64,000 nucleotides of DNA. It comes from Paraburkholderia acidisoli (GTDB lineage: Bacteria > Pseudomonadota > Gammaproteobacteria > Burkholderiales > Burkholderiaceae). Positions 1 to 64,000 of this stretch are shown here, in pieces. Under the pieces are notes generated by a model that had not been told where the DNA came from, made no database searches, and saw only the letters and a program-made list of their open reading frames with translations. The stretch covers positions 992,001 through 1,056,000 of the forward strand of contig NZ_CP046915.1 of assembly GCF_009789675.1 (NCBI RefSeq), written 5' to 3'. The translations under genes were made by a program, and so were the position numbers. Each line of letters starts with the position of its first letter. Position 1 is the first letter of the stretch.

Positions 1-1
1 G

Positions 2-664
2 GGCGTGGGCGAGGGCATTCGTCAGTCGGGCGTGGCGCGCGACGCGATCTTCGTGACGAGCAAGTTCAATCGCGCATGGCATAGCGTGGAAGGTGCGCAA
101 GCGGCTTGCGAGGCGAGCTTGAAACGGCTCGGGCTCGACTATCTCGACCTGCTGCTGATTCACTGGCCGAATCCCGATCAAGACCGCTATGTGGAGGCGT
201 TCGAAGGACTCGTGCGTCTGCTCGAAGCCGGCAAGGTACGCGCGATCGGCACGTCGAACTTCAAGCCCGACCACTTGCAGCGCCTGTTCGACGCGGGCTT
301 CGTGCCGCATGTGAACCAGATTCAGCTCGATCCCTATCACGCGCGCGAAGATCTCGTGGCGATTCACATGGAACGCGGCATCGTGACGGAAACCTGGAGC
401 CCGATCGGGCGCGGCGGCGAATTGCTCGCCGAGCCGCTGGTCGTGTCGATCGCGCAGCGTTACGGGCGCACGCCTGCGCAGATCGTGTTGCGCTGGCAGG
501 TGCAGCGCGGTTTTGTGCCGGTGCCGAAATCGGCGGACCCGGAGCGTCAGGCGCTGAATCTCGACATCTTCGATTTCCAGCTCACCGACGAAGAAATGAC
601 CGCCGTGGCCACGCTCAAACGCGACGACCCGCAGATGCTCGACGCGGACGTCTTCGGGCACTGA
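2..664 (+). CDS. Aldo/keto reductase, 5' end outside the window
   Basis: This is the C-terminal 220 residues of an NAD(P)H-dependent aldo/keto reductase; the reading frame is open to the window edge, so the true start lies upstream. Family landmarks are in order: VTSKFN with the catalytic-tetrad Lys, LLLIHWP with the tetrad His, GTSNF, the NQIQLDPYH strand, SPIGRGG, and the NADPH-binding PKSADPER near the end. The tetrad Asp and Tyr would lie in the missing part. The family reduces aldehydes and ketones in the cytoplasm. The substrate cannot be read from this fragment. The closest groups are the bacterial 2,5-diketo-gluconate reductase-like enzymes. Confidence 0.9.
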   Translation, partial: GVGEGIRQSGVARDAIFVTSKFNRAWHSVEGAQAACEASLKRLGLDYLDLLLIHWPNPDQDRYVEAFEGLVRLLEAGKVRAIGTSNFKPDHLQRLFDAGFVPHVNQIQLDPYHAREDLVAIHMERGIVTETWSPIGRGGELLAEPLVVSIAQRYGRTPAQIVLRWQVQRGFVPVPKSADPERQALNLDIFDFQLTDEEMTAVATLKRDDPQMLDADVFGH

Positions 665-743
665 AGACTGCGCAGCGGGTGCGGGGCACGCTGGTACGTC
701 GCTTGCTCAAATGGTGGAAACGGTCTTGCGGAGTCCACCCATC

Positions 744-1025
744 ATGACGATTTCGTTCCCTGAAGGCCCGCTCGTCTACGACGGCGATCAGCTCGCGCTC
801 ATCTTTACCGCTCAGGCAGACGGCGAAGCGGTCGAGTGCCTCATCACGGCCGAGGCGCTCGAAGATCATTGCGGCGCGAAGTCGGCGCGCGAGCCAGACC
901 TGCGCGCCGCGTTCGAGTCGCATCGGGGCGCTATTGAAAAAGCGGCCGCCCGTCTTATCGAAGAGACGCAGGCGGCCGCGGTCAAGCTGCACAGCGGCTA
1001 TTTGCGCATGTACGGCAGCAAGTAA
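744..1025 (+). CDS. DUF1488-like small protein
   Basis: A 93-residue protein beginning MTISFPEGP. I chose the ATG at 744 because GGAG at 730-733 is well placed; an in-frame ATG at 711 would add an unconvincing 11 residues. The pattern of an early short beta strand, the TAEALEDHCG segment and a helical C-terminus resembles the DUF1488 family of Burkholderiales, whose function is unknown. It follows the aldo/keto reductase by 79 bp on the same strand and may be cotranscribed. Its stop codon runs straight into an 11-bp tandem duplication. Family assignment is from memory of the pattern. Confidence 0.7.
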   Translation: MTISFPEGPLVYDGDQLALIFTAQADGEAVECLITAEALEDHCGAKSAREPDLRAAFESHRGAIEKAAARLIEETQAAAVKLHSGYLRMYGSK

Positions 1026-1061
1026 GCGCTCAATGAGCGCTCAATGTCAAAGCGCTCAACG
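1025..1061. repeat. 11-bp tandem duplication after a stop codon
   Basis: AGCGCTCAATG occurs twice head to tail at 1025-1035 and 1036-1046, and a third copy, AGCGCTCAACG, follows after TCAA at 1051-1061. The block covers the junction between two convergent genes and includes the end of the downstream minus-strand gene. Confidence 0.85.
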
Positions 1062-1952
1062 CAGATGCTTCGCGAGAAACGCGTGCATCAGCGCGGCCGC
1101 TTCGTCCACTTTCTCGTCCAGCGCGAAGTGGCCCGCGTCGAGCAAATGCACTTCGGCTTCGGGTAAATCGCGCTGATACGCGGCGCCCGCCGCGGCGATG
1201 AACGACGCGTCGTAGCGCCCCCACATCACCAGCGTGCGAGGTTGTTGCGCGCGCAACCACGCTTGCCATTTCGGATACGACGCCACGTTGGTGCGATAGT
1301 CGTAGAGCAGCGCCGCCTGAATCTCGGCCTGGCCGGGACGCGTGAGAAACGCGTATTCGTCGCTCCAGGTGTCGGGGTTGTAGCGCTCGGGGTGCGGGCT
1401 GTCGCCATCGTGACGAAACTTCGTGCCTTCATAGGACGTGAAGGCGGTGAACACTTCCGGGTGCGCCTGCGGGTCGGCCCAATACTGCTTGATCGCGGCC
1501 CATTTGCGGCCGAGACTTTCCTCGTGGCTGTTCGCGTTCTGGATCACGAGCGTCTGCAAACGTTCGGGATGCGCGAGCATGATGCGAAAGCCGATCGGGC
1601 CGCCGTAATCCTGCAGATACAGGCTATAACGGTCGATGCCGAGTTGTTCGAGCCATGCGTTCGTGACCTGCGCGAGATGGTCGAACGTATAGGCGAATTG
1701 CGCGGGCGGTGGCGCGTCGCTGTGACCGAAGCCGGGATAGTCGGGTGCGATGACGTGATAGCGCGTGGCGAGCAGCGGGATCAACGTGTCGAACATGCGC
1801 GAGGACGAAGGGAAGCCATGCAGCAGCACGAGCGTGGGCGCGTCGGCGGGACCGGCTTCGCGATAGAAAATACCGATGCCGTCGACGTTCGCGCGGCGGT
1901 ACGCGATCAACGTGGAATCGGAAGGGCTGGGTGGCATGGCGTTGTCGTTCAT
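1056..1952 (-). CDS. Alpha/beta hydrolase, Asp-nucleophile (epoxide hydrolase/dehalogenase-like)
   Basis: A 298-residue cytoplasmic alpha/beta hydrolase. HGFP at 45-48 forms the oxyanion region, and the nucleophile elbow reads LQDYGGP with Asp115 in place of the usual Ser. Asp248 (WGRYD) and His275 (AGHFALDE) complete the triad. An Asp nucleophile followed by an aromatic residue and GG is typical of epoxide hydrolases, haloalkane dehalogenases and fluoroacetate dehalogenases; which of these it is cannot be decided from the lid by eye. It stands alone, convergent with the DUF1488-like gene. A GGAAG sequence lies just upstream of the ATG. Confidence 0.85.
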   Translation of the reverse strand: MNDNAMPPSPSDSTLIAYRRANVDGIGIFYREAGPADAPTLVLLHGFPSSSRMFDTLIPLLATRYHVIAPDYPGFGHSDAPPPAQFAYTFDHLAQVTNAWLEQLGIDRYSLYLQDYGGPIGFRIMLAHPERLQTLVIQNANSHEESLGRKWAAIKQYWADPQAHPEVFTAFTSYEGTKFRHDGDSPHPERYNPDTWSDEYAFLTRPGQAEIQAALLYDYRTNVASYPKWQAWLRAQQPRTLVMWGRYDASFIAAAGAAYQRDLPEAEVHLLDAGHFALDEKVDEAAALMHAFLAKHLR

Positions 1953-2083
1953 GATGGGCTTCCACGGTTCGCATGAAGGGCGGGTTCAAGCCGCATCATG
2001 ACGCGGGCGGCGCGCCCGCGGTATCCCTCGCGCGCGACAAACATCCTCCCGAAAAACGGGAGAGTGTGGCGCAGCGATAGGCG

Positions 2084-2122
2084 TAACTCAGGGACATAAC
2101 CCAGGGACGTAACCCCGGAACG
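2084..2122. repeat. Three 13-bp tandem repeats in an intergenic gap
   Basis: TAACTCAGGGACA (2084-2096), TAACCCAGGGACG (2097-2109) and TAACCCCGGAACG (2110-2122) are three head-to-tail near copies. They lie between the stop of the MFS gene and the start of the hydrolase gene, both on the minus strand. A small perfect hairpin (CTCCCG, five A, CGGGAG at 2046-2062) sits next to them but has no T-run, so I do not call it a terminator. Confidence 0.85.
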
Positions 2123-2150
2123 CACCGCGCTCGACGAAGAACGAACACAC

Positions 2151-3404
2151 TCAAGGAAACAGCGCGGTCGCGTCGAGGTCGGTCATCTTGTCGAGCGTGT
2201 CGCGGCGCGAATCGCAGTCGCGGCGGATCACGGCGCCGCGCGCGACCCACACCGCGATCGAGACGAGCGCGAGACTGCCGAGCGACACGAACGCCACGGG
2301 ATAGCCGAAGCGGTTGGCGAGCCAGCCGCCCAGCAGCGGGCTCAGACAGCCGCCCGCGGCCTCGACGGTGAGCACCGCGCCCTGGCCGAGATTCACGCGC
2401 CCGCTGCCGTGCAGCAGATGCACGACGAGCGCCGGAATGGCCACGGCCTGCAAACCCGAACCGAGGCCGTCGAAGATCTGCACGGGCACGATGCCCCATG
2501 TCGACGTGAGCCATGCGGCCGTGAGCGCCCGCGCGGGCAGCGTGACGAAGGTCGCGAGCATCACCCACCAGAAGCCGAAGCGGCGGATCAGGCGGCTCGC
2601 GATCGTGGCCACGATCAGCATGACAATCTGCGAAATGACGATGTTGGCGGCCGTGATGCCGCTCGCGCCGCCGCGATGGGCGGCCGCGACCGCGAGACTG
2701 TAGAGCGGCAGCATCGCCGAATTGCCCAGGCTGAAAGCGGCAAGCACGATGGCGAGCAGCAGCAGCGAACGATTACCGAGCAGAATGCGCAGGCTGTCCG
2801 CGCGAGTGGGCGAACTGTCCGCGTCGCCATGGGCGAGGCCGCGCGCGTAGTGACGATGCACGGCGCGCGCGGGAATCAGCAGCACGGCAGCCATGCACGC
2901 CACACCGAACAGCGCGCCCAGCGCGAATACCCATGGCAGACCGAGCCACCAGCCTACCGCGCCCGAAAGCACGGCGGCGGCGATATTGCCCGCGTGATTG
3001 GCGACCTGGTTGCGGCCGTAAAGGCGGTCGAAATTCTTTTGGCCCGCCATGCCGAGCGTGAGGCCCGTGAGCGCGGGGCCCATGACCGAGCCGGCCACGG
3101 CTGTGGCGATCTGCGCAAGCGTGATGGGCCAGAAGCCTTGCGACAGCCAGATCACGCCGGCGGCGACAATAGTCAATGCGCTCGCGGCCACGACCACGGC
3201 GCGGCGTTGCGAGAGCGCGTCGACGAGGGCGCCCGCGGGCGCCGTCACGAGCATGCCGACAATCGCGCCCAGCGTGATGACGGTGCCGATGGTATCGGGC
3301 GTCCAGCCTTGCGCCTGCAGATAAATGCCGAGGAACGGTCCGGCGCCTGCCTGAATATCGGCGGCGAAGAAACTCACGGCGAGAAGAGGAAGAGAGGGCT
3401 TCAC
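2151..3404 (-). CDS. MFS transporter
   Basis: A 417-residue major facilitator with a GTG start and about twelve hydrophobic segments. The N-terminus inserts at once (LPLLAVSFFAADIQAGAGPFL), and the loop after the second segment carries the MFS A-motif equivalent (APAGALVDALSQRR). The protein resembles the Burkholderia MFS proteins that begin with an ADIQ..GPFLG helix, often annotated as drug or metabolite exporters. No substrate can be deduced. The central loop (HGDADSSPTRAD) is cytoplasmic. It lies upstream of the alpha/beta hydrolase on the same strand, but the gap is too large to assume an operon. Confidence 0.88.
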   Translation of the reverse strand: MKPSLPLLAVSFFAADIQAGAGPFLGIYLQAQGWTPDTIGTVITLGAIVGMLVTAPAGALVDALSQRRAVVVAASALTIVAAGVIWLSQGFWPITLAQIATAVAGSVMGPALTGLTLGMAGQKNFDRLYGRNQVANHAGNIAAAVLSGAVGWWLGLPWVFALGALFGVACMAAVLLIPARAVHRHYARGLAHGDADSSPTRADSLRILLGNRSLLLLAIVLAAFSLGNSAMLPLYSLAVAAAHRGGASGITAANIVISQIVMLIVATIASRLIRRFGFWWVMLATFVTLPARALTAAWLTSTWGIVPVQIFDGLGSGLQAVAIPALVVHLLHGSGRVNLGQGAVLTVEAAGGCLSPLLGGWLANRFGYPVAFVSLGSLALVSIAVWVARGAVIRRDCDSRRDTLDKMTDLDATALFP

Positions 3405-3589
3405 GCGGGCGCGGCTCCCGGCTGTCCTGGCTGTTGTTGGTATGCGGCGCGGCGTCTGGTTCGACGTCGTGCGGCGTTTTCAGCTTCGACAGCAAGGGAG
3501 AGCAAGCGGCGCGCCCGCGCCGTGCTCAAGCACAAAGCCATTGCAACGCGCTGCTGTGACAGGTGATGGCAGCGCGCGATCGCGAAAGG

Positions 3590-4075
3590 TTACTGCGTGG
3601 GTTGCAGTTGTCCCCAGCTCACGAGAATCGCCTGAATACTGCGCGCATACGCGTCGCGTTCGCGCGGCGTTTCCGAGTGGTAAGCGCCGATCGCGCGCCA
3701 CGTGTTGCCGTATCGAACCATCTTTTGCTTGAGCAGCCACGCAGCCACGAAGATGTTCACGCACGGGTCCGTGAGCGCGCGATGCGGAATGCCTTCGCGC
3801 AGCAAGTCGGGGAAATGGATCGAGTTGATTTGCGCCTGGCCCACGTCGATCGAACCGTTCGCATTGTGATTGATCGCGGCGGCGTCGCCCTTGGATTCGC
3901 GCCATGCCACCGCACGTAGCACGAGCGGATTGACGCCTTGCCACGCGCCGGCTTTCTCGAAGCATTCTTCGCCGCCGGTCGCGGCCGGGGCCGCCCAGGC
4001 GAGCGGCGCGCCGAATGAAACGAAGGTCGCGAACGCGGCCAGCGCGCGCCAGAAATAACGCTTGATCGGGTGCAT
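3590..4075 (-). CDS. Lytic transglycosylase (IagB/VirB1-like), secreted
   Basis: A 161-residue protein with an N-terminal signal peptide (start MHPIKRYFW, hydrophobic core, cleavage near AWAAPA) followed by an SLT domain. The catalytic Glu is in AWRESKGD, followed by the family's NHNANGSIDVGQAQINS segment and the C-terminal AYHS. It should cleave peptidoglycan glycan strands in the periplasm. The short single-domain form is the type dedicated to local wall opening for secretion or pilus machines. The ATG at 4075 fits the signal peptide; longer versions add an Arg-rich stretch unlike a real N-terminus. It is the last of three secreted-protein genes in a row. Confidence 0.88.
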   Translation of the reverse strand: MHPIKRYFWRALAAFATFVSFGAPLAWAAPAATGGEECFEKAGAWQGVNPLVLRAVAWRESKGDAAAINHNANGSIDVGQAQINSIHFPDLLREGIPHRALTDPCVNIFVAAWLLKQKMVRYGNTWRAIGAYHSETPRERDAYARSIQAILVSWGQLQPTQ

Positions 4076-4167
4076 CGGAAACGACTCCAGGGTGCGAGAG
4101 CGCGCGGCTCGTTGCGGTGAATTGCGGCGACGTGTGTATGACTCGGTACGGCGGCGTCGTGCGGAAC

Positions 4168-4500
4168 TCAGCGTGCGAGCGCGACGTCGATCTGCTTTTC
4201 GATGTCCTTCAAATACGCGCGCGATGCGTCGGACACGACGAGTCGCGGCGCGGGTGCCGAGCAGCGGCAATCGAGGTGCGCCTTCACTTTCTTCTTGCGT
4301 GCGCCCGCATGCGGCGCGGGCAATGTGTCTTCGTCGCCCGCAGTGGGCGGCAACATCGCGAGCGAGGGCAGCGGCGGATACACCTTGTCGGCGGCGGGCG
4401 AGGCCGTATAGGCCAGCGTGGCGGTTTGCGCGTGCGCGGCGTTCGTCAGCAAGGCGGACGAGAGCACGAAGACGGCGGCGGTCAGGGCGAAGGCGCGCAT
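4168..4500 (-). CDS. Secreted small protein of unknown function
   Basis: A 110-residue protein with a clear Sec signal peptide (MRAFALTAAVFVLSSALL, cleavage after AHA). The mature part is Pro- and Ala-rich, has a basic patch (RKKKVKAH) and a CRCS pair, and ends in an amphipathic helix (SRAYLKDIEKQIDVALAR). I do not recognise the family. It sits 4 bp after the upstream lipoprotein gene and 92 bp before the lytic transglycosylase gene, so it probably acts with them in the periplasm. Confidence 0.7.
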   Translation of the reverse strand: MRAFALTAAVFVLSSALLTNAAHAQTATLAYTASPAADKVYPPLPSLAMLPPTAGDEDTLPAPHAGARKKKVKAHLDCRCSAPAPRLVVSDASRAYLKDIEKQIDVALAR

Positions 4501-4504
4501 CGTC

Positions 4505-4882
4505 TCAGCTCCCCGAGCGCAGCGGTTCGATCGAGACGCTATAAGTCTGATTCGCGCCGGCCGTGAGATTCTCGAGCGCGGGCTTGCGCGCCTGTTGTGC
4601 GGGCACGCCGCGCCAGATCGCGTCGTTGATGTACTTGAGGTCCTGGCCGAGCGCGGTCACGCGAATCACCGTGGGCTGCTTTTGCGCGGCGGCGAGCGCG
4701 CCGGCCTTGGTCAGCACGGCGCTCAGTTGCGGATCGCGTGCGCCGAGCGCGTCGGCGGGAATGTCGAAGCGCAGGATCGCGCTCGAAACGGCCGGCGTGC
4801 TGACCGGTGCCGTGCTGGTCTGTTGAAGCTGCGCGCAGCCTGCGACAAACAAAACGGTGAGTAGAAGGGCAACGCGCGTCAC
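4505..4882 (-). CDS. Small putative lipoprotein
   Basis: A 125-residue protein starting with GTG at 4882, preceded by GGAG at a good distance. The N-terminus TRVALLLTVLFVAGC is a lipoprotein signal peptide with a VAGC lipobox, so the Cys should be lipidated. The mature domain has a predicted beta-alpha layout and ends with EPLRSGS. I cannot assign a family. It begins a three-gene minus-strand set (lipoprotein, secreted protein, lytic transglycosylase), which suggests an envelope machine or its remnant. Longer in-frame starts upstream would bury the signal peptide. Confidence 0.72.
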   Translation of the reverse strand: MTRVALLLTVLFVAGCAQLQQTSTAPVSTPAVSSAILRFDIPADALGARDPQLSAVLTKAGALAAAQKQPTVIRVTALGQDLKYINDAIWRGVPAQQARKPALENLTAGANQTYSVSIEPLRSGS

Positions 4883-4954
4883 GTGCAAGTCTCCGGAAAA
4901 GGCGTGGCGATGTGCATTTTTTCGGCTTTCCTGGACGCAACTTGATACCCGGGC

Positions 4955-4968
4955 GGCAAACGTTTGCC
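4955..4968. promoter_or_regulatory. Perfect 14-bp palindrome, possible operator
   Basis: GGCAAACGTTTGCC is a perfect palindrome, followed by an A-run, in the 309-bp divergent gap between the lipoprotein gene and the LysE gene. The form fits a LacI- or TetR-type operator. No matching regulator gene is adjacent. I see no other gene in this gap. Confidence 0.4.
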
Positions 4969-5191
4969 AAAAAAGAGAACTTCGCTCGCGAATGCGTGGT
5001 TTGCGGAAATGCCGCCGCCGACACCGCGCGTTTGCGGCGATCTGGTTTTCGCTGAAATGAGGGACGTACCCGCCGGACTGTTCACCCGAATGCGCCACAA
5101 GTGTGCATGGCCGCGCCGCGCGTTAAGCGGAACAATCGGGTTTTCGCACTCCACCATGCAGCGCGCATCGCGCACCCCGAGAGGCTTCGTC

Positions 5192-5821
5192 ATGAACGCG
5201 TTTTTCTCCGCCAATCTCATGCTGGCTTACACGGCCTATTTCATCGGCACGGCGAGTCCGGGGCCGAGCAATCTCGCCATCATGTCGATCGCCGCGCAGC
5301 ACGGCCGCAGGTCGGCGCTGGCGTTCGCGCTGGGCGTGATTTCGGGCTCGATGTTCTGGGCGACGGTCGCGGCGCTCGGCGTGGCGGCAGCATTGGTCGC
5401 GTGGTCGAATCTGCTCGTGGCGCTCAAGGTATTCGGCGGTCTGTATCTGCTGTGGCTCGCGTTCAAGTCGGGGCGCAACGCGTGGCGGTCGCCGGCGGCA
5501 TCGGCACAAAAAGCCGCGGGCGAATTCACGCTCAAGCAGCTTTATGCGCGCGGCGCGCTCTTGCATCTCACGAATCCGAAAGCCGTGCTCGTGTGGGTGT
5601 CGATCATCGCGCTTTCCGCGCACGGTGCGGGTTCGCCTTCGGCGCAGGGCGCGTTGATTTCGGGTTGCCTCGTGATTGGCTGCACGGTATTCGGCGGCTA
5701 TGCGCTGGTGTTCTCGACAGCGGCCGCGCGGCGCGGGTACGCGCGCGCACGCCGTGCGATGGAGGGTTGCCTCGCGGTGGTGTTCGGTATCGCGGGAATC
5801 AAGTTATTGGTGACGCGTTGA
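5192..5821 (+). CDS. LysE/RhtB family amino-acid exporter
   Basis: A 209-residue inner-membrane exporter. The hallmark GTASPGPSNLAIMSIAAQHGRR segment is in the first loop, NPKAVLVWVS marks the middle helix, and five to six hydrophobic segments follow the usual order. The family exports amino acids or homoserine lactone-like metabolites. I chose the ATG at 5192 because GAGAGG lies about 8 bp upstream and the family begins here; an upstream in-frame start adds 76 implausible residues. It stands alone and reads divergently from the lipoprotein set. Confidence 0.9.
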   Translation: MNAFFSANLMLAYTAYFIGTASPGPSNLAIMSIAAQHGRRSALAFALGVISGSMFWATVAALGVAAALVAWSNLLVALKVFGGLYLLWLAFKSGRNAWRSPAASAQKAAGEFTLKQLYARGALLHLTNPKAVLVWVSIIALSAHGAGSPSAQGALISGCLVIGCTVFGGYALVFSTAAARRGYARARRAMEGCLAVVFGIAGIKLLVTR

Positions 5822-5918
5822 TGGTGTAGTCGTTCGTCACGGGCGGAAGAGGCGCTCGACTCCCGCTTCGACGTCTACCTTCACATCCACGCCCGCGCTC
5901 CCGCGAAGTCGACGCAAG

Positions 5919-6020
5919 CTACCGATAGATCGGCGAGGAACGAAACGGCGTAGCCGCGAGAGAGTCGCGCGCGATCACCCGCATCAGCAGGCCCTGCGCG
6001 ACGCACTCGTCGTAGCGCCA
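5919..6020 (-). pseudogene. Possible class-III aminotransferase tail remnant
   Basis: A short open stretch on the minus strand ending at the TAG at 5919-5921 reads YDECVAQGLLMRVIARDSLA and then a divergent tail. The pattern resembles the end of class-III aminotransferases, where a similar segment is followed by SPPL. Homology, if real, breaks off after about 20 residues. It abuts the livF remnant on the other strand, so a deletion junction near 6016 is likely. Confidence is low. Confidence 0.25.
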
Positions 6021-6345
6021 GAACCCGCTGGCGGGAACGCTTTCTGGCGGCGAGAAGCAGACGCTCGCGATTTCGCGGGCATTGATGAGTCAGCCGCGGC
6101 TGCTGCTCCTCGATGAACCTTCGCTGGGTCTCGCGCCGCTCGTGATTCGCGACATTTTTCAGGCAATCCGCGATCTGCGCGAAGAGGGGCTCACCATTCT
6201 GCTGGTCGAACAGATGGCGAAACAGGCGCTTGGCGTTGCGGACAGAGCCTACGTGCTCGAGGTGGGCAAAGTCACGCTGGAAGGCGCCGGGCGCGAGTTG
6301 CTGAACGATCCGAAAGTCAAGGCGGCTTACCTGGGCGCGCATTGA
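6016..6345 (+). pseudogene. 3' remnant of a branched-chain amino-acid ABC ATPase (LivF-like)
   Basis: The open frame follows a TAG at 6013 and begins RQNPLAGTLSGGEKQTLAIS, the ABC signature region. It continues through Walker B (LLLLDEPSLGLAP), the LVEQ switch His-loop equivalent of LivF, and the usual C-terminus. About 110 codons remain of roughly 235; Walker A and the Q-loop are gone. LivF proteins energise uptake of branched-chain amino acids, but this piece cannot bind ATP. A TTG at 6082 could in principle start an 87-residue product. I see no Liv partners nearby. Confidence 0.75.
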
Positions 6346-6367
6346 GCGCAACGCACGCGTGAGCTGA

Positions 6368-6451
6368 CTTCATCGCGACGATCCGCTCAACGCCGCCGCC
6401 GAGGAGCAGGCGCGGCGCGCGCGAACGTTGCGCGACGAACTGGAAGGCTAA
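6368..6451 (+). other. Short C-terminal gene fragment
   Basis: Between in-frame stops at 6365 and 6449 the frame reads DDPLNAAAEEQARRARTLRD and ends ELEG. The composition, a charged amphipathic helix ending at a stop, looks like the tail of a real protein and not random GC-rich sequence, but it has no start. It adds to the gene-remnant scar of this region. The parent gene is not recognisable. Confidence 0.25.
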
Positions 6452-6457
6452 ATCCGC

Positions 6458-7216
6458 CTAGCCGCCGGGCCAGCCGAACGCGTGAATGGTGTCGAACGGT
6501 TCGTGGGTGGCCACCGCCGCGCAGATTTGTCCCGGCATGGGCAGGTCGACCACGTGAATCTGGCCGCCCGCCTCGGTCTCCGCGATCAACGCGGCGCCGT
6601 TTTGCGAGACGATCGCGGGCCACGCGTCGCGTGTGTCGCGCGCATCGTGAGGCAGGCAAAGGCGCAATGCGCTCTCGCGATACAGCCGGTCGCGCGCGTC
6701 GTCGAATGGACTTTGCACCGGCTGGCGCAGGACCGGCTCGGGCACGGCTGCGCCGATCGCCAGCCGGCGTTGCGACATGGCCAGCAAGATCCACACGCCC
6801 GCGTACGCCACGCGAATTTCGAGGGCTGGTGAACGCACAGGATTCCGAAGTATCAACTCGCCTTCGGTGTGATCGTGCAACTCGATCTCGGCGGGCGTGC
6901 AGCCGAGCATGGTCGACAACGTGTGCCGCAGAAACACGCGGCTCACGAGATAGCGCTTGCCCAGCGCGGGACTGAGCCCGCGAATCGCGCGATGTTGCTC
7001 CTTGCGCGGAATGTCGAGCGGTGACAGGCCGCGCGTGGTGGCATCCCATTCCGCGCGCAGCCGCCACAGCATCAACTCGCCGGGCGCGGGCAGCCGATCG
7101 CGCTGAAGCGCAGCATCGTCGAGCCGCCAGGGCAGAAAATGCAGGCCCGGCGTGCGATACACGGGGTGCGTGCCGCCCCGTTCAGTCGAGGTGGGCCAGT
7201 GAACTCGGTTTTGCAT
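6458..7216 (-). CDS. 4'-phosphopantetheinyl transferase-like protein lacking the catalytic motif
   Basis: A 252-residue cytoplasmic protein. The middle (GKRYLVSRVFLRHTLSTMLG with the following ..PAEIEL) matches the region before the active site of Sfp-type phosphopantetheinyl transferases. Where the family has a SHS motif and then GxDxE to bind Mg and CoA, this protein reads RVAYAG and IGAAVPE. The metal-binding Asp is therefore absent and the Glu is displaced. The N-terminal part is also PPTase-like in layout. It may be an inactive homologue with a new role, or a decayed gene. It stands alone; its start at 7216 is preceded by GAGAATCAGG. Confidence 0.6.
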   Translation of the reverse strand: MQNRVHWPTSTERGGTHPVYRTPGLHFLPWRLDDAALQRDRLPAPGELMLWRLRAEWDATTRGLSPLDIPRKEQHRAIRGLSPALGKRYLVSRVFLRHTLSTMLGCTPAEIELHDHTEGELILRNPVRSPALEIRVAYAGVWILLAMSQRRLAIGAAVPEPVLRQPVQSPFDDARDRLYRESALRLCLPHDARDTRDAWPAIVSQNGAALIAETEAGGQIHVVDLPMPGQICAAVATHEPFDTIHAFGWPGG

Positions 7217-7369
7217 CCTGATTCTCGGAGCGCATGGCGAAGGCAGTCATCGGGTCATTCGATTCGGATGCCTGATGAATTGCGTCAGAATCGCATCGCT
7301 CGAACGGTGCGCCATCGCAGAGCGGCCTGGGTGAGTGGGATCAAAGCGGCATCAGCGCAACGAGCGCCA

Positions 7370-7990
7370 TCAGATCGACGACGGGCCGAACCATTCGCGC
7401 ACGTGATTGTCTCGTGGCGCACGGGGCGGCGCGCTTTCGCGCGACTTGGGCGTACCGACGAACAGGAAGCCGATCAAGGCGTCGGTGGGCTCGAAATCGA
7501 GCGCGGCTTTCAGCGTGGCGTCGTACGAGTCCACGCCGGTCGCCCAGAAGCCGCCGTAGCCGAGCGCGTGAATGGCGTTGAGCAGGTTCATGGCGGCGGC
7601 GCCTGCCGAGAGAATCTGCTCGCTCTCGGGAATCGAGCCGGGCGTGAGCGCCGCGCCGAGCGCGATGATGACGGGCGCGGCCAGCGCACGTTGGCGCCGG
7701 TGCTCATGCGCGCTGCGCGGCGTACCGGGCTCGCGCGCGGCGGCGATATCGACGAGCACTTCGCCGAGTTCCGCGCGCGCCTCCCCGCGAATCAGCGCAA
7801 AGCGCCACGGCCGCAGGCGGCCGTGATCCGGCGCGCGCAGCGCGGCGTCGAAGATCAGGTCGAGTTCGGCGTCGCCCGGCGCCGGTTCGATCAGCGGCCA
7901 GTGCGACTGACGGCTGAGCAGCGTGTCGAAGAAAGCCGCGGTCTCGGGCGATTGGGTCGTTTCGGCGAGGGGGCTCGCTACCGTTTCCAT
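7370..7990 (-). CDS. Nitroreductase family protein (YdjA-like)
   Basis: An FMN-dependent nitroreductase-fold protein of about 206 residues. Landmarks are RQSHWPL near the N-terminus, the FMN-site segment AALRAPDHGRLRPWRF, AGAAAMNLLNAIHALGYGGFWATG in the middle and GFLFVGTP near the end. These match the compact E. coli YdjA type, which reduces nitro compounds or quinones with NAD(P)H. I chose the ATG at 7990, preceded by GGAAAC; an ATG at 8029 would add 13 residues and cannot be excluded. A Fur-box-like sequence lies upstream at 8044-8062. Confidence 0.88.
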   Translation of the reverse strand: METVASPLAETTQSPETAAFFDTLLSRQSHWPLIEPAPGDAELDLIFDAALRAPDHGRLRPWRFALIRGEARAELGEVLVDIAAAREPGTPRSAHEHRRQRALAAPVIIALGAALTPGSIPESEQILSAGAAAMNLLNAIHALGYGGFWATGVDSYDATLKAALDFEPTDALIGFLFVGTPKSRESAPPRAPRDNHVREWFGPSSI

Positions 7991-8043
7991 TGCGGTTTCC
8001 GAAAAAGGTGGAACCCGCATAATGCTCAAAAATCAAGCTAATT

Positions 8044-8062
8044 GCAAATGATTCGCATTTAT
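8044..8062. promoter_or_regulatory. Fur-box-like sequence
   Basis: GCAAATGATTCGCATTTAT agrees with the 19-bp Fur consensus at 11 positions, including the central ATGAT and CATT halves. It lies just upstream of the nitroreductase gene and 180 bp from the siderophore-type ABC ATPase gene, which has its own, better box. Confidence 0.4.
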
Positions 8063-8149
8063 TCAAAAATGCGGGCGCACGGAACGCGCTGCAAGAAAGA
8101 TGAAAGATAGCGGGCGGTTGTCGTCAGATGCGAGCAAAACGGCGCGGCT

Positions 8150-8198
8150 TTGCCGTGACAACGTAAATTTCGGTATAGTGAGAATAGAAATAATTCTC
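8150..8198 (+). promoter_or_regulatory. Promoter with Fur box for the ABC ATPase gene
   Basis: TTGCCG (8150-8155), an 18-bp spacer and TATAGT (8174-8179) form a plausible sigma-70 promoter. Directly after it GAGAATAGAAATAATTCTC (8180-8198) is an imperfect palindrome matching the Fur consensus at 13 of 19 positions. Iron-loaded Fur would cover the transcription start, so the downstream ATPase gene is probably iron-repressed. Confidence 0.6.
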
Positions 8199-8238
8199 AT
8201 TTGTTGATCACTCGTTGCTCACTTCGCGCTCGTTTCCG

Positions 8239-9075
8239 ATGAACTTTGATACCCAGACTGCCGAACTCGCCCGTGCCACGGTCATCCCGCCCGCTATCCG
8301 CGAATCCTTGTACGAGATCGAACGCGCGTCGTTCGTCGTGGGCGAGCGCACCTTGCTCGACGACGTCTCGCTGACGCTGAAGAAGGGCCGCGTGATTGGC
8401 CTGATCGGTCACAACGGCTCCGGCAAGTCGACGCTGCTCAAACTGCTGGCGCGCCAGCAGCAGGCGAGCGCCGGTTCGATCGCGTTCGAAGGCCGCGCGC
8501 TGCGCGACTGGGATCATCGCGCGTTCGCGCGCGAGGTCGCTTATCTACCGCAGCAGTTGCCGGCCGCCGATGGCATGACGGTGCGCGAACTGGTCGCGCT
8601 CGGGCGTTATCCGTGGCACGGCGCGCTGGGGCGGTTCACGCCAAAGGATCGCGAGAAGGTGCAGGAAGCGATGCAACTCACCGACGTCGAGGTGTTTGCC
8701 GATCGGCCCGTCGACAGTCTCTCGGGCGGCGAGCGTCAGCGCGTGTGGATCGCCATGCTGATTGCGCAGGACAGTCAATGCATGCTGCTCGACGAGCCGA
8801 TCTCGGCGCTCGATATCGGCCATCAACTCGAAGTGCTCGGGCTGATTCGCCGTCTGAGCGAGGAGAAAGGGATTGGCGTGGTGGTGGTGCTGCACGACAT
8901 CAACATGGCCGCGCGCTTTTGCGACGAACTCGTGGCGCTCAAAGGCGGCGTGCTGCTCGAACACGGCAGCGCCGATGAGATGATGACGTCGGCCACGCTC
9001 GCGGCGATCTACGGCGTTCCGATGGGTCTCGTGCCGCACCCGGACGGCGGCCGCCCGATCAGTTACGCGCTGTAG
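8239..9075 (+). CDS. fhuC: Iron-siderophore-type ABC transporter ATPase (FhuC-like)
   Basis: A 278-residue ATP-binding subunit. Walker A is GHNGSGKST at 57-65, the Q-loop is in AYLPQQ, the signature LSGGERQR is at 161-168, Walker B is CMLLDEP at 181-187 and the switch His is at 219. The GRYPWHGALGRF segment and overall pattern are those of FhuC/FepC, which drive import of ferric siderophores through FhuB- and FhuD-type partners. No permease or binding-protein gene is present here, so the ATPase must serve partners elsewhere. The upstream Fur box supports an iron role. I took the ATG at 8239; an upstream TTG would add eight residues. Confidence 0.88.
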   Translation: MNFDTQTAELARATVIPPAIRESLYEIERASFVVGERTLLDDVSLTLKKGRVIGLIGHNGSGKSTLLKLLARQQQASAGSIAFEGRALRDWDHRAFAREVAYLPQQLPAADGMTVRELVALGRYPWHGALGRFTPKDREKVQEAMQLTDVEVFADRPVDSLSGGERQRVWIAMLIAQDSQCMLLDEPISALDIGHQLEVLGLIRRLSEEKGIGVVVVLHDINMAARFCDELVALKGGVLLEHGSADEMMTSATLAAIYGVPMGLVPHPDGGRPISYAL

Positions 9076-9096
9076 CGGGTTGCCCGGACCCAGCGA

Positions 9097-9771
9097 TCAC
9101 GCGCTATAGGCGCGTGCCGAGAAGCGCGCCCACACGCGGCGGCTGCAACGGCGGATCACGCCGTATGCGCTGAACAGACCCATGCCGATCATCATCGCGC
9201 CAATCGAGACAGCGGCCAGTTGATCGAGATGGTGCACGCCCGCGAGCGTACCCAGCGCGCCCACGGCGGCGGCGCCGGCGGAAAGCGCATCGAGGCGCGC
9301 ATGCCAGGCGCCCGCCTTGAGCGCGTCGACGGCGTGCGCGTGCGAATCTTCGAGTTGCGCGGCGGTGGCATGCAGATGCCGCGCGACCAGTTCTCTCGTT
9401 GCGATCACAACGATCGCCACCATCAGCGCACCGGTTTGCGCGGCCGTGGAAGCCGATGCGCCGTCCACCGTTGCATTCAGCGCCTGCGCAAGCATGAACG
9501 CGCCGACGAGCGTCGGCAGCAGTGTCGTGGCCGCGGCGGGCAACCATGCGGTGGCGCGTTGCGCGGACCCGCGCGTGAACCAGAGCGGCAGGAACAACAG
9601 CGCGTCGATCGCCAGATCCACGAGCGTGTGCATGCCGTCCGCGACGATCGCGTGCGAACCCGTGACATAGCCCGTGGCGATCTGGATCGCCATCAGCGCG
9701 AGATTCGCGACCGTGCTGACGCGCGCTGCGCGCAGCGACGCCTGTTCGGAGTGGGCCGTGACCGGTGGCAT
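9097..9771 (-). CDS. Cation diffusion facilitator without C-terminal domain
   Basis: A 224-residue membrane protein with six hydrophobic segments. The second contains GSHAIVADGMHTLVD and the fifth AGAWHARLDALS, the two conserved CDF metal sites (HxxxD in the latter), which place it near the Fe/Mn/Zn exporters of the FieF/MamB type. Typical members have about 300 residues with a ferredoxin-like cytoplasmic domain that controls dimer closure. Here the protein stops shortly after the last helix with RRCSRRVWARFSARAYSA. It probably exports divalent metal from the cytoplasm. It is convergent with fhuC. Confidence 0.8.
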   Translation of the reverse strand: MPPVTAHSEQASLRAARVSTVANLALMAIQIATGYVTGSHAIVADGMHTLVDLAIDALLFLPLWFTRGSAQRATAWLPAAATTLLPTLVGAFMLAQALNATVDGASASTAAQTGALMVAIVVIATRELVARHLHATAAQLEDSHAHAVDALKAGAWHARLDALSAGAAAVGALGTLAGVHHLDQLAAVSIGAMMIGMGLFSAYGVIRRCSRRVWARFSARAYSA

Positions 9772-9976
9772 GCGGGGTTCGTATGCGGAGTTCGAGTCAC
9801 GTGAGGGTAGGGTCTCTCGATGGCAGTGCGATGACAGGCGGGAGAAAGGTTAGGGAGATAAACCGCTTGAAAACGCTACTAACGACCTGTTTTTGCCGGT
9901 TGGGGCGGATGTCTTCCGCCGCGCGAAATACAGCATGTACAACCCGGCGTGCCCAAACCCGGCACCGCCGCATCCA

Positions 9977-10417
9977 TCATCCCCGCGCATTCATCCGCTT
10001 TCCCTTGCGCCGGATTTCGCGCGACAAGTCGCCCAGCGTCACTTTCTCGAAGCGCTTGAGCAGCGCCTTCTCCGCTTCCTGCACGGTCGCGAGAAGGTGC
10101 GCGTTCACGGCCTGTTCGACAAGGCATAGGGGATCGTCCTCGCTCACGAGATCGGAGAACAGCGCGGGCTCGCCGGCGCTGCGATACACGTCGAGCAGCG
10201 TGATCTCGTCGAGCGGCACGCCGAGCACCCAGCCGCCGCCGTGCCCTTTCTCCGACTGCACGTAACCGCTTTCGCGAAGCCCGGCCAGCAGCCGGCGCAC
10301 GACCACGGGATTCGTGCAGAGCATTGCGGCGATCGTATCCGACGTCAACGGGCCTTCCGCGTGCTCCATATGAAGCAGCGCGTGCAGCAGGCGCGACAGG
10401 CGGCTATCCGTTCTCAT
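9977..10417 (-). CDS. Rrf2 family transcriptional regulator
   Basis: A 146-residue regulator with an N-terminal winged helix-turn-helix (TSDTIAAMLCTNPVVVRRLLAGLRESG) and the Rrf2 wing motif KGHGGGWVLG. It lacks the three clustered Cys of iron-sulphur members such as IscR, and resembles the YwnA/YwgB group that senses by thiols or small molecules. AAAGGAG precedes the ATG. It is transcribed divergently from a thioredoxin-reductase-like flavoprotein, and the long inverted repeat between them is probably its operator. It most likely represses both genes. Confidence 0.9.
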   Translation of the reverse strand: MRTDSRLSRLLHALLHMEHAEGPLTSDTIAAMLCTNPVVVRRLLAGLRESGYVQSEKGHGGGWVLGVPLDEITLLDVYRSAGEPALFSDLVSEDDPLCLVEQAVNAHLLATVQEAEKALLKRFEKVTLGDLSREIRRKGKRMNARG

Positions 10418-10429
10418 CCCGCTCCTTTC

Positions 10430-10497
10430 TCTCGAAACTTGTGAAGTTGCATGAATGATAGCATTCGGCCTATCATGTAACTCATGAAGTTTCGAGA
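10430..10497. promoter_or_regulatory. Long nested inverted repeat between rrf2-type gene and oxidoreductase
   Basis: The outer arms are TCTCGAAACTT (10430-10440) and AAGTTTCGAGA (10487-10497), an exact 11-bp inverted repeat. Inside are GTTGCATGA and TCATGTAAC (8 of 9 paired) and ATGATAG with CTATCAT around the centre. The whole 68-bp block is nearly symmetrical and covers the divergent promoters. It fits binding of two or more regulator dimers. Confidence 0.75.
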
Positions 10498-10558
10498 AAT
10501 GCCGTTGCCGGCATTTCCTCTCCGTTACTCAATGCTCGAACGCAAAGGAAACGTCCCC

Positions 10559-11464
10559 ATGCAGCAGGATTTCGATGTCATCGTCATTGGCGGCAGCTTC
10601 GCGGGCCTCTCGGCGGCGATGCAACTGGCGCGCGCGCGCCGCCGCGTGCAGGTGATCGACGCAGGTCGGCCGCGCAATCGGTTCGCCTCGCACGCGCACG
10701 GTTTCTTCGGCCAGGACGGTGTGCCGCCGTCGCAAATCGTGGCCACGGCGCGCGAGCAATTGCTCAGGTATCCGAACGTTACGTTCACGCAAGGCGAGGC
10801 TCGCCACGCCGCGGGCGAGGCGGGCGGTTTTCGGGTCGAACTGGCGGATGGAGCCATCCGCCACGGCAAGCGCCTGATCCTCGCGCACGGCGTGCGGGAC
10901 ACGTTGCCCGCCGTGCCGGGGCTGGCCGAGCGCTGGGGGATCAGCGTGCTGCATTGTCCCTACTGTCACGGTTACGAAGTGGCGGACCGGCGGCTCGGCG
11001 TGCTGGCCACGCATCCCATGTCGATACACCAGGCCATGCTGATTCCCGACTGGGGCCCGACAACGTGGTTCACACAGGGCGTCGTCGAGCCCGGCGCGGA
11101 AGAAGCCGCGCAGTTGCAGGCGCGCGGCGTGACGATCGAACGCACGCCCGTGGCGCAGGTGCTGGGCGAGGCGCCGGCTATCCGCGCGCTGCGTCTTGTC
11201 GATGGCCGCGAGATCGCGATCGACGCGTTGTTCGTCGGCACGCGCACGGAAACGGTAGGCGATCTGGCGAGTCAGCTAGGCTGCGCCGTGGACGACGGAC
11301 CGTTCGGCGCCGTGATTCGCGTGGACGACTGGAAGGCGACGAGCGTGCCCGGCGTGTTCGCGGCCGGCGATGCCTCGTCGGCCATGACCAACGCGACCTT
11401 CGCTTCGGCCTCGGGCGTGGCGGCGGGTGTCGGCGCGCATCGCTCGCTGATCTTCACGGCTTGA
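10559..11464 (+). CDS. Thioredoxin-reductase-like NAD(P)/FAD oxidoreductase
   Basis: A 301-residue flavoprotein. It opens with the FAD dinucleotide motif DVIVIGGSFAGLSAA, has the redox CPYC pair in LHCPYCHGYE at the usual TrxB position, and ends with the FAD-binding GVFAAGDAS. The second dinucleotide fold is poorly conserved (GVLATHPMSIHQAML in place of GGGxSA), as in single-gene Burkholderia homologues. It probably transfers electrons from NADPH or another donor to a disulphide substrate. AAAGGA precedes the ATG at 10559; earlier in-frame starts fall inside the inverted repeat. Probably controlled by the divergent Rrf2 protein. Confidence 0.87.
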   Translation: MQQDFDVIVIGGSFAGLSAAMQLARARRRVQVIDAGRPRNRFASHAHGFFGQDGVPPSQIVATAREQLLRYPNVTFTQGEARHAAGEAGGFRVELADGAIRHGKRLILAHGVRDTLPAVPGLAERWGISVLHCPYCHGYEVADRRLGVLATHPMSIHQAMLIPDWGPTTWFTQGVVEPGAEEAAQLQARGVTIERTPVAQVLGEAPAIRALRLVDGREIAIDALFVGTRTETVGDLASQLGCAVDDGPFGAVIRVDDWKATSVPGVFAAGDASSAMTNATFASASGVAAGVGAHRSLIFTA

Positions 11465-11530
11465 TGCCCTTTGCAGCCTGATTCCGGCGATAACGCTTGC
11501 GGCCGGAGCGCCAACGCGCGCGCCGCGCGA

Positions 11531-12214
11531 TCAGCGGCGGCGCGCGGCCGGAATGCCCGCGAGTATCAGATCGACGCCCGCGAGGAAGTCGGCGCGGTCG
11601 TCGTGCGCGAGCATGTGCGCGGCCACGCTGCGCGTGAAAGGAAATTCCGCGCCATCGAGCTGCGCCCATTCGGCCGATACCTCGCCGAGAAAACTGTCAC
11701 GTTCGAAGCCCTGTTCGCGCGCGAGGTGCGCGTTCGCGGCGTTCTGCCCGCTCACGCCGAGGATGTAGCTCAATAGCGCGTTGGTGGTGGTCCATTGCGC
11801 GGCGCCAGGCACGCCCAGCGCGACCACTTGCTGGCCGATGCGTTCGAGAATGCGCACCATCGGCAAGCTGCCCGGCGCGCGCGTGAGCGCTGAGCCAACC
11901 CACGGATGCGTGTCGATGGCGTCGAACAGCGCGAGCGCGAGTGCGCGAATCGCGGGCTTCGGTGCCGCGCTCTTGCGGGCGGTGGCGTGCAGGCTGCGGG
12001 CGACGATGGCGTCGCACGCGGCGGTCAGCAAATCGCTCTTGCTCGCCACATGCCAGTAGATCGCGCCCGCGCCCGTGGCCAGGTGTTCGGCGAGCGCGCG
12101 GAACGTGAGGCCGCTTTCGCCGCTGGCATCGAGCAAGGCGATCGACGCTTCCACGATCTGTTCGCGGGACAACGACGACTCGCGCCGCCGCGGGGTGGGG
12201 ACTTTGCGGGTCAT
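11531..12214 (-). CDS. TetR family regulator
   Basis: A 227-residue regulator with an N-terminal TetR helix-turn-helix (SREQIVEASIALLDASGESGLTFRALAEHLATGAGAIYWHV) and a C-terminal domain of the TetR_C group, ending ILAGIPAARRR. The start MTRKVPTP at 12214 is preferred; upstream starts would run across its own operator. It is divergent from a TetX-like monooxygenase gene, and the twin palindromes between them are its likely binding sites. It should derepress the monooxygenase when it binds an effector, which is unknown. Confidence 0.9.
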   Translation of the reverse strand: MTRKVPTPRRRESSLSREQIVEASIALLDASGESGLTFRALAEHLATGAGAIYWHVASKSDLLTAACDAIVARSLHATARKSAAPKPAIRALALALFDAIDTHPWVGSALTRAPGSLPMVRILERIGQQVVALGVPGAAQWTTTNALLSYILGVSGQNAANAHLAREQGFERDSFLGEVSAEWAQLDGAEFPFTRSVAAHMLAHDDRADFLAGVDLILAGIPAARRR

Positions 12215-12269
12215 ATGAGGTTCGGATTCACGGGCGGTGAGCCGGGTTGCAAGCGTTGCGGCGTCGCAC

Positions 12270-12318
12270 TTGACAGTAATGGAACAACGTTCCAATAATA
12301 CTATGGAATGATGTTCCA
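12270..12318 (+). promoter_or_regulatory. Promoter with twin 15-bp TetR operators
   Basis: TGGAACAACGTTCCA (12280-12294) and TGGAATGATGTTCCA (12304-12318) are two copies of one palindrome, centres 24 bp apart. A TTGACA (12270-12275) and AATAAT (12294-12299) flank the first copy with an 18-bp spacer, so a bound repressor would sit between the -35 and -10 elements of the monooxygenase promoter. Confidence 0.75.
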
Positions 12319-12405
12319 TGGCATGACGATCGTACGGGTCGGCATGCCCTCACGTCTCGACAATTCATCGAGAACCCAGTGAGAACGACTCAGCGAGAAA
12401 AACAC

Positions 12406-13548
12406 ATGAACACTTCCGGCAGGTCGATCGCGATCGTCGGCGCGGGCCTCGGCGGCCTGGTGCTGGCGCGTGTTCTGCACGTGCATGGCATCGCCGCAAC
12501 CGTCTATGAAGCCGAGCCGTCGCCCAGCGCGCGAACCCAGGGCGGTCTGCTCGACATCCACGAGCACGACGGGCAAGCCGCGCTGAAAGCAGCGGGGTTG
12601 TTCGAGGCATTTCGCGAGATCATCCACGCGGGCGGCGAGGCGTCGCGCATGCTCGATAAAGCGGGCAACGTACTGCTCGAAGAAGCGGACGAGGGCACGG
12701 GCGGCCGCCCCGAGGCGCCGCGTGCGGAACTGCGTCGCATCCTGCTCGAATCGCTACCCGAGGGCACGGTGCGCTGGGGGCACAAGCTCGCTTCGGTATC
12801 GGCCATGGCTGGCGGGCGTCACGCGCTGCACTTCGCAAACGGCGCGACAGTCACGGCCGACTTGCTGGTGGGTGCCGACGGCGCGTGGTCGAAGGTACGC
12901 CCGCTCGTGTCCGCCGCTCGCCCCGTATATGCCGGGCTGGCATTCGTCGAAACGTATCTGTACGAGAGCGATGCGCGTCATCCCGCGAGCGCGCAGGCGG
13001 TTGGCGGCGGTGCGTTGTTCGCGGTCGCGCCGGGGCAGGGCATACTCGCGCATCGCGAGCCCGGCGGCACGCTGCACACGTATGTGGCGTTGAACCGGCC
13101 CGAAGCCTGGTTCGCCAGCATCGATTTCGCCGATGCCACCCACGCGCGCCGCTGCCTCGCAGCCGAATTCGAAGGCTGGGCGCCCGCGTTGACGGCGCTC
13201 ATCACCGAAGGCGAAACCGCTCCCGTGCTGCGTTTGATCCACACCTTGCCCGTCGATCATCGCTGGGAGCGCGTGCCCGGCGTGACGCTGCTCGGCGACG
13301 CCGCGCACCTCATGCCCCCTTCGGGCGAGGGCGCCAATCTCGCCATGCTCGACGGCGCGGAACTCGCGCAGGCGATCGCTGCGCAACCGGACGACAGGGA
13401 AGCGGCGCTGGCCGCTTACGAGCACACGATGTTCGCGCGCAGCGCGCTCGCGGCGGCGGAATCGGCGCGCTTGCTCGAACGGCTGTTTGGCGCGCAGGCG
13501 CCGCAAAGTCTGCTGGACTTCTTCAACGCGATGCGGCCCGCCGACTGA
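12406..13548 (+). CDS. FAD-dependent monooxygenase, TetX-like
   Basis: A 380-residue flavoprotein hydroxylase. It has GAGLGG at 12-17 for FAD, the GADGAWSKVR motif at 156-165 and GDAAHLMPPSGEGAN near 296-310. The segment ARTQGGLLDIHEHDGQAAL closely follows the TetX pattern, so it belongs to the TetX-like branch and not to the phenol hydroxylases. Such enzymes hydroxylate aromatic or polycyclic substrates with NADPH and oxygen; tetracycline activity cannot be assumed. GCGAG precedes the ATG. It is under the divergent TetR gene and its operators. Confidence 0.88.
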   Translation: MNTSGRSIAIVGAGLGGLVLARVLHVHGIAATVYEAEPSPSARTQGGLLDIHEHDGQAALKAAGLFEAFREIIHAGGEASRMLDKAGNVLLEEADEGTGGRPEAPRAELRRILLESLPEGTVRWGHKLASVSAMAGGRHALHFANGATVTADLLVGADGAWSKVRPLVSAARPVYAGLAFVETYLYESDARHPASAQAVGGGALFAVAPGQGILAHREPGGTLHTYVALNRPEAWFASIDFADATHARRCLAAEFEGWAPALTALITEGETAPVLRLIHTLPVDHRWERVPGVTLLGDAAHLMPPSGEGANLAMLDGAELAQAIAAQPDDREAALAAYEHTMFARSALAAAESARLLERLFGAQAPQSLLDFFNAMRPAD

Positions 13549-13581
13549 GTGTGGCTGCGCGCCACTCGGACCCGCGACCGC

Positions 13582-13701
13582 ATGGCGCGTTGCGAGGCAA
13601 TTCGCCGGCTGCAGGCGAAGAATCTCGTCACGCGGCTCGCGGTGGGCGACTACCGCATCGAAGACGAGGCGTTTGCCGAATGGGTTCGTCGGCGAAAATG
13701 A
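13582..13701 (+). pseudogene. C-terminal remnant of an AAA-type ATPase
   Basis: A 39-codon open stretch reads as a winged-helix tail: AIRRLQAKNLVTR, then DYRIEDEAFAEWVRRR and a stop. This is the usual end of the P-loop ATPase/wHTH proteins common in bacteria and archaea. The ATPase part is absent; the upstream DNA belongs to the monooxygenase gene. The rest of the 361-bp gap holds an 11-bp tandem duplication and no other gene. Confidence 0.4.
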
Positions 13702-13730
13702 CGGTGCGCGGCATGGCCTGATTCGTCGCG

Positions 13731-13752
13731 CCCGATATGCTCCCGATATGCT
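13731..13752. repeat. Perfect 11-bp tandem duplication
   Basis: CCCGATATGCT is repeated exactly at 13731-13741 and 13742-13752, in the gap before the diguanylate cyclase gene. Confidence 0.85.
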
Positions 13753-13909
13753 TCGTCTCGATCGCGGCATCGAGCGCGCGTGTCGATGGAGATACGCCCC
13801 TTTTAACCGGCGTTGACACGGCTTGCGGCGGCAGGGACACTCGCGGCGCGAGCCGCGTTCGCCGCCGCGCCGTGATTGCCGCGCTGCCTGCCTTCTTTCC
13901 CGTTCCGCC

Positions 13910-15061
13910 ATGTTTCACCACATCGACACTGAAACGCTCCGCCTGTGCAGCGTGCTTGCGAGCACGGCCTTCGGCCTCGTCTTCGCGCTGGTGCGCTTCG
14001 ACGTCGAAGGGCGGCGCTATTGCTATCACTGGTCGGCGAGTTCGCTGCTGTACGCGGCCACGCTGATCGGCTTCGAACACTCGGCGGGGCATCCGCTATT
14101 CAAGGCGGCGCTGCTCGGCTCGCTCGCGTTCACCAACGTGCTGATCGTTTCCGGCTTGCGCGTGTTCGACGGCAAGACGCCGTTTCGCCCGTGGATGGCA
14201 TGGCCGGTGGCCGGTTGCGTCGCGGCGCAGCTCGCGCCGGCGTGGGTATTGAGCGACCCGAAACTCGTGGCGGTCGCCACGGAGGTGTGCGACACGCTCG
14301 CCGTGGCGATCTCGGCAGGCATCGTGGGCGTGAGCTGCCTGGTCGGGCTGCATCGCGAGCGCGCGAACGCCGCCGCCGACAGCACCTTCATGCCGAGCCG
14401 CGGCCGCCGTCTCGCGGGCCTCGCCATGCTCGGCTACCTGCCCGGCTACGCGATCGCCATCGCCGGTTATCTCTGGAACGGGCCTGCGCTGGACCTGCTC
14501 GCGCTCATCCCGATGCTCTCCGACCAGTTGCTGCTCGGTGTGCTGAATCTGGGTTTGCTGGCGATGCCGGCCGAGCGCGCCCAGCAACGGCTGCGTGCCG
14601 CCGCGTTGCGCGACCCGCTCACGGGCGTATGGAATCGCGCGGGCTTTGCGGCGCAGTCACGCCGCCTGATCGCGCCGGGCGCGACGCTGCTCGCCATCGA
14701 CCTCGATCACTTCAAGCAGATCAACGACCACCACGGCCATCTTGCGGGCGACACCGTGCTGAAGGCCGTCGCCGTGCTCGCGTGCGCCGAAGTCGAGTCG
14801 CTGGGCGGCGAGTTCGGGCGGATCGGCGGCGACGAATTTCTTGCGGTGCTACCGGCCGAACGCGCGCCCTACGCGCAGGTGTGCGCGCGGCAGATCCAGC
14901 AGGCGTGCCGCCGCCCGCTCGACGGCTTGCCGCCGTGGACCGCGAGCATCGGGCTCGCGCAGATCGAGGCGGGCGAAACGGACTATGCCGCGGCGCTGCA
15001 ACGCGCGGACCGTGCGCTGTATCGGGCGAAAGTGGACGGCCGCGACAAGGTGACCGCCTGA
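13910..15061 (+). CDS. Membrane-bound GGDEF diguanylate cyclase
   Basis: A 383-residue protein with about seven N-terminal hydrophobic segments (residues 10-225) and a C-terminal GGDEF domain. The start of that domain (DPLTGVWNRAGF), the substrate loop DLDHFKQINDHHGHLAGD and an intact GGDEF at 306-310 indicate an active enzyme making c-di-GMP from two GTP. The inhibitory RxxD site is missing: the residues before the motif read LGGEFGRI. Product feedback at that site is therefore unlikely. The membrane part has no recognised sensor domain. The ATG at 13910 opens the hydrophobic region directly. Confidence 0.9.
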   Translation: MFHHIDTETLRLCSVLASTAFGLVFALVRFDVEGRRYCYHWSASSLLYAATLIGFEHSAGHPLFKAALLGSLAFTNVLIVSGLRVFDGKTPFRPWMAWPVAGCVAAQLAPAWVLSDPKLVAVATEVCDTLAVAISAGIVGVSCLVGLHRERANAAADSTFMPSRGRRLAGLAMLGYLPGYAIAIAGYLWNGPALDLLALIPMLSDQLLLGVLNLGLLAMPAERAQQRLRAAALRDPLTGVWNRAGFAAQSRRLIAPGATLLAIDLDHFKQINDHHGHLAGDTVLKAVAVLACAEVESLGGEFGRIGGDEFLAVLPAERAPYAQVCARQIQQACRRPLDGLPPWTASIGLAQIEAGETDYAAALQRADRALYRAKVDGRDKVTA

Positions 15062-15079
15062 ACGGCGGAGGTCATGCGC

Positions 15080-15129
15080 GGTTGTTCCAGGTTGTTCCTG
15101 GTTTTTCCGGTCATTCCCGGTTGTGCGCG
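15080..15129. repeat. Degenerate 10-bp tandem repeat
   Basis: GGTTGTTCCA, GGTTGTTCCT, GGTTTTTCCG, GTCATTCCCG and GTTGTGCGCG follow head to tail, starting 18 bp after the cyclase stop codon. Further on GGATAACGCGCG occurs twice (15138-15149 and 15152-15163). Confidence 0.75.
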
Positions 15130-15197
15130 GAATGGGTGGATAACGCGCGCCGGATAACGCGCGGTGCTCACGCTGAGCGAGCGCGCCGCGCGTGCCC

Positions 15198-15485
15198 TCA
15201 ACCGTCGATCAAAAACTTCGAGCGGTCCGGCTCGTCCTTGATCCAGTTCGGCGGCTTGCCGCGTCCCGACCATTCGTTGCCCGAGACCGGATCGCGATAT
15301 TTCGCGGGCGACTTGGCCTTGGCGGGCGGCGTGGCGGGACCGCGAATATCGTCGAAGGTGATCTTGTGCAGCTTCATCTTGCGGCTGATTTCGTCCAGCA
15401 CGTTCAGCCGCTCTTCCTTGAAGGCGGCTTCGAGCTGGGTTTCGAGCTCTTGCCGCTGGGCAAGGAGTTCCTTGAGGTCGGACAT
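15198..15485 (-). CDS. H-NS family nucleoid-associated protein
   Basis: A 95-residue protein with an N-terminal coiled-coil oligomerisation region (residues 1-40) and the C-terminal DNA-binding domain. That domain carries KYRDPVSGNEWSGRG and KPPNW at about 62-81, the conserved core of betaproteobacterial H-NS proteins (BpH3/BvgS-like short form). H-NS proteins silence A+T-rich DNA by polymerising along it. Burkholderia genomes carry many copies, so this one may be specialised. The A+T-rich region upstream of the polysaccharide genes in this window is the type of target it would bind. Confidence 0.92.
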   Translation of the reverse strand: MSDLKELLAQRQELETQLEAAFKEERLNVLDEISRKMKLHKITFDDIRGPATPPAKAKSPAKYRDPVSGNEWSGRGKPPNWIKDEPDRSKFLIDG

Positions 15486-15617
15486 CGTCGGGCAGCCAGG
15501 TGATTGAAAAACCGGCCGATTTTAACGCGCCGGCGCGCGCCCGGTCTTTCGGGGTTTGCGAGGCGGCGTGAATGCAACACTCGCCGCCGCCCGCATGGTC
15601 ATGCGTATTACGCCGTA

Positions 15618-16613
15618 CTACGCGACCAGCATCGCCTTGGCGCCGTTTAGCGGCGCGTACGCCATCGCCGCCTCGATCTGGTCGTAGCGAAAGCGCTCGC
15701 CGCAGTGTGTCCTGAACAACGGATCGTCGATGACCGCTTCGAGCGCCGCGAGCGCGGCGCGCAGACGCTCGCGATCCTTGACCGTGCGGCTTTCGAAATT
15801 GCTGAAGCGGCGCATGGTCAGATTCTTCGCCATGAACAGCACGGTCGGCAGCGAAACCGGCGCGCCCGCGCCCAGGAAACCGTAGAGATAGATCACGGCG
15901 TTCATCGGCAAAGCGGGCGCGAGGGCCGTGAGCAGATCGCCGCCCACGCCGTCGAAGACCGCCGTTGCGCCGAGTTCGGCGGCGAGCGGTTCCAGCGTCG
16001 CGGCGAAGCCGGGCGTGGTGACGATCACGTGCTCGGCGCCCGCCTCGCGCAGCGCGTCGCGCGCGGCTTCGTTGCGCACGAGGAAGATCGCGGGCAGCGC
16101 CCGCTGTTGCGCGAGGCGCGCCAGCGCGCGTCCCGTGGCGGAATTGCCCGCCGTGACGATCACGCCGCGGTGACCGGCATCGGCAATCTCTTCGAGAAAG
16201 GCATACGCCGTCATGACGTTGACGAGCGAGCCGCAGTAGTCGCGCGCCTGCACGTGCTCGGGCAGGATCAGGCACGCGGTGGCGGGCACGTGCGCGCGCT
16301 CGCACCACAGGCCGACGCTTTCCGGGCTGCGCTCGAGCGAGCGGTAGATCGCGACCTGGCGGCCCGCGTAGCGGGCGGGCACGCCCGCGCCCACGGCCAC
16401 CACGCGGCCCGCGCCCGACGCGCCCCACACGTCGTGGCGCCCCAGGGCGAGCGCATTGCCCGCGGCGTTGGGCAGGCGCAAAAAGGTCTTGTCGCCGTGA
16501 TTGATCGCCGAGGCGTCCATCGCGACGATCACGTGGCCCGGCGCGGGTTCCACGGGGGCGGGCAGTTCGCGAACTTCGAGATCGCGGTTCGGCGTGACGC
16601 AAAGGGCTTTCAT
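15618..16613 (-). CDS. Zinc-type/quinone oxidoreductase-like MDR protein
   Basis: A 331-residue medium-chain dehydrogenase/reductase. The N-terminal GroES-like domain contains PAPGHVIVAMDASAINHGDK, and the Rossmann domain begins GVIVTAGNSATGRALARLAQQ. The catalytic zinc ligands are not evident, as in quinone-oxidoreductase and enoyl-reductase branches. It should reduce an activated double bond or quinone with NADPH. AGGAG lies 8 bp upstream of the ATG at 16613, which settles the start. It is divergent from a LysR gene and probably under its control. Confidence 0.87.
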   Translation of the reverse strand: MKALCVTPNRDLEVRELPAPVEPAPGHVIVAMDASAINHGDKTFLRLPNAAGNALALGRHDVWGASGAGRVVAVGAGVPARYAGRQVAIYRSLERSPESVGLWCERAHVPATACLILPEHVQARDYCGSLVNVMTAYAFLEEIADAGHRGVIVTAGNSATGRALARLAQQRALPAIFLVRNEAARDALREAGAEHVIVTTPGFAATLEPLAAELGATAVFDGVGGDLLTALAPALPMNAVIYLYGFLGAGAPVSLPTVLFMAKNLTMRRFSNFESRTVKDRERLRAALAALEAVIDDPLFRTHCGERFRYDQIEAAMAYAPLNGAKAMLVA

Positions 16614-16708
16614 CGGTTGGCTCCTGAAGCGGTGCTTCGTTGATGGCGATGCCCGTAACTTAAGCCGTTCGATCCATTGCGAAAACGCTGTCTCGTGGCA
16701 TACCATCA

Positions 16709-16723
16709 ATTCCATTGTGGAAT
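16709..16723. promoter_or_regulatory. Palindrome in the LysR-MDR divergent gap
   Basis: ATTCCATTGTGGAAT is an inverted repeat of six-base arms, 16 bp before the LysR start codon. Its position is right for LysR autorepression and control of the divergent oxidoreductase gene. Confidence 0.45.
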
Positions 16724-16739
16724 AGATAAGGCGGCGGGC

Positions 16740-17630
16740 ATGGATCGGGTCAACGCAATACGGCTGTTCGCGCGCCTCGTGGAGCGCGGCAGCTTTTCCG
16801 CCGTGGCGCGCGAGGAGGGCGTTGGCCAGCCGGCGGTCAGCAAGCAGATTGGCGCGCTGGAGCGGCATCTGGGCGCGCAGCTGGTGCTGCGCACCTCGCG
16901 TCAGGTCGTGATCACGGAGGCGGGGCAGGCGTTTTACGAGCAGGCGCGCCAGCTCGTGGACGACTTCGACGCGCTGGAATCCTCGGTGGGCGATCGTCAG
17001 CATTCGCCGCGCGGCATGGTGCGCGTCAACACGGCGCCCGCGCACGGCCGCCTCTGCATCACGCCGCTGCTGCCCGAATTCTTCCGGCGCTATCCCGAGG
17101 TCGCGATCGAACTTTCGGTGTCGGAGCGTCAGGTCGATCTGGTGGGCGAGGGCATCGACCTGGCGATCCGGCACGGGCGTCTCGTCGATTCGTCGCTGAC
17201 CGCGCGGCCGCTCGCGGAAACCGACTTCGTGCTGGCGGCGAGCCCCGCGTATCTCGCCGCGCACGGCGCGCCGCAACAGCTCGCCGATCTCGACGCGCAT
17301 CGCTGTGTCGTGTTCGCGAAGGGCCGCGAGCGATATCCGTGGCAACTCAAGCGCGCGCCCGGCAGCGACGAAACCGTGTCGTACGTGCCGCACGGCAAGC
17401 TGTTCACGGGCGACGCCGAACACGTGCGCGCGGCGGTGCTGTGCGGTCTCGGCATTGCGCAGGCGCCGCACTGGCTGCTCGCCGACGAGATCCGCACGGG
17501 CGCGGTGCAGGTGCTGATGCCCGGCTTGCAACCCGCGCGCGTACCGATCCATGCCGTGTACCCGGCGGGGCGGCGCGTGCCCATGCGCGTGCGCGTGTTG
17601 ATCGATTACCTCGTCGAAGCGCTGGCGTAG
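16740..17630 (+). CDS. LysR family regulator
   Basis: A 296-residue LysR protein. The N-terminal helix-turn-helix (GSFSAVAREEGVGQPAVSKQIGALERHLGAQL) is canonical for the CrgA-like group, and the effector domain has the typical VRVNTAPAHGRLCITPLLPEFF start. The start MDRVNAIRLF at 16740 matches the family; an upstream in-frame ATG is less likely. It is divergent from the MDR oxidoreductase gene with a shared 126-bp gap. The effector is unknown. Confidence 0.92.
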   Translation: MDRVNAIRLFARLVERGSFSAVAREEGVGQPAVSKQIGALERHLGAQLVLRTSRQVVITEAGQAFYEQARQLVDDFDALESSVGDRQHSPRGMVRVNTAPAHGRLCITPLLPEFFRRYPEVAIELSVSERQVDLVGEGIDLAIRHGRLVDSSLTARPLAETDFVLAASPAYLAAHGAPQQLADLDAHRCVVFAKGRERYPWQLKRAPGSDETVSYVPHGKLFTGDAEHVRAAVLCGLGIAQAPHWLLADEIRTGAVQVLMPGLQPARVPIHAVYPAGRRVPMRVRVLIDYLVEALA

Positions 17631-17676
17631 CCGCTCCATTACACTCGGCGCGAGGCTCAATCCGCGAGGAACACCG

Positions 17677-19635
17677 ATGACGCGTCTCGATTCCCCCATC
17701 GACACGAACCGTCTCGACGACGAATGGCTCGAAGCGGACGGCGCGGGCGGATTCGCGTCGGGCACCGTGGGCATCGCGCGCACGCGCCGCTATCACGCGC
17801 TGCTGCTCGCGGCGACGCAGCCGCCCACGGGCCGCATGGTGCTCGTGAACGGCGTGGAGGCGTGGCTCGACTACGGCGATCGCAAGGTCGCGCTCACGGC
17901 GCAACGTTACGCGCCGGATCTGCTGTATCCGCAGATCGCCGACCGTCTCGCGCGTTTCGAAACCGCGCCGTGGCCCACGTGGCGTTATGCGCTCGACCAT
18001 GGCGCGACGCTCACGGCCGAAGTGTTCGTGGCGAAAGCCAGCGGCGAGACGGTCCTGCGCTGGCGGCTCGAAGCGCCGGCCGGTGCGAGCGTGCCAACGT
18101 TGAAGGTTCGTCCATTGATGTCGGGCCGCGACTATCACGCGCTGCATCACGAGAATCCGGCGTTCGATTTCGCGGCGCGCGTGGAAGGCGAGGCCGTGCG
18201 CTGGCAGCCCTATGGCGACGTGCCCGCCATCGTCGCGAGATCGAACGGCATCTACACGCATGCGCCCGACTGGTATCGCAACTTCTGCTACGCGTGCGAA
18301 CGCGAGCGCGGGCTCGACTTCACCGAAGACCTCGCGACGCCCGGCGTGTTCGCGTTCGATCTCGGCAAAGACGAAGCGGTGCTGCTGCTGCGCGCGGCGT
18401 TGCCAGGCGGCGCACCGGTCGCGAATGCCGGCGCGCAAGAGGACGCCGCACAACTCGCCGATACCGAAACCGCGCGCCGCGCCGCGTTCGGCTCGCGCCT
18501 GCAACGCTCGGCCGACGCCTACGTGGTCGCGCGCGGCACCGGCCGCACGATCGTCGCCGGTTATCCGTGGTTCACCGATTGGGGCCGCGACACTTTCATC
18601 GCCATGCGCGGCCTGCTCCTCGCGAGCGGGCGCCACGGCGAAGCGGGCGCGATCCTGCTCGAATGGGCGAGCACGGTTTCCGAAGGCATGCTGCCGAACC
18701 GTTTCCCCGACGCGGGCGGCGCGCCCGAATACAACTCCGTCGACGCCTCGCTGTGGTTCGTGGTGGCGGTGCACGACTATTTCGCCGCCGAGAGCGCGCA
18801 GAGCGTGACGCCCGAGGCGCGCCGCACGCTGCGGGCGGCCGTCGATGCGATCCTCGCGGGCTACGCGCGCGGCACCCGCTACGGCATCGCCGCCGACGCG
18901 CGCGACGGCCTGCTGCGCGCGGGCGTGCCCGGCGTGCAGCTCACGTGGATGGACGCGAAAGCGGGCGATTGGGTCGTCACGCCGCGCATCGGCAAGCCGG
19001 TCGAAGTGCAGGCGCTGTGGATCAACGCGCTGCGTATCGCGAGTGCGTGGGACGCGCGCTGGCGCGAACTCGAAGCGCGCGCGAGCGCGGCGTTCGCGGC
19101 GCGCTTCGTCGAGCCTTCGTCAGGCGCGCTTTACGACGTGATCGACGCCGATCATGTCGACGGCAAGCTCGATCGCGCGGTCCGGCCCAATCAGCTCTTC
19201 GCGGTGGGCGGCCTGCCGTTCGCGCTGCTCGACGGCGACGCGGCGCGCGCGGTGGTCGCGCAATGCGAAGCGCAACTGCTCACGCCGCTGGGATTGCGCA
19301 CGCTCGCGCCCGCCGAGCCGGGCTATTGCGGGCAGTATCGCGGCGGCGTGCTGGCGCGCGACGGCGCGTATCATCAGGGCACCGTGTGGCCGTGGCTGCT
19401 CGGGCCTTTCGTCGACGCTTGGCTGCGCGTGAACGGCGACACCGCGCCGCAACGCGCGCTCGCGCACGAGCGCTTCGTCGCGCCGCTGCTCGCGCATCTC
19501 GACCGCGCCGGGCTCGATCATGTTTCCGAGGTCGCCGACGGCGACGCGCCGCACACGCCGGGCGGCACGCCGTTCCAGGCATGGTCGCTCGGCGAACTGC
19601 TGCGCGTGCTGAAGCGGCTCGGCGTGCCGTTCTAG
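17677..19635 (+). CDS. Amylo-alpha-1,6-glucosidase (glycogen debranching enzyme type)
   Basis: A 652-residue glycoside hydrolase of the GDE type. An N-terminal beta-rich domain begins EWLEADGAGGFASGTVGIARTRRYHALL, the standard opening of bacterial debranching enzymes. The C-terminal (alpha/alpha)6 barrel starts with GYPWFTDWGRDTFIAMRGL near residue 298, followed by the catalytic-region NSVDASLWFV, and ends with HQGTVWPWLLGPF. It should remove alpha-1,6-glucosyl stubs from a branched glucan in the cytoplasm. AGGA lies 7 bp before the ATG. The next gene, also a glycosidase, follows after 168 bp. Confidence 0.9.
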   Translation: MTRLDSPIDTNRLDDEWLEADGAGGFASGTVGIARTRRYHALLLAATQPPTGRMVLVNGVEAWLDYGDRKVALTAQRYAPDLLYPQIADRLARFETAPWPTWRYALDHGATLTAEVFVAKASGETVLRWRLEAPAGASVPTLKVRPLMSGRDYHALHHENPAFDFAARVEGEAVRWQPYGDVPAIVARSNGIYTHAPDWYRNFCYACERERGLDFTEDLATPGVFAFDLGKDEAVLLLRAALPGGAPVANAGAQEDAAQLADTETARRAAFGSRLQRSADAYVVARGTGRTIVAGYPWFTDWGRDTFIAMRGLLLASGRHGEAGAILLEWASTVSEGMLPNRFPDAGGAPEYNSVDASLWFVVAVHDYFAAESAQSVTPEARRTLRAAVDAILAGYARGTRYGIAADARDGLLRAGVPGVQLTWMDAKAGDWVVTPRIGKPVEVQALWINALRIASAWDARWRELEARASAAFAARFVEPSSGALYDVIDADHVDGKLDRAVRPNQLFAVGGLPFALLDGDAARAVVAQCEAQLLTPLGLRTLAPAEPGYCGQYRGGVLARDGAYHQGTVWPWLLGPFVDAWLRVNGDTAPQRALAHERFVAPLLAHLDRAGLDHVSEVADGDAPHTPGGTPFQAWSLGELLRVLKRLGVPF

Positions 19636-19738
19636 TCATGCGCGCCGCTTGCGGGCGGGAGCGCGGCCAGGCCGCAAACCGCGCTAGCATGTGAGCCACG
19701 AACGCCAACCGTGACGCGACCGTAAGCGTCCTGAAACG

Positions 19739-19790
19739 CGGCTCGAAGCACCGCTTGAAGCAGGACTCGAAGCACGGCTCACGGCACCAT
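19739..19790. repeat. Degenerate direct repeats before the second glycosidase gene
   Basis: CTCGAAGCA, CTTGAAGCA and CTCGAAGCA recur with similar GGC/GAC flanks just upstream of the Shine-Dalgarno of the next gene. The unit is about 16 bp and imperfect. Confidence 0.5.
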
Positions 19791-19803
19791 CAAGGAGATA
19801 TTC

Positions 19804-22527
19804 ATGTTGCAGCGTAGCGCCGGCCTCCTGGAGACGGATGAAGGCAAACGCCTGTACTCGAACGACTACGCGCGCTGGCAGCGCTGGGGACCGTATCTGA
19901 GCGAGCGGCAGTGGGGCACCGTGCGCGAGGACTACAGCGAGCACGGCACCGCGTGGGCGTATTTTCCGCACGATCACGCCCGCATGCGCGCGTATCGCTG
20001 GGGCGAGGACGGACTCGCCGGCTTCGCCGACGAACGCCTCAACTGGTGCGTGTCGCTCGCGCTCTGGAACGGCCGCGATCCCATCGTGAAAGAGCGGCTG
20101 TTCGGCCTCACGAACGACGAAGGCAATCACGGCGAGGACGTGAAGGAGCTGTACTTCTATCTCGACGGCACGCCCACGCATTCGTACATGCGCATGCTCT
20201 ACAAGTATCCGCAGGGCGCGTTTCCGTATCAGGATCTGCTCGACGAGAACGCGCGGCGCGGCACCGGCGTGCCCGAGTACGAGATTCTCGACACCGGTAT
20301 CTTCGACGACGAACGTTATTTCGACGTGCAGGTCGAGTACGCGAAGCACACGCCCGACGACGTCGTCATGCGTATCACGGTGGAGAATCGCGCGGGCCAG
20401 CACGCCACGCTCGACGTGCTGCCGCAGATCTGGGCGCGCAATACGTGGTCGTGGCAAGACGTGGCGCACAAGCCGTCGCTCGCGCTGGTGTCGTCGGCGC
20501 AAGGCAACTACGTGGTCGCGCATAGCGACACGCACGCGCCGCTCGTGGTGACCTCCACCGCGAGCGCGGGCGCAAGCGTGGAATGGCTGTTCTGCGAGAA
20601 CGATACCAATGTGAAGCGGCTGTTCAACATGGACGGCGCGGGTCCTTTCAAGGACGGCATCAACGATTATCTCGTGCACGGCGCGAGCGACGCGGTCCGG
20701 CGCGACGCGGGCACCAAGGCCGCCGCGCGCGTGCATCTCGAGCTCGCGGCACACGGGCGCGCCGTGGTCACGTTGCGCTGGCGGCCGCAATCCGTGCCAA
20801 AGGAAGAGGTCGCGCTCGATATCGACGCGCTGTTCGCGCATCGCATTGCCGAGGCGGACGCCTTCTACGCCGCGTTGCAACGCGATATCGAGAGCGCCGA
20901 CGCGAAGCTCGTGCAGCGCCAGGCGCTGGCGGGCATGCTGTGGTCGAAGCAGTACTACCAGTACGACGTGAATCGCTGGCTCGCGGGCGATCCGCTGCAG
21001 CCCACGCCGCCCGCGAGCCGTCAGCACGGCCGCAACGCCGACTGGCGGCACCTGAGCAACGCCGACATTCTTTCCATGCCGGACAAGTGGGAGTACCCGT
21101 GGTACGCCTCGTGGGACCTCGCGTTTCAGGCGGTCGCGTTCGCGCTGGTCGACCCGATGTTCGCGAAGAAGCAGATGCTGCTGCTCGTGAAGGACCGCTA
21201 CCAGCATCCCAACGGCCAGTTGCCCGCCTACGAGTGGGCGTTCGGCGACGCGAACCCGCCCGTGCACGCCTGGGCCGCCTGGCGCGTGTACGAGATCGAC
21301 CGCTCGATCACGGGCAAGCCGGACAGCGAATTTCTCGAACTCATCTTCCACAAGCTGCTGCTGAATTTTTCGTGGTGGGTGAACCGCAAGGACGCGGACG
21401 GCCACAACATCTTCCAGGGCGGCTTTCTCGGGCTCGACAACGTGGGCATCTTCGATCGCTCGCAGCCCTTGCCCACGGGCGGCCATCTCGATCAGGCCGA
21501 CGGCACCGCGTGGATGGCGGGCTACGCGCTGGACCTCATGCGCATTGCGCTCGAACTCGCTTTTTCGAACCACGTGTTTGTCGATATCGGCGTGAAGTTC
21601 TTCGAGCACTTCCTGTATATCGCGGGCGCGGTGAGCTGCGACGACGACTGCGAAACGGGGCTTTGGGACAGTGTGGACGAATTCTTCTACGACAAGCTCA
21701 AGCTGCCCGACGGCACCAGCACGCCGTTGCGCATGCGCTCGATCGTCGGGCTGATTCCGCTGTTCGCGGTGCACGTGCTCGAAGAACGCGTGCACGGCAA
21801 CTTGCCCGGCTTGCGCGACCGGCTCGTGTGGTTCCTCGAGCATCGCCCCGATCTCGCGCGGCTCGTGTCGCGCTGGAACCAGCCGGGCAAGGGCAATTCG
21901 CTGCTGCTTTCGCTGCTGCGCGGCCATCGCATGAAAGCGCTGCTCAAGCGCGTACTCGACGAAAGCGAATTCCTCTCCGATCACGGCATTCGCGCGCTGT
22001 CGCGCACGCATCTCGACGCGCCTTTCGTGTACCGCTACAACGGTTGCAATTTCACGGTGAAGTATTTGCCGGCGGAGTCGGATTCGCGCGTGTTCGGCGG
22101 CAATTCGAACTGGCGCGGCCCGATCTGGATGCCGGTGAACTATCTGCTGATCGAGTCGCTGTACGAGTTTCATCGCTATTACGGCGACGACTTTCTGGTC
22201 GAATATCCCACCGGCTCGGGCGAGAAACGCACGCTGCAACAGATCGCTGACGAACTCGCGCGCCGCGTCACCACGCTGTTCCTGCTCGACCGCAACAACG
22301 AGCGGCCGGTGATGGGCGCGTATCCGCTCTTGCAGGCCGACCCGAAGAGCCGCGATCTCGTGCTGTTCCACGAGTATTTTCACGGCGACAACGGGCGCGG
22401 CGTGGGTGCCTCGCATCAAACCGGCTGGTCGGGACTCGTCGCGCTGCTGTTGCAGCCGCGCGTGATGAGCCCGTCGGGCAACGTGCCGGCGGCGGGCGAG
22501 ATCGAAGAGGGCGCGGCGGTGAAATGA
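19804..22527 (+). CDS. Large glucosidase, GH63/MGH1-type
   Basis: A 907-residue protein of the bacterial GH63 glucosidase group. Its opening (DEGKRLYSNDYARWQRWGPYLSERQWGTVREDYS) and the barrel segment PAYEWAFGDANPPVHAWAAW near residues 472-491 are characteristic; the acidic residues there are in the catalytic region. GH63-type bacterial enzymes act on alpha-glucosides or glucosylglycerate-like compatible solutes. No signal peptide is seen, so it works in the cytoplasm. AAGGAG lies at ideal distance before the ATG. It follows the debranching enzyme, suggesting joint turnover of a glucan or alpha-glucoside pool, and overlaps the next gene by 4 bp. Confidence 0.88.
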   Translation: MLQRSAGLLETDEGKRLYSNDYARWQRWGPYLSERQWGTVREDYSEHGTAWAYFPHDHARMRAYRWGEDGLAGFADERLNWCVSLALWNGRDPIVKERLFGLTNDEGNHGEDVKELYFYLDGTPTHSYMRMLYKYPQGAFPYQDLLDENARRGTGVPEYEILDTGIFDDERYFDVQVEYAKHTPDDVVMRITVENRAGQHATLDVLPQIWARNTWSWQDVAHKPSLALVSSAQGNYVVAHSDTHAPLVVTSTASAGASVEWLFCENDTNVKRLFNMDGAGPFKDGINDYLVHGASDAVRRDAGTKAAARVHLELAAHGRAVVTLRWRPQSVPKEEVALDIDALFAHRIAEADAFYAALQRDIESADAKLVQRQALAGMLWSKQYYQYDVNRWLAGDPLQPTPPASRQHGRNADWRHLSNADILSMPDKWEYPWYASWDLAFQAVAFALVDPMFAKKQMLLLVKDRYQHPNGQLPAYEWAFGDANPPVHAWAAWRVYEIDRSITGKPDSEFLELIFHKLLLNFSWWVNRKDADGHNIFQGGFLGLDNVGIFDRSQPLPTGGHLDQADGTAWMAGYALDLMRIALELAFSNHVFVDIGVKFFEHFLYIAGAVSCDDDCETGLWDSVDEFFYDKLKLPDGTSTPLRMRSIVGLIPLFAVHVLEERVHGNLPGLRDRLVWFLEHRPDLARLVSRWNQPGKGNSLLLSLLRGHRMKALLKRVLDESEFLSDHGIRALSRTHLDAPFVYRYNGCNFTVKYLPAESDSRVFGGNSNWRGPIWMPVNYLLIESLYEFHRYYGDDFLVEYPTGSGEKRTLQQIADELARRVTTLFLLDRNNERPVMGAYPLLQADPKSRDLVLFHEYFHGDNGRGVGASHQTGWSGLVALLLQPRVMSPSGNVPAAGEIEEGAAVK

Positions 22528-23468
22528 GCGCGGTGCGTACCGCGCGCGACAGCATGTCGAGGCAAACGATGGAATCGACCCGTAACGATCACGACCGTGT
22601 TGACGGCTATGCCCGCGAGGACGTGGGCAATCTCGTGCTGCTCGAACACGTCAATCTCACGATCCCCGACCAGCGGCTCGCGACGGCGTTCTATGTGAGC
22701 GCACTGGGACTCACGCGCGATCCGTTCTTGATGACGGGCGTGACGAACATGTGGATCAATATCGGCCGCTCGCAGGTTCACTTGCCGCACGGCCGGCCAC
22801 AGCGTTTGCGCGGGCATGTCGGGCTCGTCGTGGGCGAGCGTCAGGCGCTGCTCGCGCGCCTGCGCGCCGTGCGCGAGTTGCTCGAGGGCACGGCGTTCGG
22901 CTGGGAGGAGCGCGCCGATCGCGTAACGGTGATGTGTCCGTGGGGCAATCGCTACGATTGTCTGGACTGCCAGGCATTGCGTGGCACGGTGCCGTGGGCG
23001 GATCTCGACCTGGGTATCGCGTATGTGCAGCTCGGCGTGCCGGTGCGCAGCGCGGCACCCATCGCCGCGTTTTATCGCGAGATATTCGAGGCGCGCGCCG
23101 AGGTGCGCGAGCGCGACGGCACGGCGCAGGCGGTGGTTGCGATCGGCACGCATCAGCAACTGGTTTTTGCGGAGACCGCTGCGCCCATTGCCGCTTACGA
23201 CGGCCATCACATTCAGCTCTATGTCGCCGATTTTTCGCGGCCTCATGCGCGGCTCGCGGAGCGCGGTCTCAGTTACGGCGAGGAGCCGCATCAATATCGT
23301 TTCGCCGAGATCGTCGATCTGGCGAGCGGCGCGTCGTGCTTCCAGCTCGAACACGAAGTGCGCAGCCTGCGTCATCCGCTTTATGCGCGGCCTTTGGTGA
23401 ACCGCAATCCCGAGCAGAGCAATCGCGACTACCGCCAAGGCGCGGATGCGCGTGCGGGCGCGTTTTAA
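22524..23468 (+). CDS. VOC (glyoxalase/dioxygenase fold) protein
   Basis: A 314-residue protein with two vicinal-oxygen-chelate half domains. The first begins NLVLLEHVNLTIPDQRLATAFYVSALGL and the second starts near residue 165 with LGIAYVQLGVPVRSAAPIAAFYREIF. Each half has the beta-alpha-beta-beta-beta layout, with possible metal ligands in EHVNL and HHIQLYV. The reaction cannot be read; the family includes glyoxalases, dioxygenases and resistance proteins. Its ATG overlaps the TGA of the preceding glycosidase gene (ATGA), so the two are translationally coupled, an unusual partnership. In-frame later ATG codons could be alternative starts. Confidence 0.8.
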   Translation: MSAVRTARDSMSRQTMESTRNDHDRVDGYAREDVGNLVLLEHVNLTIPDQRLATAFYVSALGLTRDPFLMTGVTNMWINIGRSQVHLPHGRPQRLRGHVGLVVGERQALLARLRAVRELLEGTAFGWEERADRVTVMCPWGNRYDCLDCQALRGTVPWADLDLGIAYVQLGVPVRSAAPIAAFYREIFEARAEVRERDGTAQAVVAIGTHQQLVFAETAAPIAAYDGHHIQLYVADFSRPHARLAERGLSYGEEPHQYRFAEIVDLASGASCFQLEHEVRSLRHPLYARPLVNRNPEQSNRDYRQGADARAGAF

Positions 23469-23475
23469 CGGGCTT

Positions 23476-23505
23476 CAGCGTGCTTGAGCGTACTGGAACG
23501 TGCTC
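23476..23505. repeat. Three 10-bp tandem near-repeats after a stop codon
   Basis: CAGCGTGCTT, GAGCGTACTG and GAACGTGCTC follow head to tail 7 bp after the stop of the VOC gene, between two convergent genes. Confidence 0.6.
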
Positions 23506-23528
23506 GCGCTGATTCGTGCCGGTAACGC

Positions 23529-24590
23529 TTACGTTGCGTCCGGCAAGTGCGCGTGCACGAAGCGGTGGACCTCCGCGCGCAACTCGCGATCTTCGGGCGC
23601 GCCCATGAAGCCGCCGTGCGGCATGGCTTCGAAAACATGCAATTCGCACGGCACGTTCGCACGCCGCAATGCGCGATGCAATCGAACCGCATTCGACAGG
23701 AACAGGTCGCGCGTGCCGCTTTGAATGAAGGTCGGCACGAAGCCGCGCGAAAAGTCGCCGAATAGCGGCGACAGGTACGGATGCGCGAGATCGGCGCCCG
23801 CGGCATACAAACGGTTCTGCGGCATCAGCGAGTGCGGCAGCACGACGTCCACGAGCGGGTTGAGCGCGAAGCTGTCGCCCGATTCGGTCAGGTCCACTTC
23901 CGGCGAGAGCAGCACCAGCGCGGCAGGCAGCGGCAGCCCTTCGTCGCGCGCCCGCAGCAGCATCGCGGCCGCGAGATTGCCGCCCGCCGACCGTCCGCCC
24001 ACGACGATCCGGTGCGCGGGATAGCGTTGCAACAGGCGGCGATACACGGCGAGGCAGTCGTCGAGCGCGGCCGGATACGGATGCTCGGGCGGCATGCGAT
24101 AGTCGATACCCCAGCAGCGCAGCCCCAACTGATCGGCCTGCATCTGCGCACCCGTGCGGCACGCCGCGCCGCCGCCCATCACCAATGCTCCGCCGTGCAG
24201 ATCGACGTAAATCGCGTCGTCGGCGCCGGGCTCGGCGGGTGTGGCGACATGCACCGTCGCGCCCTCCACCTCGACCGTTTCCACGCTCGAACGCAACTGA
24301 CCCGCGAGGCTCGCCAGCGCGGCGCCGTATTGCGCGTCGGCGGCGGCTTTCAGGCGCATCCAGCCGTCGATGTCGTGCAATTCGGGCAGCACGTGCAAGG
24401 CGTTGAACGGCACGCCTTCGGCGTTCACGAGACGGCGCAGCGCGGCCTGGGCCTCGGCACTGATGCTGCGGGGGAAGGGAACGGTGCGGGCCGGAAGGCG
24501 CACGCCTTCGGCAGGCGTGGCGTCGGGGGTTTCGTTCGGTTCGGCGGTCATGTCGGCGCGGTGCACGGCGGGGTTCGTGGGCGGAATCAT
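23529..24590 (-). CDS. Alpha/beta hydrolase, hormone-sensitive-lipase family
   Basis: A 353-residue esterase-like protein. The oxyanion motif reads HGGAL at 132-136 (the family usually has HGGG). The nucleophile is Ser201 in GGRSAGG, with Asp295 in GTRDLF and His325 in MPHGGFM. The DYRMPPEHPYPAALDDCLAVYR stretch is diagnostic of bacterial HSL esterases, which hydrolyse short-chain esters. The first 45 residues are extra and low in complexity, so the start is uncertain; an ATG at 24551 is an alternative. It is convergent with the VOC gene. Confidence 0.87.
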   Translation of the reverse strand: MIPPTNPAVHRADMTAEPNETPDATPAEGVRLPARTVPFPRSISAEAQAALRRLVNAEGVPFNALHVLPELHDIDGWMRLKAAADAQYGAALASLAGQLRSSVETVEVEGATVHVATPAEPGADDAIYVDLHGGALVMGGGAACRTGAQMQADQLGLRCWGIDYRMPPEHPYPAALDDCLAVYRRLLQRYPAHRIVVGGRSAGGNLAAAMLLRARDEGLPLPAALVLLSPEVDLTESGDSFALNPLVDVVLPHSLMPQNRLYAAGADLAHPYLSPLFGDFSRGFVPTFIQSGTRDLFLSNAVRLHRALRRANVPCELHVFEAMPHGGFMGAPEDRELRAEVHRFVHAHLPDAT

Positions 24591-24799
24591 AGGGCAAGGG
24601 AGTTAAGTCACGTTGGCTCGGTGTCGTCACGCTTTGTCAGCGGCCGCATGTTCGACATCCAAAAATGCTACTAACTGCCAATTCCGGCTTGCGCCATCGA
24701 GTGCCCGATCGTCGATCCCACCGGTGACGGCGACCTCGGCTTGCAGCAATGCGGCCCCACAGCGCATCTTGCCGACGCAACTTTCCTGCGCGATCGTCC

Positions 24800-24834
24800 T
24801 TGACTTCAATTTAGATGATGACTACCATCTAAAT
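24800..24834 (+). promoter_or_regulatory. Promoter overlapped by a TetR operator
   Basis: ATTTAGATG (24809-24817) and CATCTAAAT (24826-24834) form an exact 9-bp inverted repeat with an 8-bp centre. TTGACT (24800-24805) and TACCAT (24823-24828), 17 bp apart, form a plausible promoter for the TetR gene, so binding would repress it. A CATCTAAA half-site recurs at 25470-25477 before the NmrA-like gene. Confidence 0.7.
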
Positions 24835-24862
24835 CACGTTGAACGACAGAGCACCGCGCATC

Positions 24863-25435
24863 ATGAGGAAATCGAAAGCCGAAACCGCCGAAACGCGCCA
24901 ACGCATCGTCGAGGTGGCGGCCGGGCTGTTCCGGGCGAACGGCATCCACGCCACCGGTCTGGCCGATGTGATGGCCACTGCAGGCCTCTCGCACGGCGGT
25001 TTCTATCGCCACTTCGAGTCGAAGGATCAACTCGTGGCGGAAGCCTGCGAGCAAGGACTGATCGGGATCGTCGGCAACCTGGAGGCGGCGGCCCAGGGCT
25101 GCGAGGGCCACGACGCGTTCAATGCCGTTGTCGATGCGTATCTCTCGACGTCGCATAGAAACGCTCCCGAGCGCGGTTGTCCGCTGGCGGGCATGGGCAG
25201 CGAGCTGGCACGCGCGGACGAAGGCACGCGGGCGGCGGCGGTGCGCGGTTTCGACGCGCTGGTGGACATGCTGGCAACGCGCCTTGGCAGTGCGCAGGAC
25301 GAAGCGGACCGCTCGCGCGCCACGTTCGCGCTCGCCGCCATGATCGGTGGCATGACGATGGCGCGCATCATGGCCGATCCGGAAGCCTCGGCGGCCTTGC
25401 TGCAAGATATCCGGCAACAGATCGAATCGATTTAA
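24863..25435 (+). CDS. TetR family regulator
   Basis: A 190-residue regulator. The helix-turn-helix is RQRIVEVAAGLFRANGIHATGLADVMATAGLSHGGFYRHF, typical of the AcrR/NemR-like group, and the C-terminal domain has a conserved RGCPLAGM with a Cys that could sense reactive compounds. The ATG at 24863 (MRKSKAETAETR) fits the family; a TTG at 24839 would add eight residues. It probably represses itself and the NmrA-like gene that follows 105 bp later, since that gap repeats half of its operator. Confidence 0.9.
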   Translation: MRKSKAETAETRQRIVEVAAGLFRANGIHATGLADVMATAGLSHGGFYRHFESKDQLVAEACEQGLIGIVGNLEAAAQGCEGHDAFNAVVDAYLSTSHRNAPERGCPLAGMGSELARADEGTRAAAVRGFDALVDMLATRLGSAQDEADRSRATFALAAMIGGMTMARIMADPEASAALLQDIRQQIESI

Positions 25436-25478
25436 AACGCCGCTGGCATTCGTGCCCGCGACCTCGTTTCATCTAAAG

Positions 25479-25492
25479 TGTGCATATGCACA
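25479..25492. promoter_or_regulatory. Perfect 14-bp palindrome before the NmrA-like gene
   Basis: TGTGCATATGCACA is a perfect palindrome two bases after the CATCTAAA half-site. It may be a second operator for this gene or an extension of the TetR target. Confidence 0.45.
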
Positions 25493-25540
25493 TTATGGGT
25501 TTAATCAGTAGTCCAGACATCACTCAACGGAGGTCTCACC

Positions 25541-26419
25541 ATGCAACGCAAATTCCTGATCACGGGTGCAACGGGCAAAACCGGCTCGCATATCGTCCAC
25601 AATCTGCTCGCGGCGGGCCACGCCGTGCGCGCCATGGTCCGCAAGGAGGACGCGCGCAGCACGGCGCTGCGCGAGGCGGGCGCCGAGATCGTCGTGGGCG
25701 ACCTGCTCAATCACGACGATCTGATTCGCGCGACCACGGGCGTGACGGGCGCGTATCTCTGCTATCCCGTCTCGCCGGGCTTCATTCAGGGCACCGCCTA
25801 TTTCGCCGATGCCGCGCGCCGCGCCGGTCTCGAAGTGGTCGTCGAGATGTCGCAGATTTCGGCGCGTGAAAACGCGAAGAGCCATGCCGCTCGCGATCAC
25901 TGGATCGCCGAACGCGTGCTCGACTGGTCGGGCGTGCCCACGGTGCACATCCGCCCGACGTTCTTCGCGGAATGGCTGACCTTTCCGTGGGTGCTCGACA
26001 CGATCAATCGCGACGGCAAGATCACGCTGCCGTACGGCGCCGGACGTCACGCGCCGATTGCCGCGGTCGACCAGGCGCGCTTCATTGCCAAGGTGCTGGC
26101 GGAGCCGGCGCAGCATGTCGGCAAGGCTTACGAATTGTGCGGCTCGGTCGAACTCGACCATCACGGTATCGCCGAAGCCATGAGCGAAGTGATCGGCCGG
26201 AAGATCGTGTATCGCCCTTCGACGCTCGACGAGTATCGCGAGCATTTGCGCCAGTATGGTCTCTCGGAGTTCATGATCCAGCACTTCATCGAAGTGGCCG
26301 TCGACTACCAGAACGGCGTGTTCGCGGGCGCCGACACCGTGATCGAACCCGTCACCGGCGTCGCGCCGCAGACCGTTGCCGAATACGTACGGGCGCATCG
26401 GGCGAAGTTTCAGGCCTGA
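25541..26419 (+). CDS. NmrA-like NAD(P)-binding protein
   Basis: A 292-residue atypical short-chain dehydrogenase. The dinucleotide motif is TGATGKTGS at 8-16, and the region VRAMVRKEDAR resembles the NADP-binding loop of NmrA-like proteins. The catalytic Tyr-Lys pair of ordinary SDRs is not found. Members either sense the NADP redox state or act as quinone or isoflavone-type reductases. It follows the TetR gene and is likely to be controlled by it. ACGGAGG is upstream of the ATG at a good distance. Confidence 0.87.
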   Translation: MQRKFLITGATGKTGSHIVHNLLAAGHAVRAMVRKEDARSTALREAGAEIVVGDLLNHDDLIRATTGVTGAYLCYPVSPGFIQGTAYFADAARRAGLEVVVEMSQISARENAKSHAARDHWIAERVLDWSGVPTVHIRPTFFAEWLTFPWVLDTINRDGKITLPYGAGRHAPIAAVDQARFIAKVLAEPAQHVGKAYELCGSVELDHHGIAEAMSEVIGRKIVYRPSTLDEYREHLRQYGLSEFMIQHFIEVAVDYQNGVFAGADTVIEPVTGVAPQTVAEYVRAHRAKFQA

Positions 26420-26465
26420 GCGCGGGGCGTGAATTTTTTCCAGTCTGGTTAATCAGGATATCGAA

Positions 26466-27182
26466 ATGAAACTCGAAAACGCTGTTGTGTTCGTGACCGG
26501 CGCGAGCCGCGGTCTGGGTCTCGCATTCGCACGCGAAGCCCTCGCGCGCGGCGCTGCCAAAGTCTATGCGGGCGTGCGCGACCCCAGCCGCTTCAGCGAG
26601 CCGGGCATCGTGCCGGTCGCGCTGGATGTGACCGATGCGGCTTCGGTGGCGGCCGCCGCGAAGATCGCGCCTGACGTCACGCTGCTGGTCAACAACGCGG
26701 GTATCGCGGAAGTCGTGGAGTCCCCGTTCGCGGAGGCGAGCGAGGCGCAGGCGCGGCGCCTCTTCGAGACCAACTTCTACGGCGTGATGCGCACGACGCG
26801 CGCGTTCGAATCCCTGCTGCCGGACGGCGGGCGCGGCGCGATCGTCAACGTGCTTTCGGACGTGACGTGGCGGCCCGTGCCGTTTCTCGCACCCTATTCG
26901 GCCTCGAAGGCGGCTGCGTGGAGCTACACGAACGCCGTGCGCGTGGCGTTGCGCGAACGCGCGATCCAGGTCGTGGGCGTGCATGTCGGGTTCATCGACA
27001 CCGATCTCACGCAAGGCTTCGACGTGCCCAAGGTCGCGCCGCTCGACGTGGTTCGGCAAACCTATGACGCGCTCGAAGCGGGCGAGAGCGAGGTGCTCGC
27101 CGACGAAGGCACGCGCGCGCTGAAGCGTTCGCTCGCTTCGCCCGTGGCGGGTTACGTCGATCCGGCGACGCTCGATGGCTGA
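26466..27182 (+). CDS. Short-chain dehydrogenase/reductase
   Basis: A 238-residue classical SDR. TGASRGLG at 11-18 binds the cofactor, LLVNNAGI supports the central sheet, and YSASKAAA places the catalytic Tyr at 144 and Lys at 148. It should oxidise an alcohol or reduce a carbonyl with NAD(P). The gene lies 46 bp after the NmrA-like gene on the same strand and may share its message. The substrate is not recognisable. Confidence 0.92.
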   Translation: MKLENAVVFVTGASRGLGLAFAREALARGAAKVYAGVRDPSRFSEPGIVPVALDVTDAASVAAAAKIAPDVTLLVNNAGIAEVVESPFAEASEAQARRLFETNFYGVMRTTRAFESLLPDGGRGAIVNVLSDVTWRPVPFLAPYSASKAAAWSYTNAVRVALRERAIQVVGVHVGFIDTDLTQGFDVPKVAPLDVVRQTYDALEAGESEVLADEGTRALKRSLASPVAGYVDPATLDG

Positions 27183-27264
27183 GCGGCAGGGCGCGGCGAG
27201 CACGCGTTCGCGCGTGCCGGGCTTGTCCGGCTCGCTCGAAGGGGCGTGGCGCGGCGCTTCCGCA

Positions 27265-28161
27265 TCAAGCCGCTTCGCGCATGGCCTTCGCGTGCTCCGA
27301 GTCGCGTCGGGGCGGCGCGCCGAACATGCGCGTGTATTCGCGGCTGAATTGCGAGGCGCTTTCATAGCCCACTTCGAAGGCTGCCGACTGCACGCTCGAC
27401 GCTTGCGAAAGCAGCAGTCGCCGGGCTTCGAGCAAACGCAGCTGCTTTTGATACTGAAGCGGCGGCAATCCGGTTAGCGCCTTGAACTGCCGGTGAAACG
27501 CCGACGGGCTCAATTGCGCGACCTCGGCCAGCGCGTCCACGCGCATGGGCTCGGCAAAATGCAGCCGCAAACTGTCGACGGCGCGCAGCAAACCGTGCGA
27601 GGGACTTTCCGTGGAGGCGAGCCGCGCGATCTGCGCGCCGTGCGGGCCCTCGAGCAGCCAGTAGCAGATCTCGCGCAGGATCATCGGGTACAGCACGCCC
27701 ACCGCGCCGGGCGTGTCGAGCAGGCGTACGGCCCGTAGCGCGCAATCGGCGAGCGGTCCGTCGAAGTTCGCGACGAACACGCCGCGGCTCGTGTCGCCGG
27801 CGGGCGCGGGCGGCGCGGGCATCGCTTGCGCCACCGCGCGCACGATCGCCAGATCGAGTTCAAGGATCAGCACGAGGCAGGGCTTGTCGGGGCTCGCTTC
27901 GTACACGCGGCCTTGCGAAGGGGTATCGACACCCACGACCAGCGCCTGGCCCGCGCCGTACGCCAGTTGCTCGCCGCCGAAGCTGGCCCATTTCGCCCCT
28001 TGCGCGACGATGCAGATAGCCGGGCGCGCCGAGCGAAACGTGGGCGGGCGCGGCAGGTCGGAGCGCAGGACGAAGAGCCCTTCCACGGGCGTGACGTAAG
28101 GGCTGCTGCCGGGCTGCGACTCGGTGTAGCGAAGCAATGCGGCGGCCAGTTCGGTCGACAT
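27265..28161 (-). CDS. AraC family regulator
   Basis: A 298-residue regulator with an N-terminal AraC-type effector/cupin domain (PRPPTFRSARPAICIVAQGAKWASFGGEQLAYGAG) and a C-terminal double helix-turn-helix. The latter includes LSPSAFHRQFKALTGLPPLQYQKQLRLLEARRLLLSQ. This is the arrangement of the Burkholderia regulators paired with alcohol dehydrogenases or SDRs. It is divergent from the SDR at 28301 and convergent with the SDR at 27182, so either may be its target. The ligand is unknown. Confidence 0.92.
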   Translation of the reverse strand: MSTELAAALLRYTESQPGSSPYVTPVEGLFVLRSDLPRPPTFRSARPAICIVAQGAKWASFGGEQLAYGAGQALVVGVDTPSQGRVYEASPDKPCLVLILELDLAIVRAVAQAMPAPPAPAGDTSRGVFVANFDGPLADCALRAVRLLDTPGAVGVLYPMILREICYWLLEGPHGAQIARLASTESPSHGLLRAVDSLRLHFAEPMRVDALAEVAQLSPSAFHRQFKALTGLPPLQYQKQLRLLEARRLLLSQASSVQSAAFEVGYESASQFSREYTRMFGAPPRRDSEHAKAMREAA

Positions 28162-28300
28162 GAGGGGCTCGATTCAAAAGGGGCAGTGTCGGCGAATGGT
28201 AGTCAGCGAAGCAGGATTAGGCAAGATTCGGGCAGCTTCGGGTATTAACCCGCGTGAGCCGCGGTCGCAGAATGTCGCTATTCCACAAGGGAGGTGCAGC

Positions 28301-29095
28301 ATGGCAACGGACAACACGGCAACGAACAACGCTAACGCGTCGGGAACGAAAATCGCCATCGTCACGGGCGGCAGCCGCGGCATTGGCCGCGACACGGTGC
28401 TGCGTCTCGCGAGCCGCGGCGTCAAGACGATCTTGACCTATCACGCGAATCGCGACGAAGCCGAAAAAGTCTGCGCGCTCGCGGCGGAAGCAGGCGCGCC
28501 GGCCATCGCGCTGCAATTGAGCATCGAGAAAGCGGGCGAATTCGCGGGTTTCGCCGAGCGCGTGCGCGAGGCGCTCAAGACGTGGGGCGCGGAGCGCTTC
28601 GACTATCTGGTGAACAACGCGGGCACCTCTTCGGCGGCCACCTTCGCGGCGGGCACGGAAGCCGAACTCGACGCACAGTTCGCCGTGCATTTCAAGGGTC
28701 CGTTCCTGCTCACGCAGGCGCTGCTGCCGCTCATCAACGACGGCGGGCGCATCGTCAAGATCTCTTCGGGCCTCGCGCGCTTCTCGTTCCCGGGCCGCGC
28801 GATCTACGGGCCGATGAAGGCCGCCGTGGAAGCGCTCACGCGTTACATGGCGCTCGAACTCGGGCCGCGCCGCATTACCGCGAACGTGGTGGCGCCGGGC
28901 GCGATCGCGACCGATTTCAGCGGCGGCATGGTGCGTGACAATCCGCAAGTCAACAAGGCGATTGCCGATCACACGGCGCTCGGCCGCGCGGGTTTGCCGA
29001 CCGACGTGGGCCCCGTGATCGCGAGCCTGCTCTCGGACGAGTTCGGCTGGGTGAACGCGCAGCGCATCGAGGTGGCGGGCGGCATGCATATTTGA
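28301..29095 (+). CDS. Short-chain dehydrogenase/reductase
   Basis: A 264-residue SDR. TGGSRGIG at 22-29 binds NAD(P), LVNNAGTSS follows, and YGPMKAA gives catalytic Tyr169 and Lys173. The C-terminus (DEFGWVNAQRIEVAGGMHI) is that of the FabG-like classical group. It starts at the ATG at 28301, preceded by AAGGGAGG. It is read divergently from the AraC gene with a 139-bp gap and is the most likely target of that regulator. Confidence 0.92.
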   Translation: MATDNTATNNANASGTKIAIVTGGSRGIGRDTVLRLASRGVKTILTYHANRDEAEKVCALAAEAGAPAIALQLSIEKAGEFAGFAERVREALKTWGAERFDYLVNNAGTSSAATFAAGTEAELDAQFAVHFKGPFLLTQALLPLINDGGRIVKISSGLARFSFPGRAIYGPMKAAVEALTRYMALELGPRRITANVVAPGAIATDFSGGMVRDNPQVNKAIADHTALGRAGLPTDVGPVIASLLSDEFGWVNAQRIEVAGGMHI

Positions 29096-29182
29096 GGTCG
29101 ATGGCGTGTGTCGATGTCGATGCCGACGGCCTCGGCGTCGGCGAGGCAGGCGCGCTTCAGCGGGGCGTCGCGGCATGCCCGA

Positions 29183-29188
29183 TATAAT
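29183..29188 (+). promoter_or_regulatory. -10 element of the FKBP gene
   Basis: A perfect TATAAT lies 27 bp before the ATG of the FKBP gene. I see no good -35 match. The position implies a short leader of about 20 nt. Confidence 0.45.
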
Positions 29189-29215
29189 CGGCGGGTCATT
29201 CAACGAGGACCCCGC

Positions 29216-29614
29216 ATGAAATATCTGATCGCCTTTCTCGCCAGCGCCACCGTCGCATCGAGCGCATTCGCCGCCAATCCCGTCGTGAAGCTGCCCTCGG
29301 GCGTCGTGGTCGAGACGCTCAAGGCCGGCACCGGCGCGCAACCGAAAGCCGACGACGTCGTGCGCGTGAACTATCGCGGCACGCTCGCGAACGGTACCGA
29401 GTTCGACGCGTCGGCGAAGCATGGCGGCCCGGCCTCGTTCCCGCTCAATCGCGTGATTCCGTGCTGGACGCAAGGCGTGCAGACCATGAAGGTCGGCGGC
29501 AAGGCGAAGCTGACCTGCCCGGCGGCCACCGCTTATGGCGATCGCGCGGTCGGCCCGATCCCGCCGAACAGCGAGCTGACGTTCGAAATCGAACTGCTCG
29601 GCGTCGGCCAGTAA
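29216..29614 (+). CDS. FKBP-type peptidyl-prolyl isomerase, secreted
   Basis: A 132-residue protein with a signal peptide (MKYLIAFLASATVASSAFAA) and one FKBP domain. The domain carries VRVNYRGTLANGTEFDAS, the active-site VIPCWTQGVQTMKVGGKAKLTCP and AYGDRAVGPIPPNSELTFEIELL. It should speed proline isomerisation in periplasmic protein folding. Short secreted FKBPs of this type also occur as Mip-like factors, but this one lacks the long N-terminal dimerisation helix. It is a single gene closed by a strong terminator. Confidence 0.93.
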   Translation: MKYLIAFLASATVASSAFAANPVVKLPSGVVVETLKAGTGAQPKADDVVRVNYRGTLANGTEFDASAKHGGPASFPLNRVIPCWTQGVQTMKVGGKAKLTCPAATAYGDRAVGPIPPNSELTFEIELLGVGQ

Positions 29615-29636
29615 GCTCGACGTCGGCACGAACGAG

Positions 29637-29671
29637 AACGGCGCGTGAGCGATGGCTCACGCGCCGTTTTT
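29637..29671 (+). terminator. Rho-independent terminator after the FKBP gene
   Basis: AACGGCGCGTGAGC (29637-29650) and GCTCACGCGCCGTT (29655-29668) pair perfectly over 14 bp with a 4-base loop, followed by a run of T. It ends the FKBP transcript. Confidence 0.93.
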
Positions 29672-29753
29672 GTCTGTGCCGTCCTGGTGCGGCGATACAG
29701 CCCCGTCACGCCATGCTCCGCGAGCGCATTCGGGCTTTACCGCGCCGCTTCAC

Positions 29754-30134
29754 TCAGCGCAACTGCTCCTCGATCGTCTTCGACAACGGCGACGCCACGT
29801 CGCCCGTGTGCTTCGTCTGCACCGGCTCGATCAGCACGATCCAGCATTCTTCCTCGGCAACGGGATTGTGCAGCGTGGCGCGCGGTACCACGTGCATCGA
29901 CCCGGCCGGCAGATCGACCACGCGGCCGTGTTCGTATTCGATCTTCAAGTGCCCGCGCACCACGAAAAACAGTTCGTCCTCGTGCGCGTGGTCGTGCCAC
30001 ACGAGCTGGCCGCGCACCTTCGCGACCTTCACGTATTGGTCGTTGACCTGCGCGACGACCTTGGGCGACCAGTACGCCGATACGTCGCCGAACGCGGCTT
30101 CCAGATCGAACGACTCGGCAAACGGATGCAGCAT
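29754..30134 (-). CDS. Cupin domain protein
   Basis: A 126-residue single-domain cupin. The metal-site motif is WHDHAHEDELFFVVRGHLKIE, and the second motif (PAGSMHVVPRATLHNPV) supplies the fourth ligand. The function of such short cupins is often unknown; sugar isomerase, dioxygenase and sensor roles all occur. GGAG lies before the ATG at 30134. Two bases separate it from the stop of the upstream LysE-type exporter, so the two genes are one transcription unit. Confidence 0.87.
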   Translation of the reverse strand: MLHPFAESFDLEAAFGDVSAYWSPKVVAQVNDQYVKVAKVRGQLVWHDHAHEDELFFVVRGHLKIEYEHGRVVDLPAGSMHVVPRATLHNPVAEEECWIVLIEPVQTKHTGDVASPLSKTIEEQLR

Positions 30135-30136
30135 GA

Positions 30137-30769
30137 CTATCTCCAGGTAGGGATGAGGGAGGCGGCGAGCAACACGCCCATCGCCAGATTCAGGATGCGC
30201 CAATGGCGCGGCGTGCTCAATACGCGCGCGAGCAGGACGCCGAGCGCGCACCACAACGCGAGCGACACGCACGCCGCCGCGCCGAACGACGCGCCCAGCA
30301 GCAGCGCGAGCCGGTTGGGGCTGGGGGCGAGCAGCGCGAACGAGGCGGCGGCGCCCACCGTCATCGCCCAGCTTTTCGGGTTGAGCCAGAGCAGCAGGAA
30401 GCCGTTGATGAGCGTGATGGGGCGCGCGGCGGCGCCGGCGCTCGTTCCGCTCATGCCTGGCGTGCCTTGCGCGGTGACGGGCGGGCCGCTGCGGGCGATA
30501 CGCCACGCGAGCCACAGCAGATAAGCCGATCCCATCGCCTTGACCGCCGTTTGCAGCACGGGCATGGCCGCGAGCAAGCCGCCCAGCCCGAGCGCGGCCA
30601 CGGCGGCCAGCAGCGCGAGACCGAGCGCGATGCCGAGCATCAGCGGAATCGAGCGCGTGAAGCCGAAGCGCGCGCCGGAGGCGGTGGCGAGCGTGGTCGC
30701 GCCGCCGGGCGTGATGGTCGCGACGGCGACGAACAGCAGCAGAGGCAAAAGGGAAGTCATCGGCGTCAT
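30137..30769 (-). CDS. LysE/RhtB family exporter
   Basis: A 210-residue inner-membrane exporter. The family motif TITPGGATTLATASGARFGFTRS occurs in the first helix-loop (the usual PGPN is PGGA here), and FLLLWLNPKSWAM marks the middle. It should export a small amino acid-like metabolite. The start is either the ATG at 30769 or the one at 30760. It is coupled to a cupin gene and divergent from a LysR regulator, the usual pairing for these exporters. Confidence 0.88.
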   Translation of the reverse strand: MTPMTSLLPLLLFVAVATITPGGATTLATASGARFGFTRSIPLMLGIALGLALLAAVAALGLGGLLAAMPVLQTAVKAMGSAYLLWLAWRIARSGPPVTAQGTPGMSGTSAGAAARPITLINGFLLLWLNPKSWAMTVGAAASFALLAPSPNRLALLLGASFGAAACVSLALWCALGVLLARVLSTPRHWRILNLAMGVLLAASLIPTWR

Positions 30770-30872
30770 CGGGGCGGCGCAGGCGGTGAGCGAAACCTGC
30801 ACTGTACGGATCGCCGACGCATCATTAAAGGCAATAATATTGATGCGATGCATTACGCGGCATAATGTGTCG

Positions 30873-31763
30873 ATGACCCGCAACCTCGATCTCGCCCTCA
30901 TTCGCACCTTCGTCACCGTGGCCGACAGCGGCAGCATGACGGTGGCCGCCAATCTGCTGCACATGACGCAAGGCGCCGTCAGCCAGCAGGTGAAGCGCCT
31001 CGAAGACTTGCTCGACTGCCTGCTGTTCGTGCGCAAGACGCGCAAGCTCGAACTTTCGCGCCAGGGCGAGCAGTTTCTCGTCAAGGCGCGCCAGCTATTG
31101 CGCCTGAACGACGAAATCTGGGCCGAGACCACGGGCCAGCCGCTGCGCGGCAGCTTGCGCGTGGGCGTGCCTTACGACCTCGTCACGCCGCTCGCGCCCG
31201 CGATGAAGGCGTTTGCCGAGGCGCATCCGCTCGTGGAAATCTCGCTGGTGTGCGCGGCGTCGCCGGAATTGAGCGAGGCGGTCGACAGCGGCCGCGTGGA
31301 TGTCTCGCTGGTCGAAGCGGTGGCGAGCGAGGCCGAAGGCGAGGTGATTCGCGTCGAGCCGCTCGTCTGGGTGACGGGCCGCGGCAGCGACGCGTGGCAA
31401 AAGCGGCCCTTGCCGCTTTCGATGGTGGACGAGCGCTGCGCGTTCCGCCCCGTGGTGCTGGGCGCGCTGGCCGATCAGGCGATTCCGTGGCGCACCGTGT
31501 TCGAGAGCGGCAACATCGAGGCCACGGCCGCCACGGTACGCGCGGGCCTCGCGATCACCACGTGGCTCGTTTCCACGGTGCCCGCCGATCTGGAGATTCT
31601 CGCGCCGCATGCGGCCGGCTTGCCCGCGCTCACGCCCTTCGCGATTTGTCTGCGGCTGCCCGCCACGGTGCAGCCGGCCGCGCTCGAATTCGCGCGCTGC
31701 GTGCGCGAGTCGATGTCGGGCGAAGCGGTGGGCGTGCGTGCCGCGCTCGCCAAAGTGGCGTAA
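30873..31763 (+). CDS. LysR family regulator
   Basis: A 296-residue LysR protein with a standard N-terminal helix-turn-helix (GSMTVAANLLHMTQGAVSQQVKRLEDLLDCLLF) and an effector domain beginning LRGSLRVGVPYDLVTPLAPAM. The start MTRNLDLALIRTF at 30873 is typical. It is divergent from the LysE-cupin pair, with a 103-bp gap rich in A+T (AATAATATTG), and probably activates export when the substrate accumulates. Confidence 0.92.
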   Translation: MTRNLDLALIRTFVTVADSGSMTVAANLLHMTQGAVSQQVKRLEDLLDCLLFVRKTRKLELSRQGEQFLVKARQLLRLNDEIWAETTGQPLRGSLRVGVPYDLVTPLAPAMKAFAEAHPLVEISLVCAASPELSEAVDSGRVDVSLVEAVASEAEGEVIRVEPLVWVTGRGSDAWQKRPLPLSMVDERCAFRPVVLGALADQAIPWRTVFESGNIEATAATVRAGLAITTWLVSTVPADLEILAPHAAGLPALTPFAICLRLPATVQPAALEFARCVRESMSGEAVGVRAALAKVA

Positions 31764-31775
31764 TAAAGTGGCGTA
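31752..31775. repeat. 11-bp direct duplication across a stop codon
   Basis: AAAGTGGCGTA occurs at 31752-31762 and again at 31765-31775. The first copy forms the last codons and the start of the stop (TAA at 31761-31763) of the LysR gene. Confidence 0.85.
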
Positions 31776-31900
31776 GCGTCGGCCCCCGGCTGCCGGTTTT
31801 GCGCTTCGCGCCAGCCAGGGCGCATTTCAGCGCGCGCAGCAGTGCGACTCAGCGCAACGCGCTGCGCTCGACGCCGCACATGCGCCACGCACCGTGCCGC

Positions 31901-32530
31901 TCAGCGCGCCAGATGCGCATCCACGAGCGGTGCAAGCGCCGCCGCATGATCGCGCGCCAGATCGTGAGTGCCGCCCGCCACCACGTGCAGGCGCGCGTCG
32001 GGCAGCAACGCGCGTAAGCGCTCGCCCACGGCCACCGGGCTGTACGGATCGGCATCGCCCCACAGCAGCAGCACCGGCTGCCGGATGTCGCGCAATTCGT
32101 GCGAGAGATCCGATCTGAACGTCGCCAGCCAGTCGGGATACGTCGGGTTCGCGGCGGCGAATCCCGTGCGCCAATCCTGCGCGCCCAATCCTTGCGTATC
32201 GATACCGCCCGAGGTCACCGCGAGCACGAGATGCGTGACCTGCTCGCGCGCCGCGAGCGCCGCGCGCACCGCGATCGCGCCGCCGATGGATTGCGCGATC
32301 AGCGCAGTCGGTCGATCGATACGCGCGACAACGCGATCGACGAGGTCATCGAAACCCTGAATCGCGGGCGAGGGCGGTTCCTGCCCGAAGCCGGGCCACG
32401 CCACCACGGCGCGCGGCGCGCCCGTTTCGAGCCGTTCCGCAAGCGGCTGCCAGAACGCGGTATTGCCCGATGCGCCCGGCAAGAAGAGCAGTTGCGAAGG
32501 TGCACGGCGTGACGAAGGCAGCGAAGTCAT
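31901..32530 (-). CDS. Alpha/beta hydrolase
   Basis: A 209-residue compact hydrolase. The opening strand QLLFLPGASGNTAFWQPLAERL contains the oxyanion residue, the nucleophile elbow is QSIGGA (Ser in an xSxGG context), LLLWGDADPYSP carries the acid and AGGTHDLA the His. No lid domain of size is present. It resembles small Burkholderia esterases of unknown substrate. The start at 32530 is chosen from the family length; no strong Shine-Dalgarno is seen. Confidence 0.82.
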   Translation of the reverse strand: MTSLPSSRRAPSQLLFLPGASGNTAFWQPLAERLETGAPRAVVAWPGFGQEPPSPAIQGFDDLVDRVVARIDRPTALIAQSIGGAIAVRAALAAREQVTHLVLAVTSGGIDTQGLGAQDWRTGFAAANPTYPDWLATFRSDLSHELRDIRQPVLLLWGDADPYSPVAVGERLRALLPDARLHVVAGGTHDLARDHAAALAPLVDAHLAR

Positions 32531-32673
32531 TGTTCTCGAGGTTCCCGTGACGAAGGTTGTTGGCGCGCTGAAATTGTCGGTGATTTTAAGCGCAATGCAT
32601 GGGACGAAACGGCGCCGCCATACGTGGGGCCGGATGGAATTAGGTGCGCGTACAACTTTTTTCGCGCATGGTC

Positions 32674-32700
32674 TAAAGGTTTTTCGGGAGCTGCCGTAAA
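32674..32700 (+). promoter_or_regulatory. Sigma-28 (FliA)-like promoter before the MHYT-GGDEF-EAL gene
   Basis: TAAAGGTT (32674-32681), an 11-bp spacer and GCCGTAAA (32693-32700) match the flagellar sigma-28 consensus TAAAGTTT-N11-GCCGATAA at 7 of 8 and 6 of 8 positions. It lies in the 375-bp gap between the hydrolase and the c-di-GMP gene and would give a leader of nearly 200 nt. I see no other gene in this gap. Confidence 0.6.
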
Positions 32701-32905
32701 CGATGGGGTAAAGGTGCGTTCCCGCACACGAACATTTCCGCCGCGGTGAGAGACGCGGCGGCACATCAAATCGGCGAGCACGACGCATCGACCGAATCCG
32801 CCCTCTGACATGCCATGCATGCGAGGCGACGGCACACGAAGCAGTACCGCAGGATCTGCAGTCAAGCAGTACGCATAACAAGCAACAAATTAGAGGGCCG
32901 AAATA

Positions 32906-34975
32906 ATGCAAGGCGTTTACAACCCGTTGTTAACCGGCTTGTCGGTGGTGGTCGCGTTTCTCGCGTCGTTCACGGCGCTGGAAAGCTCGGCCATGCTCAA
33001 TGCCGTCACGAGTAGCCGCTGGCGCTATGTCTGGCTCGTCGGCAGCGCTTGCGCCATGGGCGTGGGCATCTGGTCGATGCACTTCATCGGCATGATCGCG
33101 TTCACGCTGCCCATCGAAATGGGCTACGACATGGACGCCACCGCCGGCTCGCTCGCGCTGGCCGTGCTCGCCTCGCTGCTGGCCTTGTCCACCGCGAGCC
33201 GCGGGCAGCTTTCCCTGAAACGGCTCCTGATCGCGGGCACGGTGATGGGGCTCGGCGTCGCGGCCATGCACTACATGGGCATGTATGCGATGCGCATGCA
33301 TCCCGGCATCGATTACGACCCCGTCCGTCTCGCGCTGTCCATCGGGATCGCCGTCGTCGCCTCGATCGCGGCGCTCTGGCTCGCCTTTCATCTGCGCGAA
33401 TCTTCCGGGCGTCATATCGCGCCCAAGCGTCTCGGTGCCGCGGCGATCATGGCGTTCGCGATCGCGGGCATGCACTACACGGGCATGAGCGCGGCCAATT
33501 TCGCTGCCGCGAGTCTCTGCGAAGGCACGCACAAGGTCGACGGCCACGCGCTCGCGCTGGTGGTCGCCATCATCTCCGCGCTGCTGCTGTTCGGCACCTT
33601 GCTGCTGCTCGGCGCGCAGACGAGCCGGCTTTCGGCGTCGCTCAGCAAGGCGGCCGACACGATCCAGCATCTCGGCACGCACGACGCGCTCACCAACCTG
33701 CCGAACCGCGCCAAGCTGATGGCGTCCGCGAAGGAACTGCTCGCCCGAAACGCACAGCTGGGGCAAACGTTAGCGGTCCTCTTCATCGACCTCGACGGCT
33801 TCAAGGCCATCAACGATTCGCTCGGCCACAAGATCGGCGACGATCTGCTGCGCCAGGCCTCCGCTCGTTTGTGCGCGTGCGCGCGCGAAGGCGATATCGT
33901 GGCGCGACTGGGCGGCGACGAATTCGTGATCGTCGCGACCCATCTCGCCGACGCCGCCGTGGCCGAGAATGTCGCCCGCGACGTGCTGATGAGTCTCTCC
34001 GCCGAATTCATGCTCGACGCGGCGCTGCCGGTGCGGATTGGCGCGAGCATTGGCATCTCGATCGCGAGCGGCGCGCAGGCCTCGCTCGACACCTTGCTCT
34101 CGCACGCCGATTGCGCGATGTACACGGCGAAACGTTGCGGACGCAACACGTTCCGCCGCTTCGAGGAGAGCATGAATCAGACCACGCTGCGCGCGTTGCA
34201 GATTCAGCGCGATCTGCATCAGGCGCTGCGCAACGAGACGTTCGATCTGGTGTTCCAGCCCAAATTCACGGTGGAAGGCAACACGATGACGGGCGCCGAA
34301 GCGCTGCTGCGCTGGCGCCATCCCACGCTCGGCGACGTGCCGCCGCTCGAATTCATTCCCGTGGCGGAACGCTCGGGGCTAATGGTGGCGATCGGCGACT
34401 GGGTGGTGCGCGAGGTGTGCCAGCACATCGTGAAGTGGGATCAAGAGGGCTACGCGAGCGTGCCCATCTCGATCAATCTTTCGCCGATGCAATTCACGAC
34501 GCCGGGCCTCGCCGCGCGCATCGACGAAATCGTGCTCGCGGCCGGCGTGCCGCCGCAACGGCTGATGTTCGAGATCACCGAGGAAACGGCCATGCAGGAC
34601 GTGGAGCACACGAGCCGCGTGATCGCCTCGTTGCGCGGACGCGGTTACGCGGTCGCGCTCGACGACTTCGGGCGCGTGTTCTCGAGCCTTGGCCATCTGC
34701 AGGATTTTCACGTCGATCAGATCAAGGTCGACCGCTCGTTCGTGAACGATCTCGACAACGCCTCGTCGCGCAGTTCCGCGCTGCTCTCGGCCGTGGTCGC
34801 GCTCGCGCGCGTGCTCAGCATCGAAGTGGTGGCCGAGGGCGTGGAGACCGTCGCGCAATCGCTCAAACTGCTTGCGCTCGACTGCGATCAGATGCAGGGC
34901 TTTCTCTGCGGCTTGCCGCTCTCGGAGCGCGAGTTTCAGAGCGCGATGTCGGGGTCGATGCGGGTCAGTGCGTAG
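32906..34975 (+). CDS. MHYT-GGDEF-EAL c-di-GMP turnover protein
   Basis: A 689-residue membrane protein. Its N-terminal seven-helix MHYT sensor has MHFIGM at 58, MHYMGM at 121 and MHYTGM at 189, thought to bind a metal and sense oxygen or NO. A GGDEF domain follows, intact at 336-340 with an RxxD feedback site (Arg327-Asp330). The EAL domain begins with EALLRW at 465 and keeps catalytic residues such as EGVET at 644. However, the loop-6 motif is DDFGRVFSSL at 586 where active enzymes have DDFGTGYSSL, so phosphodiesterase activity may be reduced. AGAGGG precedes the ATG. Its end overlaps the next, convergent gene by 11 bp. Confidence 0.93.
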   Translation: MQGVYNPLLTGLSVVVAFLASFTALESSAMLNAVTSSRWRYVWLVGSACAMGVGIWSMHFIGMIAFTLPIEMGYDMDATAGSLALAVLASLLALSTASRGQLSLKRLLIAGTVMGLGVAAMHYMGMYAMRMHPGIDYDPVRLALSIGIAVVASIAALWLAFHLRESSGRHIAPKRLGAAAIMAFAIAGMHYTGMSAANFAAASLCEGTHKVDGHALALVVAIISALLLFGTLLLLGAQTSRLSASLSKAADTIQHLGTHDALTNLPNRAKLMASAKELLARNAQLGQTLAVLFIDLDGFKAINDSLGHKIGDDLLRQASARLCACAREGDIVARLGGDEFVIVATHLADAAVAENVARDVLMSLSAEFMLDAALPVRIGASIGISIASGAQASLDTLLSHADCAMYTAKRCGRNTFRRFEESMNQTTLRALQIQRDLHQALRNETFDLVFQPKFTVEGNTMTGAEALLRWRHPTLGDVPPLEFIPVAERSGLMVAIGDWVVREVCQHIVKWDQEGYASVPISINLSPMQFTTPGLAARIDEIVLAAGVPPQRLMFEITEETAMQDVEHTSRVIASLRGRGYAVALDDFGRVFSSLGHLQDFHVDQIKVDRSFVNDLDNASSRSSALLSAVVALARVLSIEVVAEGVETVAQSLKLLALDCDQMQGFLCGLPLSEREFQSAMSGSMRVSA

Positions 34976-36170
34976 CCCCCGGCGTGCCGGGCGGCGTGGT
35001 GCGTTTCGCGACCCATTGCGCGAGCCAGCACACGCCGAGACTGAGGCCGCCGACCACGCCGCCGAACGAGCCCACCCACGAGAGACCGAGGCCGTGCGCG
35101 ATGTGGTTGCCGAGCAGCGCGCCCGCGCCGATACCCACGTTGTAGAGCCCGGAAAACAACGACACGGCCAGGTCGGTCGCGTCGGGCGCGAGATGCAGCA
35201 CCTGGGCCTGCATGGCGAGGCCGAAGCAGATGATCGCGCCGCCCCACACGAGAATATGCACGGCCAGCGTGCCGATGGTGAGCGCGCACGGGAACAGCAC
35301 GAGCAGACACGCGGCGACCGTGCCCACGGCGCGCAGCAGGAATTTGTCGGGCTCGCGCGCGTAGTAGCGGTTGAAGCAGTACGCCGCGGGAATGCCGGCC
35401 ACGCCGAACAGCACGAGCAGGAACGTGATGCGGTCGCTGGTGGCGCCGTCGACCTGATGCACGAACGGTTCGAGATACGTATACGCCGCGAAGTGCGCGG
35501 TTACCGTGAGGATCGTCACGGCGTAGGTGAGCATCAGCACGGGGTTCTTCAGCAGGCCGGGCAGGCTGCGTAGCGAACCGGTGCGCTCGCTCGGCAGCGC
35601 GGGCAACGTGAGCCACACCACGAACGCGGCCAGCGCCGCGACGCCCGCGATGATGAGAAACGTTTCGCGCCAGCCGAATGCTTCGCCGATCACCCTGCCG
35701 AGCGGAATGCCCGCGACCATCGCCACGGACGTGCCGATAGCCAGCATGCCGAGCGCGCGGCTCTTGTTTTCCGCCGACGCGAGCCGCACGACCAGCGACA
35801 CCGAAATCGACCAGAAAATGGCATGCGCGAATGCAATGCCCATGCGGCCGAGCACGAGAATCGCGAAGTTGGGCGCGACCCCGGTGACGATATGACTCGC
35901 GATGAACAGCACGAAGATGCGCACCAGCAGCGTGCGCCGCTCGACGTTGCGCGTGAGCAGCGTGAGCGGCAGCGACGCGACGGCCACGGTCCACGCGTAG
36001 ATCGTCATCATGAGCCCGACGTCGGTGGGCTGCATGTCGAGACTCACGCCGATCGCGCTGAGCAGGCCCACCGGCACGAACTCGGTCGTGTTGAAGATGA
36101 ACGCCGAAAACGTCAGCGCGAGCACGCCCCACCAGGGGCGCTTGAAATACGAAAGATCGGAAGAAGGCAT
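34965..36170 (-). CDS. MFS sugar/metabolite efflux transporter (SotB/AraJ-like)
   Basis: A 401-residue major facilitator with twelve hydrophobic segments. NTTEFVPVGLLSAIGVSLDMQPTDVGLMMTIYAW is the signature opening of the SotB/YdeA/NepI efflux group, which exports arabinose, isopropyl-thiogalactoside or purine ribosides. The A-motif equivalent LTLLTRNVERRTLL follows. The start MPSSDLSYFKRPWWG at 36170 fits the family. It is divergent from a LysR gene. The last 11 bp overlap the end of the c-di-GMP gene tail to tail. Confidence 0.88.
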   Translation of the reverse strand: MPSSDLSYFKRPWWGVLALTFSAFIFNTTEFVPVGLLSAIGVSLDMQPTDVGLMMTIYAWTVAVASLPLTLLTRNVERRTLLVRIFVLFIASHIVTGVAPNFAILVLGRMGIAFAHAIFWSISVSLVVRLASAENKSRALGMLAIGTSVAMVAGIPLGRVIGEAFGWRETFLIIAGVAALAAFVVWLTLPALPSERTGSLRSLPGLLKNPVLMLTYAVTILTVTAHFAAYTYLEPFVHQVDGATSDRITFLLVLFGVAGIPAAYCFNRYYAREPDKFLLRAVGTVAACLLVLFPCALTIGTLAVHILVWGGAIICFGLAMQAQVLHLAPDATDLAVSLFSGLYNVGIGAGALLGNHIAHGLGLSWVGSFGGVVGGLSLGVCWLAQWVAKRTTPPGTPGATH

Positions 36171-36203
36171 GGGGACCCGGTTGATGCGCGTACGTTCGCA
36201 CAT

Positions 36204-36223
36204 CATAACCAGGCATAACCAGG
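36204..36223. repeat. Perfect 10-bp tandem duplication
   Basis: CATAACCAGG is repeated exactly at 36204-36213 and 36214-36223, in the divergent gap between the efflux and LysR genes. Confidence 0.85.
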
Positions 36224-36370
36224 GGGATTTTTTCGTTGCTTCAATGGGCGCACGCGCGGCCAGCGCACGCCGCGCCGTACCTCGCCACCCGGCCCGGTCA
36301 CGCCGGAGCCTGCGTTAAGATACGCCACGCCCGCGCGCCTTGCGGCCGGGCGCTTCACGAACCTCATCGT

Positions 36371-37258
36371 ATGCGCATCGATCCCTACAGCCTCGAACTG
36401 TTCATCGCCGTCGTGCAGGAAGGGTCGATCGCGCGCGCCGCGAGCCGCAATCACATCGCGCCTTCGGCGCTCAGCCGCCGTCTCGCCGATCTCGAAGCCG
36501 CCGTGGGCTTGCCGCTGCTGATTCGCTCGCACGGCGGCGTCGCGCTGACCGACGCGGGCCGCCAGGCGTTCGCGCGCGCGCAAACGCTGCACGACCAGTT
36601 GCAGAGCTTCGCGCGCGAGGTGCAGTCGCAAAGCGGCGAGATCGCGGGCGTCGTGCGTCTCTATGCGAATGCGTCGGCGATCGTCGGTTTCCTGCCGGAG
36701 CGGCTGCGCGCGTTTCAGGCCGCGTATCCGCTCGTGCAGATCGCGTTGACCGAGCAGATCAGCGACGAAGTCGTGCGCGCGTGCGTGGACGACCGCGCCG
36801 ACGTGGGCGTTTCGGCCAGCGCGGCCGCGCCCGCCGGGCTCGACACGTGGCACTTCGCAAACGATCCGTTGATCGTGGTGCTGCCGCCCGACCACGAACT
36901 CGTTGCCAGCGAGGCGCCCACCTTCGCCGAAGTGCTGCGCTTTCCGCTCGTGGCGGTGCAGGCGGGCGGGGCGCTCGACCGGACGCTCAAGGAACGCGCC
37001 GACGCCGCGCAGTTGCCGCTCGACGTGAGCGTGACCGTCAACAGCTTCGACGCGCAATGCCGCATGGTCGAGGCGGGTCTCGGCATCGGCATCGTGCCGA
37101 TCAGCGCGGCTTCGGCGTTCGCGGGCTCGCGCGGCTTCGTGCGGCGGCCGCTCAAGGAAGCCTGGGCGGAAACGCGCGCGCTGCGCGTGCATGCGCTGCG
37201 CAAGTCGTCGCGGCTCAAAGCGGTGCAGGCGCTGATCGACGCGTTGATTGCGCCGTGA
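36371..37258 (+). CDS. LysR family regulator
   Basis: A 295-residue LysR protein. The helix-turn-helix is GSIARAASRNHIAPSALSRRLADLEAAVGLPLL, and the effector domain begins GVVRLYANASAIVGFLPERL. I took the ATG at 36371 (MRIDPYSLELF), the family start. It is divergent from the SotB-like exporter and lies 130 bp before the aconitase-like gene, so it could control either. Many LysR proteins of this type respond to carboxylates, which would suit the downstream genes. Confidence 0.92.
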   Translation: MRIDPYSLELFIAVVQEGSIARAASRNHIAPSALSRRLADLEAAVGLPLLIRSHGGVALTDAGRQAFARAQTLHDQLQSFAREVQSQSGEIAGVVRLYANASAIVGFLPERLRAFQAAYPLVQIALTEQISDEVVRACVDDRADVGVSASAAAPAGLDTWHFANDPLIVVLPPDHELVASEAPTFAEVLRFPLVAVQAGGALDRTLKERADAAQLPLDVSVTVNSFDAQCRMVEAGLGIGIVPISAASAFAGSRGFVRRPLKEAWAETRALRVHALRKSSRLKAVQALIDALIAP

Positions 37259-37388
37259 GCGCGCGTTCGTCGACATGAAAACGCCCCAGGGTTAGCCCGG
37301 ACATCGCCATCCGCGATGCCCCCTTTGCCAATCGAGCACTTCGCCGCGCGCGCGTGGGGCGTCTAGATTGCGCACAAGGAGAAGAAGT

Positions 37389-39449
37389 ATGGCCACCCCG
37401 CATACCGCCCTCGATCTGGGCGGCCGCATCCTGTTTCTGTGCAGGGACGCGGCGCAGATCGACCGTCAACTCGCTGGCGAAACGCTCGCCAACGTCGCGC
37501 CCGACGCATTGCGCGACGACGTCTCCACCGACGAAATCACGCCGATGAGCGTGCTCACGCGCTTCGACGAACGCCTTGGCCGCGTGCCCTACGTGGGCCT
37601 GCGCGTGGACGGCCGCAACCCTGTCGGCATCGACGCCGTGCGTGGCGGCGGGTTTTGCGTGACGGTCGCGGGCAATCGCTACGGCAAGGGCTCGTCGCGC
37701 GAGCATAGTCCGCTCGCCGAATTCAGCGCGGGCATCCGGCTCGTGATCGCGCGAAGCTTCGAGCGCATCTATCGGCAAAACGCCGACAACCTCGGCTTGT
37801 TCACCTCGACGGATTTCGGGCTGATCGAGCGCATCCAGCGCGGCGAGCCGATTTTCATCGACGAACTCGTGGCCTCGCGCGACAGCGTCGCGGCCGAGAT
37901 CCTGCGCAGCGGCGGCCTGCTGCGCTACGGCGCGCGGCATAGGCGCGAGATTGGCGCGACGCCGGTTCCTGTCGACGAAAAACCGCGCGCAACGCAGGAC
38001 GAAACGCCGAACGCAGCGCAGGACGAAACGCCGAACGACAACCCGCGCACGCTGGCGCAGAAGATTCTGGAGCGCCACGCGCTGCGCGTCGCGGGCACGA
38101 GCGACACGCTCACGCCCGGCGCGGGCGTATTCGTGCGCGCCGACTGGCGCTTTATCCACGAGTACTACACCGGCATGGCGACGCATATGCTGCACGCCGC
38201 GTTCGGCCGGCCGCTCGCGCTGCGCGAGCCGCACTCCATCCTCGCGTTCGAGGATCATCTCTCGTATGCGCACAAGAGCGAACTGCACCTGCGCAACGGC
38301 CTGATGCCCGACGTGCGCGAACTCTCGGCGGCGCACCGCGCGTTCGTGAGCGACTACGGCATTCGCAATCACGGCTATCTGAATCAGCTGAGCGAGCTTC
38401 ATTCGAGCGAGAACGGCGGCGCGCCTTCCGCCGACGAAGGCTCCGAAGGCATTTCGCACGCGATGATGGCGGAGCGCTACGCGCTGCCGGGGCAAGTGGT
38501 GGTGGGCACGGACTCGCACACGCCGCACAGCGGCGCGCTCGGTTGTGTCGCGTTCGGCGTGGGCACGACCGACATGGCGAACGCGTTCGTCACGGGCGCG
38601 GTGCGCATGACGGTGCCGCAGTCGCTGCTGATCCGCTTCGACGGGCCGCTGGCGCCCGGCGTGACGGCCAAGGATCTCGTGCTGCATCTGCTCGCCGACG
38701 CGCGCATTCGCGCGGGTCTCGGCGTGGGCAAGGTGTTCGAGTTCGCCGGTTCGGCTATCGCGCGCCTCTCCACCGACGAGCGCGCCACGCTCACCAACAT
38801 GGTCGCGGAACTGGGCGGCTTCACGGGCCTCGTGGCACCCGACGCGGAAACCGTGCGCTTCCTGAAGGCGCGGCGCGGCATCGACTTCACGCTCGAAGCG
38901 TGGATGCGCAGCGATCCCGGCGCGACCTACGCCGACATCATCGACATCGACTGCACCGGTATCACGCCGATGCTCGCGGCGCCCGGCGACCCCGGCAACG
39001 GCGTGGCGCTGCGGGATCTCGCGGAGCGTCCGCGCATCGACATCGCCTATGGCGGTTCGTGCACGGCGGGCAAGCGCGAGGACTTCGATCACTATCACGA
39101 AGTGCTCGCATGGGCCGCCGCGCGCGGCTTGCGCGTGCCCGAGGGCGTCACGCTGTATCTCCAGTTCGGCACCTCGGACGTGCGCGACTACTGCGCCACG
39201 CAGGGCTATCTCGCGGCATTCGAACAGGTGGGCGCCGTCATGCTGCAACCGTCTTGCGGCGCGTGCGCGAACTGCGGGCCGGGTGCTTCGACCGAAGCGG
39301 GGCAGGTCACGATCAGCGCGATCAACCGCAATTTCCCGGGCCGTTCCGGGCCGGGCCAGGTGTGGCTCGCGAGTCCGCCGACCGTGGCGGCGAGCGCGCT
39401 GGCGGGCGCGATTGCGTCGTTTGCCGAATTGCAGGCGCGCCATCGTTGA
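37389..39449 (+). CDS. Aconitase-superfamily hydro-lyase, swivel domain first
   Basis: A 686-residue fused hydro-lyase. The small swivel domain comes first (about 35-190; GKGSSREHSPLAEF is the substrate loop) and the large iron-sulphur domain second (about 225-680). Cluster ligands are Cys558 (GGSCTAG) and Cys623/Cys626 (SCGACANCG). The order is that of AcnB without its HEAT-like N-terminal domain, opposite to AcnA. The linker holds a duplicated ATQDETPN/AAQDETPN segment. The substrate is probably a di- or tricarboxylate such as an isopropylmalate- or citrate-like acid. AAGGAG precedes the ATG. An MFS transporter gene follows after 96 bp. Confidence 0.85.
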   Translation: MATPHTALDLGGRILFLCRDAAQIDRQLAGETLANVAPDALRDDVSTDEITPMSVLTRFDERLGRVPYVGLRVDGRNPVGIDAVRGGGFCVTVAGNRYGKGSSREHSPLAEFSAGIRLVIARSFERIYRQNADNLGLFTSTDFGLIERIQRGEPIFIDELVASRDSVAAEILRSGGLLRYGARHRREIGATPVPVDEKPRATQDETPNAAQDETPNDNPRTLAQKILERHALRVAGTSDTLTPGAGVFVRADWRFIHEYYTGMATHMLHAAFGRPLALREPHSILAFEDHLSYAHKSELHLRNGLMPDVRELSAAHRAFVSDYGIRNHGYLNQLSELHSSENGGAPSADEGSEGISHAMMAERYALPGQVVVGTDSHTPHSGALGCVAFGVGTTDMANAFVTGAVRMTVPQSLLIRFDGPLAPGVTAKDLVLHLLADARIRAGLGVGKVFEFAGSAIARLSTDERATLTNMVAELGGFTGLVAPDAETVRFLKARRGIDFTLEAWMRSDPGATYADIIDIDCTGITPMLAAPGDPGNGVALRDLAERPRIDIAYGGSCTAGKREDFDHYHEVLAWAAARGLRVPEGVTLYLQFGTSDVRDYCATQGYLAAFEQVGAVMLQPSCGACANCGPGASTEAGQVTISAINRNFPGRSGPGQVWLASPPTVAASALAGAIASFAELQARHR
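37993..38040 (+). repeat. In-frame 24-bp duplication in the linker of the hydro-lyase
   Basis: Two copies of a 24-base unit encode ATQDETPN and AAQDETPN. The repeat lengthens the linker between the swivel and iron-sulphur domains and keeps frame. Confidence 0.7.
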
Positions 39450-39545
39450 AATTCGAGCAAAATAGCGGGCTTTGCGCGCGCAACGAATTCGATCGACATT
39501 GATCGAGCGCGGCACTTCACCGCAACGAAGTTTCAGGAGACAAGC

Positions 39546-41006
39546 ATGGCCTCATTCGAGGTGCCGGGCGCGGCGAATGGGCGCCACGATTCCGCCACGG
39601 CGGCCGTCGCCATGGCGCCCGCCGCGCTGGCGGCGCAAGGCAAGGGCGCGATTGCCGCGCGCCTCGACCGGTTGCCCGCCACGCGCGCGGTCTGGAAACT
39701 GGTGCTGCTCCTGAGTCTCGGGTTCTTCTTCGAGCTGTACGACCTGCTGTACACCGGTTACGTCGCGCCGGGCCTCGTGAAAAGCGGCATTCTCACGCCA
39801 ACCACGCCGGGCCTGTTCGGCACCGCGGGCGTCGCGAGCTTCATCGCCGCGCTCTTCAGCGGACTCTTTCTCGGCACCATCGCGTGCGGCTTTCTCGCCG
39901 ACCGCTTCGGCCGCCGCTCGATCTTCACGTGGTCGCTGCTCTGGTACGTGGCCGCCAATACGGTGATGGCGTTCCAGGACACGGCCACGGGCCTGAACTT
40001 CTGGCGCTTCGTCTCGGGCATGGGGATCGGCGTGGAACTGGTCACCATCGGCACCTATCTCTCCGAACTCGCGCCCAGGCACCTGCGCGGCCGCGCGTTC
40101 GCGGTGTGCCAGACGATCGGCTTTTCGGCGGTGCCGGTGGCCGCGTGGCTCGCCTACCGGCTCGTGCCCAGCGCGCCGTATGGCCTCGACGGCTGGCGCT
40201 GGGTCGTGCTGCTCGGCGGCGTGAGCGCGCTGTTCGTCTGGTATTTCCGCCGCAATCTGCCGGAAAGCCCGCGTTGGCTGGCGGGCCAGGGCCGCGTGGC
40301 GGAAGCCGACGCCGTGCTCGCGCGCCTCGAGGCGCAGGTCGAGCGCGAATACGGCCAGCCGCTGCCCGCGCCGGCCGCCGCCGAACCCGTGGTGGAGAAG
40401 GCCGGTTTCGCCGAGATGTGGAAGCCGCCGTACCGCAAGCGCACGATCATGCTCGTGATCTTCCACGTGTTCCAGACCATCGGCTTTTTCGGCTTTGCGA
40501 ACTGGGTGCCCACGCTGCTCGTGAAGCAAGGCATCTCGGTAACGTCGAGCCTGCTCTACACGACCGTGATCGGCCTCGCGGCGCCGCTCGGCCCGCTGCT
40601 CGGCTACTGGATCGCCGACCGTTTCGAGCGCAAGCATGTGATCGTGTTCATGTCGGCGGTGAATATCGTGGCGGGGCTCGTGTTCAGCCAGGTGAGCTCC
40701 GCGGGGGCGATCGTCGTGCTGGGCGTGGTGCTCACGCTCGCGGGCAACATCATCTCGTTCAGCTATCACACCTATCAGCAGGAGTTGTATCCCACGGCCA
40801 TTCGCGCGCGCGCCGTGGGCTTCGTGTATTCGTGGAGCCGGCTCTCGGCCGTGTTCAGCTCGTTCGTGATCGCGTTCACGCTGCGCGAGTTCGGCGTGAC
40901 CGGCGTATTCGTGTTCATTGCCGGGGCGATGGCGCTCGTGATCGTCGCAATCGGCGTGATGGGCCCGCGCACGCTCGGCAAGTCGCTGGAGAGCATTTCG
41001 CACTGA
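39546..41006 (+). CDS. MFS metabolite transporter (sugar/carboxylate:proton symporter type)
   Basis: A 486-residue major facilitator of the SP/MHS type. GFLADRFGRRSIF is the loop A-motif, LGTIACGFLADRFG precedes it, and LPESPRWLAGQGRVAEADAVL is the sugar-porter motif after helix six. The N-terminal 50 residues are a low-complexity cytoplasmic tail. FFFELYDLLYTGYVAPGLVKSG at the first helix resembles aromatic-acid and dicarboxylate symporters. CAGGAG precedes the ATG. It follows the aconitase-like gene, so it may import the acid that enzyme metabolises. Confidence 0.88.
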   Translation: MASFEVPGAANGRHDSATAAVAMAPAALAAQGKGAIAARLDRLPATRAVWKLVLLLSLGFFFELYDLLYTGYVAPGLVKSGILTPTTPGLFGTAGVASFIAALFSGLFLGTIACGFLADRFGRRSIFTWSLLWYVAANTVMAFQDTATGLNFWRFVSGMGIGVELVTIGTYLSELAPRHLRGRAFAVCQTIGFSAVPVAAWLAYRLVPSAPYGLDGWRWVVLLGGVSALFVWYFRRNLPESPRWLAGQGRVAEADAVLARLEAQVEREYGQPLPAPAAAEPVVEKAGFAEMWKPPYRKRTIMLVIFHVFQTIGFFGFANWVPTLLVKQGISVTSSLLYTTVIGLAAPLGPLLGYWIADRFERKHVIVFMSAVNIVAGLVFSQVSSAGAIVVLGVVLTLAGNIISFSYHTYQQELYPTAIRARAVGFVYSWSRLSAVFSSFVIAFTLREFGVTGVFVFIAGAMALVIVAIGVMGPRTLGKSLESISH

Positions 41007-41153
41007 CTCCGGCGCGAAGCCGCGCGCACGGGCGCGCCGGGACGAAAGCGCGCACGCGCGGCGGAGCACGTTCAAGGCGGTGTCACGGAATTGTCACGAT
41101 AATCACGCGAAGATGTGGCCCCACCGCTCCTTCCCGAGATCGACGGAATTCCG

Positions 41154-42917
41154 ATGAAACAGCCCGACGCGCCGCACGACCGCCCCGACACGCAAGACGA
41201 AACCCCCGAAACCGCCAGCCACGCGGACCAGCCCAAAGCGCCCGCTCGCCCGGGCCGCCGCCGCTTCATGGGCGGCGCCGCGGCGATGGCGGTGGGCGCG
41301 GGCCTCGCGGGCTGCGCCTCGCCGCAGTCGCGCGAGAGCGCCGTGACGGGCGTGGCCGCCGGGCCGGAATTCGACCGCTCGCTGCGCAGCAAGGTCAAGA
41401 CGGTGGTGGTGATCTACGCGGAAAACCGCAGCTTCAATAATCTGTTCGGCGACTTTCCCGGCGTGGAGCGTCCGCTTGCGGCCGTGAAGCCCGAGGACTA
41501 CACGCAGCGCGACCGCGACGGTTCCGTGCTGCCGAAGCTGCCCGCGGTGCCGGGCGGCTGGCTGCTGAAGGATCAAACGGTCGATGGCGTGAGCTACAAG
41601 GCCGGCCAGCAATACCAGACGAACTTGCCCAACGCGCCGTTCGCGCTCAAGGGCCCGCACGGCGAAAACCTGCCGCTTTCGCTCGTCACGCACGATCTGT
41701 GGCACGTGTTCTATCAGAACCAGATGCAGATCAACGGCGGCAAAAACGACAAGTTCGTGGCATGGGCCGACTCGGCCGGTTTCACGATGGGCCACTACGC
41801 GAACACGAGTTACGACTTGCGCATGTGGGACCTCGCGAGCGAATACGTGCTTTGCGACAACTTCTTCCAGGGCGCTTTCGGCGGCTCGTTTCTCAATCAC
41901 CAGTATCTGATCGCGGCCACGCCGCCCGTGTATGCGGACCCGGCCGGGAGCATCGCGAAGTTCCAGATCGCGACCACGGTGAGCGGCCGCCCCGACGACC
42001 CCAATCTCAAGCCGCTCGAGGTCTCGCCCAGGAGCGCGATGGAAGGCATTCCGAAGTTCGGCCCGAGCGCGCTCACGCCGCCCGAAACGCTCGCCAGCGG
42101 CCGCACGGTGAGCTACGCCGTCAACACGATGATGCCGCCGTTCGCGCCCACGATCTATCCGCTCAAGGCCGACGGCGTGGTCGACTTCACGCTCGACAGC
42201 AACGCCATGGCGGTGCCGCCGCAAACGCACGAGCACATCGGCGACAAGCTCGACAAGCGCGGCGTCGGCTGGGCGTGGTACGCGGGCGCGTTCCAGCAGA
42301 CGCTGGAGATGCACGGCAAGAACCTCACCGACGGCACGCCCGTCATTCCGAACTTCCAGTACCACCATCAGCCGTTCAACTACTTCGCGAACCTGGGTCC
42401 CGGCACGGCGTCGCGCGCGCAACACTTGCGCGACGGCGGTCTCGGCGACGACGAAAGCACCAACCGCTTTCTCGCCGACGCGCGCGCGGGCCGCCTGCCG
42501 GCCGTCACGTTCTACAAGCCGCAGGGCAATCTCAACATGCACGCTGGTTATGCCGACGTCGCTTCCGGCGACCGCCATATCGTGCACGCGGTGAAGGCGC
42601 TGCGCGCGAGCCCGCAGTGGGAGAACATGGTCGTGGTGATCACCGTCGACGAAAACGGCGGCTGGTGGGATCACGTCGCGCCGCCCAAGGGCGACCGCTG
42701 GGGTCCGGGCACGCGCGTGCCGGCCATCGTGGTCTCGCCGTTCGCGAAGAAGGGTTACGTCGACCACACGATCTACGATACGGCGTCGATCCTGCGCCTC
42801 GTCACGCGCGTCTACGACCTCGAACCGCTCGACGGTGTGCGCTCGCGCGACGAAGCGATGCGCGCACGCGGCCAGGCGCCCATGGGCGATCTGACCAACG
42901 CGCTCAATCTCGCTTGA
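41154..42917 (+). CDS. Acid phosphatase/phospholipase C-type phosphoesterase, Tat lipoprotein
   Basis: A 587-residue exported phosphoesterase of the AcpA/PLC group. The N-terminus has a twin-arginine-type RRRFMGG at 35-41, a hydrophobic segment and the lipobox LAGC with Cys54. The metal-site start is VVVIYAENRSFNNLFG near residue 85-99, NFFQGAFGGSFLNHQYLIAA follows, and VVVITVDENGGWWDHVAPP is close to the end. These match the AcpA family, which hydrolyses phosphate esters outside the cytoplasm. The first 34 residues are charged and unusual for a signal. The ATG at 41154 is taken; it stands alone before a LysR gene. Confidence 0.88.
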   Translation: MKQPDAPHDRPDTQDETPETASHADQPKAPARPGRRRFMGGAAAMAVGAGLAGCASPQSRESAVTGVAAGPEFDRSLRSKVKTVVVIYAENRSFNNLFGDFPGVERPLAAVKPEDYTQRDRDGSVLPKLPAVPGGWLLKDQTVDGVSYKAGQQYQTNLPNAPFALKGPHGENLPLSLVTHDLWHVFYQNQMQINGGKNDKFVAWADSAGFTMGHYANTSYDLRMWDLASEYVLCDNFFQGAFGGSFLNHQYLIAATPPVYADPAGSIAKFQIATTVSGRPDDPNLKPLEVSPRSAMEGIPKFGPSALTPPETLASGRTVSYAVNTMMPPFAPTIYPLKADGVVDFTLDSNAMAVPPQTHEHIGDKLDKRGVGWAWYAGAFQQTLEMHGKNLTDGTPVIPNFQYHHQPFNYFANLGPGTASRAQHLRDGGLGDDESTNRFLADARAGRLPAVTFYKPQGNLNMHAGYADVASGDRHIVHAVKALRASPQWENMVVVITVDENGGWWDHVAPPKGDRWGPGTRVPAIVVSPFAKKGYVDHTIYDTASILRLVTRVYDLEPLDGVRSRDEAMRARGQAPMGDLTNALNLA

Positions 42918-42957
42918 GGCAGGGGAGTACGCGCGGCGTGGGCGCGCTCGAGCGCCT

Positions 42958-43887
42958 TTAAGCGCCCTTGATCGCCGCGCGTTCCGTTTCGAGCAGCCCG
43001 GCGAGCAATTCGCGGAACCAGCGATTGCCGTCGTCGCCGTCGTAGAGTTCGTGCCAGTGGATGGTCGACTCGAAACTCGGAAACTCCACCGGCAGCGGGT
43101 AAATCGCGAAATGGCCGCCGGCGTTGTAAAAGTCGGCCACGCCGCGCGGCAGCGTCACCATCCAGTCGGTGCGGCGCAGAATTTCCGGGCACACGTTGAA
43201 ATGCGACACGCGCAGCGCGATTCGCCGGTGCAGCCGCGCGAGCCGCAGCGATTCCTCGATCAGCACATGGCTGCGATCGAGCGATGCCACCGCCACATGC
43301 GACATCTCCAAAAATTGCGCCGCCGAGATTTTGCGCGCCGGCAATCCCGGCCGTTTACGCGTCATGCACGCGTATTCCTCGTGAAATAACAGCGCATATT
43401 CGGTCGTTGCCTTCAGCGAAGGCAGATTGCCGATGGCGAAGTCGAGTTGGCCGAGCCGCATGTGTTCTTCGATGTCAGTGAGCAGCACGGCTTCGGCGGA
43501 AATCCGCACGCCCGGTGCGAGCCGCTGGAGCTGTTCGCAAATGGCCGGCAGAAACACCTGTTCGCCGACATCGGACATCGACACGCGAAATTCCCGCGTG
43601 CTCGTGGCGGGATTGAACGGCTCGCCGTGCCGCAACGCCTCGCGCGCCGCGGCCAACGCCCGGCCCACGGGATCCTTGAGCCGTTGCGCGACGGACGTGG
43701 GCAGCATGCCTTCGGGCGTGCGCACGAAGAGGGGATCGTCGAACAGCGAGCGCAGGCGGCCCAATGCGTAGCTCGTGGCGGGTTGCGAAAGGCCGAGCCG
43801 TTTGCCCGCCTGCGTGAGGCTGCGCTCTTCGAGCACGGCCTGAAACACACGCAGCAGGTTCAGGTCGACCTTGTTGAAATCCGTCAT
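42958..43887 (-). CDS. LysR family regulator (NodD/LeuO-like)
   Basis: A 309-residue LysR protein opening MTDFNKVDLNLLRVFQAVLEERSLTQAGKRLGLSQPATSYALGRLR, the pattern of the NodD/NahR/PcpR group. The effector domain begins FRVSMSDVGEQVFLPAI. ATG at 43887. It stands at the edge of the A+T-rich region and reads away from the polysaccharide operon, so it is the best local candidate for a regulator of that operon, but could equally serve the phosphoesterase gene. Confidence 0.92.
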   Translation of the reverse strand: MTDFNKVDLNLLRVFQAVLEERSLTQAGKRLGLSQPATSYALGRLRSLFDDPLFVRTPEGMLPTSVAQRLKDPVGRALAAAREALRHGEPFNPATSTREFRVSMSDVGEQVFLPAICEQLQRLAPGVRISAEAVLLTDIEEHMRLGQLDFAIGNLPSLKATTEYALLFHEEYACMTRKRPGLPARKISAAQFLEMSHVAVASLDRSHVLIEESLRLARLHRRIALRVSHFNVCPEILRRTDWMVTLPRGVADFYNAGGHFAIYPLPVEFPSFESTIHWHELYDGDDGNRWFRELLAGLLETERAAIKGA

Positions 43888-43919
43888 TGCCGCCACTCGC
43901 TCGCTCGTGCATTGGGACG

Positions 43920-44250
43920 GCAAGTATAAGGCGGCGCGCTGCGCGTGCGGCCAGGCCGCCAATAAAACTTAAAGGAACCTTAAAGCGATTGGTCCGTCTT
44001 TTAAGGAAATAAATTATCAGATCATTACGAATTTCCAACGCGTTTATTCGAAGGTGGAAATGATTTGATTAAAAATGAGACTTAAATGAGTATTGCGAAT
44101 ACTTTAAATCGCTGTAAATTTTTCTCTGTCGTTTTAAAGCAGGCAATAAATCCCGTTTCAGAATTTATTTCTTACATTTGAAACATCAGATTTAAGTGGG
44201 TCCCGACTTAAGATCTAATTCACCACGCATATATCGGGACAGCGAATATG
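43920..44250. promoter_or_regulatory. A+T-rich control region before the polysaccharide operon
   Basis: This 330-bp stretch is markedly poorer in G+C than all around it. It contains the perfect palindrome AGTATTGCGAATACT (44089-44103), the inverted repeat TTAAGT/ACTTAA (44192-44211) and several TTTAAAG/CTTTAAA motifs. Such islands are typical binding sites for H-NS and for LysR or sigma-factor input. Together with 44251-44427 it forms the 540-bp gap between the LysR gene and the operon; apart from one small ORF I see no gene. Confidence 0.65.
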
Positions 44251-44349
44251 AAGAAAAAGATTCTGTCTGTACGGGGTCGTTCACTCCGCTTCGTCACGCT
44301 CGCGCCAGCGGGCGCGCCACGTCACGTCCTGGCGCCGCCCAGCGCCTGA
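44248..44349 (+). CDS. Possible 33-residue leader peptide
   Basis: ATG at 44248 opens MKKKILSVRGRSLRFVTLAP and ends at TGA 44347-44349. GGGACAG lies 7-13 bp before it. It is in the same frame as the next gene but separated by the stop and 78 bp. A basic start after an A+T-rich promoter suggests real translation, perhaps a leader controlling the operon, or an upstream-displaced signal peptide lost by mutation. I have no homology support. Confidence 0.25.
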   Translation: MKKKILSVRGRSLRFVTLAPAGAPRHVLAPPSA

Positions 44350-44427
44350 CGAAGCCATCCCAGCTTCGCGTTTTCACGCGACGAACCCAGGTTCGGCGCC
44401 GGTCCAACTCGTTTCGAGAGAACCAAC

Positions 44428-46857
44428 TTGCCTCTTCGCACGCCACGCCGCCGCCTGCCGCGCGCGGCAAAATCGCCCGTTCTGTCCACGCTTCTCGTTG
44501 CGCTCGCTCTCACGTCGGCGAGTGCGTTCCCGGCTGTCGCCCACGCGGCGTCAGCGGCTGCGGCCGCGCCCGCTTCTTCGTCCGTTGCGGACACCACCAG
44601 CGCAAGTCCGGCCGCGAGCGCGGCGGCCAATGCCGATAACGCCAGCGGCGCCAACGGCTTCGCGCAACTGAACCGCAGCGTGAGCGTCACGCGCACGGTC
44701 ACGCTGCGCGAACTCGGCCTGCTCTCGGCCGTCACGCTCACCGCGCCCGACACGCGCCGCGAGTTCTTCCTGCCCGTGCCCGCCGACGTGCCGATCCACA
44801 ACGCCACGCTGCAATTCGACGGCGGCTACGTGCGCGGCGACGGCGGCCGCACCACGCTGCTGGTGTCGCTCGACGGCTCGCCGGTGGCGGCGCGCGCGCT
44901 CGACAAGGCCGACGGCGGCGTGAATGTGAATCTCGGCGTGGACGGCGCGCCGCGTTCGGTCGGCTTCGTGCGCCTCGGGCTCGGTTACGCCTCGGTGATC
45001 AGCGACAACGTGTGTACCGATCAAACGGCGATCGGCAACGTGCTGCGCGTCGATCCCTCCACGCGCCTCAGCTACAACTTCGATCCCGCCGACGTGCGCG
45101 ACCTGCGCACCGCGTGGAGCGCGCTGCCGTACGCGCCCATGATGACGATCGCGGGCACGCACCTGAGCGAAGCGTCGCTCGACACCGCATGGCGCACCGA
45201 CGCGCTGCTGCAACGCGACGGCAAGCGCCCCGTGACCCAGGCGATGCCCGCCGTGGGCGCGACGGTCGATCTGCGCGACGTGAACGTGCCGGCTTCGCTG
45301 CGCGCGATTCCGGCCTTCAACGCGCTCGCCGCGGCCGCGAGCGGCGCGAACGCGGGCCACGCCACCGTCGCCGACGCGGCCGAACTTGGCGCGCTGCTCG
45401 CGCTCGCGCCGCGCAGCGCCTTCGGCCCCGACGTGCTGGTGGCCGACAACGCCCTGCGCACGACCTTCAACGGCGCGCTCGACGCGCTGCGCACCCAGGT
45501 GGCCGCGAGCGCGCCCGCCATGCTCGCGGCCTTCGACGCGTGGCGCACGGGCACCGCGAACCAGATCGCCGGGCCGCTCGCGGCCGGCGAGGCGCGCGTC
45601 GCGCATTACGGCGGCCGCGCGGTGATCGTGGTGGGCGACAACGCGGGCGCGGCCGTGCTCGCGCGCGTGTGGCGTCCTATCGACGTGGCGCAGCGCGTGG
45701 TCGTGCATCAGATCGCGCCGGGCGCGCACCTGCAGGGCAACGCGATCCTGCTCTCGGATCTCGGCGGCGAGCCGCGCAGCGTGGACGTGCACGACACGGC
45801 CTCGTGGGAAGCGAGCTTCGATCTCGCGGCCGCTTCGGGCCAGGGCAAGCTGCCCGACGAAGTCGTGCTCGACCTCGCCGCGTCGCCCACGCTGTCCAAC
45901 GGCGCGGCATCGGCCACGGTCTATTTCAACGACGTGATGATCGGCGCGAAGCTGCTGAACGTGGATGGCCGCCGCGAGCGCCTCACGCTCAAGGTGCCGC
46001 GCTATGCCCTCGCGCGCACCAACAATCTGCGCGTGACGTTCCGCCGGCAGCCCGACGCCGGTTGCCAGGCGCGCCAGTCGTACCCGGTGGCGGTGCTGCC
46101 GAGCAGCTATCTGAAGCTCGCGGACGGCACGCCGAGCGCCGACTTCGTGGGCATGGCGGCGCGCTTCGCGTCGGCGGCCACGGTGTATGTGCCGCACGCG
46201 TATCTCGACGACGCCGTGCACGCCATTCCGCGCCTCGCCACGCTTACGGGCGCGGCCGGCGTCGCGCCGCTGCCCGCGCGTTTCGAAGTGGTCGCCGCGG
46301 GCGCCACCGCGAAGCCGTCCGGCCCGTTCCTCGCCGCCGATGTCGCGCTCGCCGATGAAACCGATCCCGTGCAGTTCTCGGCCGATCACCTGAAGCTGCA
46401 ATCGCCGAAGGGCGACACGCTGATCGACGTCTCGGGGCTCTCGCGCCTCGGCGTGGTGAGCGTGGGCAAGTCGGGCGACGCGACCGGCATCGTCTATCGC
46501 TCGACCGGCAACGCGCCCGTGCTCACCGACAAGCTGCAACTGTCGCGCGGCAACGTGGCCGTGGTCGACGCGACCGGCGTGCTGCAACGCTTCGACACCG
46601 CGCACCCCGACGACCTCGCGGCCACCGGCGACGACAGCACGCAGTGGGTCACGCGGCATTGGGCGCGCTGGGGCATTCCGTTCGTGCTCGTGATCCTGCT
46701 GATCGTGCTGATCGTGGTGGCGCAGATCGCCCGCAAGCGCAAGAAGGCGCAGAGCAGCGAGGAACGCCGCGCGGCCGCGCAACAGCCGCCGCAATCGCCG
46801 CAATCGCCGTCGTCGTCGCAAACGTCGAACGATGGCACGCCGCGGGATCGCCAATGA
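44428..46857 (+). CDS. BcsB-like exopolysaccharide synthase subunit
   Basis: An 809-residue periplasmic protein anchored by one C-terminal helix (about 752-772) with a Lys/Ser/Gln-rich cytoplasmic tail. After a long signal peptide (hydrophobic near 24-40) comes a BcsB-like domain beginning TVTLRELGLLSAVTLTAPDTRREFFLPVP, then carbohydrate-binding-like beta domains and flavodoxin-like parts. BcsB partners the cellulose synthase BcsA and guides the glucan through the periplasm. No bcsA is present here; the next gene is an NfrB-type transferase. TTG at 44428, with GAGAG upstream, is the likely start. Its stop overlaps the next ATG (ATGA). Confidence 0.8.
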   Translation: MPLRTPRRRLPRAAKSPVLSTLLVALALTSASAFPAVAHAASAAAAAPASSSVADTTSASPAASAAANADNASGANGFAQLNRSVSVTRTVTLRELGLLSAVTLTAPDTRREFFLPVPADVPIHNATLQFDGGYVRGDGGRTTLLVSLDGSPVAARALDKADGGVNVNLGVDGAPRSVGFVRLGLGYASVISDNVCTDQTAIGNVLRVDPSTRLSYNFDPADVRDLRTAWSALPYAPMMTIAGTHLSEASLDTAWRTDALLQRDGKRPVTQAMPAVGATVDLRDVNVPASLRAIPAFNALAAAASGANAGHATVADAAELGALLALAPRSAFGPDVLVADNALRTTFNGALDALRTQVAASAPAMLAAFDAWRTGTANQIAGPLAAGEARVAHYGGRAVIVVGDNAGAAVLARVWRPIDVAQRVVVHQIAPGAHLQGNAILLSDLGGEPRSVDVHDTASWEASFDLAAASGQGKLPDEVVLDLAASPTLSNGAASATVYFNDVMIGAKLLNVDGRRERLTLKVPRYALARTNNLRVTFRRQPDAGCQARQSYPVAVLPSSYLKLADGTPSADFVGMAARFASAATVYVPHAYLDDAVHAIPRLATLTGAAGVAPLPARFEVVAAGATAKPSGPFLAADVALADETDPVQFSADHLKLQSPKGDTLIDVSGLSRLGVVSVGKSGDATGIVYRSTGNAPVLTDKLQLSRGNVAVVDATGVLQRFDTAHPDDLAATGDDSTQWVTRHWARWGIPFVLVILLIVLIVVAQIARKRKKAQSSEERRAAAQQPPQSPQSPSSSQTSNDGTPRDRQ

Positions 46858-49043
46858 CGATGACGCTCGCGACCCTGGGGTTCTATGGCCGCGTGATGCT
46901 GGCCGAGTACTACCAATGGCTCGAGCACGCCGCGTTCGTGGTCTCGGCGGCGATCCTGCTGTCGAGCCTCGACGATCTCTTCATCGACCTCTGGTACTGG
47001 ATACGCGAGGCCGTGCGTTTCTTCACGGTCAGGCGCCAGCACAAGCCGCTCACGGTCGCGCAGTTGCAGCAGCGCGCCGAGCAGCCGCTCGCGATCATGG
47101 TGCCCGCGTGGCACGAGCACGACGTGATCGCGGCGATGATCGAAGACCTCGTGCGCGTGCTCGATTACCGGTCCTACCGCGTGTTCGTCGGCACCTACCA
47201 GAACGATGCGGCGACGATCGCCGAAGTGGAGCGCATGCGGCATCGCTACAAGCATCTGCATCGCGTGGAAGTGCCGCACGACGGACCGACCTGTAAGGCC
47301 GACTGCCTCAACTGGATCATTCAGTCGATCTACCGCTACGAGTTCGAGTCGGGCACCGAGTTCGCGGGCATCATCATGCACGACAGCGAGGACGTGCTGC
47401 ATCCGCTCGAACTCAAGTTCTTCAACTATCTGCTGCCGCGCAAGGACATGATCCAGCTGCCGGTGGCGTCGCTGGAGCGCGAGTGGTGCGAGCTGGTGGC
47501 CGGCACCTACATGGACGAATTCGCCGAGTGGCACGCGAAGGATCTGGTGGTGCGCGAAAGCCTCGTGGGCACGGTGCCTTCGGCGGGCGTGGGCACGTGT
47601 TTCTCGCGCCGCGCGATGCTCGCATTGATGGCCGAAACCGACGCGCAGCCGTTCAACACCGAGAGCCTCACCGAGGACTACGACGTGGGCGAGCGCATCG
47701 GGCGCATGGGCATGCAGGCGATCTTCGCGCGCTTTCCCGTGCAGTTCGTCACGCGCCGCACCACGTGGTTCGGGCTCGGCAAGGAACGCGAAGTCACCAC
47801 GACCATGCCGCTGTGCGTGCGCGAGTATTTCCCGGATACCTTGCGCACCGCGTGGCGGCAACGCGCGCGCTGGACGCTCGGCATCGGCCTGCAAGGCTGG
47901 ACGCTCACGGGCTGGAGCGGCTCGCTCGCGAACCGCTATCTGCTGCTGCGCGACCGCAAGGGCATCGTGACGTCGTTCATCGGCATGGTGGGCTACCTGC
48001 TGGTGATCCAGTTCATGTTGTTCGCGCTCGCCTCGCTGGCGGGGCTCACGCCCGACCTGTTCCCCTCGCCGTTCATCGACTCCCCGTGGATGAGCGCCAT
48101 GCTCACCGCCAACTTCTGCGCGCTCACGCTGCGCGTGGTGCAGCGCGTGATCTTCACCACGCGGCTTTATGGCTGGGAACACGGCGTGCTGGCGGTGCCG
48201 CGGCTCGTTATCAGCAACTTCATCAACTTTCTCGCCGCGCTGCGGGCGTGGCGGCTTTTTCTCATTCATGTCGTGACCGGAAAACCGCTTTCGTGGGACA
48301 AGACGATGCACGACTTTCCGAGCGCGGGCGGCGTGCGCAGCACGCGTCAGACGCTCGGTGAACTGCTCGTGTCGTGGCAGGCGATCGAGCCGGAAACGCT
48401 CGAACGCGCGCTCAAGGAAGAACACGCTCGGCACGCGCCGCTCGGCCGCGTGCTGATGGCCAATGGCTGGCTCGACGAAGAAACGCTCGCGGAAGCCATT
48501 GCGTTTCAGAGCGACCTGCCGCGCGGCGAACTCGTGCCCGAGTGGCTCGACGATCCGGCCAATACCGTGCCGCTCGACGTGCTCGTGCGCTTGCGCACGC
48601 TGCAGCAGGGCGTCGATGAAAACGGCCACGCGCGTTTCATCGCCGCGAACCTGCTCGCCGATACCGCGCTCGACCAACTGCACGCGATCACGGGCCGCAT
48701 CATCACGCTCGCGATCGTGCGCGAGAGCGAAGTCGCGGCGGGCTTGCGCCTGAAGCGCGGCGTGGACGAAGCGCAGTTGCGCGAAGCCCTCGACGGCGAC
48801 GACGAAGAGGGCGGCGGCGAAGCCGTGACCGTGCGTGGCACGCCGCTGCTCGGCGATCTGCTGATCGAAATGGGACTGGTGTCGCGCGAGCGTTTCGAAG
48901 CGGCGATGAAGGCGTATCGCCCCGACCGCGACGGCCGGATCGGCGACTACATGGTGGCGCGCCACGTGATCTCGCGCGAGGCGCTCAAGAGCGCCGTGGC
49001 CGCGCAACAGCGCCTGCGCGAAGCGCAATCGGGAGGCCGATGA
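46854..49043 (+). CDS. nfrB: NfrB-type glycosyltransferase with C-terminal MshEN c-di-GMP module
   Basis: A 729-residue inner-membrane family-2 transferase. LAIMVPAWHEHDV (81-93), MHDSEDVLHPLEL, TEDYD near 271 and QRARW near 332 are the processive-synthase motifs, flanked by membrane helices at the N-terminus, 365-430 and 440-475. The C-terminal third starts with TLGELLVSWQAIEPETLERAL near 499, continues as a GspE N-terminal-type fold, and a second LLGDLLIEMGLVSRERFEAAM unit follows near 663. In E. coli NfrB this MshEN region binds c-di-GMP and switches on the N4-receptor glycan pathway. It overlaps both neighbours by 4 bp. Confidence 0.87.
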   Translation: MTMTLATLGFYGRVMLAEYYQWLEHAAFVVSAAILLSSLDDLFIDLWYWIREAVRFFTVRRQHKPLTVAQLQQRAEQPLAIMVPAWHEHDVIAAMIEDLVRVLDYRSYRVFVGTYQNDAATIAEVERMRHRYKHLHRVEVPHDGPTCKADCLNWIIQSIYRYEFESGTEFAGIIMHDSEDVLHPLELKFFNYLLPRKDMIQLPVASLEREWCELVAGTYMDEFAEWHAKDLVVRESLVGTVPSAGVGTCFSRRAMLALMAETDAQPFNTESLTEDYDVGERIGRMGMQAIFARFPVQFVTRRTTWFGLGKEREVTTTMPLCVREYFPDTLRTAWRQRARWTLGIGLQGWTLTGWSGSLANRYLLLRDRKGIVTSFIGMVGYLLVIQFMLFALASLAGLTPDLFPSPFIDSPWMSAMLTANFCALTLRVVQRVIFTTRLYGWEHGVLAVPRLVISNFINFLAALRAWRLFLIHVVTGKPLSWDKTMHDFPSAGGVRSTRQTLGELLVSWQAIEPETLERALKEEHARHAPLGRVLMANGWLDEETLAEAIAFQSDLPRGELVPEWLDDPANTVPLDVLVRLRTLQQGVDENGHARFIAANLLADTALDQLHAITGRIITLAIVRESEVAAGLRLKRGVDEAQLREALDGDDEEGGGEAVTVRGTPLLGDLLIEMGLVSRERFEAAMKAYRPDRDGRIGDYMVARHVISREALKSAVAAQQRLREAQSGGR

Positions 49044-51583
49044 AGCGCGCCATTCCGAAAGCCCTGCCTACGCCGCGCAGTGCGCCGTTCCTGTCGCCGC
49101 ATGCGCTGCCGCGCCATGCGGCCGTGGCCTCGCTGCTCGCGGCGCTGCTGGCGCTGCATGCGCCGCAGGCGCGCGCCGACCACGCCTTGCCGCTGCCGCT
49201 CGCCGGCGCGCCGTACCGCGTGGCGCGAGAGGCCTACGCGGCTTATGACGCGCACCGTTATGCCGATAGTGCCGCGCTCGCGAGCGAAGCCATACGCCAG
49301 CGGCCCGACGTGATCGAGCTGCGCATGCTGCTCGCGAACGCGCTGGCCGCCGACGGTCATCTCGACGCCGCCGAACGCAGCCTGAGCGACGCGATCGACA
49401 CGCTCGGCCCCGACCGCCAGTTGACCGCGCGGCGCGCGCAGATCGCCTCCGTGGCGGCGGGCGGCGGTGGCGCCACGGACGTGCCGGGACCGGCCGGCGT
49501 GGCCGCGCGCGCCGCCTACGACGCGTATTCGCACAAGGACTACGACGCGGCCATCGCCGAGGCGCGCCGCGCCATCGAACTCGCGCCCGAGGTCGAGCGC
49601 CTGCGCTATCTGCTGATCGACGCGCTCTACGCCGATCATCGCGACGAAGACGCCTGGGCCGCGATTCAGGACGCCGACGCGCAATTCGGCGCGCAGGACG
49701 CGTTGCGCACGCGCAGCGAATACGTGGGCGCGCGGCTCGCGCCGGTGGCGTCGAACGCGGCGTTTTCGGCGCGCGAGCACGGCGATCTCGCCACGGCGCA
49801 AACGCTCGCCGAAAAAGCCGTGGCGTACGCGCCCGATCGCGACGCGTATCGCCTGCAACTGCTCGACGTGCTGTTCGCGCGCGGCGACTACGCGGGCGCG
49901 GAGCAGGCGGCGAGCGATGCCATCGCGGCGAACCGCAACGACGTGATGGCGTGGACCTTGCGCGGCTACGCGCGGGCGGCGCAACACGAACCCGCAGCCG
50001 ACAGCGATTTCGCGCAGGTGCTGGCGTTGACCTCGGCGAATGATACGGATACCGAAGCAAGCAGCGACGCCACGAAACGCACCGCGCGCGACGACCGCGT
50101 GGCGCGCGTGATCGTGGCCGATGTGCGGCTCGCCGAACATCGGCCGCAAGACGCGCTCGACGTGCTCGCGCCGTTGCAGACGCAACAGGACGACACCGAC
50201 GCCGTGATCGCGCTGCGCCGCAAGCGCGCGCAGCGCATGCTCGCGGCGAACCCGGCAAACCCGGCGAACGAAATGCAGGCCACGGCCACCGCGCCGTTGA
50301 GCGCGCAAACGCAGCCGGTGTTCGATTGCCGCGCCGATCAATACGGCGCCTCCTGCGACCTCTACGCCGCCGATCCCGCGTTCGCCGACGTGCGCGGCGC
50401 GCGCGCGGCCACGGCGCGCGGCGATCATGCGGCCGCGGTGAAGGCGATGCGCGCGGCCGTGGCGGCCGTCCCCGACGACCCCACGCTGCAACTCGCGCTG
50501 ATCGACGCGCTGGTCGCGAACGGCAATACGCGCGCGGCTCGCGCGGCCGCGCGCGAAGCGTTGGCCTCGGGCGCGGCGGACGGCATGGCGCCGCTGCAAA
50601 CCGCGTATCTCGCGCAGCGTGCGGGCGACTCGCCGCGCGCGTACGCCGAGTTCGCGCGCGCCGACGCGCAGGGCCAGTTGCCGCCGGCGGCGGCGGGCGA
50701 CGCGGGGTATGCGGCGTTGCAGTCGCATCACAACGCGCAGGGCGCCACGTGGCTCGAACACGCGATCGACTATGGCACGCAGCCGCCCGCAGGCGTCGCG
50801 CCGATGACCGACGCGGCGCTCTCCGACGCGCGCCACGCGCATGCGGACGCCACGCGCAACTGGGGCTTCACGGCTTCGGTCAACTATCGCGGCGGCGGCA
50901 TCCAGAGCGGCCTCGCCAGCAACAACCCCACGCCGGGCCTCGAAAACAACTGGCAGGCGGGCACCGAAGCGTACTGGCGGCCGTTCGGCAGCCTCGGCGA
51001 GCGCATGTTCGAACTCTACGCGCGCGGCTACGAAAACTTCGGCGTGAAGGGCGACGCGCCCTCGGGCGTGCAGACGCTGCAAACGGCCATCGGTGCGCGC
51101 GTGAAGCCGTTCACCTCGACCAACGCGATTTTCGCGTTCGAGCGCATCTTGCCGATCGGCTCGGCGGTGCAGGGCGACTGGCTCGGGCGCGTGGCGTGGT
51201 CGGACGGTTTCGGCGACGACCTGCGCGGCGGCGCGCCGAGCTGGTGGACGGGCACGGTGTACGGCGAAGCGGGCCACTACATCCAGCATCCGTCCACCTA
51301 CGCCACGGCCAACGCGCGCATCGGGCGCACGTTCCGGCTCGACGCCATCAGCCCGAATCTCACGGTGTTCCCGCATCTGGTCGCGGGCGCCGACTACGAC
51401 TCGACCATCGATCACAGCGTGCCCGTAGGCATCGGCGCGGGCGTCTCCGCGCGCTGGTGGTTCCGCGGCGGCCCGTACGACGCGCCGCGTTCGTTCGTCG
51501 ACATGACCGTGCAATACCGTGTGCGCGTGGCAGGCGATTCGCGCGCGCGCGGCGTGTTTCTCGGCGCGACGTTCTCGTACTGA
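49040..51583 (+). CDS. nfrA: NfrA-like outer-membrane TPR protein
   Basis: An 847-residue exported protein. A signal peptide (core AAVASLLAALLALHAPQARA) is followed by many TPR-like helical pairs from about 60 to 600. The last 250 residues are beta-rich, beginning RNWGFTASVNYRGGGIQSG and ending FLGATFSY with the terminal aromatic of outer-membrane barrels. The layout is that of NfrA, the N4 phage adsorption protein and glycan exporter, and of PgaA/BcsC-type secretins. It should pass the polymer from the periplasm to the surface. ATGA overlap with nfrB makes translation coupled. Identity to E. coli NfrA is expected to be low. Confidence 0.8.
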   Translation: MKRAIPKALPTPRSAPFLSPHALPRHAAVASLLAALLALHAPQARADHALPLPLAGAPYRVAREAYAAYDAHRYADSAALASEAIRQRPDVIELRMLLANALAADGHLDAAERSLSDAIDTLGPDRQLTARRAQIASVAAGGGGATDVPGPAGVAARAAYDAYSHKDYDAAIAEARRAIELAPEVERLRYLLIDALYADHRDEDAWAAIQDADAQFGAQDALRTRSEYVGARLAPVASNAAFSAREHGDLATAQTLAEKAVAYAPDRDAYRLQLLDVLFARGDYAGAEQAASDAIAANRNDVMAWTLRGYARAAQHEPAADSDFAQVLALTSANDTDTEASSDATKRTARDDRVARVIVADVRLAEHRPQDALDVLAPLQTQQDDTDAVIALRRKRAQRMLAANPANPANEMQATATAPLSAQTQPVFDCRADQYGASCDLYAADPAFADVRGARAATARGDHAAAVKAMRAAVAAVPDDPTLQLALIDALVANGNTRAARAAAREALASGAADGMAPLQTAYLAQRAGDSPRAYAEFARADAQGQLPPAAAGDAGYAALQSHHNAQGATWLEHAIDYGTQPPAGVAPMTDAALSDARHAHADATRNWGFTASVNYRGGGIQSGLASNNPTPGLENNWQAGTEAYWRPFGSLGERMFELYARGYENFGVKGDAPSGVQTLQTAIGARVKPFTSTNAIFAFERILPIGSAVQGDWLGRVAWSDGFGDDLRGGAPSWWTGTVYGEAGHYIQHPSTYATANARIGRTFRLDAISPNLTVFPHLVAGADYDSTIDHSVPVGIGAGVSARWWFRGGPYDAPRSFVDMTVQYRVRVAGDSRARGVFLGATFSY

Positions 51584-51635
51584 ACGCGAATTCAGTACGA
51601 AGCCCGGCGCCGATCTCGCGAGAAGGAGCGAAACC

Positions 51636-52790
51636 ATGAAAGTCCTGACTCTGTTTGGCACGCGGCCCGAAGCGATCAAGATGGCGCCGCTCGTGGGCGC
51701 GCTCGCGCGCGAACGCGAGGTGCAGAACGTCGTCTGCGTGACGGGTCAGCATCGGCAGATGCTCGACACGGTGATGTCGCTGTTCGGCATCGAGGCGCAG
51801 CACGATCTCGACGTGATGATGCCGGGGCAAACGCTGAACGGCCTGTTCTCGCGCGCCGTCGCGCGCATCGACGAGGTGCTCGAAGCGGAGCGGCCCGACC
51901 TCGTGCTGGTGCACGGCGACACGAGCACGGCCTGCGCGGGCGCGCTCGCGGCGTTTCACCGGCGCATCGCGTTCGGGCACGTGGAAGCGGGCTTGCGTAC
52001 CGGCGATCTCGCGCGGCCGTTTCCCGAGGAAATGAACCGCCGGATCGTCGATATCGGGGCGAACTGGCTGTTCGCGCCCACCGAAACCTCGCGCGCGAAT
52101 CTCGTGAGTGAACGGGCGCCGGGGCGCATCGTCGTGACGGGCAACACCGTGATCGACGCGCTGGCGGCCCTGCAACCCAGGCTCGCCGACGACATGCCGC
52201 TCGCGCGCGCGGCGGCGGCGCGCTACCCGTGGCTCGATGCGTCGCGGCGATTGCTGCTGGTCACGGGCCACCGCCGCGAGAGTTTCGGCGACGGCTTCCG
52301 GCAGATTTGCGGGGCGCTCGCGGAACTCGCGGCGCGCGAAGACCTGCAGATCGTGTATCCCGTGCATCTGAACCCGGCCGTGCGCGATCTCGTGACGGCC
52401 GAACTCGCCGGGCTCGAGCGCGTGCATCTGATCGCGCCGCTCGACTACGTCGATTTCGTCTGGTTCATGCAGCGCGCGCACGTGATCCTCACCGACTCGG
52501 GCGGCGTGCAGGAAGAAGCGCCGTGGCTCGGCAAGCCGGTGCTGGTGATGCGCGACGTGACCGAGCGCCCCGAAGCCGTGGCGGCCGGCACGGTCGCGCT
52601 GGTGGGCGCGCATCGCGAACGCATCGTGGAAGGCGTGGCGCGCCTGCTCGACGACGATGCCGCGCACGCGGCGTTTGCGCGGCGCGTGAATCCGTACGGC
52701 GACGGTTTCGCCTCGCAACGGATCGTCGACGCGCTGCTCGGGCGCGAGGTGGAGGCGTTCGCGCCCATCGAGCTCGCGAGCGCGGCATAG
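51636..52790 (+). CDS. wecB: UDP-N-acetylglucosamine 2-epimerase (non-hydrolysing)
   Basis: A 384-residue cytoplasmic enzyme converting UDP-GlcNAc to UDP-ManNAc. Family marks are GTRPEAIK at 8-15, VHGDTSTACAGALAAF with the catalytic Asp, GHVEAGLRTGDLARPFPEE with the two Glu, and TGHRRESFGDG with the His near 213. AGAAGGAG precedes the ATG. It closes the BcsB-NfrB-NfrA set 52 bp after nfrA. A local copy implies that the polymer contains ManNAc or a derivative, as known for the E. coli NGR glycan that depends on WecB. Confidence 0.93.
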   Translation: MKVLTLFGTRPEAIKMAPLVGALAREREVQNVVCVTGQHRQMLDTVMSLFGIEAQHDLDVMMPGQTLNGLFSRAVARIDEVLEAERPDLVLVHGDTSTACAGALAAFHRRIAFGHVEAGLRTGDLARPFPEEMNRRIVDIGANWLFAPTETSRANLVSERAPGRIVVTGNTVIDALAALQPRLADDMPLARAAAARYPWLDASRRLLLVTGHRRESFGDGFRQICGALAELAAREDLQIVYPVHLNPAVRDLVTAELAGLERVHLIAPLDYVDFVWFMQRAHVILTDSGGVQEEAPWLGKPVLVMRDVTERPEAVAAGTVALVGAHRERIVEGVARLLDDDAAHAAFARRVNPYGDGFASQRIVDALLGREVEAFAPIELASAA

Positions 52791-52852
52791 CGCGGGCTCG
52801 ATGTATCGGCGTATCGATGTAGCGAGGGATCGGCGCGAGGCGGCTCGCGCGT

Positions 52853-52884
52853 GTTAGCGCGTTAGCGGTTTAGCGGTTTAGCGC
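52853..52884. repeat. Four 8-bp tandem repeats at a gene end
   Basis: GTTAGCGC, GTTAGCGG, TTTAGCGG and TTTAGCGC run head to tail and include the stop codon of the downstream minus-strand gene (TTA at 52878-52880 on this strand). Confidence 0.8.
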
Positions 52885-53924
52885 AACGCCGAGCGCCACG
52901 CGTCGCGCAGCGCGTGCGCGCCCGGCGCGTCGCCGATCACGTACGGATCGAGCGCGAACGCCACCACGCGTTGCGCGCCGTAATCGCGCGCGATCTTCCA
53001 CTGCGCCTGCACGCGCGCGTAGGTCGCGGCGCGCGCCGCGAAACCCGCGTTGCCGTTTTGCGGGGGCGCCCCGTGCGGCGCGACGTTCTCGAATAGCTCG
53101 ACGATCAGATCGAACGGCACGCCTTGCGCGACGAACAGGTCGTGCAGCGGCTGCAAGGCCGTGTAAGCGCCGAGGCCTTCGGCGCCCGCGCCGTCCTGGA
53201 TCATCGGATGCACGTCGGCGTGCGCGAGCAGCGTGCGCCAGAGGCCGTCGAGCGTGGCGTTCGCATGCGGCGCGGCGAGCCGGCTGTGATAGGTGGAGAG
53301 CGTGGGCGCGCGCGTGCTGGTGGCCTTCGCGACCTCGGCGAGCGTATGCAGCCAGGTGGCGAGACGCTGCGCGCGCGCGGCATCGGCCCAGGAATATTGC
53401 TCGATCTCATACGGCACGTACCACCCGCCGAACGCGCGATGACGCGGCCACGCCGCCGCGCGCATCCAGGCGGTCGCGCGCGCGGCCGTGCTCGCGAGAA
53501 AGGCGTCGAGCGCGTTCACGTCCGCCGCGCCGATCACCTGCCACCAGCGGTCGTCGTAGGGCAGCCCCAGATGCACGGTGATGCCGAGTTGCGCGCAGTC
53601 GTCGAGCAGACCTTGCAGCAGCGTGTCGGACGCCGCCCAGTCGTGGTTCTCGCTGCTGTTCTGCGTGTCGATGGCCACCCATTGCACGAAGATCGTCGTG
53701 CAGCCGAACTTGCGCGTGGCCGCGAGGCGGCTTTGCCATTGCTCGCGCGACCAGTCCAGATGCTCGCGCCACAGCTGCACGAACGTGCCCGCGAGCGCGA
53801 CGGGCGACTCGCACGCCGCGAGCGGCAGGCAGGCGGCGAGCGCGGCGGCTTGCAGCAGGCGGCGGCGGGCGGGCGAGGTGGGCGCGGAGGGCACCAGGCG
53901 GGAATGGGCGCGCGTAAAAGGCAT
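52878..53924 (-). CDS. Putative secreted glycan hydrolase (DUF4434-like)
   Basis: A 348-residue exported protein. It has a twin-arginine-like RRRLLQ start, a hydrophobic core and the lipobox LAAC, so it is probably a lipoprotein. The mature part looks like a TIM barrel: TRKFGCTTIFVQWVAIDTQNSS, GLPYDDRWWQV, GGWYVPYEIEQYSW and the C-terminal VVAFALDPYV. This resembles DUF4434 proteins, predicted glycoside hydrolases; the E. coli protein YbcH beside nfrA is, as I recall, of this type. It is convergent with wecB. Its likely role is trimming or clearing the polymer made by the neighbouring genes. Part of this is inference. Confidence 0.7.
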   Translation of the reverse strand: MPFTRAHSRLVPSAPTSPARRRLLQAAALAACLPLAACESPVALAGTFVQLWREHLDWSREQWQSRLAATRKFGCTTIFVQWVAIDTQNSSENHDWAASDTLLQGLLDDCAQLGITVHLGLPYDDRWWQVIGAADVNALDAFLASTAARATAWMRAAAWPRHRAFGGWYVPYEIEQYSWADAARAQRLATWLHTLAEVAKATSTRAPTLSTYHSRLAAPHANATLDGLWRTLLAHADVHPMIQDGAGAEGLGAYTALQPLHDLFVAQGVPFDLIVELFENVAPHGAPPQNGNAGFAARAATYARVQAQWKIARDYGAQRVVAFALDPYVIGDAPGAHALRDAWRSALR

Positions 53925-54054
53925 GCGGACGTGATGAGTGGCGAAGCCTGCATTTTAAAGGCGATGGCGCAAGGCGCGCCGCTTCGGCGTCGGGCGCGCG
54001 AGGGTACGGCAATTGCGAAAACGGCGCTTTCCTTTTTCGCGAAGCCCGCACGTC

Positions 54055-54615
54055 ATGGCGACACTCCCGAAGCGCGAAGCTTTTCCCGTCGAACGCGCGC
54101 GACGCTACCTCGAACCCGGCCCGATCGTGCTCGTTTCATCGCGCTGGAGCGGGCACGACAACATCATGACGCTGGGCTGGCACACGGTCATGGAGTTCTC
54201 GCCCTCGCTGATCGGTTGCATGATCGCGGGCGGCAATCACAGCTTCGAGATGATCCGGCGCAGCGGCGAATGCGTGCTCAACGTGCCGACCACGCGCCTG
54301 ACCGACGCCGTCGTGAAGATCGGCAACACCTCGGGCGCCGATCTCGACAAGTTCGCCGAATGCGGCCTCACGCGCGGCACGATGCACGGTGTGAGCGCGC
54401 CGTCGATCGAGGAATGCCACGCGAGTTTCGCGTGCCGGCTGCACGACGACGGCTGGGTCGACAAATACAACTTCTTCGTGTTCGAGATCGTCGATGCGCG
54501 CGTCGCGCCGTCGCCCGATTTGCCCGAGACGCTGCACTACACCGGCGACGGCGTGTTCACGCTCTCGGGCAAGGCCATCTCGCGCAAGCGCTGGTTCCGG
54601 CCGGAGATGCTATAG
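54055..54615 (+). CDS. Flavin reductase-like FMN-binding protein
   Basis: A 186-residue protein with the flavin-reductase split barrel. The segment PGPIVLVSSRWSGHDNIMTLGWHTVMEFSPSLIGCMI starts the FMN site, and RRSGECVLNVPTT and the conserved GLTRG follow. It resembles the Burkholderia flavin reductase-like proteins that bind FMN and may reduce it for monooxygenases or act on small molecules. ATG at 54055; an upstream ATG at 54013 adds 14 residues. It stands alone before the MmgE/PrpD pair. Confidence 0.85.
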   Translation: MATLPKREAFPVERARRYLEPGPIVLVSSRWSGHDNIMTLGWHTVMEFSPSLIGCMIAGGNHSFEMIRRSGECVLNVPTTRLTDAVVKIGNTSGADLDKFAECGLTRGTMHGVSAPSIEECHASFACRLHDDGWVDKYNFFVFEIVDARVAPSPDLPETLHYTGDGVFTLSGKAISRKRWFRPEML

Positions 54616-54665
54616 GGCGTGGTGCGCGAGCCGAAGCGATCCGGCCAGTTCCACTGCGCACGCTT

Positions 54666-54740
54666 AAGTGTCGACACTTTATGCGTAAAATCTCGTATTA
54701 AGGCAAAATGCGAGCGTACAATGCAGAAAGTGTCGACGTT
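54666..54740 (+). promoter_or_regulatory. Paired operators before the MmgE/PrpD genes
   Basis: AAGTGTCGACACTT (54666-54679) is a perfect palindrome and AAAGTGTCGACGTT (54727-54740) is a second, imperfect copy. Their centres are 62 bp apart, close to six helical turns, which favours DNA looping by one regulator. The form (TGTCGACA core) fits a GntR/FadR-type protein. No such regulator gene is adjacent. Confidence 0.65.
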
Positions 54741-54767
54741 AAACCGCCGTCAGGAGGAATCGACCGC

Positions 54768-56120
54768 ATGAGTTCCGTTGCCGCCGCGTTCGCCCGCGGC
54801 CTGCATCAACTGGCCCGGCAGCCGCTGCCGCCCGAGGTCGTCGCGGAGGCGAAGCGCTCGCTCATCAACGTGATCGGCACGTCGATCGGCGCGTCGCGGC
54901 ATGCGGGCGTGACCGCGATCCTCGCTGCCGCGCGCGATCTCGGCGTCGTTACGCTCGCGCCGGTGCCGGGCCGCCGCGAGCGCGCGGACGAGCATTTCGC
55001 CGCGCTCGCCACCGGTTTCGCAGGCCATCTCGACGACTTCGACGACACCCATCTCGCCACCGTGATCCATCCCGCCGCCTCGGTGTGGGCGGTGCTCACG
55101 GCGCTCGCCCCCGCCACGCAGCCCACGGGCGCGCAGGCGCTCGCGGCGTTTGCGCTGGGCTGCGAGGCGCAGTTGCGCGTGGGCGTGTCGATCTCGCCCG
55201 AGCACTACGATCGCGGCTGGCACATCACGGGCACCTGTGGCGTGATCGGCTGCGCGGCGGCGGCGGCGCTGCTGCTGAAACTCGACGCCGGCGGCATCGC
55301 GCGCGCGTGCGAGATCGCCGCGTCGATGTTCGTCGGCCAGCGCGAGGCGTTCGGCACCATGACCAAGCCATATCACCCCGGCAAGGCCGCGGCGAACGGC
55401 ATCGCGGCCGCGCGGCTCGCGCAGCGGGGCCAGGCGGCGCAGGCGGAGATTTTCGAGGCGCCGGGCGGCTACTCGCACTCGCTTTCCACCCGCGTCGACT
55501 TCGAGCGCATGACGGGGCAGATGGGCGAGCGCTGGGAACTGCTGTCGAACACGTACAAGCCGTATCCGTGCGGGATCGTTGCGCATCCGGCCATCGACGC
55601 GGGTCTCGCGCTCGCCGCGCAGATCGCCGAGGCGGGCGAGATCGAATCGATCACGCTGCGCTGCCATCCGCTCGTGCCGGAACTCATGGGCAACCCGCAG
55701 CCGAAGGACGGCTTGCAGGCGCGCTTTTCGGCGATCCACGGCGTGGCCGCGGCGCTCTGCGACAAGCGCGTGGGCCTCGCGCAATACGACGACGCGCGCG
55801 TCGTGCAGCCCGACGTGACGGCGTTGCGCGCGCAGACGACGCTCGCGCCCGACGCCAGCGTGAATCGCGACGAGGCGTTTATCGAGGCGCGCCTGCGCGG
55901 CGGCCGTACAGTCGCGCATCACGTCGAGCATGCGCGCGGCAGTCTGGCACGGCCGCTCACGAACGCGGAGTTGCGCGACAAGGTCGAGCAGTTGATCGAT
56001 CCCGTGCTCGGCGCGGGCGCGGCCGCGCGTATCGCCGGGGCCGTGCACGACTTCGACGCGTTGGCCGCGCTCGGACCTTTCTTCGAACTTTGCCTGCCTC
56101 GGGAGCCGCACCATGCATGA
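54768..56120 (+). CDS. MmgE/PrpD family protein
   Basis: A 450-residue protein of the MmgE/PrpD fold, related to 2-methylcitrate and iminodisuccinate epimerase/dehydratase enzymes. ATGFAGHLDDFDDTHLATVIHPAASVWAVLTALAP is the N-terminal signature with the active-site His, GGYSHSLS and NTYKPYPCGIVAHPAIDAGLALA follow, the latter being the C-terminal signature with the conserved Lys-Pro-Tyr-Pro. The substrate is unknown. CAGGAGG precedes the ATG at 54768; an earlier ATG at 54708 would lie across the operator. It overlaps the next gene by 8 bp. Confidence 0.88.
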   Translation: MSSVAAAFARGLHQLARQPLPPEVVAEAKRSLINVIGTSIGASRHAGVTAILAAARDLGVVTLAPVPGRRERADEHFAALATGFAGHLDDFDDTHLATVIHPAASVWAVLTALAPATQPTGAQALAAFALGCEAQLRVGVSISPEHYDRGWHITGTCGVIGCAAAAALLLKLDAGGIARACEIAASMFVGQREAFGTMTKPYHPGKAAANGIAAARLAQRGQAAQAEIFEAPGGYSHSLSTRVDFERMTGQMGERWELLSNTYKPYPCGIVAHPAIDAGLALAAQIAEAGEIESITLRCHPLVPELMGNPQPKDGLQARFSAIHGVAAALCDKRVGLAQYDDARVVQPDVTALRAQTTLAPDASVNRDEAFIEARLRGGRTVAHHVEHARGSLARPLTNAELRDKVEQLIDPVLGAGAAARIAGAVHDFDALAALGPFFELCLPREPHHA

Positions 56121-56856
56121 GGCCGCCGCGCATTCCGCTGTTTCCGAAGCGCTCGTGACACTCGCGCTCGCGCCCTTGCCGAACGAAGCGCAGGGCGCCG
56201 TCGAGGCGGCGCGGCGCGCGTTGCAGGAGAGTCGCGAACACGCTTCGAGCGGCGACGGCGTTTCACGTCGGCTAACGCAGCCGTTGCAGCCGTTGGCGGA
56301 GCGCGCTTCCTCGAACGATGCCCGACTGCGCGCGTGGACGCTCGGCGCGCAACTCGCGGCGCGCGGCGAGCCATCGCTCGCGACGCCGGTGCTCGCGGCC
56401 GCGGTGGCGGCGGGCGAGCGCTTCGGCGCCTCCGGGGACGCTATCGCCGCGGCCGTCGCCGCGGGCACCGAGGCGGCCACGCGCGTGCTCGCCGCGCTCG
56501 ACAGCAGCGACTATCGCGCGCGCTGGAACGTGGTGTCGTCGATCGGCGTGCTCGGCGCGACGCTGGCCGTGGCGCGGCTCCTCCAGCTCGACGCGCCGCG
56601 CACGCGGCACGCGCTGGGCGTGGCCGCCACGCAGGCGGCGGGCCTCGCGCGCAACGCGGGCACGGCACTGGAAGCGATCGAGATCGGCAAGGCGGCCGCC
56701 GACGCGATCGAAGCGGCATTGATCGCAAAGCACGGCTTCACGAGCGCGGCAGCGGCCATCGACGGCAGGCGCGGGCTGGCCGCGCTCATGGCGTACCGGT
56801 TCGACGCGGGGCAGATCGTCGGGCGGGTGGACGCGGCGTGGCTGAGCGGGGCGTAG
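56113..56856 (+). CDS. Half-length MmgE/PrpD-like protein
   Basis: A 247-residue helical protein. The middle (GVLGATLAVARLLQLDAPRTRHALGVAATQAAGL) matches the all-helical domain of MmgE/PrpD proteins, but the second, alpha/beta domain with its catalytic residues is absent. It begins 8 bp inside the preceding full-length gene, so both products are made together. It may form a heteromer with that protein, or be a duplicated and truncated copy. The protein is unusually rich in Ala. Confidence 0.65.
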   Translation: MHEAAAHSAVSEALVTLALAPLPNEAQGAVEAARRALQESREHASSGDGVSRRLTQPLQPLAERASSNDARLRAWTLGAQLAARGEPSLATPVLAAAVAAGERFGASGDAIAAAVAAGTEAATRVLAALDSSDYRARWNVVSSIGVLGATLAVARLLQLDAPRTRHALGVAATQAAGLARNAGTALEAIEIGKAAADAIEAALIAKHGFTSAAAAIDGRRGLAALMAYRFDAGQIVGRVDAAWLSGA

Positions 56857-56994
56857 GCGGGGGACGGTTGGACGACGCGCGGTCTGGTGGGTGCCGAAGC
56901 GCGCGCTTCAAGCGCGCACCAGCGGGCAATGCGCGTAATGATCGAACGATCGAGGAAAGCGAGGGCGGGCGATGCGCTCCGCCGTAGGGCCGCC

Positions 56995-58301
56995 TCAGCG
57001 CCCCAAATACCGCTGCGCCAGCGCCTCGTACAGCGGCGGTGCGAACAGCTTCGACACCTGACTCGACACCAGCGCGGTTGCCATCAGCGAAATCACGAGC
57101 GCATGCCCATTAATCATTTCGATGACGATGACGAACGCCGTGATCGGGCTTTGCGTGACGGCCGCGAGATAGCCAACCATGCCCAGCGCGATCAGCATCG
57201 GCAATTGCATTTGCCCGAACACCATGTGCAGCGCGTTGCCGATGCCCGCGCCAATGGCGAGCGAAGGCGCGAATAAACCACCCGGCGTGCCCGGCAGGTA
57301 CGAACCCACCATCGACGCCATCTTCAGCAGCGGATACGCCGCGCCCAGTTGCGATTGCCCTTCGAGCATGCCGCGCGCTTCCGCATAGCCGCTGCCGAAC
57401 AGATGGCCGCCGCTCGCCACGCCGATCACGGCGATAAACAGACCGCATGCTGCGCCAAACGCCACGGGCCGCTCGTTGCGGAAGGCGAACACGCGCGCGG
57501 GCATCCATTTTTTCGTATTGAGCAGCAGCCAGCAAAAGACGCCGCCCGCGATGCCCGTCAGCACGCCGACCAGCACCACGGCCACGAACAGCAGATTCGG
57601 CAGCTTGCCGTTGATGGCGATCGTGCCGAAATACACGTAGTTGCCTTGCAGCGCGAGCGACACCACGCCCGCAAAAATGATGGCGGTGATGATGACGCCG
57701 CTCGTGCGGGCCTCGAAGCTGCGCGTGAGTTCCTCGATGGCGAACACCACGCCCGCGAGCGGTGCGTTGAATGCGGCCGACAAGTTACCGCCGCGCCCGC
57801 GAGCGCGAGCTTGTGCTCGAGCCCCGCGCGCGTGACGCTACGCAGGCGCGCCGGATAAAAACGCCGCAGCGCGAACATGAGGGCCGCGCCCACATGAATG
57901 GTCGGACCCTCGCGGCCAATGGTGAAGCCGCCGAGAATCGCGAGAAAGGACACGACGATCTTGCCGACCAGAATGCGCAGCGTGAGCAAGCGCGGCCCCA
58001 GTTCGCGCACGTCGTGCAGCGAAGCGATCACCTGCGGAATCCCGCTGCCTTCGGAGCCGGGAAACCAGCGCCGCGTGATCCAGACGCCGAGCGCGGCCAC
58101 GGCGGGCGTGACGAGCAGCGGCAGCCAGAAGGCGCGCGCCGTCATCTGCAGGAAGAGGTCGTAGCCGAAGTCGATCAGCCGCGCGTAGAGCACCGCGACG
58201 AGCCCGGTGGCCACGGCGCCCAGCCAGAAGGTGCCGAAATAGATCCAGCGGCGTTGCCGGCGCCACAGCCTCGGTCGTTCGAAAATGGAGAAGATGCGCA
58301 T
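56995..58301 (-). pseudogene. CLC chloride channel/transporter gene with a frameshift
   Basis: Two overlapping frames together make one CLC protein of about 435 residues. The first (58301 to about 57785) has GSEGSGIP at 82-89 and GREGP at 129-133. The second (57783 to 56995) begins SAAFNAPLAGVVFAIEELTRSFE and contains GSYLPGTPGGLFAPSLAIGAG. The break is at about 57781-57795, where LALAGAAV should continue directly into SAAFNAP; a single missing base explains it. CLC proteins exchange chloride for protons or conduct it. It may be a true mutation or a sequencing error. MarR lies 45 bp upstream on the same strand. Confidence 0.88.
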
Positions 58302-58346
58302 GGGATCGCCGCCAGAATGCCAATTAAGGCATATTGTGACATAAAT

Positions 58347-58790
58347 TCACTCGTCGCTTCGCGACCCGAACGAGACGCCCGTGCCGTCGAGGACCCAGTG
58401 GAACGCGCCGTAGATCGCCTTGTGCCTGGCCGCGAGATCGAGCAGAAACCGCTCGCCGGTGGGCGTGAGATGCACCTGCACCTGGCGCCGGTCGGCCGGA
58501 TCGGCCTTGCGCGTCACGAGGCCGGCCGCTTCGCAGCGCGACACCAGCGCGGCGGTGCCGTTGGGCGCGGCCTGCAGGCGTTCGGCCAGTTCGCCCACGG
58601 TGGCCCATTGGCGCTCCGGAAAGCCGCGCACGTGCAGCAGCAATTGATATTGCAGCGTGGTGATGCCGGCGGCATTGGCGATTTCCTCGGAGGCGCGCAG
58701 AAATTTGCGCAGGTCGTAGCGAAACGCCGACATCGCTTCGAGATCGCGCTTGTTCAGCGCCGCGTGCTTCGCTGGCTTGCGTGTGCCCAT
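58347..58790 (-). CDS. MarR family regulator
   Basis: A 147-residue regulator. It has the MarR helix-turn-helix and wing (ATVGELAERLQAAPNGTAALVSRCEAAGLVTRKADPADRRQVQVHLTPTGERFL). A single Cys lies in the recognition helix region. The start MGTRKPAKHAALNKRDLEAM at 58790 is preceded by AAAGGAC. The CLC gene follows on the same strand after 45 bp, so the pair is likely one operon with the regulator first. Confidence 0.92.
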   Translation of the reverse strand: MGTRKPAKHAALNKRDLEAMSAFRYDLRKFLRASEEIANAAGITTLQYQLLLHVRGFPERQWATVGELAERLQAAPNGTAALVSRCEAAGLVTRKADPADRRQVQVHLTPTGERFLLDLAARHKAIYGAFHWVLDGTGVSFGSRSDE

Positions 58791-58822
58791 GGTCGTCCTT
58801 TCGATGATGCGGCCATCATGCC

Positions 58823-58863
58823 AAAAAAAATGGCGCCGCAGGCCATGAGCCTGCGGCGCCATT
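58823..58863 (-). terminator. Rho-independent terminator after acnB
   Basis: AATGGCGCCGCAGGC and GCCTGCGGCGCCATT pair over 15 bp with a 5-base loop, and the A-run at 58823-58830 becomes the U-tail on the minus strand. It closes the aconitase transcript. Confidence 0.93.
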
Positions 58864-58935
58864 GCGCGCGACACAGCAACGCGAACGGGCGGCGCGTACG
58901 GCATGAGAACCGTTGCGCCGGCGTTCAACGATGGC

Positions 58936-61521
58936 TTACATCGACACGGTGTCGGCCACTTCCTTGAAGTCTTCGATCTGGTCGAAGTTCATGTACTGGT
59001 AAATCTTGTCGCCGTTCGCGGTGAGCACGCCCATGTCGGCCATGTACTCTTCCTTGGTCGGAATCTTGCCCAGACGCGAGCAGATCGCCGCCAGTTCCGC
59101 CGAGCCGAGATACACGTTGGTGTTCTTGCCCAGACGGTTCGGGAAGTTACGCGTGGACGTGGACATGACCGTCGCGCCTTCGCGCACCTGCGCCTGGTTG
59201 CCCATGCACAGCGAGCAGCCCGGCATTTCGGTACGCGCGCCGGCCGTGCCGAACACGCCGTAGTGACCTTCTTCGGTCAGCTGCTTCTGGTCCATCTTGG
59301 TCGGCGGCGCGACCCACAGCTTCACGGGAATGTCGCGCTTGCCTTCGAGCAGCTTCGAAGCGGCACGGAAGTGACCGATGTTGGTCATGCACGAGCCGAT
59401 GAACACTTCGTCGATCTTGGCGCCGGCCACGTCCGAGAGCGTCTTCACGTCGTCCGGATCGTTCGGGCAGGCCACGATCGGTTCGTGGATGTCGGCCAGA
59501 TCGATTTCGATGACGGCGGCGTACTCGGCGTCCGCGTCCGGTTGCAGCAGTTGCGGGTCGGCGAGCCAGGCTTCCATCGCCTTGATACGGCGTTGCAGGC
59601 TGCGCGGGTCCTGGTAGCCCTGCGCGATCATCCACTTCAGCAGCGTGATGTTGCTGTTGAGGTATTCGATGATCGGTTCCTTGTTCAGGTGCACCGTGCA
59701 ACCGGCGGCCGAACGCTCAGCGGAGGCATCCGACAGTTCGAACGCTTGCTCGACCTTCAGGTCGGGCAGGCCTTCGATTTCGAGGATGCGGCCCGAGAAG
59801 ATGTTCTTCTTACCTTGCTTCGCGACCGTCAGCGAGCCTTCCTTGATCGCCCACAGCGGAATGGCATTGACGAGGTCACGCAGCGTGACGCCCGGCTGCA
59901 TCTTGCCCTTGAAGCGCACGAGCACCGATTCCGGCATGTCGAGCGGCATCGTGCCCGTGGCGGCCGCGAACGCGACCAGACCCGAACCCGCCGGGAAGCT
60001 GATGCCGATCGGGAAGCGCGTGTGCGAGTCGCCGCCGGTGCCCACCGTGTCGGGCAGCAGCATGCGGTTCAGCCACGAGTGGATCACGCCGTCGCCCGGG
60101 CGCAGCGCGATACCGCCGCGCGTGCTGATGAAGTTCGGCAGCGTCTGGTGCGTCTTCACGTCCACCGGCTTCGGATACGCGGCCGTATGGCAGAACGATT
60201 GCATGACGAGATCCGACGAGAAACCGAGGCACGCGAGGTCCTTCAGTTCGTCGCGGGTCATCGGGCCGGTCGTATCTTGCGAGCCCACCGAGGTCATCTT
60301 CGGTTCGCAGTACGTGCCCGGGCGCACGCCCTGGCCTTCCGGCAGACCGCAGGCGCGGCCGACCATCTTCTGCGCGAGCGAGAAGCCACGGCCGCTGTCG
60401 GCCGGTTGCTGCGGCAGGCGGAACAGCGTGGACGGTGCGAGGCCCAGCGCTTCGCGCGCCTTGGCGGTCAGGCCGCGGCCGATGATCAGCGGAATGCGGC
60501 CGCCGGCGCGCACTTCGTCGAACAGCACGTCGGACTTGACCTGGAATTCGGCGATCACGGCGCCGTTCTTGAGCGCCTTGCCTTCGTACGGGCGCAGTTC
60601 GACCACGTCGCCCATTTCCATTTGCGAGACGTCGAGTTCGATCGGCAGCGCGCCGGCGTCTTCCATCGTGTTGTAGAAGATCGGGGCGATCTTGCTGCCG
60701 AGGCACACGCCGCCAAAGCGCTTGTTCGGGATGAAGGGGATGTCTTCGCCCGTGAACCACAGCACCGAGTTGGTGGCCGACTTACGCGAGGAGCCCGTGC
60801 CGACCACGTCGCCCACGTAGGCGACCAGGTGACCCTTTTCCTTCAGCGATTCGATGAACGCGACCGGGCCGCGCTTGCCGTCTTCTTCCGGCGTGATGCC
60901 CGGACGCGCGTTCTTGAGCATGGCCAGCGCGTGCAGCGGGATGTCGGGACGCGTGGTGGCGTCCGGGGCCGGCGAGAGGTCGTCGGTGTTGGTTTCGCCC
61001 GTGACCTTGAACACGGTGATGGTCAGGCTTTCCGGCACTTCCGGACGGCTCGTGAACCATTCGGCGTCGGCCCAGCTTTGCAGCACGGACTTCGCGTTGG
61101 CGTTGCCCTGGTCGGCGAGTTCCTTGACGTCGTGGAACTGGTCGAACATCAGCAGGGTTTTCTTGAGCGCTTCCGCGGCGACCGTACCCACGGCGGCGTC
61201 GGACAGCAGTTCGATCAGCGGGGCGATGTTGTAGCCGCCCAGCATCGTGCCGAGCAGTTCCGTGGCGCGCTCGCGCGAGATCAGCGCGCAGGCGGTTTCG
61301 CCCTTGGCGACGGCGGCGAGGAAGCCGGCCTTGACGCGCGCGGCTTCGTCCACGCCCGCCGGCACGCGGTTCGTGATGAGGTCGAGCAGCGTTTGCTCTT
61401 CACCCGCGGGCGGGTTCGTCAGCAGTTCCACCAGCTCGGCGGTTTGCTGAGCCGTCAGCGGCAGGGGGGGGATGCCGAGCGCAGCGCGTGCGGCAACGTG
61501 AGCACGAAAGTTTTCAAGCAT
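58936..61521 (-). CDS. acnB: Aconitate hydratase B
   Basis: An 861-residue bifunctional aconitase/2-methylisocitrate dehydratase of the TCA cycle. It has the N-terminal HEAT-like domain, then the swivel domain ([16 protein letters not shown] is its substrate loop) and then the iron-sulphur domains. Cluster ligands are Cys711 (GSCMTN), Cys769 and Cys772 (PGCSLCMGN). The length and order are exactly AcnB. Codon use is strongly biased, as expected for a highly expressed gene. It has its own promoter, an upstream palindrome and a strong terminator, and stands as a single gene. Confidence 0.98.
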
Positions 61522-61602
61522 GGGGGGACCTGCTGATATTTGCGTTTCAGGGGGAGGCTTTCCTGGCGCGCCGAGGCGCTTCCGGGCACTGCTTTGAGCG
61601 CG

Positions 61603-61632
61603 ATTTTACGGGAAAACGCGCTCTATCGTCAA
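61603..61632 (-). promoter_or_regulatory. acnB promoter
   Basis: On the minus strand TTGACG (61632-61627), an 18-bp spacer and TAAAAT (61608-61603) form a strong sigma-70 promoter about 80 bp before the acnB start. Confidence 0.7.
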
Positions 61633-61633
61633 A

Positions 61634-61654
61634 TGTCTTATGTCTTATATAAGA
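61634..61654. promoter_or_regulatory. Operator-like palindrome next to the acnB -35 element
   Basis: TCTTATATAAGA (61643-61654) is a perfect 12-bp palindrome, and a TGTCTTA unit is duplicated head to tail (61634-61640, 61641-61647). It adjoins the -35 element. GntR-type TCA-cycle regulators of Burkholderiales are believed to bind such CTTATATAAG sites; this is from memory and needs checking. Confidence 0.55.
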
Positions 61655-61705
61655 GTTGGAAGATCGAAAGTGGGCCCGGTTCAGGGCGCGAGCCCCGCGA
61701 ATGCG

Positions 61706-62653
61706 TTACAGCAAGGGTTCCGCGACGCCGGACGTGCGCTGGATGGCCTGCGGCGGCTGCCCGAATGCGCGCAGAAACGCCTGCCGCATGCGCTCCCGGT
61801 CGCCGAATCCGGTCTCGCGCGCGATCACCTCGATCGGATGCCGGGTGGTCTCCATCAGCAAGCGCGCGGCCTCCACGCGCAGCCGCTCGACGGCCTTGGC
61901 GGGCGACTGGCCGGTTTCCTCGCGGAACACGCGGCTGAACTGGCGCGGGCTCAGGCGCGCGACATCGGCGAGCACCTCCACGGACAGATCGCCGCCGAGA
62001 TGTTCGGTGGCGTGCGCGAGCGCCAGCTGCACGCGGTCGGACTTCGCGTCGAGTTCGAGCAGCGCCGAGAATTGCGACTGGCCGCCGCCGCGCCGCTGGT
62101 GCAGCACGAGCTTGCGCGCGACGTTGCGCGCCGTGGCCAGCCCGAAATCCTTTTCGACGATGGCGAGCGCGAGATCCACGCCCGCCGTCATGCCCGCCGA
62201 GGTCCAGATCGGGCCGTCCACCACGAAGATGCGGTCTTCGTCGAGTTGCACGCCGGGGTATTGCTTGCGGAACGCCTGCGCGTGAAACCAGTGCGTGGTG
62301 GCGCGCCGGCCGTCGAGCAGCCCGGCGGCGGCCAGCACGAAGGTGCCGGTGCAGATGGCCGCGACGCGCCGGCTGTGGTCCGGCGCTTCGCGAAGGTAGT
62401 CGAGCAGGCTCGCGGGCGGCAGGCGGCAGTCGTTGTCGCCGGCCACGATCAGCGTGTCGTAGGTGGCGTCGCGCAGGCGGTCCGTGTTGACCGAAAAGCT
62501 CTGCGAGGTCATGACCGGGCCGCCGTCTTCGGAAACCAGCCGGAACTGGTAGACGCGCTCGCCGCGCAGGAGGTTGGCGTATTCGAACACGCTCGCCACG
62601 GCGAGGCCCATCGTCTGAAAACCGGGGTACACGACAAGTCCGATTGAGTGCAC
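61706..62653 (-). CDS. GlxA-type AraC family regulator
   Basis: A 315-residue regulator with an N-terminal DJ-1/PfpI-like domain (IGLVVYPGFQTMGLAVASVFEYAN and VAAICTGTFVLAAAGLLDGRRATTHW) and a C-terminal AraC double helix-turn-helix (LSPRQFSRVFREETGQSPAKAVERLRVEAARLLM). This is the GlxA/ArgR-like group that senses small nitrogen compounds or aldehydes. I chose the GTG at 62653, preceded by GCGAGG; a GTG at 62695 adds 14 residues. It is divergent from an SDR gene, 224 bp away. Confidence 0.92.
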   Translation of the reverse strand: MHSIGLVVYPGFQTMGLAVASVFEYANLLRGERVYQFRLVSEDGGPVMTSQSFSVNTDRLRDATYDTLIVAGDNDCRLPPASLLDYLREAPDHSRRVAAICTGTFVLAAAGLLDGRRATTHWFHAQAFRKQYPGVQLDEDRIFVVDGPIWTSAGMTAGVDLALAIVEKDFGLATARNVARKLVLHQRRGGGQSQFSALLELDAKSDRVQLALAHATEHLGGDLSVEVLADVARLSPRQFSRVFREETGQSPAKAVERLRVEAARLLMETTRHPIEVIARETGFGDRERMRQAFLRAFGQPPQAIQRTSGVAEPLL

Positions 62654-62877
62654 GATCGCCTCGCAAAGAGTGGCGGAAAACCTCGTATGTACCACAAAAC
62701 GGAAATTTCGGTGATGGCGCGAATGGCGCGTGTTCTGGCGCTTTCATCACACCGCGCATGTCTTTTGGTGTGTCCGGAATCATTGCATCTATGTCATTGA
62801 GGATGTGGCGTGCCGGGATCAGAATCGCCTTCAGCTTCGGCACCCCGTCGATGCACCCATTCGCAAGAGATACGACC

Positions 62878-63717
62878 ATGACTTCCACGCAAACTTCCCA
62901 CGCCACGCAAGCCACCGAGGCCACGCGGGGCACCGCGCTCATCACGGGCGCTTCCGCCGGTATCGGCGCGATTTACGCCGACCGTCTCGCGAAACGCGGC
63001 TACGACCTGATTCTCGTGGCGCGCGACGCCGACCGGCTGAACGCGCTGGCCGCCCGCCTGAGCGCTGAGACCGGCCGCACGATCGACACGATTCCCGCCG
63101 ATCTCAACGACAAGGCCGCGCTCGCGCGCATCGAGCGCCTGCTGCGCGACGACGCGCGCATCACCATGCTGGTGAACAACGCGGGCGTGGGCTCGGTCGC
63201 CTCGGTGCTCAAGGACGACGTGGACGCCATGGAAGCGATGATCGGCCTGAACATCACCGCACTCACGCGCCTGACCTATGCCGTGGCGCCGGCGTTCGCG
63301 AGCCGGGGCGCGGGCACCATCGTCAATATCGGCTCGGTGGTGGGCATTGCGGTGGAGCTGCTGAACGGCGTGTACAGCGCGTCGAAGTCGTATGTGCTGA
63401 GCTTCGGCCACGCGCTCCAGCGCGATCTCGCCGACAAGGGCGTGCGCATCCAGACGGTGATGCCGGCCGCCACGGCCACGGCGTTCTGGGACGTGGCGGG
63501 CTACGCGCCGCAAAAGGAAGCGGCCACGACGATGTCGGCGGCGGATCTCGTGGATGCCGCGCTGGCCGGGCTCGATCAGGGCGAACTCGTGACGATTCCC
63601 ACGCTCCAGAACGGCGACGACTGGACACAATGGGAAGCGGCACGCCGCGCGCTCGCGCCGAAATTCGCCAACGCGAAGGCCGCGCCGCGCTACGCGCTGG
63701 CGTCGAGCCAGGCTTGA
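62878..63717 (+). CDS. Short-chain dehydrogenase/reductase
   Basis: A 279-residue SDR. TGASAGIG binds the cofactor, LLRDDARITMLVNNAGVG follows, and YSASKSY gives catalytic Tyr166 and Lys170. It resembles the YdfG/DltE-type group. The first 18 residues (MTSTQTSHATQATEATRG) are low in complexity. It should be the target of the divergent GlxA-type regulator. The tautomerase gene follows after 45 bp. Confidence 0.92.
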   Translation: MTSTQTSHATQATEATRGTALITGASAGIGAIYADRLAKRGYDLILVARDADRLNALAARLSAETGRTIDTIPADLNDKAALARIERLLRDDARITMLVNNAGVGSVASVLKDDVDAMEAMIGLNITALTRLTYAVAPAFASRGAGTIVNIGSVVGIAVELLNGVYSASKSYVLSFGHALQRDLADKGVRIQTVMPAATATAFWDVAGYAPQKEAATTMSAADLVDAALAGLDQGELVTIPTLQNGDDWTQWEAARRALAPKFANAKAAPRYALASSQA

Positions 63718-63762
63718 GTTCAGCCGCAGCCCGCGCCCGATCCATCATCAGGAGTTCCCACC

Positions 63763-64000
63763 ATGCCTTATCTGCAACTCGATACGACCGGGCGCTTTTC
63801 CGTCGCGCAAAAGCAGCGGCTTGCCGCGCGCATGAGCGAGACTTACGCGCGGATGATGTCGGTGGATAGTCGCCGTATTAGCGTGGCGATCCGCGAACTG
63901 GGCGAGGGCGGCGTGTGGCGCGTGACGGCCGAGGGGAGCGAGCCGGAGCCGGTTTCGGTGATGATGCTCGACATCCGCCGCGGCCGGCCGCCGGAACTGC
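63763..64000 (+). CDS. 4-oxalocrotonate tautomerase-like protein, cut by the window end
   Basis: The first 79 codons of a small tautomerase. CAGGAG lies 8 bp before the ATG. The sequence begins MPYLQLDTTGRFSVAQKQRL, so removal of Met leaves the catalytic N-terminal Pro. RRISVAIRELGEGGVWRV follows. Enzymes of this fold interconvert keto and enol acids. It runs on from the SDR gene and is likely to be part of the same message. The rest lies outside the window. Confidence 0.85.
   Translation, partial: MPYLQLDTTGRFSVAQKQRLAARMSETYARMMSVDSRRISVAIRELGEGGVWRVTAEGSEPEPVSVMMLDIRRGRPPEL

Follow-up and report, generated by a model that had tools for sequence, protein, structure and literature searches.

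A probable exopolysaccharide locus of the NGR/PGR kind with a BcsB-like subunit in Paraburkholderia acidisoli

In the genome of Paraburkholderia acidisoli (7.95 Mb in five contigs), the genes nfrB, nfrA and wecB, which in Escherichia coli serve the c-di-GMP-controlled NGR exopolysaccharide system, are preceded by a gene for a protein resembling BcsB, a subunit of cellulose synthase. This raises the question of whether the locus is a hybrid of the Bcs and NGR designs, as the initial annotation proposed, or belongs to a family of loci in which such a subunit has a regular place. The window analysed here is a stretch of 64,000 nucleotides (positions 992,001–1,056,000 of contig 3), and the coordinates given below are counted within it. 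We found that the locus is complete and of a known type, whose subunit composition has already been published, and that a BcsB-like subunit is the norm in this branch of NfrB proteins.

Gene content and the NfrB synthase

The first gene of the locus, bcsB-like (44428..46857, plus strand), starts with TTG and encodes a protein of 809 aa with a signal-peptide-like N-terminus, a BcsB fold and a presumed C-terminal membrane helix (residues 737–785). On the same strand it is followed by nfrB (46854..49043; ATG start, 729 aa), coding for a GT2 synthase with a C-terminal MshEN module, nfrA (49040..51583; ATG start, 847 aa), whose product combines TPR repeats with an NfrA_C domain and is the presumed outer-membrane exporter, and wecB (51636..52790; 384 aa), coding for a non-hydrolysing UDP-GlcNAc 2-epimerase. 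The start of wecB was taken at the ATG at 51636, the listed open reading frame beginning at 51519. ATGA overlaps join bcsB-like to nfrB (46854–46857) and nfrB to nfrA (49040–49043), and a gap of 52 bp separates nfrA from wecB. A DUF4434 gene on the minus strand (52878..53924; 348 aa), coding for a putative glycoside hydrolase of the YbcH family with a lipoprotein-like N-terminus (LAAC, by eye), converges on the other four. All five genes are open and of full length, each of their products scores above at least one curated profile cut-off, and a check of the open reading frames confirmed the five genes, their strands, the convergent orientation and both overlaps as first annotated.

The profile matches bear out the NGR-type reading (NfrA–NfrB–WecB). 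NfrA matches NfrA_C (PF13283) with 168.5 bits (cut-off 25; residues 673–842) and TPR_19 with 54.7 bits, and WecB, whose identity is also reflected in the WecB trees, matches TIGR00236 with 450.9 bits (cut-off 210.15). NfrB reaches 1022.9 bits against NF012033 (cut-off 537) and is filed there and not as E. coli-type NfrB, because its score against the E. coli NfrB equivalog NF008411 (643.9 bits) is below the cut-off of 1170. The presence of an MshEN module in NfrB, claimed at the outset, was upheld by the c-di-GMP motif profile NF053729 (86.9 bits, cut-off 38, in two stretches) and by a fold match of the C-terminal part of the NfrB model to MshE/PilF domains, although the Pfam MshEN profile stayed below its cut-off (14.7 versus 23.1 bits) and the quality of the structure model is moderate (pTM 0.53). 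The first MshEN motif (residues 497–552; 48342..48509, plus strand) was located by profile and alignment, the second, LG-type motif near the C-terminus (residues 664–718; 48843..49007, plus strand) by alignment.

In an alignment of 103 NfrB rows the glycosyltransferase motifs are invariant, and nearly all rows retain the LG in the first half of MshEN. Residue 500, just before this LG, is Arg in 64 of the 103 rows and Thr in the window, as it is in the closest kin (L002–L006); E. coli NfrB, which binds c-di-GMP and requires WecB according to two papers (PMC8669472, PMC8669469), has Pro at this position. The c-di-GMP affinity of the window's NfrB may thus differ, given Thr500. Two other genomes of the genus (G019 and G095) carry an NfrB gene with one in-frame TGA, its product being 41% identical to that of the window.

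The leader of bcsB-like (44200–44427) is AT-rich and contains an upstream open reading frame of 33 codons (44248–44349); the stretch directly 5' of the TTG start is similar to those of L002–L004. Rfam searches of the window and of this leader returned no match, a tRNA search of the window found none, promoter- and terminator-like sites were no more frequent than expected by chance, and phage records searched for relatives of NfrA yielded none.

The BcsB-like subunit and the branches of NfrB

The BcsB-like protein scores 51.3 bits against the BcsB family profile PF03170 (cut-off 21), and structure comparison of its model recovered the BcsB fold that the initial annotation had predicted, with about 12% of residues identical to E. 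coli BcsB where the two structures align. Its score against the equivalog of cellulose BcsB, NF008324, is only 17.5 bits (cut-off 972), and a PF03170 search found no other BcsB-family gene in the genome.

A scan of genome contigs with NfrB yielded 313 relatives, of which the best 80 (55–85% identity) were retained, so that the sample leans towards close kin; the closest by both NfrB and BcsB are Paraburkholderia. Profile searches of six-frame translations of these best 80 of 313 loci found a BcsB-like gene in all 80, NfrA in 77, WecB in 67, YbcH-like proteins in 69 and acetylation genes of the AlgX type in 25; the figures for BcsB, NfrA and WecB argue that the gene set is not assembled by chance. 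Among the 13 loci lacking WecB, four (L023, L034, L055 and L073) include less than 2.2 kb upstream, too little for a verdict, and tblastn detected a WecB piece of 39 residues in L008. Gene order in relatives, a check named in the initial annotation, agreed only in part. In these best 80 of 313 loci bcsB lies directly upstream of nfrB throughout (79 by the coordinate rule and L031 by tblastn), whereas WecB is encoded upstream of nfrB in all 67 loci that have it, the usual order being wecB–bcsB–nfrB–nfrA–(YbcH-like), and none of the 80 has wecB downstream as in the window. In L113 (3749–5988), L121 and L064 the BcsB-like match spans two successive open frames, pointing to a split gene or a frameshift; in L113 the two frames are overlapping annotated genes.

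These data bear on whether the BcsB-like subunit marks a glucan locus, with WecB serving another pathway. A cellulose-type synthase would agree with the BcsB fold and with the best PDB match of NfrB, the cellulose synthase 5ej1_A (E 3e-8); against it, NfrB falls into NfrB families and not with BcsA, Pfam reports no PilZ domain, WecB accompanies the set in most of the best 80 of 313 loci, and the BcsB-like protein lies far under the cellulose BcsB cut-off, so that we consider this explanation most improbable. A hybrid between Bcs and NGR is also doubtful, since the genome has no second PF03170 gene, the score is far from that of cellulose BcsB, and the subunit is a regular partner of this NfrB branch.

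Beyond the closest kin, the order wecB–bcsB–nfrB–nfrA recurs in Nitratireductor, Variovorax, P. dioscoreae (where a YbcH-like gene stands between nfrB and nfrA, as in 7 of the best 80 of 313 loci, the gene usually following nfrA) and a Pseudomonas plasmid. In an E. coli record, Zymomonas, Thalassospira and Pseudoalteromonas, nfrB occurs together with NfrA-type and DUF4434 genes and without BcsB, and B. pyrrocinia has nfrB–nfrA–wecB without BcsB. Among 26 plasmid records with NfrB (10 from Escherichia and 6 from Zymomonas), a BcsB-like protein is found on all six with an NfrB of at least 53% identity and on none of the 20 below 49% (E up to 1e-10). Complete NGR-type loci occur on plasmids smaller than 100 kb, namely P. 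dioscoreae pII (L120), a 98-kb Pseudomonas plasmid (L134) and a 30-kb Zymomonas plasmid (L118), and in L120 a tyrosine recombinase gene lies about 1 kb from the locus, which indicates that the locus can travel. DUF2334 genes, which we take to code for deacetylase-like proteins and thus possible polymer-modifying enzymes, lie near two NfrB loci without BcsB (L105:3676-5319 and L122:10061-12064).

In a tree of 43 NfrB proteins, BcsB appeared at first to mark exactly one clade (31 rows with and 12 without, SH-aLRT 99). This view was dropped because L126 matches PF03170 with 140 bits, which places the BcsB rows in two parts of the tree and calls for two changes instead of one. BcsB is thus present in two distinct branches of NfrB, and none was detected in the E. 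coli-type branch that separates the two; its absence in the remaining rows was scored by tblastn, a window-type BcsB profile and in some cases annotation, which a very divergent BcsB could escape, and L125, cut off by the end of its contig, allows no call. On this unrooted tree, two gains of BcsB and losses in between are indistinguishable.

The YbcH family and the ancestry of wecB

The product of the DUF4434 gene scores 171.6 bits against PF14488 (cut-off 30) and 70.2 bits against the equivalog NF007404, under its cut-off of 344. Profile comparisons (E 1.5e-11 to 4.5e-22) and alignment place this protein, E. coli YbcH and the divergent YbcH-like neighbours of NfrB in one family; accordingly aligned, 52 sequences (that of the window, 5 DUF4434, 4 YbcH-type and 42 YbcH-like) share Q50, W63, Q81, W82, G120, Y169, E173, S210, QDG 243–245, G247, E276 and F278 without exception. 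On these grounds the DUF4434 protein is assigned to the YbcH family, whose E. coli member is encoded third in the nfrBA-ybcH operon. The two glutamates invariant in all 52 sequences (Glu173 and Glu276) suggest a putative retaining glycosidase; a sequence search found no relative of the family among solved structures. The idea that BcsB replaces YbcH was ruled out: tblastn with the window's DUF4434 protein gave no match in the best 80 of 313 loci, and a profile search likewise found no DUF4434 of the window's type there, but YbcH-like proteins were detected by profile in 69 of them.

Within the genus, 13 of 117 genomes have PF14488 matches at E up to 0.001 (6 of them over the cut-off), and all 13 encode NfrB, compared with 52 of 117 overall (P 1e-5). 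In 12 of the 13 the gene lies within about 10 kb of that for NfrB, and in G087 it follows wecB.

The history of wecB and the DUF4434 gene appears to differ from that of the bcsB–nfrB–nfrA core. In the NfrB tree the window is nearest to L002 (86%), a locus without wecB, whereas its WecB joins those of L100 (G090) and L114 (Variovorax) with support of 99/99. Constraining it to group with L127/L128 (G087 and G014; lnL 120.6 lower, p-AU 5e-84), L005/L006 (90.4 lower, p-AU 1e-66) or L098/L099 (99.0 lower, p-AU 3e-5) was rejected, these groups having been picked after a first quick tree. The DUF4434 protein shares 68% identity with its counterparts close to the second NGR locus in G058 and G080 (L098 and L099), 50% with that of G090 and 42–44% with those of L114 and L121. 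Joint arrival of the two genes is not supported, since the nearest kin of WecB and of the DUF4434 protein differ, and the comparisons support a mosaic locus. Two loci without BcsB share the nfrA–wecB order followed by a convergent gene, L105 (YbcH-like) and B. pyrrocinia L115 (not DUF4434); they were ruled out as the source of the 3' half of the window's locus, as their WecB proteins belong to another clade.

The loci L098, L099 and L100 (in G058, G080 and G090) and L114 represent a second NGR subtype with BcsB, a convergent DUF4434 gene in all four and NfrB proteins that are short (562–615 aa as open frames) and stop after the first MshEN motif; L098–L100 also carry AlgF/AlgX/MBOAT-type acetylation genes.

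Such a mosaic could also reflect a reshuffled, possibly non-functional locus, in which the core came to lie beside wecB and the DUF4434 gene by accident and these serve, for example, LPS. In keeping with this, no wecB lies within about 10 kb of the three nearest loci (L002–L004). In G014 and G087, which carry L003 and L004 and are the two of these genomes that were searched, wecB is paired with a YbcH-like gene on another contig than bcsB–nfrB–nfrA, and the WecB proteins of these pairs do not group with that of the window. The differing kin of WecB and the DUF4434 protein point the same way, as does the one second wecB in the P. acidisoli genome (57% identical), where a search for a YbcH-like gene such as those of the relatives found none. 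However, the window's WecB nests among those of BcsB-type NGR loci, the closest relatives of its DUF4434 protein lie near an NGR locus, and all five genes are intact, so that we regard accidental reshuffling as unlikely.

A more speculative reading, which we hold to be possible but doubtful, is that BcsB is an old NfrB subunit lost in the E. coli-type branch, not a late borrowing from cellulose synthesis, and that the YbcH family is a dedicated NGR glycosidase that stayed with WecB and NfrB when the locus was split or reassembled. If so, the window would hold a natural swap, an NGR core equipped with genes for epimerase and hydrolase from a different NGR subtype.

The proposed machine and its known counterparts

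We consider it highly probable that the locus encodes a synthase-dependent, c-di-GMP-controlled exopolysaccharide system of the NGR/PGR kind. This model is supported by the domains, the BcsB, GT2 and MshEN folds, the invariant glycosyltransferase motifs, the kept LG, the conserved gene set and the published parallels; the Pfam MshEN and NF008411 scores, Thr500, the pTM of the NfrB model and the odd position of wecB count against it. WecB would supply UDP-ManNAc, which NfrB, with c-di-GMP bound to MshEN, would polymerise, translocating the product through the inner membrane. Fixed next to NfrB by its C-terminal helix, the BcsB-like protein would receive the chain in the periplasm as BcsB does with cellulose, NfrA would let it pass through the outer membrane, and the YbcH-family protein may be a glycosidase that trims or edits it. 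Such a system would probably yield a ManNAc-type glycan that stays bound to the cell and may double as a phage receptor.

The phage-receptor glycan pathway of E. coli and Acinetobacter baumannii would thereby extend to Paraburkholderia and its kin, where the form with BcsB is apparently common. Two questions become testable, namely the role of BcsB for an NfrB synthase and the degradation of the polymer by the little-noticed YbcH family, and soil Paraburkholderia offer a convenient place for learning the identity of the sugar. New in detail are the mosaic locus, the single YbcH/DUF4434 family with two invariant glutamates, and the occurrence of BcsB in two NfrB branches.

The machine layout and the BcsB fold are shared with cellulose synthase (BcsA–BcsB–BcsC–BcsZ), BcsZ presumably being the analogue of the YbcH-family protein. 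BcsA senses c-di-GMP by PilZ; the window's system would do so by MshEN, and it includes WecB. The E. coli NGR system (nfrBA-ybcH and wecB) has an NfrB with MshEN, NfrA, a YbcH-family protein and UDP-ManNAc supplied by WecB (PMC8669472 and PMC8669469); it differs in that no BcsB stands beside nfrB, wecB lies in the ECA operon and NfrB is 38% identical to that of the window. The position of WecB beside nfrB has been described as well (PMC8669469). The combination as a whole, which the initial annotation took to be undescribed, is in print for Achromobacter xylosoxidans, where nfrA, nfrB and wecB homologs cluster with one of BcsB and with O-acetyltransferase homologs that are missing from the window (Sellner et al., 2021; PMC8669472), and, with mutants, for A. 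baumannii (PMC12507263); a literature search, with most subscription papers outside its scope, found no further account of the BcsB–NfrB pair. In the A. baumannii PGR locus (pgrA–pgrG), PgrD is the BcsB homolog, PgrC is NfrB-like, PgrF is WecB and PgrG an outer-membrane porin, the proposed glycan contains ManNAc, and PgrE, which resembles the C-terminus of PgaB, may in our inference correspond to the YbcH family; the locus differs in having a degenerate diguanylate-cyclase-like PgrA (PMC12507263). According to the same 2025 report, insertion in or deletion of pgrD confers resistance to phage StAb3, and the deletion abolishes adsorption of the phage, while complementation restores susceptibility.
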